Shown: in pieces, positions 1-43,243 of the stretch | Layout: every line of letters starts with the position of its first letter | How positions within the stretch are numbered: position 1 is the stretch's first letter | DNA from: an uncultured bacterium | GTDB lineage: Bacteria > Bacteroidota > Bacteroidia > CAILMK01 | Reading direction: 5' to 3' | Length of the DNA stretch: 43,243 nucleotides | Assembly: GCA_903829945.1 (NCBI GenBank) | Contig: CAIKRV010000064.1 | Coordinates: 1-43,243 of the forward strand | Position numbers and translations under genes: made by a program | The notes under the pieces: model-generated | What the model saw: the letters and a program-made list of their open reading frames with translations, nothing else | What the model was told of the DNA's origin: nothing | The model's database searches: none

Positions 1-65
1 ATAGATCAATGCTTGGAACAAATCTCTGAATAAGCATATTTTTCTTTTCTCATTTATAAATGCCC

Positions 66-73
66 TAACTTTG
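66..73 (+). promoter_or_regulatory. Bacteroidota-type -7 promoter box (TAACTTTG)
   Basis: An exact match to TAnnTTTG ends 18 nt before the ATG at 91. With transcription starting about 4-7 nt after the box, the leader would be only about 11-14 nt. I see no convincing -33 TTTG. The call rests on the match and on the same spacing at several other genes in the window. Confidence 0.55.
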
Positions 74-90
74 CAGTGGCATAAAATATT

Positions 91-1977
91 ATGAGCGATC
101 CTATAAAACATGAATGCGGTATTGCATTCTTAAGATTAAAAAAGCCCCTTTCATTTTACAAGGAAAAGTACGGTACCTATTTATATGGTTTAAATAAATT
201 ATACCTACTCATGGAAAAACAGCATAACCGTGGACAAGATGGTGCCGGTGCTGCTGTTATAAAGTTTGACGTCCAACCGGGCAATCCTTATATTTTCAGA
301 AACCGTTCGGACCAAAGCAATCCCATTCCTAAAGTATTTGAAGGCATCAGAGAATCCTTGGAAAAGAATGGTTTTATTGATCAAAATACGGAACAAGAAA
401 ATTTATTGGAGTCTGCCCCATTTATCGGTAATTTATATTTAGGGCATTTACGATATGGCACTTATGGCCGCGATGGACTTCAATTTGTACATCCATTTAA
501 GCGTATGAATAACTGGATGAGCAGAAGTTTGGTGTTGGCAGGTAACTTTAACATGACCAATAATAATGCTTTATTCCAAAGATTAATTGACCTTGGACAA
601 CATCCCATCAATAGGACAGATACCGTAACGGTATTAGAACGTATTGGTCATACTTTAGATGAAGAAAATGATGTTATTTACAAAACCCTAAAAGAACAAG
701 GGGTAAGTAAAAAGGAAATTTCTCACAGAATTGCGAATACCTTAAATGTTGAAAATGTATTAAAAAAAGCTGCCATAGATTTTGATGGCGGCTATACCAT
801 AGCCGGTATGATAGGACATGGCGATGCATTTATAATAAGAGATCCTAATGGCATACGTCCTGCTTTTTGGTATGAAAATGATGAAATAGTTGTCGTTACT
901 TCTGAAAGGCCTCCCATTAAAACTGCTTTTGATGATTTGAATTATGATGATATCCAAGAAATAAAACCCGGGCATGCATTAATTATTCGCAAAAATGGCT
1001 TGGTCAGTCATACCCAAATCCTAGAGCCGCAAGAAAAAACTTCATGTTCCTTTGAAAGAATTTATTTTTCAAGAGGAACTGATAAGGATATTTATAAAGA
1101 ACGTAAAGAACTTGGAAAATTAATAGCACCGGCAATTTTAAAATCTGTGAATTATGATTTTGAAAATACCGTATTTTCCTTTATTCCAAACACTGCAGAA
1201 GTAGCTTTTATAGGCTTAATGGAAGCAGTACATGATGAATTAAATAATTACAAGAAACGTCAAATTAAAAAAGGAAATCTTTCCGAAGAGGAATTAGGTA
1301 AACTGATAGCTATGCGTCCGCGTTCTGAAAGAATTGCTGTAAAGGATGCAAAACTTCGTACATTTATTACTTCCGATTCACAAAGACATGATTTGGTTTC
1401 CCATGTGTATGATACTACCTACGGCGTTGTTCGAAATTATCAGGACACTTTAGTTGCCATAGATGATTCTATCGTTAGAGGAACAACTTTAAGAAATAGT
1501 ATTCTTAGAATTTTAGATCGTTTAAAACCTAAGAAAATAATTATTGTATCCTCAGCACCTCAAATCAGGTATCCTGATTGCTATGGCATAGATATGTCAA
1601 AATTAAAAGATTTTATTGCTTTCCGCGCGGCCATTGCCTTATTGAAAGAAAGCGGCAGAGAAAATATAATTGAGGAAGTGTATCAATTGTGTTGCGCCCA
1701 CAAGGATAAGGAGAATACTGAAAATTTTGTCAAGAAAATATATGCTCCATTTACGGATGATGAAATAAGTGCTAAAATAGGTCAAATGCTTAGAACATCG
1801 GCCATACAGGCAGAAGTTGAAATTATTTACCAAACGGTACCAAATTTACATCAAGCATGTCCGGAAAATAAAGGAGATTGGTACTTTACAGGTAATTTCC
1901 CAACAGCAGGCGGCATGCAAGTAGTAAATCGTTCCTTCATGAATTTTTATGAAGGCAGTGATGAAAGAGCATATTAA
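91..1977 (+). CDS. PurF-like class II glutamine amidotransferase / phosphoribosyltransferase (divergent paralogue)
   Basis: A 628-aa protein with the two-domain plan of amidophosphoribosyltransferase: an N-terminal Ntn glutaminase that releases ammonia from glutamine and a C-terminal type I PRTase. Cys9 in HECGIAF would become the N-terminal nucleophile after removal of an eight-residue propeptide. The glutamine-binding Arg (R121, HLRYGTYG) and Asp (D177, RTDTV) are present. The PRPP loop is intact at about 455-466 (IDDSIVRGTT). It is longer than ordinary PurF (about 470-510 aa), and the usual HNGNLTN oxyanion segment reads GNFNMTN (residues 151-157), placing Phe where Gly is normal. It lies 24 bp before korA on the same strand, so co-transcription is likely. 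The family is clear. Whether it performs the first step of purine synthesis or another PRPP/glutamine reaction is not. Confidence 0.8.
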   Translation: MSDPIKHECGIAFLRLKKPLSFYKEKYGTYLYGLNKLYLLMEKQHNRGQDGAGAAVIKFDVQPGNPYIFRNRSDQSNPIPKVFEGIRESLEKNGFIDQNTEQENLLESAPFIGNLYLGHLRYGTYGRDGLQFVHPFKRMNNWMSRSLVLAGNFNMTNNNALFQRLIDLGQHPINRTDTVTVLERIGHTLDEENDVIYKTLKEQGVSKKEISHRIANTLNVENVLKKAAIDFDGGYTIAGMIGHGDAFIIRDPNGIRPAFWYENDEIVVVTSERPPIKTAFDDLNYDDIQEIKPGHALIIRKNGLVSHTQILEPQEKTSCSFERIYFSRGTDKDIYKERKELGKLIAPAILKSVNYDFENTVFSFIPNTAEVAFIGLMEAVHDELNNYKKRQIKKGNLSEEELGKLIAMRPRSERIAVKDAKLRTFITSDSQRHDLVSHVYDTTYGVVRNYQDTLVAIDDSIVRGTTLRNSILRILDRLKPKKIIIVSSAPQIRYPDCYGIDMSKLKDFIAFRAAIALLKESGRENIIEEVYQLCCAHKDKENTENFVKKIYAPFTDDEISAKIGQMLRTSAIQAEVEIIYQTVPNLHQACPENKGDWYFTGNFPTAGGMQVVNRSFMNFYEGSDERAY

Positions 1978-2001
1978 AAAAAACGTATTAGCCCACGTAA
2001 A

Positions 2002-3855
2002 ATGATAAAAAAAGAAAGATCTTCCATAGATGATGTGGTCATTCGTTTAGCCGGTGATTCCGGAGATGGGATACAACTTATCGGTTCAGAATTTACAATA
2101 GCCACAGCATTGGCTCAAAATGATATCGGTACTTTTCCTGATTTTCCTGCGGAAATACGTGCACCGGCCGGTACCTTGGCAGGAGTATCCGGATTTCAAA
2201 TTCATTTTGGATCTCATGATATTTATACACCCGGTGATTATTCGGATGTACTGATTGTAATGAATGCTGCTGCACTCAAGAAAAATTTATCCAACCTTAA
2301 AAAGAATGGAATCATCATCGCCAATGAGGATGGTTTTGATGCCAAAAATTTACGCTTAGCCAATATTGCTGATCATGAAAATCCATTAAAGAATCAATCC
2401 CTGGATGGATATAAATTATACATCATTCCAATAACTAAGCTGGTTAAAGAAGCTTTAAAAAATAGTGGATTAGGAACCAAAGAAATTGATCGTTCCAAAA
2501 ACATGTTTGTTTTAGGACTAATTTGCTGGATGTATGATCGTTCTTTAAATTCTTCGATAGAGGAATTAAAAAGAAAATTTGCAAATAAACCGGAGATTTT
2601 ATCCGCTAATTTAAATGTATTACAAGCAGGATTTAATTACGGCGAAACTGCTGAAATCATTGAAGAAAAATATACCGTTGCGCCGGCACCCATGGAAGCC
2701 GGAACTTATAGAGGAATTACCGGCAATACTGCTACTGCCTTAGGTTTGGTGGCAGCTTCCGTAAAATCAAAATTACAACTCTTTTACGGCACCTATCCTA
2801 TTACACCGGCATCCGATATTTTACATGAACTGTCAAAACATAAAAATTTCGGGGTCATCACCTATCAAGCCGAAGATGAAATAGCCGCTATTTCATCTGC
2901 CATTGGCGCATCCTATGGGGGATTAATGGGGGTTACTGCCTCTTCCGGTCCGGGTATTGATTTAAAAAGCGAAGCGTTGGGATTGGCAATTATGTTAGAA
3001 TTGCCTTTAGTAATAATAAATGTACAGAGAGCAGGACCTTCTACTGGCATGCCTACCAAAACCGAACAAGCAGATTTACTTTTGTCTTTTTTCGGAAGAC
3101 ATGGTGAAGCACCGATGCCTATTTTGGCAGCTAACTCTCCTGCGGATTGTTTTGATACCATTTATGAAGCGGCTCGCATTGCTCTGGAATATATGACACC
3201 TGTTTATTTTTTAAGTGATGCCTATATTGCCAATGGTTCTGAACCTTGGAAATTTCCAAATAGCAATAATTTAAAAGGATTTAATTTAAATATTGCTACT
3301 GAAAAAGATATTACTGAAAATAAATTTTATCCATATCTCCGTAATGAAAATTTGGTACGTAAATGGGCCTTGCCCGGTACGCCCGGCTTAGAAAATAGAA
3401 TTGGAGGGATAGAAAAGGAAGACATCACCGGAAATATTTCCTATGATCCGAATAACCATGAAAAAATGGTTCATATTCGTGCCAATAAGGTTGAAAAAAT
3501 TGCCTCAAGCATTCCTTTACAACAATTGGATTCCGGACCTGCTCAAGGGAAAATATTAATTTTAGGCTGGGGCTCCACCTACGGAATTATTAAAACCGCC
3601 TGTTTGGAATTAGCAAAAGAAAATATAATTGTCAGTCATGCACATTTAAAATATTTAAATCCTTTCCCGAGCAATTTTGGAGAAATTTTGGAAGGATTTG
3701 AAACAGTGCTTATTCCTGAAATGAATATGGGTCAATTATCCCTACTCATTAAAAATAAATATTTGAAACCGGTGGTTGGCCTAAATAAAATAAAAGGTCT
3801 GCCCTTTTCCACGCATGAAATTGTAGATAAAGTAAAATCATTATTATCCGTATGA
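2002..3855 (+). CDS. korA: 2-oxoacid:ferredoxin oxidoreductase, fused gamma-alpha subunit (2-oxoglutarate type likely)
   Basis: A 617-aa subunit of a thiamine-diphosphate-dependent enzyme that oxidatively decarboxylates a 2-oxoacid to its acyl-CoA while reducing ferredoxin. The first ~200 residues are the gamma domain (GDSGDGIQLIGSEF near the start, then FPAEIRAPAGT). From about residue 230 comes the alpha, pyrimidine-binding domain with FYGTYPITPASDILHEL, QAEDEIAA and TASSGPG. The gamma-alpha fusion with a separate beta subunit is the usual KorAB layout. Its last four bases (ATGA) overlap the start of korB, indicating translational coupling. The preference for 2-oxoglutarate over pyruvate is inferred from the fusion and overall similarity. 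Branched-chain or pyruvate substrates cannot be excluded by reading alone. Confidence 0.88.
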   Translation: MIKKERSSIDDVVIRLAGDSGDGIQLIGSEFTIATALAQNDIGTFPDFPAEIRAPAGTLAGVSGFQIHFGSHDIYTPGDYSDVLIVMNAAALKKNLSNLKKNGIIIANEDGFDAKNLRLANIADHENPLKNQSLDGYKLYIIPITKLVKEALKNSGLGTKEIDRSKNMFVLGLICWMYDRSLNSSIEELKRKFANKPEILSANLNVLQAGFNYGETAEIIEEKYTVAPAPMEAGTYRGITGNTATALGLVAASVKSKLQLFYGTYPITPASDILHELSKHKNFGVITYQAEDEIAAISSAIGASYGGLMGVTASSGPGIDLKSEALGLAIMLELPLVIINVQRAGPSTGMPTKTEQADLLLSFFGRHGEAPMPILAANSPADCFDTIYEAARIALEYMTPVYFLSDAYIANGSEPWKFPNSNNLKGFNLNIATEKDITENKFYPYLRNENLVRKWALPGTPGLENRIGGIEKEDITGNISYDPNNHEKMVHIRANKVEKIASSIPLQQLDSGPAQGKILILGWGSTYGIIKTACLELAKENIIVSHAHLKYLNPFPSNFGEILEGFETVLIPEMNMGQLSLLIKNKYLKPVVGLNKIKGLPFSTHEIVDKVKSLLSV

Positions 3856-4892
3856 GTATTCAGGAACTTGAAAATATATCTTCCTTTACCTCTAAAGAAT
3901 TGGTTACTGACCAAGAAGTAAGATGGTGCCCCGGATGTGGAGATTATTCTATCCTAAAACAAGTGCAAACCGTAGTGCCGCAACTAGGTTTGAAAAGGGA
4001 AAATATTGTTTTTGTTTCCGGAATAGGTTGCTCCTCCAGATTTCCATATTATATGGAAACTTATGGCATGCACTCCATTCATGGAAGGGCAACAGCCATT
4101 GCTTCAGGATTAAAAATTGCAAGACCGGATTTGAGTGTATGGGTGGTCACCGGTGATGGTGATGCCTTATCGATAGGAGGAAACCATTTTATTCATTTAC
4201 TTAGAAGAAACTTAGACCTAAATCTTCTTCTATTTAACAATCAAATTTATGGTCTAACCAAAGGTCAATATTCACCTACATCCGTAGAAGGCCAAATTAC
4301 AAAATCTAGTCCTATGGGTGTATTAGATCATCCATTTAATCCATTAGCGTTAGCATTGGGCGCAGATGCCAGTTTTGTAGCAAGAAGTATGGATAGAGAC
4401 CCAAAGCATTTACAAACATCCTTACATAGGGCTGCTGCTTTTAAAGGCACCTCATTCCTTGAAATTTATCAGAATTGCAATGTCTTTAATGATGGCGCAT
4501 TTTTCATTTATAGTGATAAGGAAACTAAAATGGAAGAGGCCATTTTTGTAGAGCATGGGCAAGCATTGGTATTTGGCGAAAACAAAAATAAAGGCATTCG
4601 CTTTGCCAATGGGCAACCTGAAATTGTGAATTTAGATGAAGGCAAATTCAGCGTGGATGATTTATGGATTCATGATGAAACTGATCGATATAAAGCAAGT
4701 GTGCTTTCCCGCTTTTATGATGACCCTGCACATGCCGGACATCTTCCCAGAGTATTTGGAGTTATTTACGCAAAGGAGCGTGCCAGCTATGAGCAAGCCG
4801 TACATGAGCAATTAGCAGCATCAAAAACATTATTTGGTGATGGAGACTTGGATAAATTACTAAGAGGTAAGCAAGCTTGGGAAATAAAATAA
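3852..4892 (+). CDS. korB: 2-oxoacid:ferredoxin oxidoreductase, beta subunit
   Basis: A 346-aa partner of the preceding gene that carries the thiamine diphosphate and the catalytic [4Fe-4S] cluster. Cluster cysteines are visible as C26-x-x-C29 (WCPGCGD), a third in GIGCSS, and a fourth further on in QNCNVF. The ThDP/Mg motif reads GDGDALSIGG and ends with NN in LLFNNQIYGLTKGQ. The start codon lies inside the korA stop region (ATGA). The stop codon abuts the stop of the convergent SGNH gene with no intervening base, so there is no room for a separate terminator. Confidence 0.9.
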   Translation: MSIQELENISSFTSKELVTDQEVRWCPGCGDYSILKQVQTVVPQLGLKRENIVFVSGIGCSSRFPYYMETYGMHSIHGRATAIASGLKIARPDLSVWVVTGDGDALSIGGNHFIHLLRRNLDLNLLLFNNQIYGLTKGQYSPTSVEGQITKSSPMGVLDHPFNPLALALGADASFVARSMDRDPKHLQTSLHRAAAFKGTSFLEIYQNCNVFNDGAFFIYSDKETKMEEAIFVEHGQALVFGENKNKGIRFANGQPEIVNLDEGKFSVDDLWIHDETDRYKASVLSRFYDDPAHAGHLPRVFGVIYAKERASYEQAVHEQLAASKTLFGDGDLDKLLRGKQAWEIK

Positions 4893-5810
4893 TTACTTCT
4901 TAAAGTCCTCTACATATTTCATCCATGCATCTACGCCTTTCAAGTTGAGGTGCGTATTATCTGCAAAATAATTAGCGGAATCAGCAATGGATAAGTTTGT
5001 ATAATCATGATATTCCGCACCATATTTATCAGCCAGGCGCACAATATAATTTGACTTAATATCAGGGAGATTCAAGTATTTATCTCTTACTTCTTTCCAC
5101 ATGGGTGCCGTATAAATGTGCAATTTAATTTGATGCTCTTTGCATATGGCCAATATTTTCTCAAACTGACGGACATTTTCTGCTTTTGGCTTGATGCTAT
5201 TGGCCGGATAACTTACACCAATTTTTCCTTTATGCTTGGATACATTCGTGAAATCGCCGTATTTATTAAATGGCTTTTTCTCTAGATTTACAATGGCATT
5301 ACCCACCGTAAAAATACCAATTCTGGAATTAAATTCAATATTTTTATAAAATGGGATATATCTCCAGTAAAAAGCCCGATTTCCAAAGCAGGCCTTAATT
5401 CCTGAATAAATGGTATCATCATAAATATAAGGCAAAAAGCACCACACCCTCAATTCGTGGTCCAGCTTTCCTTCTAAATTTGAAAAATCAATATTCAAGT
5501 ATAAATCCTTTACCGTATTTCCATTTTTCAAAAATTGGTATAGGAGCATATATTGCTGAGCCAAATTAGAACCGTCCAAAGAAATATTAATTCCTTTTTG
5601 ATGCCATTTCTTTTCCAAGGAATCCGTGCGAATCATGGTATATACCCTGGAATTACCTAAGAATGCAAAATCATAATTTTTATCATGAATATGATTCATC
5701 CACCATACCTTATTAAAGGTATCTTTTTTAATCATGAAATCATAAAGGTAATTCAATGCATACAACCCTACTATGGTTGAGAGTATAAATATGATTGTAT
5801 TCTTGCGCAT
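4893..5810 (-). CDS. SGNH-hydrolase-like, membrane-anchored protein paired with MBOAT
   Basis: About 305 aa from the ATG at 5810. This start is preferred over the upstream in-frame one at 5858 because it follows the MBOAT stop by one base and begins directly with a signal anchor (residues about 5-23, hydrophobic). The exterior domain shows an SGNH-like nucleophile block, LGNSRVY with Ser54, and a late block ADNTHLN with Asp284 and His287, the usual Asp-x-x-His pair. Proteins of this type work beside AlgI-like MBOAT proteins in O-acylation of exported glycans (compare AlgJ/AlgX and DltD). The glycan substrate is unknown, and no polysaccharide biosynthesis genes lie nearby in the window. Confidence 0.65.
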   Translation of the reverse strand: MRKNTIIFILSTIVGLYALNYLYDFMIKKDTFNKVWWMNHIHDKNYDFAFLGNSRVYTMIRTDSLEKKWHQKGINISLDGSNLAQQYMLLYQFLKNGNTVKDLYLNIDFSNLEGKLDHELRVWCFLPYIYDDTIYSGIKACFGNRAFYWRYIPFYKNIEFNSRIGIFTVGNAIVNLEKKPFNKYGDFTNVSKHKGKIGVSYPANSIKPKAENVRQFEKILAICKEHQIKLHIYTAPMWKEVRDKYLNLPDIKSNYIVRLADKYGAEYHDYTNLSIADSANYFADNTHLNLKGVDAWMKYVEDFKK

Positions 5811-5811
5811 T

Positions 5812-7215
5812 TTAAAATTGGAAATATATAAATGATTGAGGATTTTTAAATACTGCAAAGCTTAAAAATATAAAAATCATTGCCCAACTTATACCCCACT
5901 TCACTGCCAGCTTTTTGCCTTGAATCATATTTTGTATTGGATTGGTACCATATTTACTTTCTACAATAAACATAAATGGTACCATCAATATTAGCGTCAA
6001 CATATCGCTCATGGATTCATATTCCGTGGTAAATGGAGCATGCGGTTTAGCGAAGGATAATAGATTTTTAAACATGATACCTGCATCATGGAAATTTGGA
6101 GCTCTAAAGAAAATCCAAGCAAAGCATACCATGTGAAAGGTAATAATCCATGTTAAAAAATTTCCCTTTTTCTTATCCCCGATAAATGAATTAATTAATA
6201 AGAGAAACCCATGCAAGGCACCCCATATAATAAAGGTCCAATTGGCACCATGCCAAAATCCACTCAAAATAAAAGTGGTCATTAAAGCAAAAATCCATTT
6301 TAAGGTAGTCGTTCTGCTACCACCCAGAGAAAAATACACATAATCCCTAAACCAGGTAGAAAGAGAAATATGCCAGCGGTGCCAGAATTCTCGAATCGTT
6401 TTAGCAAAATAGGGCTGACGAAAGTTTTCTGCCATTTTTATGCCCATTACTTGCCCTGCTCCAATGGCAATATCAGAATAACCTGAGAAATCACAATAAA
6501 TTTGGATGGCAAAGAAATACATGATTAACCAGGAATTAATACCGGCATGGTCAGCGGGATGCGCATACACTTCATTGACATAAATAGAAAGTCTATCTGC
6601 AATCACCATTTTTTTAATAAAACCCCAAACCATCCTTAATAGGCCTGAATTAAAATCATCCCAATTGAAGGGATGGCTTTCTTTTAATTTCGGTAATAAA
6701 TGTTGCGGTCTTTCAATTGGCCCTGCTACCAATTGCGGATAAAACATTACATATAATGAGTAAACACCTAAATGCCGTTCTGCTTTAAAATTCCCTCTAT
6801 AAACCTCAATAACATAACTTAAACTTTGAAAAGTATGAAAGGATAAACCAATGGGTAAGGCTAACCTAAGTATTATAGGATTATAATTCCAGCCGATCAT
6901 TTTTGCCAAATGATTGGCATTATCAGCGAAGAAATTGAAATATTTAAATACAAATAAGATGGCTACAGTGGATAATACACTGATCACCATCCATGTCTTC
7001 CGACTATGACCTTTTGAATCTTCAATAAAAATAGCGGCGGAATAATCCACGGCAATGGCCAATACTAAAATGAGCACATACCATGGTATAAAGCTCATGT
7101 AAAACCAGAAACTAGCAATTAGAAGGAGTACCCAACGCCACTTACCGGGTGTCAGAAAATAACCCAAGGTAACAAGAGGAAAGAAAAATAAAAATTCGAT
7201 GGAATTAAATAGCAT
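5812..7215 (-). CDS. MBOAT family O-acyltransferase (AlgI-like)
   Basis: A 467-aa polytopic membrane protein of the membrane-bound O-acyltransferase family, which moves acyl (usually acetyl) groups across the inner membrane for transfer to an exported polymer. Family motifs include FWHRWHISLSTWFRDYVYF and the block SGFWHGANWTFIIWG. The histidine in the latter falls at residue 322, the same number as the essential His322 of Pseudomonas AlgI, and the length is close to AlgI's. It precedes the SGNH-like gene by one base, giving the standard two-gene acylation module. A TAnnTTTG box lies 57 bp upstream at 7272-7279. Confidence 0.88.
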   Translation of the reverse strand: MLFNSIEFLFFFPLVTLGYFLTPGKWRWVLLLIASFWFYMSFIPWYVLILVLAIAVDYSAAIFIEDSKGHSRKTWMVISVLSTVAILFVFKYFNFFADNANHLAKMIGWNYNPIILRLALPIGLSFHTFQSLSYVIEVYRGNFKAERHLGVYSLYVMFYPQLVAGPIERPQHLLPKLKESHPFNWDDFNSGLLRMVWGFIKKMVIADRLSIYVNEVYAHPADHAGINSWLIMYFFAIQIYCDFSGYSDIAIGAGQVMGIKMAENFRQPYFAKTIREFWHRWHISLSTWFRDYVYFSLGGSRTTTLKWIFALMTTFILSGFWHGANWTFIIWGALHGFLLLINSFIGDKKKGNFLTWIITFHMVCFAWIFFRAPNFHDAGIMFKNLLSFAKPHAPFTTEYESMSDMLTLILMVPFMFIVESKYGTNPIQNMIQGKKLAVKWGISWAMIFIFLSFAVFKNPQSFIYFQF

Positions 7216-7271
7216 CCTTTTTTGAACCTTCGTTTGAAATCTTTAATAAGTTATCAGTAAAAATACAGTTG

Positions 7272-7279
7272 CAAAAATA
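7272..7279 (-). promoter_or_regulatory. Candidate -7 promoter box (TATTTTTG) for the MBOAT/SGNH pair
   Basis: An exact TAnnTTTG match on the minus strand in the 113-bp gap between the FG-GAP gene and the MBOAT gene, 57 bp before the MBOAT start. It suggests the acylation pair has its own promoter. No clear -33 element is visible. Confidence 0.4.
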
Positions 7280-7328
7280 ACAAATTAAATGTTTCTAACT
7301 CATTAAATGATGCTCAAAAAGGAAGATT

Positions 7329-9587
7329 CTATCGATTTTTAACCAATTTCAAGGATTTATTTTCATCATTTTGTCCGGTAACATTCAAGATATACATGCC
7401 TTCAGGCAAATTACTCACATCAACGCTTAGTTGTTGTAATCCTCCTTTGCTTTCAAAATGGAGTACACTTTGACCGGTTAAATTAAAAAGGGTATAAGAG
7501 CGTATGCCTATATTAGATTGAATCGTAAATGTTTGTTCTGCAGGATTTGGAAATACTTTCAAATTTTCCAATTGCGGTGTTTCAATGGCTACGTTTGAAA
7601 TAATAGTATGTGAACCATAATAGTACAAACCGCCTTTTTGGTTACCGATTATTAAATCAGGTAAGCTATCAGAATTTAATAAGGCCGCGGCAGGATGTAC
7701 TCGGGCACCAAAATTTCTAGTTTCATACACTGCCCTTTTCGGATTAAATAAAAAATTTTGTTCCGGATATAAGGTGCTATTTAAATGCCCTTGAATATCC
7801 ATGAAAATATACAAGGTTCCTGAAGCAGAGCCGCTCACCAAATCCAAATTCCCATTACGATTTAAATCTACCAATAATGGTGCCGACATGGCATCCCTAC
7901 CTGTAGATGTATCTGTAGGATCATCAGTGATAATATTTCCAAAAAATGCATTTTCCAGGCTAAAACCAATATAAGATTTTCCACCGGCTACTGTACTTCC
8001 AATGCCTTTGTAATAAGCAATTTTGCCGGCTACATTGCCAACCAAAATATCTGCTTTTCCATCTTTATCCAAATCTGCAATGGCAGGTGTACTGTAATTG
8101 CCAACATAAATGGAATCGGTTATAAATGGATTGGCCTCCAACACAAAATTATCAGCAGTGGTATTGCCTTTATTATGATAGTACAATAACTTACCGTCAC
8201 CTTTACCTAATACCAAATCCATCAAACCATCCCCGTCAATATCACCAAATGCAGGAGAAAGTCCGTAAATATTTTTAGAGCTAATGCTCAACCAATCATT
8301 ATTTACCACCTTAAACACCGGGGCGCCTTTGCTTCCGATATTCTGATATAAAACTAAGCGATCAGAGGGAGTATTGTAATTTCCTGCAGTGGCAATCGCC
8401 AAATATTCCGGAATACCATCCCCATTTCTATCCAAAAAAGCAGGATTTGCTTCATTGCCTAAATCTACTTCTGTACCGTTTAAGAAATTATCATCCTTAA
8501 AGGTATATTTGGGAGCATTATCCTTTCCGTCATTATGATAATATTGTACCGTTTTTATCGCTTCATCAATTTGATATTGCTGGGGCGAAATCAATAAATC
8601 TCGTACACCATCATTATCTATATCTACATTAAAGGCACCGGGGAAAAAACGCATTCTACGCAAATAAGCAGTATCCACTGAGATGATGGTATCAAATGGT
8701 GCTTTTTTTTCTACCTTTCCATTAACTAATAACATTGGATCGGAGCCATTAATATCTGTATAAATAATATCCATATCCCCATCTCCGTCTGCATCAAATG
8801 CTGTAAGATTACAACCGGCATGTTTTTGCTTATGACAATGAGTAGAATAATTTAATCCTATTTTAGGAATATGGGCGAAGGAATCAGCGCTTGGCGTTGA
8901 ACCACCTGCCGTTTGAAAAGCCCCCCAATAATCATCGGTTTGTTCGTACCATAAACTATCATAGGCCTTAAATTTTTCATACGAACGGTTTTTGTACATA
9001 TACACATCATATCCTGACGGATCTACCGCCAAAATATCTAAATCACCGTCATTATCCATATCTGCAATAGAAGGCATATTTACGGGATCCCAATACACTT
9101 GCGCAGAATTAATGCAATTACAAAGAATACTGGAGGTCATTAAGTAGGGATTAGCCATAGTGAATTTCAATTGGCCGCCGGAGGAGATATTTTTATATAC
9201 TTCTACCCCGCCCTGCTGATGGGTATAAGCAAAAATATCTGGCAATCCGTCCTTATTATAATCACGTAAAAATGCCCATCTTATCAAGGACGGAAAATAA
9301 TTTATATACTCCGGAGCATAGGTAAAATTCCCCTTACCGTCATTAATAAAGGTAGCTACTGTGCTATCTGCATGGTCAAATAAAAATAAATCATTGATGC
9401 CGTCAAAATTCAAGTCAATATTCGAAAAAGTAGGATTCCCCATGCCGCCTGCAAATGGATTGCTAAGGGTATCTCCTTTCGAATCCAGAAATTTCACATT
9501 CCCTGCATTGGTAAAAAAAGTTATTTTTTGAGCTTGGGTACTCGAATATAACCCCAAAACAAGGATTAAAATAAGTAGTTTATGCAT
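7329..9587 (-). CDS. Secreted FG-GAP/VCBS repeat protein with T9SS type A sorting domain
   Basis: A 752-aa protein with an N-terminal signal peptide (MHKLLILILVLGLYSS, cleavage near TQA-Q). The body holds at least seven FG-GAP/VCBS-type repeats, each with a calcium-loop-like Asp-rich motif, for example DMDNDGDLDIL, DADGDGDMDII, DIDNDGVRDLL, DIDGDGLMDLVL, DLDKDGKADIL and DLNRNGNLDLV. These form a beta-propeller of the integrin-alpha type. The last ~75 residues are a type IX secretion C-terminal domain: VFPNPAEQTF, then a GMYILNV strand and a short basic end (SLKLVKNR). The protein should cross the outer membrane by T9SS and be released or surface-anchored. Its ligand is unknown. A near-match promoter box (TATCTTTA) lies at 9610-9617 on the minus strand. 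Confidence 0.88.
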   Translation of the reverse strand: MHKLLILILVLGLYSSTQAQKITFFTNAGNVKFLDSKGDTLSNPFAGGMGNPTFSNIDLNFDGINDLFLFDHADSTVATFINDGKGNFTYAPEYINYFPSLIRWAFLRDYNKDGLPDIFAYTHQQGGVEVYKNISSGGQLKFTMANPYLMTSSILCNCINSAQVYWDPVNMPSIADMDNDGDLDILAVDPSGYDVYMYKNRSYEKFKAYDSLWYEQTDDYWGAFQTAGGSTPSADSFAHIPKIGLNYSTHCHKQKHAGCNLTAFDADGDGDMDIIYTDINGSDPMLLVNGKVEKKAPFDTIISVDTAYLRRMRFFPGAFNVDIDNDGVRDLLISPQQYQIDEAIKTVQYYHNDGKDNAPKYTFKDDNFLNGTEVDLGNEANPAFLDRNGDGIPEYLAIATAGNYNTPSDRLVLYQNIGSKGAPVFKVVNNDWLSISSKNIYGLSPAFGDIDGDGLMDLVLGKGDGKLLYYHNKGNTTADNFVLEANPFITDSIYVGNYSTPAIADLDKDGKADILVGNVAGKIAYYKGIGSTVAGGKSYIGFSLENAFFGNIITDDPTDTSTGRDAMSAPLLVDLNRNGNLDLVSGSASGTLYIFMDIQGHLNSTLYPEQNFLFNPKRAVYETRNFGARVHPAAALLNSDSLPDLIIGNQKGGLYYYGSHTIISNVAIETPQLENLKVFPNPAEQTFTIQSNIGIRSYTLFNLTGQSVLHFESKGGLQQLSVDVSNLPEGMYILNVTGQNDENKSLKLVKNR

Positions 9588-9658
9588 AAAGTGGCAATTT
9601 ATAGTGATGTAAAGATAGTAAAAAAATTATACTTACAAGAAATATTTACGATTTTTTG

Positions 9659-9666
9659 TATATTTG
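9659..9666 (+). promoter_or_regulatory. -7 promoter box (TATATTTG) that helps place the MbnP-like start
   Basis: An exact TAnnTTTG match ending 20 nt before the ATG at 9686. Transcription would begin near 9670-9673, so the in-frame upstream start at 9656 would not be in the message. This supports 9686 as the real start. Confidence 0.5.
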
Positions 9667-9685
9667 GTTTCCAATTATCAAAAAT

Positions 9686-10516
9686 ATGAATAGTAGGTTG
9701 GCTAAATTTAGTTATTTTCTGCTCCTTCTTCTGCCTTTTGCTTTCTCAAATTGCAGGAAGGATAATTCGACGACGCCAATTATTCCCCCTGCTCCAACGA
9801 TCAATTTAAAATTTATTGCTGTAGCAAATAATGCGCCTTTGGTTTTTAATACTACCATCACCAATGTAAATGCTCAAAGATACCTCATCAATTACCTTGC
9901 ATTTTACGTGGGAAATATCAGATTAATCGGGACCGATAATGTAGAACATAGCATTAAAGACATTGTGCTGGTAAATTTTGATGATAGCATAGCCAAGGAC
10001 GACCCTACTCGTGATCCTTCGGTAGTTGGGACATCTTTTTCATTGACGGGTATTGCCGGAAATTTCAAGGCCATTAAAATGGGAATTGGAGTTCCTGCTG
10101 CTTTAGAACCTGCTCAAAGCGGGAAAACTGATGTTGATTATCCTATTGGTCACCCCCTCGGATTTAATAGAGGGATGTATTGGGACCCCTGGAGTATTTA
10201 TAGATTCGCTATTATTACAGGTCGGGTAGATACCAATAAAGTGAAACCTTCTACCCCAACCTGGCCATTTAGTTATCATACCGGTTTTGATTCTTTATAT
10301 CGTGAAGTTTCATTCTCTGATAATTTTTCAATAAGCAATGGGCAATCTCATACGATTACCATTCAATTAGATGTAAATAAAATATTTTATAACGCTTCCT
10401 ATACCACGGATTTATTTTCTGAAAACCAAACACACATGAGCCAAGGAAATATAAAAGAAGGCTTATTAGGGGTTAAAATTACCAATAGTTTAGTTATTGC
10501 ATTAAGTAAATTATGA
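9686..10516 (+). CDS. MbnP-family lipoprotein (copper-binding protein family)
   Basis: A 276-aa protein from the ATG at 9686. It has a hydrophobic signal followed by a lipoprotein cysteine (C23, FAFSNC), so it is predicted to be anchored in the envelope. The mature part has the MbnP layout: LKFIAVANNAPL, a YLINYLAFYVGNIRL segment and the family block GMYWDPWSIYRF, with Trp166 and Trp169. In methanotrophs MbnP works with the di-heme enzyme MbnH, which oxidises an MbnP tryptophan to kynurenine and so creates a copper site. Here the next gene is a di-heme peroxidase whose ATG overlaps this stop (ATGA), which fits that partnership. The copper role in this organism is inferred. Confidence 0.8.
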   Translation: MNSRLAKFSYFLLLLLPFAFSNCRKDNSTTPIIPPAPTINLKFIAVANNAPLVFNTTITNVNAQRYLINYLAFYVGNIRLIGTDNVEHSIKDIVLVNFDDSIAKDDPTRDPSVVGTSFSLTGIAGNFKAIKMGIGVPAALEPAQSGKTDVDYPIGHPLGFNRGMYWDPWSIYRFAIITGRVDTNKVKPSTPTWPFSYHTGFDSLYREVSFSDNFSISNGQSHTITIQLDVNKIFYNASYTTDLFSENQTHMSQGNIKEGLLGVKITNSLVIALSKL

Positions 10517-11709
10517 GAAGATTATACAGCTCCTTTTTACACAAAAACATGCCGTTTACTAAGATAATGGTGATGTTCTTTCTAGCGCTATTCTCCTTTA
10601 TTTTGGCTTGCAAAAAAAGTCCGAGTGTAGAGGCACCGGTCAGCACCTATACTACCACGCCTTACAGCATTAAAGTTCCTAAAGGTTTTCCACAGCCAAA
10701 TATTCCGGCAGATAACCCAATGACCGTGGAAGGTGTTACCTTAGGCAGGTTTTTATTTTATGATTCTATTTTAAGTTATAACTATAAACAAAGTTGTGCC
10801 TCATGCCATAGACAACAATTTGCATTTTCTAACGGAAATGTACAATTCAGTAAAGGTGCCGATGGTATAAGCATCGGTGATAGAAATGCGCCGGCTTTAT
10901 TTAATAAAGCCTGGGATTTGGAAGGCACCCCGCCATATGGTGGTTTTTTCTGGGATGGCAGAGCTAAATCTTTAGAGGACCAAGCCCTTATGCCTTTGGT
11001 CAATCCAAAAGAAATGGCATTATCAGATGTTAGTGTTGCTGTAACTCGTTTACAATCCACTAATATGTATCCGGATTTATTTAAAAAAGCTTTTGGCAGC
11101 AGTACGGTTACCAAAGAAAATATTGGTAAGGCGATTGCTCAATTTATGCGAATTATTGTTTCTGGAAATTCATTATATGATAGTGTTAAAAATCATATTT
11201 TGCCTGATTTCGTCAATAGCGACCAAAAAAATGGATACAATTTATTTATTCATGATCCGATATTTAAAGCGGACAGCGTGCGCTATCCAAATACTATAGA
11301 GCCTTATAGCGGATTAGATTGTTTTCATTGTCATGCTCCTCCATTTTTCACCCCTGATCCTGCTTCTTTAAAACCATTTATGAATAACGGCTTAACGGGT
11401 ATAAATAGTAGCGGAGACAGCATTACTCTTTTCAAGGTTCCTTCCGTAAGAAATGTATTGCTTACTGCACCCTTTATGCATGATGGAGAATTTGCAAATT
11501 TAGATTCGGTAATTGCACATTATGACCATGGGTATTCCGCTATTCATTCTCCTTATTTATCCGATTTTATGTTTTATAAGCGTTTTGGTAAAAATTCAAA
11601 AATGAAATTAACACCTAATGAAATAAAACAGGTAAAAGCGTTTTTAGCCAGTTTAACTGATTATACTTTAATTACTAATCCGGAGTACAAGAATCCATTT
11701 TTGAAATAA
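10513..11709 (+). CDS. Di-heme cytochrome c peroxidase / MauG-MbnH family lipoprotein
   Basis: A 398-aa protein with two c-type heme sites, C95-A-S-C98-H99 and C270-F-H-C273-H274, and family blocks WDGRAKSLEDQA, PLVNPKEMAL and TAPFMHDGEFANLDSV. A membrane signal and lipoprotein cysteine at C33 (SFILAC) place it in the envelope. The start at 10513 is kept because it overlaps the MbnP stop by four bases, which suggests coupled translation, though Met13 at 10549 would also leave a good signal. Members reduce H2O2 or, like MauG and MbnH, oxidise residues in a partner protein. The neighbouring MbnP gene favours the second role. It ends two bases from the convergent mgtE stop. Confidence 0.88.
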   Translation: MRRLYSSFLHKNMPFTKIMVMFFLALFSFILACKKSPSVEAPVSTYTTTPYSIKVPKGFPQPNIPADNPMTVEGVTLGRFLFYDSILSYNYKQSCASCHRQQFAFSNGNVQFSKGADGISIGDRNAPALFNKAWDLEGTPPYGGFFWDGRAKSLEDQALMPLVNPKEMALSDVSVAVTRLQSTNMYPDLFKKAFGSSTVTKENIGKAIAQFMRIIVSGNSLYDSVKNHILPDFVNSDQKNGYNLFIHDPIFKADSVRYPNTIEPYSGLDCFHCHAPPFFTPDPASLKPFMNNGLTGINSSGDSITLFKVPSVRNVLLTAPFMHDGEFANLDSVIAHYDHGYSAIHSPYLSDFMFYKRFGKNSKMKLTPNEIKQVKAFLASLTDYTLITNPEYKNPFLK

Positions 11710-11711
11710 AC

Positions 11712-13091
11712 CTATAACATGGTGCCTTGCATCACGGCCATAGCAATGGTAAAATAAATAACCAACCCGGTAACGTCCACTAAGGTGGCCACAAATGGCG
11801 CTGAGGAGGTAGCAGGGTCCAAACCTAATCTACGCAAAAATAGCGGTAACATGGAGCCCGCCAGGGTACCCCATAAAACTACCCCAATTAAAGAAAAGGC
11901 CACCGTTAAAGCCACCAAATAAGGATGCGGGCCATACATATTTGTAAATAGAGACCAAATGGTTACTCTTAAAAATCCTATAATGGCCAGCGTTCCTCCT
12001 AATAGTAAACCTGAAATAATTTCTCTTCTCATAACCTTCCACCAATCTTTTAAGGTTACTTCGCCCAGTGCCATAGCACGAATAATAAGCGTAGCTGCTT
12101 GTGAACCTGAATTACCTCCACTGGAAATAATTAATGGGACAAATAAAGCCAGAACTACTGCTTTTGCAATTTCACCTTCAAAAAATCCCATAGCCGTGGC
12201 GGTTAACATTTCGCTTAAAAATAAAACCACCAACCAGCTGCCACGTTTTTTAAACATGGTAAATACAGGTACATCCAAATAAGGTTCTTGTAAGGCTTCT
12301 ACCGCACCTAATTTTTGAATATCTTCGGTATCTTCTTCTTCTGCTACATCCAATACGTCATCTACGGTTACAATACCTACCAGCAAACCCTTGGAATCAA
12401 TAACTGGCAATGCTACCCTATTTAGTTTTCTAAAGGCCGCTACCGCCACTTCCTGGTCATCAAAAGCATTTAATACCTCAAATTTATTATCCATTAAATC
12501 AGTTACGGATTCGCTTGGAGAAGCCAATAAAAATTCACGAACCTTAATATCATCAATTAGAAATCCACCATCATCCACCACATAAATAACGTTCAAAGTT
12601 TCGCTATTATGTCCCACCCTGCGTATATAATCTAATACAAATTGAATGGTCCAATGGGGCTTAACCGCTACATAATCCGGGGTCATTAAACGACCGATAC
12701 TTGATTCCGGAAAACCTAATAAATTTAAGGCTACTTTACGTTCCGCCGGACTCAATAATATTAAAAGTCGTGTTACTTCCGGACTGGGAAGTTCTTCGAA
12801 TAAGGCAGTGCGGTCATCCGGGGACATGCGGTTGAGTATATCTACCAACTGCTCCTGATGGAATTCTTCAATAAGATTCTTTTGCGTATTTAAATCAAAA
12901 TAATCAAAAGATTCTGCCGTGAGCTCCTGAGGGAGCACGTTAAAAATAGTAAGTTGATCTTCTTCCGGAATGGCAGAAAATAATTCTGCAATATCAGTAG
13001 GCTGTAATTCAGAGAGGGTGACCTTAAGGTTTTCCAAGTCCTCCTTCTCTATTAGCGTCCTTACATCATCGAGGCTAACAGATGCTTTCAT
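11712..13091 (-). CDS. mgtE: Magnesium transporter MgtE
   Basis: About 459 aa from the ATG at 13091; an upstream in-frame GTG at 13100 would add three residues. The order is that of MgtE: a helical N-domain (roughly 1-130) containing LNRMSPDDRTALFEELP, two CBS domains (about 130-255) and five membrane helices. The channel signature SGGNSGSQAATLIIRAMALGE is present (residues cited in part), as is PATSSAPFVATLVDVTG, which carries the pore acidic residue. The cytoplasmic domains sense Mg2+ and close the pore when it is abundant. The gene has its own promoter candidate and a ~150-nt leader with competing hairpins, described separately. Confidence 0.95.
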   Translation of the reverse strand: MKASVSLDDVRTLIEKEDLENLKVTLSELQPTDIAELFSAIPEEDQLTIFNVLPQELTAESFDYFDLNTQKNLIEEFHQEQLVDILNRMSPDDRTALFEELPSPEVTRLLILLSPAERKVALNLLGFPESSIGRLMTPDYVAVKPHWTIQFVLDYIRRVGHNSETLNVIYVVDDGGFLIDDIKVREFLLASPSESVTDLMDNKFEVLNAFDDQEVAVAAFRKLNRVALPVIDSKGLLVGIVTVDDVLDVAEEEDTEDIQKLGAVEALQEPYLDVPVFTMFKKRGSWLVVLFLSEMLTATAMGFFEGEIAKAVVLALFVPLIISSGGNSGSQAATLIIRAMALGEVTLKDWWKVMRREIISGLLLGGTLAIIGFLRVTIWSLFTNMYGPHPYLVALTVAFSLIGVVLWGTLAGSMLPLFLRRLGLDPATSSAPFVATLVDVTGLVIYFTIAMAVMQGTML

Positions 13092-13106
13092 AACAAACAC
13101 TTTTTT

Positions 13107-13174
13107 AGTTATGAGAGATAAAGGAATCGGAATTCACTTAATTTATCCCATAACTTAGATTTTCAAATAAGTTA
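13107..13174 (-). promoter_or_regulatory. mgtE 5' leader with two mutually exclusive hairpins
   Basis: On the minus strand AGTTATG-G-GATAAA (13155-13142) can pair with TTTATC-TCT-CATAACT (13122-13107), giving 13 base pairs with a small internal loop and a 19-nt loop. It ends about 15 nt before the ATG. A second hairpin pairs TAACTTA (13174-13168) with TAAGTTA (13157-13151) around a 10-nt loop. Both use 13151-13155, so only one can form at a time. I do not recognise a known Mg2+ riboswitch class. Regulation is inferred from this structure and from the length of the leader. Confidence 0.4.
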
Positions 13175-13252
13175 AACTATTACTGTCGGTACTCATACTT
13201 TGTTGAGAAAAAAAGATGAAATTAAAAATATTCGCCCTTTATATTTACGGTG

Positions 13253-13260
13253 CAAAGGTA
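13253..13260 (-). promoter_or_regulatory. -7 promoter box (TACCTTTG) for mgtE
   Basis: An exact TAnnTTTG match on the minus strand, just downstream of the permease terminator. It implies an mgtE leader of roughly 155 nt, far longer than the 11-16 nt typical of other box-start pairs in the window. Confidence 0.5.
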
Positions 13261-13304
13261 GGATTAAAAATTCAGAAATGTGAGCTTGAATTTCAATTAA
13301 ATTA

Positions 13305-13347
13305 AAAGAAAAATCCTGATCATGCCATTACACCACGATCAGGATTT
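13305..13347 (-). terminator. Rho-independent terminator after the amino-acid permease
   Basis: A perfect 11-bp stem, AAATCCTGATC at 13311-13321 against GATCAGGATTT at 13337-13347, with a 15-nt loop. Read on the minus strand it is followed by a T-rich run (TTCTTTT). It closes the long ffh-to-permease run. Confidence 0.85.
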
Positions 13348-13365
13348 AACATTTATTTAATATGG

Positions 13366-14829
13366 CTATTTTCTTAGTTTACTATGTTTTATGCCGTACA
13401 TAAAATAAACCACTAATCCAATGAGCATCCAAACGCCCAAACGTAACCAATTAGGCCAGCCCAAGCCGTATATCATCAATAAACAAACGGCAATGCCTAA
13501 AATTGGAACCAATGGAACTAAAGGGGTCTTAAACTTTCGAGGTAAGTTTGGCTCTCGTACACGCAATACCCATACTCCAGCACAAACCAGAATAAAGGCA
13601 AATAAAGTCCCGATGCTGGTCATATCACCCACTACGTCCCCCGGGATAAATGCCGCAAAAATGCCTACAAATCCCAGAAATAAAATATTGGATTTATAAG
13701 GTGTATGAAACTTAGGATGAATATGTGAAAATAATTTAGGCACCAAGCCATCATTACTCATGGAAAAAAACACCCTGGATTGCCCCATTAACATCACTAA
13801 AATAACGGAAGAGAAACCGGCTAAAATTGCCACCGTAACAGATTTTGCCAGCCATTCATAACCCGGCATATAATGCTGAATGGCAAAAACCACCGATGCC
13901 TCCTTGCCTTGGGTTCGAAAATCATTAACGGTAGCTAAACCGGTAAGTACATAGGAAAACAAAATATACAAAACTGTACAAATAGCCAATGATCCTAAAA
14001 TCCCGATGGGCATATCCTTTTGTGGATTCTTGGCTTCCTGGGCTGCCGTAGAAACGGCATCAAAACCTATAAATGCAAAGAATACCACCCCTGCCGCTCC
14101 AAAAATTCCAAGCCATCCACCGTAATTATGAACGACGTGTTGAGAATCAATATATTTTTGTGCTTCAGGAATATATGGTGTATGATTCATTGGATTAATA
14201 TAGGACCAACCTAAAATAATAACCAATAATACAATGGTAACTTTAGTGATTACAATTAAACCGTTTACAAAAGAGGATTCTTGCATACCTCTAATGAGCA
14301 GCATGGTTAAAATAAAAATAATAAACAAGGCCGGAATATTCATAATGCCATGAGCACCGGTCAGTACATCCACTTCAAAAGGAGAATGGGACCAGGCATA
14401 AGGTATATGCAAACCAAAATATTCTAAGAGTTTATTGAGGTATTCACTCCATGCAATACTAACGGTGGCAGCGCCTAATGCATATTCTAAAACTAAGTCC
14501 CAACCAATAATCCAGGCTACAAATTCGCCCATGGTTGCATAAGAATAAGTATAGGCACTTCCGGCAATCGGTATCATGGATGCAAATTCAGCATAGCATA
14601 AGCCTGCCAAGGCACATCCTATACCTGCGATGATAAATCCGATAGTCACCGATGGACCTGCATTATTGGCCGCCGCTGAGGCTGTACGGACAAATAAGCC
14701 TGCTCCGATAATGGCTCCGATACCTAAGGCCATAAGGGACCATTTCCCAAGGGTTCTTTTCAGCGCATTCTTTTCAATATCATCATTAAAGTGTGTGACG
14801 TCTTTTCTTGCCGTTAGCTTATGCTTCAT
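13366..14829 (-). CDS. APC-superfamily amino-acid permease (cationic amino-acid transporter-like)
   Basis: A 487-aa membrane protein with about 12 hydrophobic segments. The N-terminal signature LGIGAIIGAGLFVRTASAA and the second block CYAEFASMIPIAGSAYTYSY are typical of APC permeases, and the overall look is of the CAT-like (YfnA-type) bacterial group. It probably imports an amino acid in symport with protons or by exchange, but the substrate cannot be read from sequence. It lies 36 bp after uppP with no promoter box between, and is followed by the terminator at 13305-13347. Confidence 0.85.
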   Translation of the reverse strand: MKHKLTARKDVTHFNDDIEKNALKRTLGKWSLMALGIGAIIGAGLFVRTASAAANNAGPSVTIGFIIAGIGCALAGLCYAEFASMIPIAGSAYTYSYATMGEFVAWIIGWDLVLEYALGAATVSIAWSEYLNKLLEYFGLHIPYAWSHSPFEVDVLTGAHGIMNIPALFIIFILTMLLIRGMQESSFVNGLIVITKVTIVLLVIILGWSYINPMNHTPYIPEAQKYIDSQHVVHNYGGWLGIFGAAGVVFFAFIGFDAVSTAAQEAKNPQKDMPIGILGSLAICTVLYILFSYVLTGLATVNDFRTQGKEASVVFAIQHYMPGYEWLAKSVTVAILAGFSSVILVMLMGQSRVFFSMSNDGLVPKLFSHIHPKFHTPYKSNILFLGFVGIFAAFIPGDVVGDMTSIGTLFAFILVCAGVWVLRVREPNLPRKFKTPLVPLVPILGIAVCLLMIYGLGWPNWLRLGVWMLIGLVVYFMYGIKHSKLRK

Positions 14830-14865
14830 AATTTTAATTTAAAAGAGGTTGAAAAACGTTCCGTC

Positions 14866-15657
14866 CTACAGATGCATCGGGATTCCTAATACCATGGCTA
14901 GAATTACAAATACTGCTACCAAACCGATTCTGTAATAACCGAAAACTTTAAATCCGTGTTTACTGACATAATTTATAAAGGCGGTAATGGCTAATAATGC
15001 AAAGACAAAGGCAACACTGCCCCCAACCATCAAAGTCATCCAATCATCTCCATGAATAACTGCATCTGTTTTCAATAAATCATATCCCGTAGCTGCAAGC
15101 ATGGTGGGCACAGCCAATAAAAAAGAAAATTCGGTCGCTTGTCTTCTGTTAAATCCGGCAAATAAGCCACCGAAAATAGTAGCAGCCGCTCTGGAAATAC
15201 CGGGTATTAAAGAAATACATTGGAATAAACCTATTTTTACTGCATCAAGATAAGAGATATCTTCTAAGTCCAAATACTTGCTTTCCTTTTTTTCTGTCCA
15301 TTTATCAAATATAATAAGGATCAGTCCGCCTACGGCTAATGAAATACAAATACCGATCGGATTACCCATGAGTAATTTTAATTTTTTATACACCAATACG
15401 CCTGCCAATAAAGTTGGAATAACGGCAACGGCCAGTTTTAAATATATTTGAAAGCTCAATAAAAAACGTTTGTAATATGCCACCACTACAGCCATAATTG
15501 CTCCCAGTTGAATGACTATTTCAAAGGTCTTTACAAATTCATTGTCTTGAATTTTCAATAATGTAGAAGTAAGAATCATATGCCCCGTAGAGGAAATGGG
15601 CAAAAACTCTGTAATACCTTCAATGATGCCAAGTATGATGGCGTGAATTAATGTCAT
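14866..15657 (-). CDS. uppP: Undecaprenyl-diphosphatase (UppP/BacA)
   Basis: A 263-aa polytopic enzyme that dephosphorylates undecaprenyl diphosphate to recycle the lipid carrier for peptidoglycan and other cell-wall glycans. Overproduction in other bacteria gives bacitracin resistance. Both family blocks are present: EGITEFLPISSTGH at 13-26, with the catalytic glutamates, and PGISRAAATIFGGL with the catalytic Ser/Arg. It sits between trxB (51 bp upstream) and the permease, on the same strand. Confidence 0.95.
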   Translation of the reverse strand: MTLIHAIILGIIEGITEFLPISSTGHMILTSTLLKIQDNEFVKTFEIVIQLGAIMAVVVAYYKRFLLSFQIYLKLAVAVIPTLLAGVLVYKKLKLLMGNPIGICISLAVGGLILIIFDKWTEKKESKYLDLEDISYLDAVKIGLFQCISLIPGISRAAATIFGGLFAGFNRRQATEFSFLLAVPTMLAATGYDLLKTDAVIHGDDWMTLMVGGSVAFVFALLAITAFINYVSKHGFKVFGYYRIGLVAVFVILAMVLGIPMHL

Positions 15658-15708
15658 AAACCTAATTTTTTATGTTTGTGTTGTCAAATAACTAAAATGC
15701 GGATTGAA

Positions 15709-16656
15709 CTAAGCAATCACATCATGTTCATGCTCCTTCATCACTAAGAATCTTTCTGCATCCAAGGCAGCCATACAGCCGGTACCGGCCGCCGTCACGG
15801 CTTGTCTATATACATGATCCTGTACATCACCACAGGCAAAAACCCCTTCTATATTTGTTTTAGATGAACCCGGAACAGTAATCAGATATCCATTTTCATC
15901 CATTTGCATTTTACCTTTAAAAATATCGGTATTAGGTTGGTGTCCTATTGCAACAAAAAATCCGGTAACGTCCAATTTTCTTTCCACACCCGTAGTGCGA
16001 TTGATAACCATCGCTGCTTCAACCCCTTTATCTCCTAAAATTTCCTTAGTTTCAGTATTCCAAAGAACTTCAATATTTGGTGTATTTAATACCCTGCTTT
16101 GCATGGCTTTGGAGGCACGCATTTCCTCACGACGAACAATCATATAAACCTTTTTGCAAAGTTTAGATAAATAAGTAGCTTCTTCGCAAGCAGTATCACC
16201 AGCACCCACAATAGCAACATCTTGTCCTCTGAAGAAAAATCCATCACAAACTGCACAAGCAGATACACCAAATCCATTTAGGCGTTGCTCGCTTTCCAAG
16301 CCCAACCATTTCGCAGAAGCTCCGGTAGCAATGATGACCGATTCCGCTTCCACTTGATGTTCCTCATCAATGGTTACTTTTAAAGGATAAGATGAAAAAT
16401 CAACTTCCGTAGCTAAGCCATAACGAATATCTGTTCCAAAACGCTCGGCTTGGGCGCGGAAATTATCCATCATGGCAGGTCCCATAATTCCTTCAGGGTA
16501 GCCCGGGTAATTTTCCACCTCAGTAGTAATCATTAATTGTCCGCCCGGTTGAATACCGGTGTACATGACCGGTTTCAATTCTGCACGTGCGGCATATATA
16601 GCAGCGGTATATCCGGCAGGACCGGAACCTATTATTAAAACTTTAATTTTTTCCAC
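15709..16656 (-). CDS. trxB: Thioredoxin-disulfide reductase
   Basis: A 315-aa FAD- and NADPH-dependent flavoenzyme that reduces thioredoxin in the cytoplasm. It shows the FAD-binding GSGPAGYTAAIYAARA at the N-terminus, the redox pair C134-A-V-C137 followed by DGFF, the NADPH fold GAGDTACEEATYLS, and the C-terminal FAD motif ACGDVQDHVYRQAVTAAG. The length is typical. It follows the cyclophilin gene by 12 bp, so the two are probably co-transcribed. Confidence 0.96.
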   Translation of the reverse strand: MEKIKVLIIGSGPAGYTAAIYAARAELKPVMYTGIQPGGQLMITTEVENYPGYPEGIMGPAMMDNFRAQAERFGTDIRYGLATEVDFSSYPLKVTIDEEHQVEAESVIIATGASAKWLGLESEQRLNGFGVSACAVCDGFFFRGQDVAIVGAGDTACEEATYLSKLCKKVYMIVRREEMRASKAMQSRVLNTPNIEVLWNTETKEILGDKGVEAAMVINRTTGVERKLDVTGFFVAIGHQPNTDIFKGKMQMDENGYLITVPGSSKTNIEGVFACGDVQDHVYRQAVTAAGTGCMAALDAERFLVMKEHEHDVIA

Positions 16657-16668
16657 TAAGTAAATTTT

Positions 16669-17106
16669 TTAATTTTCTAAAACGGTAACTTTCTCCATAT
16701 AATCGCCTTGTTGGATTTGATCCAAAATCTCTAATCCTTCCGTTACCTTGCCAAAACAAGTATGATTTCTATCCAAATGCGCGGTGGTATTTCTACTCAA
16801 TACAATAAAAAATTGTGAACCGCCGGTATCTCTTCCGGCATGCGCCATAGATAAAACCCCTTTGTCATGATATTGCAATTCACCATCCAATTCACATTTT
16901 ATTTTATAACCCGGTCCGCCTGCGCCAGTACCGGTAGGATCCCCGCCTTGCACCACAAAACCCGGAATTACACGATGGAATTTTAATCCGTCATAAAATC
17001 CTTTCTTGGCTAAATCCACGAAATTTTTAACAGTTCCCGGAGCATCGTTGTCATAAAATTCAATTTTCAATACTCCTTTATTGGTGACCATTTCTGCTTT
17101 TGTCAT
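16669..17106 (-). CDS. Cyclophilin-type peptidyl-prolyl cis-trans isomerase
   Basis: A 145-aa single-domain cyclophilin without a signal peptide, so cytoplasmic. It has the catalytic block FHRVIPGFVVQGGDP with the essential Arg, and GGSQFFI lining the proline pocket. It catalyses proline cis-trans isomerisation during protein folding. The usual drug-binding Trp/Phe position is His (HLDRNHTCFG), as in many small bacterial cyclophilins. It lies 42 bp after the asparaginase gene and 12 bp before trxB. Confidence 0.93.
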   Translation of the reverse strand: MTKAEMVTNKGVLKIEFYDNDAPGTVKNFVDLAKKGFYDGLKFHRVIPGFVVQGGDPTGTGAGGPGYKIKCELDGELQYHDKGVLSMAHAGRDTGGSQFFIVLSRNTTAHLDRNHTCFGKVTEGLEILDQIQQGDYMEKVTVLEN

Positions 17107-17148
17107 GATTCTAATGTTTATATTTTAATTATTCTTTTAATGTTAAAA

Positions 17149-18189
17149 TTAATGATGGACAGTCTGAAAATTTGAAGCAAATTCGCTTAAAATACTTTCA
17201 TTAACTTTATTAATACCGGTATCAAATTTATTCCAATTTCTAATGGGTTCTTCAGCGTAATGATGCAAGCTTTTGAGCTGTTCCTGACTGAAGATCCCCG
17301 TCTTTTCCATCAAACTTTGAGCTACACCATACTGCGGTCCCATGAGCCCGTCATCTATCTTTATGCAGCAGCCAAATTTTTCTTCAATAAAACCAATGGA
17401 AAATATACCGTCGGCACCCGTTTTTCCAAAAACTCTCTTCCCGCAAATTTGCATCAATTCTGTACAGTATCTATCCTTTCCGGCTATCATGTAAGGATAG
17501 GAAGTTACTGCTTCCACTACTTTATGGATGGCTTTTTGTCTGCTCGGAGAAAACTGTGATGGATCCGTTAAATTTTTATAGGCTATAGCTTGATTATACA
17601 CCGGAATGGAAAATATCGGCGCGGAACAACCATCCATCGCTGTGGTCATCTTATCTTCCGGATATTCGTGAAGTTCAGCCGTTACTTTTTTTATCATTTG
17701 CTGAATAGGATGCTCAGGCCTAAAATAAGTTTCCGGATCTAATTCCAGAAATTTACATAAAGCCAAAAAACCTGCATGCTTTCCGGAACAATTATTATGA
17801 ATTTGCTCGGGAGCAATATCTGATTTAATCAGCGTATTTCTATCCTCATTTAGGGTTGGATATTGGGCACCACATTTAAGTTGGTCCTTACTCATTCCTA
17901 TTTTATGCAGAATGCTATTCACTACTCTTAAATGCTCCTTTTCCCCATTGTGAGAACCGCACATAATAGCTATTTCTTCTACTGTAAAATTGTATTTTTC
18001 ACAAGCGCCTGACTCCAATAAAGGGATAATTTGGGTAAGTTTAAGCGCAGAACGAGGAAAACATAATTGTTCTACATCGCCTACTGAAAAAACAATACGA
18101 TTATCGCGGTCCACCAGACAAATGACCCCGCGATGAAAACTTTCTAATACCTTATCGCGGTAACGCTCTACGAGAATTGGATTTGACAT
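17149..18189 (-). CDS. Zinc-type (Rhizobium etli AV-like, class 3) L-asparaginase
   Basis: A 346-aa enzyme of the asparaginase II/PF06089 family, unrelated to E. coli AnsA/AnsB, that hydrolyses L-asparagine to aspartate and ammonia. The active-site motif PRSALK provides Ser47 and Lys50, matching Ser48/Lys51 of the R. etli enzyme. The zinc ligands also align with a constant offset of one: Cys134 and Lys137 in NNCSGKH and Cys188 in MDGCSAP (R. etli 135, 138, 189). No signal peptide is visible. A TAnnTTTG box lies 18 nt upstream, so a transcript may begin here within the longer run. Confidence 0.9.
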   Translation of the reverse strand: MSNPILVERYRDKVLESFHRGVICLVDRDNRIVFSVGDVEQLCFPRSALKLTQIIPLLESGACEKYNFTVEEIAIMCGSHNGEKEHLRVVNSILHKIGMSKDQLKCGAQYPTLNEDRNTLIKSDIAPEQIHNNCSGKHAGFLALCKFLELDPETYFRPEHPIQQMIKKVTAELHEYPEDKMTTAMDGCSAPIFSIPVYNQAIAYKNLTDPSQFSPSRQKAIHKVVEAVTSYPYMIAGKDRYCTELMQICGKRVFGKTGADGIFSIGFIEEKFGCCIKIDDGLMGPQYGVAQSLMEKTGIFSQEQLKSLHHYAEEPIRNWNKFDTGINKVNESILSEFASNFQTVHH

Positions 18190-18206
18190 CGAATATTAAA
18201 TTACTG

Positions 18207-18214
18207 CAAAAATA
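18207..18214 (-). promoter_or_regulatory. -7 promoter box (TATTTTTG) for the asparaginase gene
   Basis: An exact TAnnTTTG match on the minus strand, 18 nt before the asparaginase ATG, the same spacing as at 66-73. It lies in the 142-bp gap after the chalcone-isomerase-like gene. No other feature is evident in that gap. Confidence 0.5.
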
Positions 18215-18331
18215 GGCTTTTGAGCGGATTAAAAAAAGATACTCAAAGGTAGTTCAAATGGAAATTTGAAAATTTAAAATATTGCAATAATTATTTGATA
18301 ATAAAGAAATTATGCTGTAAACTTCCCTGAA

Positions 18332-18904
18332 TTAATCATTCAGCCCCAAGAGTTCCTGTTTAAGGTCTTCATCCGCCGGCTCTTTTCCAAACCAGATTCC
18401 AAATAATGCCTTTTTAAATGCCAGACCTTGAATTAGGACCCTGTCTTTTCCATTTTTCTTGACATTAACGCCATTATCAGGCATATAACTCAAATCAAAT
18501 TCATCTCCAACTTGAATTTTATCGCTAAAAGCATTCACCAATAAATCTATTTCTTTTTGTAAGCCGGAGGAATTACCTCCCATGGATAGTTTAAATCCTT
18601 CGCGCAGTGCCTCTTCTAAATTTTGATTATTTACATGTCTGGAAACAATATGAATCTTAAAGGACATTTCCTCATTTGCATCTATGATTCTTTGAGGATT
18701 TTTCTCCTTATGCTTCATGTATAAAACAGCATAATATAAATCAATAAAATACTTTTGACGTACTCCGGCTCCACTGACTATTAATTTTTCCTTGCCTACA
18801 GAAAAATTATCCGGGAATTTAAGTTCTTTCACCTTTACAGGCATAAAACTTAAGCCCAAAAAAGCGAACGTGCATATTAATATTATTTTTGATTTTTCCA
18901 TCAT
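18332..18904 (-). CDS. Chalcone-isomerase-like family protein, exported
   Basis: A 190-aa protein with an N-terminal signal peptide (IILICTFAFLGLSF) and a chalcone isomerase-like fold signature. It begins with a GAGVRQKYFIDLYYAVLYM block and ends with GLAFKKALFGIWFGKEPADEDLK, where the G-x-W-F-G-x-x-P-A-D pattern is diagnostic. Bacterial members are not flavonoid enzymes. They are thought to be periplasmic binding proteins, with no established substrate. A TAnnTTTG box at 18915-18922 would give a leader of only about 4-7 nt. Confidence 0.82.
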   Translation of the reverse strand: MMEKSKIILICTFAFLGLSFMPVKVKELKFPDNFSVGKEKLIVSGAGVRQKYFIDLYYAVLYMKHKEKNPQRIIDANEEMSFKIHIVSRHVNNQNLEEALREGFKLSMGGNSSGLQKEIDLLVNAFSDKIQVGDEFDLSYMPDNGVNVKKNGKDRVLIQGLAFKKALFGIWFGKEPADEDLKQELLGLND

Positions 18905-18914
18905 TAGGCAAAAT

Positions 18915-18922
18915 CAAATTTA
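18915..18922 (-). promoter_or_regulatory. Candidate -7 promoter box (TAAATTTG), near-leaderless
   Basis: An exact TAnnTTTG match 11 nt before the chalcone-isomerase-like ATG at 18904. It lies in an AT-rich stretch, so a chance match is possible. If real, the leader would be almost absent. Confidence 0.3.
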
Positions 18923-19019
18923 ATCAATTTAATTAAGATAGCTGTTGTTTTTTAATTCTTAATTTAGATTTAACACGCATTCAGACCTTTAAAATTATCG
19001 GAAACAAGAAGGCCGGAAA

Positions 19020-19250
19020 CTATTCTTCAAAGTATTTCGCCATTCCCCAAATCATTAAACCACTTCCTAAAAATACGGTCACAAAAAGAACATATAAATG
19101 ATTTATTGACAAATATTTACAAGCTACAGTTAAAGGATAGCTTGAACCAAGAACAAATAAACCTATGACCAACAATATCCTAGCTTGACGAACTTGATGA
19201 TCATGTGATGGTGTGGATAGGCTTGCGGCGTTCAATTCATTCGTTTCCAT
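19020..19250 (-). CDS. Small two-helix membrane protein, unknown function
   Basis: A 76-aa protein I do not recognise. A polar N-terminus of about 23 residues is followed by two hydrophobic helices (around ILLVIGLFVLGSSYPLTVA and YVLFVTVFLGSGLMIWGMA) and a short acidic tail. It is most likely an integral inner-membrane protein. It sits between dtd (61 bp upstream) and the chalcone-isomerase-like gene on the same strand. The codon use looks like that of its neighbours, and the clean topology supports a real gene. Confidence 0.65.
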   Translation of the reverse strand: METNELNAASLSTPSHDHQVRQARILLVIGLFVLGSSYPLTVACKYLSINHLYVLFVTVFLGSGLMIWGMAKYFEE

Positions 19251-19311
19251 AAGTCAATTAAAACCACAATTTAGGAATTTTTATTGAAATGGAAACAAGA
19301 CGCAAAAAAAA

Positions 19312-19764
19312 TTAATCTTTGTTTTTAGAATCGATAATAATGGTCACCGGGCCATCATTAAGTAATGAAATTTTCATGTCAGCTCCAAAAGTACCGGTTT
19401 GAATGTTTTTGCCAAAATCATTTTCCAATTGAGAAATAAATTGATGATAAAGAGGAATGGCCAATTCAGGTTTTGCTGCCTTTATAAAGGAAGGCCGATT
19501 ACCTTTTTTAGTAGAAGCATGCAAGGTAAATTGACTGACCAGCAATATTTCGCCGTCTATATCCTGAACACTTAAATTCATTTGTCCTTCGTTATCATTG
19601 AATATACGTAAACGTACAATTTTGCCTGATAACCAAATAATGTCTTCAGTTGTATCTGTTTCTTCGATTCCTAGCAGAATTAACAAGCCATTCCCAATTT
19701 CAGCAGTAGGCTGCGCATGGATGCTTACAGAAGCATGAGTAACACGCTGAATAACTACTCTCAT
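19312..19764 (-). CDS. dtd: D-aminoacyl-tRNA deacylase
   Basis: A 150-aa cytoplasmic proofreading enzyme that hydrolyses D-aminoacyl-tRNA (and mischarged glycyl-tRNA), preventing D-residue incorporation. It has the typical start MRVVIQRV, the active-site motif SQFTL at 77-81 and the cross-subunit Gly-cisPro motif NDGPVT at 136-141. Its length is normal for the family. It begins 18 bp after ffh and is probably in the same transcript. Confidence 0.96.
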   Translation of the reverse strand: MRVVIQRVTHASVSIHAQPTAEIGNGLLILLGIEETDTTEDIIWLSGKIVRLRIFNDNEGQMNLSVQDIDGEILLVSQFTLHASTKKGNRPSFIKAAKPELAIPLYHQFISQLENDFGKNIQTGTFGADMKISLLNDGPVTIIIDSKNKD

Positions 19765-19782
19765 AAAGCAATCTTATTTAAA

Positions 19783-21129
19783 CTATCGCTTTAAGCCCGG
19801 CATACCTGCTCCTCTAGGCATTTTCGGCATTTTTCCGGAAGCTTGCATCATATTCATTTGTTTCATCATTTGTCTCATTTGAAACAATTGTTGAATTAAT
19901 TGATTTACTTGCTGAACACTGGTTCCACTTCCATTGGCAATTCTTTGCTTACGTTTACCGTCAATTAGTTCCGGATTTTTACGTTCGCCGGGAGTCATGG
20001 ATAAAATCATAGCTTCAGTATGTTTAAAAGCATTGTCATCCAAATCTATATCCTTAATTGCTTTTCCAACACCCGGAATCATGGCCATTAAATCTTTAAC
20101 ATTGCCCATTTTTTTAATTTGTTTGAGCTGACCAAGGAAGTCTTCAAAATCAAATTGTGATTTACGAAGCTTTTTTTGCAATTTTTGCGCTTCTTCTTCA
20201 TCAATCACTTCCTGTGCCCTTTCTACAAATGATACGATATCGCCCATGCCTAAAATACGCTGAGCCATACGTTCCGGATAAAACACATCCAGGGCATCCA
20301 TCTTTTCGCCGGTACCGACAAATTTAATCGGCTTATTGACGATAGACATAATGGACAATGCGGCACCTCCTCGGGTATCACCATCTAATTTAGTGAGCAC
20401 TACCCCACTAAAATCCAATCGATCATTAAATGCTTTCGCTGTATTTACCGCATCCTGCCCCGTCATTGAGTCCACCACAAATAAGATTTCATTCGGATTG
20501 GTTTCCGCCTTCAATCGGGTAATCTCATCCATCATTTCCTCATCCACGGATAAACGACCGGCCGTATCTATAATGACTACATTAAACGCGTTGGTCTTGG
20601 CATACTTGATGGCGTTCTGAGCAATGGCCACCGGATTTTTATTTTCCTCTTCGTTATATACTTCAACTTCTAATTGTTCACCTAAGGTTTTTAACTGTGC
20701 AATGGCCGCAGGTCGATAAACGTCTCCGGCTACGAGCAAAGTCTTTTTACCTTTCTTTTTAAGATATGAAGCTAATTTTCCTGAAAAAGTAGTTTTACCG
20801 GAACCTTGCAATCCTGCCATTAATATTACGGATGGATTGCCATTTAATTGAATATCAGACTTACTGCCACCCATGAGGTTCACCAGTTCATCATTCACTA
20901 TTTTGACCAGCATTTGGCTCGGACTTACCGACTTAATAACATCTTGTCCAAGTGCTTTAGCCTTAACTTCATCAGTAAACTGCTTTGCAATCTTATAATT
21001 AACGTCCGCATCAACTAAGGCTCTACGAACCTCTTTAAGCATTTCTGCAATATTAATTTCTGTGATACGACCTTGACCTTTAAGTATCTTAAAGGCGCTC
21101 TCCATGCGTTCCGATAAACTCTCAAACAT
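19783..21129 (-). CDS. ffh: Signal recognition particle protein Ffh (SRP54)
   Basis: A 448-aa GTPase that binds signal sequences of nascent membrane proteins with the 4.5S RNA and delivers ribosomes to FtsY. The N-domain (1-90) is followed by the G-domain with P-loop GLQGSGKTT (106-114), DTAGR (188-192) and TKLD (246-249). The C-terminal M-domain is methionine-rich ([17 protein letters not shown]) and forms the signal-sequence groove. It heads the minus-strand run that ends at the permease, with a promoter box 19 nt upstream. Confidence 0.97.
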
Positions 21130-21147
21130 AAATTAAAATTTGAAGGG

Positions 21148-21155
21148 CAAAGGTA
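21148..21155 (-). promoter_or_regulatory. -7 promoter box (TACCTTTG) for ffh
   Basis: An exact TAnnTTTG match on the minus strand, 19 nt before the ffh ATG at 21129, giving a leader of about 12-15 nt. It lies in the divergent gap with the glutamine synthetase gene. Confidence 0.55.
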
Positions 21156-21312
21156 TGAAAAAAAATATAAGGGTTTTGTTAGTAAAAGGCCTTGAAATCC
21201 AAAAAAGCTTTCTTATTTAAATAGAATTGTGGACAAAAAAATTTCCATGAATGCAAAGGATTCCGTTATTTTGAAGTCGAATTACGTATCAAAATTTAAC
21301 TTAATCAAAAAG

Positions 21313-23496
21313 ATGGATTCTCTTCGATTTAAAGCATTAGCATCAATTCAAGACCGTCAGGAAGACAAAGAAAAACCCTCAAAAATTATTATCTCTGAAA
21401 TTTTTGGTACACAAGTCTTTGGCGATAAAACCATGCGTAAGTACCTACCAAAGGATACTTATAAAAACATTACACAAATTATTCATACCGGCGAAAAAAT
21501 CAGTCGCAAAGTAGCTGATGAAGTTGCCGCCGGCCTAAAAAGCTGGGCCAGTGAAATGGGTGCCACCCACTATACCCATTGGTTCCAACCGATGACCGGC
21601 ACCACTGCTGAAAAGCATGATTCTTTTTTTGAAATGAAGGATGGTGAGCCTATTGAAAGCTTTTCTGCCGGTGCCTTGGTGCAACAAGAGCCGGATGCCT
21701 CCAGCTTTCCAAATGGCGGTATTCGTTCTACTTTCGAAGCACGTGGTTATACGGCCTGGGATCCAAGCTCACCTGCATTTTTAATGCGTACCAGAGCCGG
21801 TTTAACCCTATGCATTCCAACTATATTTGTATCTTATACCGGAGAGGCATTAGATTATAAAGCACCATTATTAAAAGCGCTTCATTTTATGGAACAAGCT
21901 TCCGTAGAAGTTTGTCGTTATTTCGATCCTAAAGTGAATAAAGCAGCAGCTACCTTAGGTATTGAACAAGAATATTTTTTAGTGGATTCTGCTTTATTTA
22001 ATGTGCGTACCGACTTAATGCTTACCGGTCGTTCATTATTTGGCCATGCGCCTGCTAAAGGTCAGCAATTGGAAGACCATTATTTTGGTTCTATTCCTGA
22101 GCGTGTCCATGCATTCATGGTTGATTTTGAAAATGAAGCTTATCAATTAGGTATTCCGTTACGCACCCGTCACAATGAAGTTGCCCCTTCTCAGTATGAG
22201 TGTGCACCGCAATTTGAAGAAGTTAATATAGCGGTAGATCATAACCAATTATTAATGGACGTAATGGGCAAGGTGGCTAAGCGTCATAATTTGGAATGTA
22301 TCCTTCATGAAAAGCCCTTTGCCGGAGTTAATGGTTCCGGAAAACATTGCAACTGGAGTATTGGCACCGATACCGGCGTCAATTTATTATCACCGGGAGA
22401 TAATCCAAAAAGCAATCTTCAATTTTTAACATTTTTTGTCAATACCATAAAAGCGGTAAATGATCATGCCGATTTATTAAGAGCAAGTATCGCTAGTGCA
22501 TCCAATGATCATCGTTTAGGAGCCAATGAAGCACCGCCTGCTATTATTTCAATCTTTATCGGCGAAACTTTAGCAAATGTTCTGAACGAACTTGATTCGC
22601 CTGTAAAATCTGGAAAATCAGCGGAAACCAATAGCAAAATAAAGGTAAACATTCCAAAGGTTCCTGAAATTTTATTGGACAATACGGATAGAAACAGAAC
22701 CTCTCCTTTTGCTTTTACCGGAAATAAATTTGAATTCAGAGCGGTAGGTTCTTCCAGCAATACTTCCGCAGCTATGATTGTATTAAACACAATTGTAGGT
22801 AACCAGTTAAAAGCCTTTAAGAATGAGGTAGATGCATTAATTTCAAAAGGTCAATCCACGGATGAGGCCATCTTGAATACCTTAAGAACTTATATTAAGG
22901 ACGCAAAAAGAATTTTATTTGAAGGTAATAATTACAGCGATGAATGGGTAAAAGAGGCTGAAAAACGTGGATTATCCAATGTTAAAACCACCCCTGAAGC
23001 TTTAGATGCTTATATATCAACACAATCAATAAAGTTATTCGAAGAAAGCGGAATTCTTACCGAACGTGAACTTGAGGCTAGGCATGATATTTTGTTGGAA
23101 CATTATACCAAACAAATTCAAATTGAATCTCGAGTAATAGGAGAAATTGCTCTTTCTCAAATAGTTCCATGTTCTGTGGAATACTTAAATGAGTTATTGC
23201 TAAACTATGGTCAACTAACTGATAATGGGTTTATTATAGAAGCTGAACAAGGTAAAGAATATATACAACGTATTTCCAATCATATTAATTTGATCAGAAC
23301 CAATGTTTTTGAAATGATTGAAGAACGTAGAAATGCTAATAAAATCGATAATTCAAAAGATAAAGCATTGGCTTACTGTCATAAAGTAAAACCATATTTT
23401 GAAATTATTCGATATCATGCCGATAAATTAGAGTTATATATAGATGATAAATTATGGCCGCTTCCAAAATACAGGGAGTTACTTTTTATCAAGTAA
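21313..23496 (+). CDS. glnN: Glutamine synthetase type III (GlnN)
   Basis: About 727 aa from the ATG at 21313. The reading frame is open further back to a GTG at 21229 and an ATG at 21247, but conserved GSIII sequence begins at MDSLRFKAL and Bacteroides GlnN is about 729 aa, so the shorter start is preferred. It makes glutamine from glutamate, ammonia and ATP. GSIII features are the large size, QQEPDASSFPNGG, TRHNEVAPSQYE, VNGSGKHCNWS, GANEAPPAI, DRNRTSPFAFTGNKFEFR and the C-terminal LWPLPKYRELLF. It is probably the main ammonia-assimilating synthetase. No exact promoter box was found upstream. Confidence 0.93.
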   Translation: MDSLRFKALASIQDRQEDKEKPSKIIISEIFGTQVFGDKTMRKYLPKDTYKNITQIIHTGEKISRKVADEVAAGLKSWASEMGATHYTHWFQPMTGTTAEKHDSFFEMKDGEPIESFSAGALVQQEPDASSFPNGGIRSTFEARGYTAWDPSSPAFLMRTRAGLTLCIPTIFVSYTGEALDYKAPLLKALHFMEQASVEVCRYFDPKVNKAAATLGIEQEYFLVDSALFNVRTDLMLTGRSLFGHAPAKGQQLEDHYFGSIPERVHAFMVDFENEAYQLGIPLRTRHNEVAPSQYECAPQFEEVNIAVDHNQLLMDVMGKVAKRHNLECILHEKPFAGVNGSGKHCNWSIGTDTGVNLLSPGDNPKSNLQFLTFFVNTIKAVNDHADLLRASIASASNDHRLGANEAPPAIISIFIGETLANVLNELDSPVKSGKSAETNSKIKVNIPKVPEILLDNTDRNRTSPFAFTGNKFEFRAVGSSSNTSAAMIVLNTIVGNQLKAFKNEVDALISKGQSTDEAILNTLRTYIKDAKRILFEGNNYSDEWVKEAEKRGLSNVKTTPEALDAYISTQSIKLFEESGILTERELEARHDILLEHYTKQIQIESRVIGEIALSQIVPCSVEYLNELLLNYGQLTDNGFIIEAEQGKEYIQRISNHINLIRTNVFEMIEERRNANKIDNSKDKALAYCHKVKPYFEIIRYHADKLELYIDDKLWPLPKYRELLFIK

Positions 23497-23586
23497 ATAG
23501 GCCTTAAGGGCATACATTTATAGTAAACAATTTGGAATATCATTTAAATTTTAAGTATTTTGCGAACAATTAACAACATTGCTGAT

Positions 23587-25536
23587 ATGCGAACATACTA
23601 TGTATGGTTACTTTTAGGCGTTATGGGCGTGAGTTTATACTCTTGTGCTACCAGAATAAACCCTGAAGAAGCTGAGAAAAAAGAACAATACGCACAAGCC
23701 ATTGACGGATACAAGAAATTGTATAAAGCTAAAAAGGACCGAGTACAAAAAGCAAAACTTGCCTATAAAATTGGTGAATTGCAAGCAAAAAACTACAATT
23801 ATAAACAAGCTGATGATTGGTTTACCATTGCTATTGCATTGGGTTATTCTGATGTAGCTGCTCATTATAAATTGGCTGAAGCTAAAAAGATGAATGAAAA
23901 ATATCTTGAAGCTTTAAAGGAATTTGATATTTATGAAAGAGAGGTTCCGGGTGATCCTAAAATTGCTGAAGAAAAGAAACTGGTGAAAGAAGCCATGGAT
24001 TGGAAAACCAATCCTCAAACCAGATTTGTAGTGGAGGATTTTAAAGTTGCCAACACTGATAAATCTGAGTGGGCTCCTTTCCTTAAAAAAGATATTTTGT
24101 ACTTCACTTCTGACCGTCCTGGAACTACCGGAAATAAAAAGTTTGGTCGTACCAATGGGGCCTATAGTGATATCTTCTACATGGAACGTAAATATAATGG
24201 TAAAGATAAAAAAACTGTTAAATGGTCTGCACCGGCTATTTTGAGCGGTGAAGTGAATACCATTATGAATGATGGTACTGCCTATGTGGATACCAAAGGA
24301 AATGTAATGTATTATACACAATGTAACGGAGCAAAAGGTGATAGCGTTAGAAATTGTGTAGTAATGATGGCTGAAAACAAAGGTAAAGGTTGGGGTGCCG
24401 GAAGCGTACTTCCTTTCTGTGTGGATACATCTTCCGATTATGGTCAACCTGCCATTTCACCGGATGGCCAACGTTTGGTTTTTTCCAGTGATATGCCTGG
24501 CGGAAAAGGAAAGCATGACTTATATCTTTCTACCTATGTAAAACGTAGCCATACTTGGAGCGATCCTATTAACTTAGGCGAAAACATTAATACTGATGGT
24601 GATGAAATGTTCCCTTACTGGCTCAATGATACTACCCTTTATTTCAGTTCTGACGGATGGCCTGGTATGGGTGGTATGGACATATTTGTTACTCATGGTA
24701 AAAATCCAAGTTGGAGCAAACCTAAAAATTTAAAATATCCAATTAATTCCGGTGGAAATGATATGGGTATCACTTTTGATGAAGGGCAAGAATCTGGATT
24801 TTTTGCATCTGACCGTCAACACGGACTTGGTCAATTGGATATTTATACTTTCTATATTACACCGCTTACTTTCAGTATTCGTGGTACTGTTTACAATACT
24901 TTAACCAACCTGCCTGAAAAAGGTGTGTCGGTAAAAATTGAAGGTAATAACGGTACCAAAATGGAAGCCATTACCAATGATAGCGGTAATTATTATTTCA
25001 AATTATATAAGAACGAAAACTATCAAATCGTTTCCAAGAAGAAAAACTTCTTTAATAGTAAACCGATATATGCTACTACCGTTGGATTTGATTTATCCCA
25101 ACACTATGTACGTAAAGATATGTCAGTAACTCCTCAAGCCGGTCCTCCGGTGGAATTGGCTATTCACTTCGACTTGGATAAAGCGAATATCCGTAAAGAT
25201 GCCATGCCGGTACTTGATTCATTGGTTGGTATTATGAATGAATATCCTTATATCGTTATCGAGTTAAGTTCTCATACGGACTGTCGTTCCAGTTATGCCT
25301 ATAATGATACGCTTTCTCAAAAACGTGCAGACTCTTCCGTGGCATATTTAATTAAGAAAGGAATTGATCCTGATCGTTTGGTAGCAAAAGGTTATGGAGA
25401 AAGAAAACTTAAAAATGATTGTGCGTGCGAAGATGGTAAAGGTCCGGGAATGGATTGTACGGAAGAGCAACATCAAGTCAATCGTCGTACTGAGTTTACA
25501 GTATTACGTAGCGATTATGTTCCAAAACGTAAATAA
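23587..25536 (+). CDS. PorE-like lipoprotein: TPR, PD40 propeller, carboxypeptidase-regulatory and OmpA domains
   Basis: A 649-aa protein from the ATG at 23587; the in-frame TTG at 23560 is rejected because the signal peptide starts at the ATG. Lipoprotein cysteine C20 (VSLYSC) is followed by TPR-like helices (about 25-130), WD40-like PD40 repeats such as YFTSDRPG, VFSSDMPGG, YFSSDGWPGMGG and FFASDRQHG, and a CarboxypepD_reg-like beta domain (SIRGTVYNTLTNLPEKGV). An OmpA C-terminal domain ends the protein, with peptidoglycan-binding Asp565 and Arg580. This order matches PorE of the Porphyromonas type IX secretion system, which links the machine to peptidoglycan, and T9SS cargo occurs in the window. 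Bacteroidota encode several proteins with this layout, so PorE itself is not proven. Confidence 0.78.
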   Translation: MRTYYVWLLLGVMGVSLYSCATRINPEEAEKKEQYAQAIDGYKKLYKAKKDRVQKAKLAYKIGELQAKNYNYKQADDWFTIAIALGYSDVAAHYKLAEAKKMNEKYLEALKEFDIYEREVPGDPKIAEEKKLVKEAMDWKTNPQTRFVVEDFKVANTDKSEWAPFLKKDILYFTSDRPGTTGNKKFGRTNGAYSDIFYMERKYNGKDKKTVKWSAPAILSGEVNTIMNDGTAYVDTKGNVMYYTQCNGAKGDSVRNCVVMMAENKGKGWGAGSVLPFCVDTSSDYGQPAISPDGQRLVFSSDMPGGKGKHDLYLSTYVKRSHTWSDPINLGENINTDGDEMFPYWLNDTTLYFSSDGWPGMGGMDIFVTHGKNPSWSKPKNLKYPINSGGNDMGITFDEGQESGFFASDRQHGLGQLDIYTFYITPLTFSIRGTVYNTLTNLPEKGVSVKIEGNNGTKMEAITNDSGNYYFKLYKNENYQIVSKKKNFFNSKPIYATTVGFDLSQHYVRKDMSVTPQAGPPVELAIHFDLDKANIRKDAMPVLDSLVGIMNEYPYIVIELSSHTDCRSSYAYNDTLSQKRADSSVAYLIKKGIDPDRLVAKGYGERKLKNDCACEDGKGPGMDCTEEQHQVNRRTEFTVLRSDYVPKRK

Positions 25537-25554
25537 TAACTTTAAAAATATTTT

Positions 25555-25586
25555 AAAAGTCGCCCCAAAAGGGCGACTTTTTTTTT
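25555..25586 (+). terminator. Strong rho-independent terminator
   Basis: AAAAGTCGCCC (25555-25565) pairs with GGGCGACTTTT (25571-25581) across a five-base loop and runs into an unbroken T tract. It closes the PorE-like gene. Confidence 0.93.
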
Positions 25587-25670
25587 GATGTAATGTCCTA
25601 ATTTATAGGCTAAAATTAGTTTAATACTGAAAATACTGATGAATATCACATACAAAGGCATTCCATGATG

Positions 25671-25678
25671 TACCTTTG
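25671..25678 (+). promoter_or_regulatory. -7 promoter box (TACCTTTG) that places the desaturase start
   Basis: An exact TAnnTTTG match 20 nt before the ATG at 25698. It lies inside the upstream in-frame extension that starts at 25665, so that extension would not be transcribed from here. Confidence 0.5.
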
Positions 25679-25697
25679 TACTAGTTTTATATATAGT

Positions 25698-26444
25698 ATG
25701 GTAATTTTAATATTTTTTATTGCTCATTGGTATTTATCCCTATTCACGCAATCGTTTTTCTGTCATAGGTATTCAGCACATCGTATGTTTACGATGAGCT
25801 CCGGTTGGGAGAAGTTTTTTTACACCATTAGTTTTATATTTCAAGGTTCCTCGTTTTTGAGTCCGAAAGCCTATGGCATTATGCATCGAATGCATCATGC
25901 TTATGCTGATACAGAAAAGGATCCGCATTCTCCTAAATATTCCAAAAATGTATTTGATATGATGTATCAAACATGGAAATTATTTAGAGCCATCAATAGA
26001 GATGAGGCAAATGTAGAACCGAAATTCACCAAAAATATACCAAACTGGAAGTTTATGGAATATATTGGTGATAGCTGGGGTGCACGTGTTTTTTGGGTAG
26101 CATTTTATATCTGGTTTTATGTCATGTTTGCTACGCATTGGTGGATGTTTTTATTAATACCCATTCATATTATGATTAATCCTATCCATGGTGCTATTAT
26201 TAATTGGTATGCACATATATATGGGAATACTAATTTTGAAGTAAATGATACTTCTAAAAATCTCCTACCGATTGATGTTTTAATGCTGGGTGAAAGCTAT
26301 CACAATAATCACCATAAATTTGGCGGTAGAGCCAACTTTGGTGTCAAATGGTATGAATTTGATCCCGTTTATCCTTTTATAAAATTATTTGATGCCTTGC
26401 ATATTATACGCTTAAAACCAAATAATGATTTGAATTATATGTAA
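25698..26444 (+). CDS. Membrane fatty-acid (acyl) desaturase
   Basis: About 248 aa from the ATG at 25698, chosen because the promoter box at 25671-25678 lies within the longer in-frame extension. The three histidine boxes of the di-iron membrane desaturases are present: HRYSAH (23-28), HRMHH (63-67) and HNNHH (202-206) in ESYHNNHH. Several hydrophobic segments lie between them. It should introduce a double bond, probably delta-9, into acyl chains using O2, adjusting membrane fluidity. It resembles the short stearoyl-CoA-desaturase-like proteins of Bacteroidota. It is monocistronic between two terminators. Confidence 0.9.
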   Translation: MVILIFFIAHWYLSLFTQSFFCHRYSAHRMFTMSSGWEKFFYTISFIFQGSSFLSPKAYGIMHRMHHAYADTEKDPHSPKYSKNVFDMMYQTWKLFRAINRDEANVEPKFTKNIPNWKFMEYIGDSWGARVFWVAFYIWFYVMFATHWWMFLLIPIHIMINPIHGAIINWYAHIYGNTNFEVNDTSKNLLPIDVLMLGESYHNNHHKFGGRANFGVKWYEFDPVYPFIKLFDALHIIRLKPNNDLNYM

Positions 26445-26486
26445 GCAGCATTTGGCGCTTATTTATAATCATGTTTTAAACAATTT

Positions 26487-26520
26487 AAAACAGCCCTTTC
26501 TAAAAGATAGGGCTGTTTTC
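26487..26520 (+). terminator. Rho-independent terminator after the desaturase
   Basis: AAAACAGCCCT (26487-26497) pairs with AGGGCTGTTTT (26509-26519) around an 11-nt loop. The T run forms the 3' arm of the stem. The rest of the gap to 26699 shows only two near-match promoter boxes (TATATTTA about 26566, TATCTTTA about 26599) and nothing firm. Confidence 0.85.
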
Positions 26521-26699
26521 ATTTATAATAAGGCTAAAAGCCTCCCAAAAAAGTAGTAATTCACTATATTTACAGTAGCAATGCGCAAATTGTAATAGTA
26601 TCTTTACAGCCGTATTGTCAAACAATGGAATAATTAGGCATAAGCATTCCATTAAAATCGATCATTAAACTGAATTAACACTTCAAAAAAATTAAACAA

Positions 26700-27488
26700 A
26701 TGAATCCTTATCAAACACTCAGTGGTCAATGGGCTGCAGCCTTATTTTCAGGGGCTAATCCGCTTCCGATCAATGCATCTAACTTAAATACTCAAATAAG
26801 CAATAGCCTAATTCAAACTTATTTGCCCAGCGTCCTCCCGCAACCCCCTTCGGCGGATTTAGTGATATTTGCAAATACGCAACTTAACTCATTGGCTAAT
26901 GCTATTGCCAACGATTATCAAACCGGTAGCCTATATACCTCGAATATATTTTCAGGCACTCAAAATACCTTGGCGATGGAATTATTGGATGGTGTTTGTA
27001 AGGTACCCTTAAATTTAATTTCATCCTTTATAGGAGCCATGGAAAGCCAAATTGCTAGTGCTAACCTGAGCGATATCCAAAAAGCCCCATTATATTTTGG
27101 CACCATGGTTGGCGCACGCGCATTTATACAATGGAATGCTGCATTGCAAAGTATTCCCATCGGGGCACCATGGACAAGCTTTTTTGAAACCCAAACAGGT
27201 TTAACTCCAAATCCGGATAACTTGGCAAAAATTCCAATTTTAGTGCAAGCGGCCATTGAAGGTGCATATATCGGCTATTTAAATTTCATGAAACAAAATT
27301 TTGGAAATGCTCCTGATAAAATGAATTTGTGCTGCCTGCTTGGAAGTACGCTTATTAATGATGGTAAAGTATTTTATAATTGGTTACCGGTGCATCCTGT
27401 CATTAATGGTATAGACCCAAGTACTGCATCCAATATGGCCTATACCTATGCACAAGGACAAAAAAATGGCTCCGGCAATCCTAAATAA
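26700..27488 (+). CDS. Unrecognised 262-aa protein upstream of a sensor kinase
   Basis: I do not recognise this family. The protein starts MNPYQTLSGQWAAAL with no signal peptide, lipobox or clear membrane helix. It is rich in Asn, Gln, Ser and Ala, and the first ~95 residues contain no Lys or Arg. The middle reads like packed amphipathic helices (LLDGVCKVPLNLISSFIGAM), followed by an Ala/Gly-rich stretch (TMVGARAFIQWNAAL) and a Cys pair (NLCCLLG). It ends 19 bp before the preferred start of the sensor kinase, so the two are probably co-transcribed. The frame is fully open with codon use like its neighbours. Function unknown; a cytoplasmic or structural role is only a guess. Confidence 0.7.
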   Translation: MNPYQTLSGQWAAALFSGANPLPINASNLNTQISNSLIQTYLPSVLPQPPSADLVIFANTQLNSLANAIANDYQTGSLYTSNIFSGTQNTLAMELLDGVCKVPLNLISSFIGAMESQIASANLSDIQKAPLYFGTMVGARAFIQWNAALQSIPIGAPWTSFFETQTGLTPNPDNLAKIPILVQAAIEGAYIGYLNFMKQNFGNAPDKMNLCCLLGSTLINDGKVFYNWLPVHPVINGIDPSTASNMAYTYAQGQKNGSGNPK

Positions 27489-27507
27489 AATTACTGCTAT
27501 TCATTTC

Positions 27508-30500
27508 ATGATAAAATTAAAACATATGCTTAGAAATACTTTAATCAAGAGTAATCTAATGTATATGTTTTTAATGTGCCTGAGCATATATTCATCCGCT
27601 CAGGATAATATTTATTACAAACGTTTGGGCACTGAACAAGGTTTATCTCAAACCAGTGTAATGAATATTGCACAGGACAAGTATGGATTTTTATGGTTTT
27701 CCACGCAGCAAGGTTTAAATTTATACGATGGATATACATTCAAAATATTTTTGCCGGATGATAGCAAAAATAGTTTACTCTCCTCCCATTTATTTTGTTT
27801 AGCTCCTGATGAAAATGGCGATATCTGGATTGGTACAGACAAAGGATTATCCAAATATAATCGTTTAAAAAATACATTTACTAATTATGTTCATCTGGAT
27901 AAAAATGATTCTTCTATCAGCAGTGGTAGAATTACTGCTTTGTGCCATGATTCCAAAGGCAGATTATGGATTGGCAATGAAAAAGGCATTAGTTGTTTAG
28001 ATAAAAAAAGTGGACAATTTATAAATTATAGTTACCTGGTTTTTAAAAATCGAAAAATTAACGTTAGTCAAGCTAACAATATTTTTGAAGATGCCAATGG
28101 CGATATTTATTTTTCCACACCATTCCAAGGATTTTTTAGAATGAATAAAACCGGGCATATTATTGAGCATTGGGCGTACAATCATATTACTACCGGACAA
28201 TATGCTATTATCAATACCTCTGTAGAAGATTTTTTATTAGATAAAAAAGGAAATATTTGGCTGGCCACTGTTGAAGGTCTGGAAAAAATAAATATTAAAT
28301 CCGGTAAAAAGGAAATATATATAAATAAAGTTGGTGACATCCATTCTTTAAGTTCATCAAATGTTACGCAAGTATTAGAGGATCATAATGGCACGATATG
28401 GGTTGGAACTGATGGCGGATTAAATAAATACTTAGAAAGTACCAATAATTTTCAAGTCTATAAAAAAAGTGAATTTAATACCCAATCTCTTGGAGGAAAT
28501 AATATTATTCACTTATATGAGGATCATCAAGGAAATTTATGGGTAGGCACCTATGATGGAGGTGTAACAGGATTATTTTATCAGCAAAAAGCATTTGAAA
28601 CCTATTCTCATCATGCAGATGATCCGGGCTCCCTGAGCAATAGTGCCGTCAATTCATTTTTAATGGACAAAGACAATAATCTTTGGGTAGGCACCAATAC
28701 CGGAGGCTTAAATAAATTTGATAACAAAACTAAAATTTTTAAGCACTTCATGTACGACCCCAATAATCCAAAATATTCCATGAGTGATAATGTCATCATG
28801 AATATAACGGAAGATAATAAAGGCTTTATTTGGGCCAGTACCGTGAGTGATGGTTTTAATAAAATTGATCCTATTACCAGTAAGGTAACTCAATTTTATG
28901 CTAATCCTCAGCATCCTGAAATTCCTAGTCGCGGACCTGTGTTTACCATTAAGTATGATGCTAAAAATGATTGTATTTGGTTAGGCACTTTTCAAGAAGG
29001 AATGTGCAAATTAAATCTCAGTACCTTAAAGTACGAAAAATATAGAATTGCCCCTAAAGACACTACCAATATTGCAAGCAATATAATTGTGACCAGTGCC
29101 TTGGATGAAAACGGTATTTTTTGGATGGGCACATTAAATGGGCTTGCATCATTCAATACTGAAACAAAAGCCATTAAAATTTACAAAACGGACAAGAAAA
29201 ATAAATTTTCCATCAGTAGTAATAGCATTAACGGACTAAGTTCTTACGGGAATTATATTTGGATAGGTACTGATAATGGGGTTAATATTTTCGATAAAAG
29301 AACGGAGCATTTCAGGAATTTTACCACTAAGGATGGATTGCCTGATAATTTAATTAACTCTGTTGAGGTTGATAATTTTGGTAATGCTTGGGCGGCCACC
29401 AATAAAGGTTTATCCTGTATTTTAAAACCCAAAGGCGGTTTTGCAGTAGATCAATCCAATCGGGAACAAAGGGTGATTATCAAAAATTATGATGTGATGG
29501 ACGGCATCCAAGGGAATGAATTTAATAGTAATGCTTCCTATAAAGATCGTAATGGAATTTTATATTTTGGAGGAATGAACGGTTTTACCATTATTCATCC
29601 GGAATTATTAAAAGATAGCATTGTGGTTCCACCGGTTTATCTTACGGATTTTAAATTATTTAATCATTCGGTTGGGCCAAATGACTCTTTGCACCTCTTT
29701 GAAAATACTTTTACGTTTGCTAAGGAAGTAAACTTAAAATACAATCAAAATGTATTTTCCATTTCTTTTACCGGACTGAATTTTAAAAATCACGATAAAA
29801 TTTCCTATCAATATAAATTGGATGGATTTGACGCAAAGTGGGTAAGTGTAGACGGTGAAAATAGAACGGCAACTTATACCAATTTGGACCCGGGAACTTA
29901 TACTTTTAAGGTTCGTGCCAGCTTAGACGGCATCCATTGGAGTAATAAAGAAGCGAGTGTGCTGATAAATATTAATCCTCCTTTTTGGAAAACCATTCCT
30001 TTCCGAGCAGGTACTATTTTATTTTTGGCGATCGTCATTGTAGCCATTGTACGTTTTTATATTGAAAGAAATTACAAAAAGAAAATCAGTATATTAGAAA
30101 GACAACAGGAAGTAGCAAGAATTAGAGGCAGAATAGCCCGCGATATTCATGATAATATAGGAGCGGAATTGACACGCATCTCCTTATTAACAGAAGTAGC
30201 TAAAATTGAAAATCCGGGTATTAATCCCAATTCATTTAATAAACTATCCGAAGCCTCCAGAGAAATTACCGGTCAACTCGGCGAAATAGTTTGGTCAGTC
30301 AATCCTATGCATGATAATTTAGCCAGTATGCTAAGTTATTTAAGAAACTATACGCTTCATTTTTTAGAAACGACTTCAGTGCATTATGAATTAGACATTA
30401 CCGAAGAAGCTGATGAACGAATTATTAATCCCGAATTAAGAAGAAACCTGTTTTTAATATTAAAGGAAGCTTTGAATAATGCCATTAAATATGCACAGGC

Positions 30501-30711
30501 GCAAAATATTTTAGTTTCTTTTATAATAAATGGAGACTATTATGAGATGAAAATTGTTGATGATGGCAAAGGCATGGATTTATCCAAAAAGCCAAATGGC
30601 AACGGATTAATTAATATGCAGAATAGGATGGATAATGTAGGCGGAGAATTAAATATTATTAGTGCTGAAGGAAAAGGAACATCAATTATTGCAGATGGAA
30701 AATTATACTAA
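27508..30711 (+). CDS. Two-propeller (Reg_prop / Y_Y_Y) sensor histidine kinase
   Basis: About 1067 aa from the ATG at 27508; the open frame runs back to 27448 into the previous gene, but the signal peptide fits 27508 or 27526. About fourteen Reg_prop blades follow (WIGTDKGLSKY, WVGTNTGGLNKF, WMGTLNGLASF and similar), enough for two seven-bladed propellers. Then come a Y_Y_Y domain (YKLDGFDAKWVS, YTNLDPGTYTFKVRA), one membrane helix, and a cytoplasmic kinase. The dimerisation motif is HisKA_3-type (RDIHDNIGAELTRI) with phospho-acceptor His881, and the ATPase shows EALNNAIKYA, DDGKGMD and GNGLINM. Unlike many Bacteroidota hybrid sensors it has no receiver or AraC domain. The separate regulator gene follows one base later. 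Confidence 0.9.
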   Translation: MIKLKHMLRNTLIKSNLMYMFLMCLSIYSSAQDNIYYKRLGTEQGLSQTSVMNIAQDKYGFLWFSTQQGLNLYDGYTFKIFLPDDSKNSLLSSHLFCLAPDENGDIWIGTDKGLSKYNRLKNTFTNYVHLDKNDSSISSGRITALCHDSKGRLWIGNEKGISCLDKKSGQFINYSYLVFKNRKINVSQANNIFEDANGDIYFSTPFQGFFRMNKTGHIIEHWAYNHITTGQYAIINTSVEDFLLDKKGNIWLATVEGLEKINIKSGKKEIYINKVGDIHSLSSSNVTQVLEDHNGTIWVGTDGGLNKYLESTNNFQVYKKSEFNTQSLGGNNIIHLYEDHQGNLWVGTYDGGVTGLFYQQKAFETYSHHADDPGSLSNSAVNSFLMDKDNNLWVGTNTGGLNKFDNKTKIFKHFMYDPNNPKYSMSDNVIMNITEDNKGFIWASTVSDGFNKIDPITSKVTQFYANPQHPEIPSRGPVFTIKYDAKNDCIWLGTFQEGMCKLNLSTLKYEKYRIAPKDTTNIASNIIVTSALDENGIFWMGTLNGLASFNTETKAIKIYKTDKKNKFSISSNSINGLSSYGNYIWIGTDNGVNIFDKRTEHFRNFTTKDGLPDNLINSVEVDNFGNAWAATNKGLSCILKPKGGFAVDQSNREQRVIIKNYDVMDGIQGNEFNSNASYKDRNGILYFGGMNGFTIIHPELLKDSIVVPPVYLTDFKLFNHSVGPNDSLHLFENTFTFAKEVNLKYNQNVFSISFTGLNFKNHDKISYQYKLDGFDAKWVSVDGENRTATYTNLDPGTYTFKVRASLDGIHWSNKEASVLININPPFWKTIPFRAGTILFLAIVIVAIVRFYIERNYKKKISILERQQEVARIRGRIARDIHDNIGAELTRISLLTEVAKIENPGINPNSFNKLSEASREITGQLGEIVWSVNPMHDNLASMLSYLRNYTLHFLETTSVHYELDITEEADERIINPELRRNLFLILKEALNNAIKYAQAQNILVSFIINGDYYEMKIVDDGKGMDLSKKPNGNGLINMQNRMDNVGGELNIISAEGKGTSIIADGKLY

Positions 30712-30712
30712 A

Positions 30713-31345
30713 ATGATAAGGGTAGCTATTGTTGAGGATCATAAAGACATTAGAGAAAGCCTGAAAAATCTGATTAATGCCGCACCGGATATGCATTGTA
30801 TTGGGGCATACAGCAACGCTGAAGACTTTATAGAAGTATTTGACAGTGTAGAAGCTGATGTGGTATTGATGGATATAAATTTACCGCGTTTAAACGGTAT
30901 TTCCTGTGTGGAAACCTTGAAGCCTAAAAAGCCAAAGGTTCAATATTTGATGTGTACTGTTTTTGAAGATAATGATAAAGTGTTTGATTCCTTATGTGCC
31001 GGAGCAACCGGATATGTTCTTAAAAATACGCCTTCCGATCAATTATTTGAATCTATCAGGGATATTTTTAATGGAGGCTCGCCGATGTCCGGAATCATTG
31101 CTCGGAAAGTAGCTGCTTCCTTTCATAAGAACACGCCAAATCCGGATACAGAAATACTCTCAAAAAGAGAAACTGAAATACTTTCCCTCCTCTCCAAAGG
31201 GTATCGCTACAAAGAAATTGCTGATTTGCTATTTCTAAGCACGGAAACCATCAGAACCCATGTCCGCAATATATATGAAAAGCTTCATGTTCGGTCAAGA
31301 ACCGAAGCACTAAATAAAGTTTTCCCGCGCAATAGTCAAAACTAA
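30713..31345 (+). CDS. NarL/FixJ-family response regulator
   Basis: 210 aa from the ATG at 30713, one base after the kinase stop; the in-frame start at 30662 would place extra sequence inside the kinase gene and is rejected. The receiver domain has the acidic pair in IVEDHKD, phospho-acceptor Asp54 (VVLMDINLP) and the conserved Lys in YVLKNTPS. The C-terminal LuxR helix-turn-helix (about 145-205) reads KRETEILSLLSKGYRYKEIA and STETIRTHVRNIYEKL. It is the obvious partner of the HisKA_3 kinase and probably binds DNA as a dimer when phosphorylated. Targets are unknown. Confidence 0.93.
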   Translation: MIRVAIVEDHKDIRESLKNLINAAPDMHCIGAYSNAEDFIEVFDSVEADVVLMDINLPRLNGISCVETLKPKKPKVQYLMCTVFEDNDKVFDSLCAGATGYVLKNTPSDQLFESIRDIFNGGSPMSGIIARKVAASFHKNTPNPDTEILSKRETEILSLLSKGYRYKEIADLLFLSTETIRTHVRNIYEKLHVRSRTEALNKVFPRNSQN

Positions 31346-31378
31346 ACTCCCCCACTTTTTACTACTTTTTTGTGAGTT

Positions 31379-31406
31379 TAAGCCCGCCGTACCGGGCTTA
31401 GCTTTG
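31379..31406 (+). promoter_or_regulatory. Inverted repeat merged with a -7 promoter box (TAGCTTTG)
   Basis: TAAGCCCG (31379-31386) and CGGGCTTA (31393-31400) form a perfect 8-bp inverted repeat with a 6-nt spacer. The final TA also begins an exact TAnnTTTG box, TAGCTTTG (31399-31406), 26 nt before the ATG at 31432. It could be the terminator of the kinase/regulator operon, though the T tract is poor, or an operator over the promoter of the following small genes. Confidence 0.5.
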
Positions 31407-31431
31407 TTATATTATTTAAGAAGTAAACACA

Positions 31432-31665
31432 ATGGGTATCATAACCGAGTTATTCAAAAGAAAGGCTGAAAAAACCATCCAATTTCGAGGTCAAGGTTAT
31501 TCTGAGGAAGGCGCCTTACACCATGCAGAACAAAGGTTCCATGCTTGGCTTCGTGAAAAGGAAGAAGAAAATAAACCCATCCAATCACTTTCTCAAAATA
31601 TACAATATGAACGCAAAAATGAATTGCTTTATATCTGTAAAATAAATTGCATTTATAAAAACTAA
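31432..31665 (+). CDS. Small hypothetical protein, 77 aa
   Basis: Not recognised. A basic start (MGIITELFKRKAEKTIQF) leads to an amphipathic helical stretch (SEEGALHHAEQRFHAWLREKEEE) and a less ordered tail ending CKINCIYKN. There is no signal peptide or membrane helix, so it is predicted to be cytoplasmic. It is the first gene after the two-component operon, has a -7 box 26 nt before its start, and is followed by the next small gene after 4 bp. The promoter and tight spacing favour a real gene. Confidence 0.55.
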   Translation: MGIITELFKRKAEKTIQFRGQGYSEEGALHHAEQRFHAWLREKEEENKPIQSLSQNIQYERKNELLYICKINCIYKN

Positions 31666-31669
31666 TTAT

Positions 31670-31858
31670 ATGAAAACCACACTACTCATACTACTCCTTT
31701 TTTCAATAAGTACGTCCACCGGCTTATATGCTCAACGCAAAAAAGAAACCGCAACTCAAAACAAAGGCACTGCAAAAAAATCCTCTCATACTAAAAAAAA
31801 TATAGTGTGGTATAATAATGCCCCTCCTATTGCAAAAAACGATAATTTAAAATACTAA
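31670..31858 (+). CDS. Small exported basic peptide, 62 aa
   Basis: Not recognised. A good signal peptide (TLLILLLFSISTSTGLYA, cleavage near A-Q) precedes a mature region of about 40 residues rich in Lys, Thr and Ser (KKETATQNKGTAKKSS) that ends NAPPIAKNDNLKY. It lacks cysteines, so no lipoprotein anchor or disulfides. It is 4 bp after the previous small gene and 28 bp before the next. Short ORFs in AT-rich sequence can be spurious, but a clean signal peptide at the start codon argues for expression and export. Confidence 0.55.
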   Translation: MKTTLLILLLFSISTSTGLYAQRKKETATQNKGTAKKSSHTKKNIVWYNNAPPIAKNDNLKY

Positions 31859-31886
31859 TTATTTAATCCTAATAAACACTAATTCA

Positions 31887-32177
31887 ATGTTATCTAATCA
31901 AATTGCCGTAGAACTTTCCAATAACTTTATTGCTGATTTAAAAAAATATGGCAAAGTTATTAAAGAGGCTTATCTCTTTAATTTTATTAATAATCCTGAC
32001 AATATAAATTTGGTGGTATGGGCGGATGAATTTAGCCCGGAACAAAGAACTTGGATTGAAGGAAGGCATTTAATCATGGATAAAACGTACCTGGTGATCC
32101 ATGCCTATAATTCAAGAGAAATGGAGCGTAACCAATTATCAGATATGGTGAGGCTGCATGGTTATAAAATTATTTAA
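31887..32177 (+). CDS. Small protein resembling a degenerate minimal nucleotidyltransferase
   Basis: A 96-aa cytoplasmic protein. Its size, order of secondary structure and end (MVRLHGYKII) resemble Bacteroidota minimal nucleotidyltransferases of the pol-beta fold. Where these have LFGS-x-A-R-G, this protein reads LFNFINN (30-36). Where they have the metal-binding D-x-D, it reads N39-I-N41 (NINLVV). If the relationship is right the catalytic residues are lost. The similarity is my own reading, not a search result. Its last eight bases overlap the 3' end of convergent mtaB. Confidence 0.5.
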   Translation: MLSNQIAVELSNNFIADLKKYGKVIKEAYLFNFINNPDNINLVVWADEFSPEQRTWIEGRHLIMDKTYLVIHAYNSREMERNQLSDMVRLHGYKII

Positions 32178-33513
32178 GCATGACGATGCCGTCATCATCA
32201 ATATAATCTAATTTTACTTGATAAATACTATTTAAAGCAGAAGCATTAAATTCACTTTTTACCTTTACATAGTTTTCTGTAAATCCATGCATAAATCCAT
32301 CATGATTTTCCGATTCCCACAAAACCTCATGCGTGGAATTTAATTGTGATTCATAAAATGCCCTGCGCTTTTTATGTGAAAGATTACTTAGCATGGTATT
32401 GCGCTCACTTCGGATGGCATTAGGCACCCTACCCTTTATTCTTAACGCCGTAGTATCCGGTCTTTCGGAATAGGTAAAAACATGAAGGTAGGAAATATCC
32501 AACCCATGAAGAAAATCATACGTCTCTCTAAAGTCCTCCTCCGTCTCGGAAGGAAATCCGACGATAACATCAACACCTATACAAGCATGTGGCATTAAGG
32601 ATTTAATTTTAGCCACACGTTCAGCATATAATTCGCGTTCATAACGCCTGCGCATCAAGGATAATATTTTATTGCTTCCTGATTGCAAGGGCACATGAAA
32701 ATGCGGCACAAATTTGTTAGATTTAGCTACATAATCAATAATCTCATTGTTTAATAAATTCGGTTCAATAGAGGAAATTCTAAAGCGTTCTATCCCACTC
32801 ATTTGATCTAAGGCCTTCACTACATCAAAAAAAGTTTCTCCCAAATCATTTTCAAAATCGCCGATATTTACACCGGTAAGTACTATTTCCTTCACCCCGC
32901 TTGCTGCAATTTCATTAGCAGATGTTACCACTTCTTGAACGGTGGTACTTCTGCTCCGTCCTCTGGCCAAAGGAATGGTACAAAAGCTACAGAAATAATT
33001 ACATCCATCCTGAATTTTTAAAAATGAGCGTGTACGATCTCCCACGGAATAGGCCGCATTAAAAGTTAGCGCTTCCTTGATATGTGAATTAAAAATAGCA
33101 GGTTCGCATCCATTATGAAGCTCCTTAACATGCTCCAAAATATTAAATTTTTCAGAGGCGCCCAAGACTAAATTAACGCCGGGAATTTTTACTATTTCTT
33201 CAGGTTTTAATTGTGCATAGCAGCCCACAACAATTATATTGGCCAATGGATTTTTTTTCAATCCTTCCTTCACGATACGCTTAGTTTTGCGATCCGCATG
33301 GTCAGTGACCGAACAAGTATTTATAACATAAACATCCGCACCTTCTTCAAAGTCTTTTACCAAATATCCGGCATCATTAAATTTACGGGCAATGGTGGAA
33401 GTTTCCGAGAAATTCAGTTTACAGCCTAGGGTATAAAATGCAACACTTTTAGCAGTTGCAGCGTGGTGATCCCCAATAATAGTATTGCTATGTAATTGAT
33501 CTAAAATTTCCAT
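32170..33513 (-). CDS. mtaB: tRNA t6A37 methylthiotransferase (MtaB)
   Basis: A 447-aa radical-SAM enzyme that adds a methylthio group to t6A at tRNA position 37, giving ms2t6A. The N-terminal UPF0004 domain carries its cluster cysteines at 31 (TLGCKLN), 67 (NTCSVT) and 98 (GCYAQ). The radical-SAM CxxxCxxC is C171, C175 and C178 (GCNYFCSFC), and a TRAM-like RNA-binding region closes the protein. TLGCKLN rather than TYGCQMN points to MtaB rather than MiaB. Its ATG shares one base with the stop of the exonuclease gene upstream (TAATG), indicating translational coupling. Confidence 0.93.
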   Translation of the reverse strand: MEILDQLHSNTIIGDHHAATAKSVAFYTLGCKLNFSETSTIARKFNDAGYLVKDFEEGADVYVINTCSVTDHADRKTKRIVKEGLKKNPLANIIVVGCYAQLKPEEIVKIPGVNLVLGASEKFNILEHVKELHNGCEPAIFNSHIKEALTFNAAYSVGDRTRSFLKIQDGCNYFCSFCTIPLARGRSRSTTVQEVVTSANEIAASGVKEIVLTGVNIGDFENDLGETFFDVVKALDQMSGIERFRISSIEPNLLNNEIIDYVAKSNKFVPHFHVPLQSGSNKILSLMRRRYERELYAERVAKIKSLMPHACIGVDVIVGFPSETEEDFRETYDFLHGLDISYLHVFTYSERPDTTALRIKGRVPNAIRSERNTMLSNLSHKKRRAFYESQLNSTHEVLWESENHDGFMHGFTENYVKVKSEFNASALNSIYQVKLDYIDDDGIVMLK

Positions 33514-34286
33514 TATTTCTTTTTCATTCGCAAACGGATTTCCGTTAATTTATTTTTGGTATATGTCGGAAAATCTCCATTCATCATCCAGCCGTAAAAG
33601 CCGGGATCTTTTGTTAATACCGTTTCTATACTTTCACCTTTATATTTACCAAAGTTAAAAATTTCTATGCCTTTGTCATCCAGAATAATTCTTCCGACCA
33701 CATCAACATGTTTCCCTGAGGGATCTCCGATGACATTATAAATGCTTTCCACATCTTTACCTAAATTTTCATATCGCTCCAATTGTGCTAAAAACACTTC
33801 ATAAGTAGCCTGCATATCAGCATCGGCACTATGATTATTTTCCAAATCCTTTCCGCAATAAAAACGATAGGCAGCCGCCAAGTTTCTTTGTTCCATTTTA
33901 TGAAAAATATGTTGCACGTCCACCAATTTTCTTTTACTCAAATCAAATTCTATTTCCACGCGCAAAAATTCTTCCATCAGCATAGGCAAATCCAACTTAT
34001 GCAAATTGTACCCGCTTAAATCTGAGCCCAGCATAAAGGAATGGATATCGTGGGCAACTTCTTTAAAACTGGGACTGGACGCCACATCCTCATTGCTAAT
34101 ATGTATCAAATCAACTATTTTCTCAGGAATTGGTATTCCGGGATTAATACGCCAATTTCTTCGTTCTTCCCTCCCATCGGGATGCAATTTCATTAAACTT
34201 ATTTCAACGATTCTATCCTTGGTTACGCTCAGCCCGGTGGCTTCTATATCCAGGAAAATGAGTGGCTTTTTTAATTGTAACAGCAT
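33513..34286 (-). CDS. DEDDh 3'-5' exonuclease with ExoX-like C-terminal module
   Basis: A 257-aa protein. The N-terminal exonuclease domain has the DEDDh motifs: D13-I-E15 (FLDIEATG), an aspartate in GYNLHKLDLPML, and HSADAD with the catalytic His and Asp. The C-terminal 55 or so residues (NFGKYKGESIETV, DPGFYGWMMNGDF, then a basic end) match the small module found in exodeoxyribonuclease X-like proteins. It probably trims DNA 3' ends, in repair or proofreading, but RNA substrates are not excluded. It is coupled to mtaB by a one-base overlap and follows mpl by 24 bp. Confidence 0.86.
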   Translation of the reverse strand: MLLQLKKPLIFLDIEATGLSVTKDRIVEISLMKLHPDGREERRNWRINPGIPIPEKIVDLIHISNEDVASSPSFKEVAHDIHSFMLGSDLSGYNLHKLDLPMLMEEFLRVEIEFDLSKRKLVDVQHIFHKMEQRNLAAAYRFYCGKDLENNHSADADMQATYEVFLAQLERYENLGKDVESIYNVIGDPSGKHVDVVGRIILDDKGIEIFNFGKYKGESIETVLTKDPGFYGWMMNGDFPTYTKNKLTEIRLRMKKK

Positions 34287-34310
34287 GAGTTGTTTTTTAT
34301 ATTTTGGGTC

Positions 34311-35651
34311 TTAATTTAATTCAAAATTCATTCCATCAAAATTTCCGGAGCTCATTAATAATAAACTGGTGGGCTCCGTATAATTTTTGTGTAATAAAGA
34401 TTTTATCCTATCTGCATCCTCCGTAAATACTAAATTTTGCTTTTTAAAGGCATCTTGTATTTCTGCCGCACTAATAGGATTGGAGTGTTTTGATTTTTGT
34501 GTTTCCGGATTAATGTAAACAATTGCTTCATCAGCCTTATCCATTGTTCCTGCATATTGTTTTATAAACTCAGGATTTAAAGAGCTAAACGTATGCAATT
34601 CCAAAGCGGCAATTAATTTTTTATTTCCATATTGCTCTTTTACTGCCGCAACTGTTGCTTCAACTTTAGAAGGTGCATGTGCAAAATCCCTGAACGCTAC
34701 AAGGTTTTTATCTTCATATATTTTCTGCAATCGCTTGCCGGCACCTTTAAAATCTTGGACCAAATCCCAAAAGGTTCTTTCGTGAATTTCCAACTGTTCA
34801 CAAATTTTTTGAGCACCTGCCAAATTTTGTAAATTATGTTCTCCGAATACTGAAATTCTAACTTCTCTCCCTTCTGTTCGCACGATGGTTCTTCCGCCTT
34901 CTACTCTGTGCATAGGCATAGGCGCATCCAATAATCTAAGATGCTTGGCATAATTCTTTACTAAACGTACTACTTCCTTATCGCGGGGATTATAAATAAA
35001 CGTAGCGCCCTTTTCTAAGGATTGTAGAAATAAAACGAATTGTTGAAAATAGTTTTCATAAGTTGGAAAAACATTAATATGATCCCATGCTATCCCACTC
35101 AAATAACTGATTTGGGGTTGGTACCATAAAAATTTTGGTCTTCTATCTATTGGTGAGGTTAAATATTCATCGCCTTCTATGATGCATGATGCGGCATCCT
35201 GACTTAATTTTACACTATCTTCAAATCCCTCAATAGAGGAACCTACCGCATAATCAAATTTTTTACCGGCATGTTTTAATACATGCATTACCATGGAGGT
35301 AGTAGTAGTTTTGCCATGACTACCGGCAATGACTACCCTCAATTTATCCTTACTTTCTTCATAAATAAATTCAGGAAAACTCACTATCTTCAATCCAAGC
35401 TCCTTAGCGCGCAATAATTCAGGATTATCCTCACGGGCATGCATGCCGAGGATAATCGTATTTATATCCGAAGTTATTTTTTCAGGAAACCATCCGGTAT
35501 TTGCCGGTAATAAATTTAATGCCGCCAATCTGGATTTTGCAGGTTCATAAATCTCATCATCCGAACCACTAAGCTCGTAGCCTCTCTTTTTCAAAGCAAT
35601 AGCAAGATTATGCATGATGCTGCCACCTATGGCTATTAAATGAATTTTCAT
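34311..35651 (-). CDS. mpl: Mpl-type Mur ligase (UDP-MurNAc:L-Ala-D-Glu-meso-A2pm ligase)
   Basis: A 446-aa ATP-dependent ligase that joins recycled murein tripeptide to UDP-MurNAc, by-passing MurC, MurD and MurE. The start MKIHLIAIGG matches the Mpl Rossmann segment, so the ATG at 35651 is well placed. The P-loop is GSHGKTTTT (110-118), and EGDEY, HNLQNLAGA and FAHAPSKVEATV follow as in Mpl. MurC is the main alternative, but the HAPSK region and the Mpl-like start favour Mpl. A -7 box just upstream (35656-35663) would make the message leaderless or nearly so. Confidence 0.88.
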   Translation of the reverse strand: MKIHLIAIGGSIMHNLAIALKKRGYELSGSDDEIYEPAKSRLAALNLLPANTGWFPEKITSDINTIILGMHAREDNPELLRAKELGLKIVSFPEFIYEESKDKLRVVIAGSHGKTTTTSMVMHVLKHAGKKFDYAVGSSIEGFEDSVKLSQDAASCIIEGDEYLTSPIDRRPKFLWYQPQISYLSGIAWDHINVFPTYENYFQQFVLFLQSLEKGATFIYNPRDKEVVRLVKNYAKHLRLLDAPMPMHRVEGGRTIVRTEGREVRISVFGEHNLQNLAGAQKICEQLEIHERTFWDLVQDFKGAGKRLQKIYEDKNLVAFRDFAHAPSKVEATVAAVKEQYGNKKLIAALELHTFSSLNPEFIKQYAGTMDKADEAIVYINPETQKSKHSNPISAAEIQDAFKKQNLVFTEDADRIKSLLHKNYTEPTSLLLMSSGNFDGMNFELN

Positions 35652-35655
35652 ATTA

Positions 35656-35663
35656 CAAAGCTA
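35656..35663 (-). promoter_or_regulatory. -7 box (TAGCTTTG) abutting the mpl start codon
   Basis: An exact TAnnTTTG match on the minus strand, with its last base 5 nt before the ATG of mpl. If used, transcription would begin at or next to the start codon. A chance match cannot be ruled out. Confidence 0.35.
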
Positions 35664-35714
35664 CAAAAAGAGATTTGGAGTTTAAATTATTGGTTTTGTG
35701 TATTTTAAAAATAT

Positions 35715-38396
35715 TTATTTACCAAATAACCCGTTTAATTGCTTTTTAGCCTGATTTTGGAGGTTTTGCTTTTGCTGATCTGCTTGTTTTCTGGCTTGAT
35801 CCTCTAATTGCTTTTTCTCTGCATCTGCTTTAGCTTTAGCCTGGTCCTCTAATTGTTTCTTTTGCGCATCCAATTGTTGCTTTTGTTTGTCCAGTTCTGC
35901 TTTGGCCTTATCTTCGGCTTCCTTTTTGCGCTTATCAAATTCATCCGTGGCCTGCTTTTTTAAATTATCCACGATTCCGGAGACCATATCCTTCATGGAT
36001 AATTTGATGGTCGGTTTATCCATGGTTCCTCCAAATATGACCTCTACTTTTACCGTTTTGCCTATACCGGCATTGATGTTTTTGCCGGTTAAGTCACTGA
36101 TGGCGGCATTGGCCTTGTTTTGCAAGTCTGTGGAAGGTATTTCTAAGGCCATGAGATAATCTAAACTTTCATCCAATCCGTTGGAACCGCTGAATTCACC
36201 TTTTATCTGGTCGATATTAAATTTAAGTGGCTCCTTCAAACTAAATCTACCATTAGTAATTACAAATTCAGGATGTATATTTTTAACCACTATAGGATTT
36301 AATTTATCCATCTTTAATTCGCCCGCCAATTCCTTGAGCGGTAAAAAGTCGGTAATGGTTGCTCGGTCTATATCAAGTTTCCCGTTGGCATTTAAAGTTT
36401 TTAAATCAGGGTTCATTTCCTGATCCAATTTTGTATTTACATACATATGCATATTAATGGTCCCGGTCATACATTTTGCAATGGGAGCAAATTGCTGTAC
36501 AGTTACAAAATTCTTATACAATTCAGGAATGCCTAAGTTTTTAATGCCAAAATCCATCATGACGATTGGCATTTTAGGATCTTTGGTTTCATAGGATCCA
36601 TTTAAAGTAAAGTCGGCACCGAGCATATTCAGGCTCACTTGACTCATATCCAGTTTTTGATTATTTAAAACAATTGTTCCTTGAAGGTTAGTGATATCAA
36701 ACTTATCATAAATAACATGTTTCATAGAACTGTTAAATGTAAAATCAATATAATCCGGTAATACCACTACACTTGCTTTTTTAGCAGGCGTTTCAGGGCT
36801 GGGAGTGCTATTATTTGCCATCCACGGATTCACATCAAAAAAGTTAGAATTCATCCGTAAACTTCCATGTAATGTTTCATTTTTCTTGAACATGTAGCCT
36901 AATAAATTATCTAAGCTGCCGTCCAAGGATAAATCGCTTTTACCTAATTGCATATTGCAATTACTTAATTTAACATTCTTAGGATTAAAGCTTAATTCTG
37001 CACTGGATACTAAAATCTTTTCAGGTAAACTTTTAGAGGTATAAGAAATATTACTCATTAATATTTTACCCTTTGCATCAAAATCTTCATATTTTTTATT
37101 CTGAATAGAAGATAAATGTCCCTTCACTGCTAAATCTACATCAAACATCCCGGCGGCGGCAGTACCCGCATCCAATTTTACAATACTTTTCAAATTGTCC
37201 AATACGATCTTACCTTTCATTGCACCTTCTATATAAAGATCAGTCATAGGAGTTTTAATAATCATATTCATATCAAAAGGCAAATCAACCATACTAAAAT
37301 GTGCTTTAGGGATGGCAATGACCATATTATTTAAACTTCCCTGCGGACAGTTAATATTCATATTTATATTAACGTCTTTAACGGCACTAGGTAAATCCGG
37401 ATATTGGAACATACCTTGATTAACACTTAATTGAATATTAAAACCGGGCATGGTTTTATCATTATAAGTTCCTTTGATTTCACCGCCAAGTGCCATGGAA
37501 CCGGAACATTTTAACTTATCAAAATCATGAAGATAAATATTAGGGATCAGAGATAAAATACTTTTAAAATCGGTTTGTTTCGAATTAAACTTCATGTCCA
37601 TTTGGATATCCTTGCCAGGCATGGCCATAAATCCTGAAAATGCGACACTCAAACCATTTAGTTGTAGTTCATTATCCTTTAAGGTGTATTTACTATTTTT
37701 CATATCCATATTGACATTCGCGGTCAATTTGGTTTTTACCTTATTAAAATATGAAATTCCTCCATACACTAAGGTCATTTTTTCAATGCTTGTCTCAGTA
37801 TTCAAATCAAAAATATTACTGGTAAAATCACCCTTACCGGAATGATTAAAATCCACCAGTGTAGTGGATAGTCCCATACTTTCATCATTATAAACAATAT
37901 AAGCATGAGAGATATTATATTTCTTCAAGCCCATTTTAAAGGAGCTTGCGGTATCTTTACCTTGCTGAGCCAAAGAATCCTTACTGGGGAAGGTGATTTG
38001 CCAATTGGATTTTCCATCTTTCAAAACATGGGCATTGATGCGCGCTTGATCAAGATTAATATTTAAAATTTGAATTTTATCCCCTTTAATGACACTCATA
38101 ATATCGAGCGTGGCGGAAAATTCAGCGGCAGAAATCAGTGTATCTCCAAGGAATGGAGCATTATTTACTAATTTTAGATTTTTAATACCGATACTTAAAT
38201 TAGGAAATGAACTAAAAATACTCAGGCTAATATTATTATCAAAATCAACTTTAGCATTTATTTTAGCATTGGCTTCGGATTTGGCAAAAGCCACAATCTT
38301 TCCTTTGAAAGCTATGGGAATAATAATGGCAGCCGCCAAAATCAAAAAAATGAAAATAAAGAGGATGGCGAGCAATCGCTTTACAATTTTGTTCAT
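35715..38396 (-). CDS. AsmA-family inner-membrane-anchored protein
   Basis: An 893-aa protein with one N-terminal membrane helix (about residues 9-30, LLAILFIFIFLILAAAIIIP) and a long periplasmic body of beta-rich repeats. The N-terminal region (NLSIGIKNLKLVN) and late block (LNANGKLDIDRATITDFLPLKELAGELK) are typical of AsmA and AsmA_2 domains. Such proteins belong to the bridge-like lipid transport superfamily and influence phospholipid traffic to the outer membrane. The last ~80 residues form a Lys/Gln/Glu/Ala-rich coiled-coil tail with repeats of KKQLEDQAKAKAD type. The gene lies 63 bp before mpl on the same strand and heads this minus-strand group. Confidence 0.86.
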   Translation of the reverse strand: MNKIVKRLLAILFIFIFLILAAAIIIPIAFKGKIVAFAKSEANAKINAKVDFDNNISLSIFSSFPNLSIGIKNLKLVNNAPFLGDTLISAAEFSATLDIMSVIKGDKIQILNINLDQARINAHVLKDGKSNWQITFPSKDSLAQQGKDTASSFKMGLKKYNISHAYIVYNDESMGLSTTLVDFNHSGKGDFTSNIFDLNTETSIEKMTLVYGGISYFNKVKTKLTANVNMDMKNSKYTLKDNELQLNGLSVAFSGFMAMPGKDIQMDMKFNSKQTDFKSILSLIPNIYLHDFDKLKCSGSMALGGEIKGTYNDKTMPGFNIQLSVNQGMFQYPDLPSAVKDVNINMNINCPQGSLNNMVIAIPKAHFSMVDLPFDMNMIIKTPMTDLYIEGAMKGKIVLDNLKSIVKLDAGTAAAGMFDVDLAVKGHLSSIQNKKYEDFDAKGKILMSNISYTSKSLPEKILVSSAELSFNPKNVKLSNCNMQLGKSDLSLDGSLDNLLGYMFKKNETLHGSLRMNSNFFDVNPWMANNSTPSPETPAKKASVVVLPDYIDFTFNSSMKHVIYDKFDITNLQGTIVLNNQKLDMSQVSLNMLGADFTLNGSYETKDPKMPIVMMDFGIKNLGIPELYKNFVTVQQFAPIAKCMTGTINMHMYVNTKLDQEMNPDLKTLNANGKLDIDRATITDFLPLKELAGELKMDKLNPIVVKNIHPEFVITNGRFSLKEPLKFNIDQIKGEFSGSNGLDESLDYLMALEIPSTDLQNKANAAISDLTGKNINAGIGKTVKVEVIFGGTMDKPTIKLSMKDMVSGIVDNLKKQATDEFDKRKKEAEDKAKAELDKQKQQLDAQKKQLEDQAKAKADAEKKQLEDQARKQADQQKQNLQNQAKKQLNGLFGK

Positions 38397-38626
38397 AAAT
38401 AGTGGGTTAATATTTTAATAATCAGACAAATATTGAAATATGAGTGGCCATTTTCTTCAAAGTAAAATTTATTACTTTTTATTGAAAAATTTATTCATAT
38501 TTGCTCCTCGCAAATTAGGACACTGAATTTAAAAACTGAACACTTACTAGGTTTTTTTTACGAACTTTGTAAGCATAAAAGCATAGGTTTTTTTATATCA
38601 ATAAGACATAGAGGGTTAAGAAAAGA
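38397..38626. other. Divergent intergenic region between the AsmA-like gene and dnaX
   Basis: 230 bp, very AT-rich, with no open frame of note and no RNA gene I can recognise. It must hold the promoters of both genes, yet I found no exact TAnnTTTG on either strand. A purine run (GAGGGTTAAGAAAAG) stands directly before the dnaX ATG and could aid ribosome binding. Confidence 0.5.
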
Positions 38627-40324
38627 ATGAGTAATTTTACAGTATCTGCTAGAAAATATAGGCCGGGAATTTTTGAGACCGTCATTGGTCAGGATAATGT
38701 TACTCAGACCTTACGCAATGCCTTGAAGAAAGACCATTTAGGTCATGCTTTCTTATTTTGCGGTCCTCGTGGCGTGGGTAAGACCACGATTGCGCGTATT
38801 TTAGCCAAGGCTTTAAATTGTGAAAATTTGAGCCCCGAAGGGGAACCGTGTAATGAATGTCCTTCTTGTCTGGCTTTTGCCAAGCAACAATCCTTCAATA
38901 TTTACGAGCTGGATGCTGCTTCCAACAATGGCGTTGATGAAATGCGAAATTTGGTGGAGCAAGTTCGTTTTGCGCCTACACAAGGAAAATATAAAATATA
39001 TATTATCGATGAGGTGCACATGCTGACCACCTCGGCATTTAATGCATTTTTGAAAACATTGGAGGAACCGCCTCCCTATGCTATTTTTATTCTGGCCACT
39101 ACGGAAAAGCACAAAATTCTGCCGACCATTTTATCAAGATGTCAAATTTTTGATTTCCATAGAATTACTGTTCAGCAGATTTCTGATTATTTAAAAATTG
39201 TAGCCTCTAAGGAAGGGATAGAAGTTGAGGATCAAGCCATTTTCACCATTGCTCAAAAAGCAGATGGTGCCATGCGTGATGCCCTTTCAATTTTTGACCG
39301 TATTGTCAGCTTCAGTGGAAATAAACTTACTTATAAGGATGTTATTGAGAACCTTAACATACTTGACTACGAGTATTACTTTAGCTTGATTGATTCCTGC
39401 TTAGAACAAAAATTATCGGATGTTTTGCTTTTATTTGATGAAATTCTTCAAAAAGGTTTTGATCCGCATAATTTTATCAACGGTATCAGTGAGCATTTAA
39501 GGAATCTCTTTGTTTGCAAGGATATCAATACGCTACGTTTAATGGAAGTCAGCGAAGGTATTCAGCAGCGCTACATGGAGCAAAGTAAAAAGTGTACCTT
39601 ATCATTTTTACTTTCCGGCTTGAATCTCATCAATCAATTTGATGTAAATTTTAAATCGAGTAAAAATCCGCGATTGCATGTAGAACTGGCCTTGATGAAA
39701 TTATGCCATCTTAATGAAGTTTTGAGTTTTAGTACCACCGGTTCTAATCTCGAAAAAAAAAAGCCTGATAGCGTAAAAACATATAATACCTCAGCGGTAG
39801 TTATAGAAGCAGTCAGTCCTGCTCCCGTATCCAAACCCACCGGCGGCACTAAAATAAGCATGAACCTGGATAAACTCCGGGAACAGGCATTGGCTTCAAA
39901 TAAAACACCCGAAATCATTCCTGACCAAGCAAGTGAGCAGTCGGTCAATTATAATAAAGCGGATAAAGAAAGCTTTATGAAGGCTTGGAAATTATATGGC
40001 CAAAACTTGAAAGAACGGGGTAAATTGAGCTTGGCTGCCATGGCTGAAAAGTACGAACCAATTATTGAAGAGGATGGAATTGTGCACATATTCACGGATA
40101 ATGAATCCGTAAAGGGGCAATTTATTGAAGATCGATTGCCTTTTAATGATTTTTTAAATACCCATCATTTATCCGGAATAAAGGTGGAATTTGAAATAAA
40201 GGCACCCAGCGAACAAGATATTAAGAAGTACTTAGTGAATGATAGAGATATTTTTAACAGAATGTACGAAATCAATCCTGCCGTTAAGGAATTAATGGAG
40301 CGCTTAGGCCTAAGGGTGGATTAA
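38627..40324 (+). CDS. dnaX: DNA polymerase III subunits gamma/tau
   Basis: A 565-aa clamp-loader ATPase. Domain I has Walker A GPRGVGKTT (46-54), a zinc module with Cys65, 75, 78 and 81, IIDEVHML (Walker B) and the SRC motif (ILSRCQIFDF). Domains II and III follow to about residue 365. The full-length product is tau, with a C-terminal region (about 380-565) that should contact polymerase. At codons 376-379 (EKKK) the DNA is G followed by ten A and a G. A -1 shift there yields Ala and then a TGA stop, which would produce a 380-residue gamma form ending at the domain III boundary. Tau is certain; gamma is predicted. Confidence 0.95.
   Translation: MSNFTVSARKYRPGIFETVIGQDNVTQTLRNALKKDHLGHAFLFCGPRGVGKTTIARILAKALNCENLSPEGEPCNECPSCLAFAKQQSFNIYELDAASNNGVDEMRNLVEQVRFAPTQGKYKIYIIDEVHMLTTSAFNAFLKTLEEPPPYAIFILATTEKHKILPTILSRCQIFDFHRITVQQISDYLKIVASKEGIEVEDQAIFTIAQKADGAMRDALSIFDRIVSFSGNKLTYKDVIENLNILDYEYYFSLIDSCLEQKLSDVLLLFDEILQKGFDPHNFINGISEHLRNLFVCKDINTLRLMEVSEGIQQRYMEQSKKCTLSFLLSGLNLINQFDVNFKSSKNPRLHVELALMKLCHLNEVLSFSTTGSNLEKKKPDSVKTYNTSAVVIEAVSPAPVSKPTGGTKISMNLDKLREQALASNKTPEIIPDQASEQSVNYNKADKESFMKAWKLYGQNLKERGKLSLAAMAEKYEPIIEEDGIVHIFTDNESVKGQFIEDRLPFNDFLNTHHLSGIKVEFEIKAPSEQDIKKYLVNDRDIFNRMYEINPAVKELMERLGLRVD
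39753..39762 (+). other. A10 slippery run in dnaX (candidate programmed frameshift or transcript slippage site)
   Basis: Ten A followed by GCCTGAT within codons 376-379. The 0 frame reads GAA AAA AAA AAG CCT GAT. A -1 shift, or one extra A in the mRNA, gives AAA GCC TGA and stops. One missing A gives AGC CTG ATA GCG TAA and also stops. I see no strong downstream stem-loop. Confidence 0.55.
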
Positions 40325-40400
40325 ATATATTGTTAACTGATTTTCATCATAAATACAATGATTTTTTGAAAAATATAGCGGGTATTTAAAGGCGCTTTGA

Positions 40401-40408
40401 TACCTTTG
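40401..40408 (+). promoter_or_regulatory. -7 promoter box (TACCTTTG) for icd
   Basis: An exact TAnnTTTG match 45 nt before the icd ATG, in the 128-bp gap after dnaX, giving a leader of about 38-41 nt. No clear -33 element is seen. Confidence 0.5.
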
Positions 40409-40452
40409 CCAAACAAATAAATAATTCAAATTTTAAATTTCATACAATCCAA

Positions 40453-41718
40453 ATGAACGGACAAAAAATTACATTAGTAAACGGACATCTTACTGTTCCT
40501 AACCATCCTATCATTCCTTTTATTGAAGGTGACGGTACCGGACCAGACATCTGGGCAGCTTCAGTGCGCGTAATTGATGCAGCAGTTGAAAAAGCATATA
40601 AAGGCGAAAAAAAAATTATTTGGAAGGAAGTACTTGCCGGTGAAAAAGCATTTAATTTAACCAATAATTGGCTTCCTGATGAAACCATTGCCGACTTCAA
40701 AGAATATATTGTGGGTATCAAAGGCCCTCTTACTACGCCTGTAGGTGGTGGTATTCGTTCCTTAAATGTGGCTTTGCGTCAAATGTTGGATTTATATACT
40801 TGTTTACGTCCGGTAAGGTGGTTCAAAGGAGTACCTTCTCCTGTAAAACAACCTAACCTTGTGGACATGGTTATTTTCCGTGAAAATACCGAGGATATTT
40901 ATGCCGGTATTGAATGGATGGCCGGTACTCCTGAAGCCAAAAAAGTAGTGGATTTTATTCAAGGTGAAATGGGTGTTAAAAAGATTCGCTTCCCTGAAAC
41001 TTCCTCTATCGGCATCAAACCGGTTTCTAAGGAAGGCTCTGAGCGATTAATCCGTGCGGCATTGGAATATGCCTTAAAGCATAAAAAACCATCCCTTACT
41101 TTGGTGCATAAAGGTAATATTATGAAATTTACCGAAGGTGCATTTAAAAACTGGGGTTATGAACTTGCAGAAAGAGAATTTGGAGATAAAGTTTATACTT
41201 GGGCACAATATGATAGAATGCTGGCTGCGGATGGCCAAGCAGCAGCTGATGCAGCCATGAAATCTGCTTTGGCCGCAGGAAAACTTTTAGTGAAAGATTC
41301 TATTGCTGATGCTTTCTTACAACAGATCTTATTACGTCCGGCAGAATACTCTGTAATTGCTACTTTAAATTTAAATGGTGATTATATTTCTGATGCATTG
41401 GCAGCTATTGTAGGCGGTATTGGAATTGCTCCGGGCGCTAATATTAATTATGTAAGCGGTCACGCTATTTTTGAAGCTACCCACGGTACTGCTCCAAAAT
41501 ATGCAGGATTAGATAAAGTAAATCCGGGTTCCGTAATCCTTTCCGGTGCCATGATGTTGGAACATTTAGGTTGGTTGGAAGCAGCTGAACTTATTTACAA
41601 AGGCATTGACGGTTCTATCGGTAAAAAGAGAGTTACTTATGATTTTGAACGTTTAATGGAAGGTGCCACCCTTTTAAAATGTTCTGAATTTGGTGATGAA
41701 ATAATTGCAAATATGTAA
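40453..41718 (+). CDS. icd: NADP+-dependent isocitrate dehydrogenase
   Basis: A 421-aa TCA-cycle enzyme converting isocitrate to 2-oxoglutarate. It aligns closely with the E. coli enzyme (416 aa). The substrate loop [13 protein letters not shown] contains Ser103 (E. coli Ser113, the phosphorylated residue). NADP determinants are present as Lys349, Tyr350 and Arg400 (E. coli 344, 345, 395). [14 protein letters not shown] and the ending [20 protein letters not shown] are typical. It feeds 2-oxoglutarate to the korAB enzyme and to glutamate/glutamine synthesis. It stands alone between its own promoter box and a terminator. Confidence 0.96.
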
Positions 41719-41737
41719 TAGTAAACAGTATAAAAAC

Positions 41738-41770
41738 AAAGGGGCAGATATAAAAATTTGCCCCTTTCTT
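41738..41770 (+). terminator. Rho-independent terminator after icd
   Basis: AAAGGGGCA (41738-41746) pairs with TGCCCCTTT (41759-41767) around a 12-nt loop, followed by CTT. It lies only 16 nt before radA, so radA is either transcribed by readthrough or has a promoter within icd. Confidence 0.85.
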
Positions 41771-41786
41771 AATTATAATACAGCAC

Positions 41787-43145
41787 ATGTCCAAAACCAA
41801 AACACTATTTGTTTGTCAGCAATGCGGTAGCTCTGCCGTAAAATGGATGGGCAAATGTCCATCTTGCGGGGCATGGAATTCCTTTGTTGAAGAGGTCATT
41901 GAAAAATCAAAAGCAAATACTCCGCAGCAGGGAATTAAAGACGGAGAAATTGTTGCCCTCGATAGCTTAAATCCGGAAGCACTCACCAGATTAGTAACAC
42001 CGGATGAAGAATTAAACAGAGTATTAGGCGGTGGCATAGTACCGGGCAGTGTAATATTATTGGGCGGAGAACCCGGCATTGGAAAATCTACCATTTTATT
42101 GCAATTGGCTTTAGAGTGCAAAGGCATAAAATTACTTTACGTTTCCGGGGAAGAAAGTTTGAACCAGGTAAAACTAAGAGCTAATCGGGTTGGCCTCACC
42201 AATCCCGATTGTTTTATTGTGGCGGAAACCGTACTCGAAAATATTTTGGAAGCCGGTAAAAAAGTAGCCCCGGAAATTATTATTATTGATTCCATCCAAA
42301 CGGTGTCCAGTGTGGAATTGGATTCTGCACCCGGCAGCGTACCGCAAATTCGTGAAAGTACCGCCGGATTAATTCAATATGCCAAGAAAAATCATATTGC
42401 CGTATTTTTAATTGGGCACATCACCAAGGAAGGATATATAGCCGGACCAAAAATATTAGAGCATATGGTGGATACGGTGCTATATTTTGAAGGAGACCGT
42501 CATTACAATTATCGTATCCTGCGGACCATGAAAAACCGGTTCGGATCGGTAGCCGAAATCGGTATTTATGAAATGGGTGATAAAGGACTTATTCCTATTA
42601 AAAATCCGTCAGAAATATTACTGACGGCACGTACCCAAGCGCTGAGTGGCATTAGTATTGCGGCCACCTTGGAAGGCATACGCCCCATGCTGATAGAAAT
42701 ACAAGCATTGGTCAGTCCATCACCATACAGCACCCCGCAAAGAACTACTACCGGCTATGATGCCAAGCGACTAAGCATGTTGCTTGCAGTATTAGAGAAA
42801 CGATGTGGTATGCGCATCAATATTTATGATGTATTTTTAAATATCGCCGGCGGATTAAAAGTAGAGGAACCGGCCATAGATCTGGCCGTTATCGCCTCCT
42901 TGGCTTCCTCCTATCATGATATGACCATACCCTTGGATACTTGTTTTGCAGGAGAAATAGGATTGAGTGGAGAAATACGTCCGGTCAATCAAATAGAAAC
43001 ACGAATATCAGAAGCGGAAAAATTAGGTTTTAAAACCTTTTATCTTTCTTCCTACAATAAAAAAAGCATCACTCGGAAATACGATTCCATCAAATTGATT
43101 TTTGAGGATACTGTCGAAAATTTATTAGGACAAATATTCGGATAA
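41787..43145 (+). CDS. radA: DNA repair ATPase RadA
   Basis: A 452-aa RecA-like branch-migration helicase used in recombination. The N-terminal C4 zinc finger has Cys10, 13, 24 and 27 (FVCQQCG, GKCPSCGAWNSF). The ATPase has Walker A GGEPGIGKST and IIIDSIQT, and the RadA-specific KNRFG lies at 249-253. The C-terminal Lon-protease-like domain is present but serves for hexamer and DNA contacts, not proteolysis. Length is normal. The last 98 bases of the window after its stop contain nothing I can assign. Confidence 0.96.
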   Translation: MSKTKTLFVCQQCGSSAVKWMGKCPSCGAWNSFVEEVIEKSKANTPQQGIKDGEIVALDSLNPEALTRLVTPDEELNRVLGGGIVPGSVILLGGEPGIGKSTILLQLALECKGIKLLYVSGEESLNQVKLRANRVGLTNPDCFIVAETVLENILEAGKKVAPEIIIIDSIQTVSSVELDSAPGSVPQIRESTAGLIQYAKKNHIAVFLIGHITKEGYIAGPKILEHMVDTVLYFEGDRHYNYRILRTMKNRFGSVAEIGIYEMGDKGLIPIKNPSEILLTARTQALSGISIAATLEGIRPMLIEIQALVSPSPYSTPQRTTTGYDAKRLSMLLAVLEKRCGMRINIYDVFLNIAGGLKVEEPAIDLAVIASLASSYHDMTIPLDTCFAGEIGLSGEIRPVNQIETRISEAEKLGFKTFYLSSYNKKSITRKYDSIKLIFEDTVENLLGQIFG

Positions 43146-43243
43146 TTTATTAGCTCATTACATGGAGGATCATATTAAATTGGAAATTAACAAACATCCA
43201 ATAAGGTCCAAATAGTATCATCTATACTAATTAATTTACAACA

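Follow-up and report, generated by a model that had tools for sequence, protein, structure and literature searches.

An MbnP-family lipoprotein gene beside an MbnH/MauG-like di-heme enzyme gene in a Bacteroidota: a predicted copper site that retains the first of the two typical tryptophans

Copper sites that contain kynurenine and are encoded beside a di-heme enzyme have, to our knowledge, been studied in very few proteins, all of them from methanotrophs. In MbnP, the first tryptophan of a WxW motif is reportedly converted to kynurenine, and a histidine and a methionine are said in the same 2021 PNAS report to bind the copper. The structural reference points for the pair of Methylosinus trichosporium OB3b are 7l6g, which is MbnP of M. 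trichosporium, and 6e1c, whose database description is a MauG-like protein associated with copper homeostasis and which we take to be MbnH of that strain. The product of MauG, the enzyme of methylamine dehydrogenase, is tryptophan tryptophylquinone, unlike kynurenine. MauG is an enzyme of protein tryptophan oxidation, and in CorA/CorB and MopE/SACCP of methanotrophs the gene of a copper protein with a tryptophan-derived kynurenine is co-transcribed with a di-heme peroxidase-like gene; in CorA/MopE two His and a water hold the copper, and the kynurenine lies at a distance of about 2.9 A (PMC3912023). Pairs without methanobactin, such as the initial annotation of this locus described, are no surprise and have been in print since 2013, when Kenney and Rosenzweig reported a conservation of the pair that reaches well past the methanobactin producers in their analysis (PMC3621798); a PF20243 protein is also present in 106 of 149 genomes, that of the present locus included. 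Such pairs are known outside methanobactin makers, and what is new is that the MbnP described here retains only the first of the two typical Trp. Among the titles listed in our literature searches none deals with MbnP of Bacteroidota or with MbnPs that have lost the second Trp, and the 2021 PNAS paper on MbnP may discuss the subject.

The window, that is, the whole stretch of 43,243 nucleotides that we analysed, carries the two genes as follows:

9686..10516, + strand: gene of an MbnP-family lipoprotein, 276 aa (PF20243, 85.7 bits; AF2 mean pLDDT 90; 7l6g at Z 17.2)
10513..11709, + strand: gene of an MbnH/MauG-like di-heme enzyme, 398 aa (PF03150, 160.1 bits; 6e1c at E 6.5e-38, Z 34.1)

Both open reading frames lie where the initial annotation had located them, and its description of their products held throughout: an MbnP-family lipoprotein with a Trp block (W166 and W169), an ATGA overlap between the genes, a di-heme peroxidase with two CxxCH sites, and lipid attachment predicted for both proteins. 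The scores exceed the cut-offs of 27 bits for PF20243 and 25.6 bits for PF03150 (CCP_MauG), the MbnP stop and the enzyme start share ATGA at 10513-10516, and a lipobox-like Cys after a hydrophobic N-terminus (SNC in MbnP, LAC in the enzyme) passed a crude script rule in each case. The MbnP frame reaches upstream to a TTG at 9656, the ATG at 9686 being the likely start, with which the numbering of W166 and W169 within GMYWDPWSIYRF is consistent. Its neighbours are on the other strand, an FG-GAP protein with a T9SS sorting domain on the upstream side and a transporter of the MgtE type on the downstream side, so that the pair forms a two-gene island; these neighbours give it no copper context. 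Promoter and terminator scans produced matches at chance numbers. A sensor protein with regulator-propeller repeats, a Y_Y_Y domain and histidine kinase domains, unrelated to the pair, is encoded at 27448-30711 of the window.

Comparison of structures placed the first protein with MbnP. Its AF2 model was built from a 48-sequence alignment, and all Foldseek matches at E ≤ 0.001, six in number, belong to the six chains of 7l6g (E 1.3e-8), to which VIA-align fitted 206 residues with an rmsd of 2.9, the next entry having a Z of 5.0. The profile of the 48-sequence alignment recovered 7l6g from the PDB sequences at E 4.4e-10, a result that the profile alone gave, since phmmer with the window MbnP or with a WxW-type MbnP (L012) returned no MbnP chain. 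No MopE or CorA chain is among the matches listed in the PDB sequence searches with the window MbnP or the profile, an absence from the listing that does not amount to exclusion. Against TIGR04052 (MbnP_like_WxW) the window MbnP reaches 28.3 bits, below the cut-off of 140, and among 296 genomes of the phylum 73 have a match at E ≤ 0.001 and none lies above the cut-off, so that we do not claim membership of TIGR04052. The window pair is like that of M. trichosporium OB3b in both folds, the first Trp, the His of an HxG motif, the two hemes and a Tyr at the place of MauG Tyr294; it differs in that its genome has no MbnB match, its MbnP has no WxW and a single Cys (C23 of the lipobox) instead of the four-Cys motif named for 7l6g, and both proteins score below the NCBIfam cut-offs. 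With CorA/CorB and MopE/SACCP it shares the placing of a gene for a copper protein, here a predicted one, beside a di-heme peroxidase-like gene.

The residues of the putative copper site, in which the pairing of W166 and H198 with 7l6g was read from the profile alignment, are these:

10175..10177, + strand: M164, candidate ligand two residues before W166; the 106 MbnH-linked rows, fragments counted, have Met here in 85 cases and Thr in 14
10181..10183, + strand: W166, predicted kynurenine site, equivalent of the first Trp of WxW and aligned with the W of GMAWNW in 7l6g
10190..10192, + strand: W169, at W166+3, unaligned with the second Trp of WxW
10277..10279, + strand: H198 (YHTG), candidate copper ligand, aligned with the H of VHVG in 7l6g; 97 of the 103 linked MbnPs have His in this column
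10433..10438, + strand: H250-M251, a C-terminal His-Met pair, candidate ligands of lower conservation; 57 of the 106 linked rows, fragments counted, have His at H250

The initial annotation had held that the Trp to be modified could not be read from the sequence and that an alignment without an equivalent Trp would speak against the proposed chemistry. The alignment does contain this Trp and singles out one residue, pointing to W166, not W169, as the equivalent of the first Trp of WxW. We selected W166 as the predicted modified residue because it is aligned with that first Trp and because its column is Trp in all 103 MbnH-linked full-length MbnPs, the window included. The column is also invariant in the 48 rows of the model alignment, two of which (L002 and L056) come from MbnH-less paralogues, in which the Trp may have been displaced. 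The WxW motif itself is broken in the window protein, which reads W166-D-P-W169 and has P168 at W166+2. We considered whether W169 might be the second Trp moved along by one position and set this aside, the gapless reading with P168 at the place of the second Trp being simpler since the spacing from W166 to Y172 and to F174 is the same as in WxW members.

The second protein was compared in the same manner with the di-heme enzymes, and its heme motifs and the residues that a phmmer alignment with MauG brings out are as follows:

10795..10809, + strand: heme motif 1, CASCH, at residue 95; the first Cys and the His are present in all 109 MbnH-like sequences (109 of 109)
11320..11334, + strand: heme motif 2, CFHCH, at residue 270; the first Cys and the His are present in 108 of the 109
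10951..10953, + strand: W147, from the alignment with MauG; column Trp in 76 of 109
10993..11013, + strand: P161 to E167, from the alignment with MauG; P in 91 of 109 and E in 105 of 109
11521..11523, + strand: Y337, from the alignment with MauG; Tyr in 96 of 109

The enzyme is thus like MauG in family and in aligned key residues; W147, P161, E167 and Y337 fall on W93, P107, E113 and Y294 of MauG, where W93 is the inter-heme Trp and Tyr294 the MauG-type heme ligand. Its best NCBIfam match is TIGR04039 (MbnH), covered over profile positions 1-336 of 336 at 205.2 bits, which is below the cut-off of 362.85. In its model, made from 38 sequences, the mean pLDDT is 79.9 and residues 248-266 and 297-304 fall under 50. 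The closest solved structure is 6e1c (314 aligned, rmsd 2.3), followed by MacA (Z 28.6) and by other peroxidases, CcpA and MauG at Z about 28. These last values, together with the fact that di-heme peroxidase describes the family as a whole, would suit an ordinary di-heme cytochrome c peroxidase that detoxifies H2O2, with MbnP as its electron donor or as an unrelated neighbour. We regard that explanation as improbable in view of the MauG-type Tyr337 that is retained, of the distance between 6e1c and MacA in Z, and of the MbnH-like gene that lies within 4 kb of 103 of the 126 full-length MbnPs in our tree set. The window enzyme is the sole CCP_MauG match in the genome, and hence no ordinary CcpA was found beside it.

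The explanation that we consider reasonably probable is that of a two-gene operon building a copper site post-translationally, with kynurenine at W166, binding of Cu(I) and a role apart from methanobactin. The di-heme MauG/MbnH-type enzyme would convert W166 of the lipoprotein into kynurenine by oxidation, after which the matured MbnP would bind one copper ion, probably Cu(I), through H198 and a Met or a second His (M164, H250 or M251 being the candidates). The physiological role of the pair would be capture or delivery of copper in the envelope and not methanobactin. This chemistry is proposed by analogy with MbnP. A further analogy is offered by CorA/MopE (PMC3912023). Several findings weigh against the proposed operon, namely the scores of both proteins below the NCBIfam cut-offs, the broken WxW, the lack of copper context at the window, the six linked MbnPs without His at H198 and the presence of Trp at the W93 place in only 76 of 109 enzymes. 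The suggestion of the initial annotation that MbnH-type chemistry serves copper handling here is in part supported by homology (the fold of MbnP, an enzyme of MbnH type, the aligned first Trp and His) and by the lack of an MbnB match. Gene order, families, folds, the conservation of W166 and H198 and that missing match were observed, whereas the oxidation, the binding of copper, its ligands and the physiological role are inferences.

In order to place the window protein among its relatives, PF20243 matches were taken from the first 50 of the 106 genomes, and the 97 stretches so obtained gave 104 MbnP ORFs at E < 1e-5. The window and loci similar to its own protein were added, the added loci being biased toward the window protein because they were chosen by that similarity. 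This yielded 130 distinct MbnPs, 106 of them linked (an ORF matching the MbnH profile at most 4 kb away on either strand), and after four fragments were dropped 126 remained, made up of the window itself, 101 rows of the survey and 24 further ones, with 103 linked and 23 unlinked. Trp occupies the W166 column in every linked MbnP and in 17 of the 23 unlinked ones, and His occupies the H198 column in 97/103 and 15/23, respectively; the six unlinked MbnPs without Trp at W166 are also without His at H198. Fisher tests of linked versus unlinked gave P values of 2e-5 for Trp and 6e-4 for His, which overstate the association because the six Trp losses sit in one clade and represent few events, and no significance was reached when His was set against MbnH in an independent-pairs test.

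The 17 unlinked rows that keep W166 bear on another explanation, according to which the copper would be bound by residues of MbnP that carry no modification, W166 being kept for the sake of the fold alone. Five of them have no linked pair elsewhere in the genome within the places examined, as this explanation would expect; the other 12, however, belong to genomes with a linked pair elsewhere, and some unlinked loci stop at the limits of the contig or flank (L127 lies 45 bases from a contig end, and class-search loci carry 1.5 kb flanks). We judge an unmodified site to be very improbable.

The second Trp varies among linked MbnPs. The position W166+2 is Trp in 80 of 103 and is not in the other 23, the window included; in the 50-genome part alone 61 of 81 linked MbnPs have it and 20 lack it. 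The count of 23 may be 24, since L156 (WNWPTSIGGGYHF), which is counted among the 80, belongs with the WPxxGGGYH group by its loop and its place in the tree. A quick tree made without the motif columns requires at least nine changes of second-Trp state among W166-bearing rows and at least five among linked rows, counts that cannot separate gain from loss and that come from a tree in which 51 of 123 inner branches, and also the place of the window itself, are left open. The family includes a clade of 17 MbnH-linked MbnPs (SH-aLRT 100) in which the loop WPxxMGGGYHF or similar replaces WxW:

WPxxMGGGYHF clade: L148, L150, L153, L156, L160, L166, L168, L171, L172, L180, L183, L184, L195, L196, L198-L200

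Given that the WxW loop of the window protein is rebuilt around W166, P168 and W169, W166 might be modified without forming the kynurenine copper site of the M. trichosporium type, the product serving another metal or, as an oxidised Trp, redox chemistry. The absence of WxW here and of the second Trp in the 23 linked MbnPs, as well as the single Cys in place of the four-Cys feature in the 7l6g molecule name, would agree with such an altered product; W166, H198 and the overall fold are nevertheless retained, and we think this outcome unlikely, if with an appreciable chance. A further reading, which we hold to be highly unlikely, takes the first-Trp-only MbnPs as a distinct functional variety: the second Trp would be dispensable for kynurenine, having been altered several times over in proteins that still have the first Trp and the enzyme, and the enzyme that acts on WDPW may oxidise both W166 and W169 or join them in the manner of MauG, giving another cofactor. 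Natural first-Trp-only MbnPs make the role of the second Trp testable, and a large family in which the first Trp and the enzyme persist, sometimes without the second Trp, offers natural variants in which what the enzyme needs may be told apart from what copper needs as ligands.

The six MbnPs without Trp at W166 form, with L204, one clade that is MbnH-less. Its members resemble the window MbnP in being PF20243 lipoproteins of similar length and differ from it in that His at H198 is replaced by Lys or Gln, Trp is lost or displaced, and no MbnH is seen in the stretch. A Trp does occur near the W166 place (MWFGST and similar), and "lost" may be "displaced", since a keep-length alignment sets it on the W166 column in 5 of the 6, with Phe there for L202 and L204. 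A clade that differs jointly at Trp, His and enzyme constitutes a natural negative control, one member of which is in the same genome. This paralogue (G000:C19, locus L188, 3923-4711, - strand) has Lys at H198 and MWFGST for MxWxW, without MbnH in the stretch, and its neighbours are a small HCNGKC protein and one that matches Phenol_MetA_deg weakly, a gene order also found in the same-genus genome (L201). At L185 (80-4686) small ORFs that match nothing in Pfam, one of them with CSIIGCH, and a TonB-dependent receptor come after an MbnP-like gene of this clade; this gene set is possibly a metal-uptake operon. Among close relatives of the window's genome, one of the same family (G003) has a pair whose MbnP loop is WTGMGGYRF, and one of the same genus (G001, 78% complete) has the MbnH-less paralogue alone.

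As to the genomic context, the initial annotation had described the organism as having no methanobactin genes, and this is borne out for MbnB, the family that our search covered: PF05114 has 0 matches in the genome, which is 99.99% complete, and the control search had matches in 2 of 14 genomes. The genome gave no CopC match, which says little, and a single-protein scan of the genome-contig collection found no relative. The census of flanking genes was made on the 76 survey loci with both genes (103 if class-search loci are added), with flank clusters identified from one representative each and a 9-locus cluster and smaller ones left out. It found a YHYH protein at 17 loci, a DACGC-containing protein without Pfam match at 11, ECF sigma factors at 7, a small HCxGKC protein without Pfam match at 6, a multicopper oxidase at 5, and at 6 a protein whose heavy-metal-resistance match has 25.9 bits, below the Pfam cut-off of 29.2. 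These recurrent flanks are a hint that some members of the family have a function connected with metals, but the set is absent at the window.

In an MbnP/MbnH sub-branch (L128, L131, L136, L137, L147 and L162) the pair is accompanied by an ECF sigma factor and by a protein with a weak likeness to heavy-metal-resistance proteins, with a YHYH protein also present at some of these loci. Of 105 MbnPs and 108 enzymes given, 77 and 88 had a lipobox; among these the motif Cys-(x)-Lys-Asp/Glu was counted in 28 MbnPs and 20 enzymes, and a crude test saw no difference in surface-export signal between MbnP and MbnH. A tblastn search of plasmids with L012 returned 2 Deinococcus records. Two loci (L178 and L088) carry two MbnPs each with no MbnH-like gene seen, two of each gene are found at L176, L143 and L159, and L175 has three MbnPs with one MbnH-like gene; at such tandem loci a single enzyme may serve more than one substrate.
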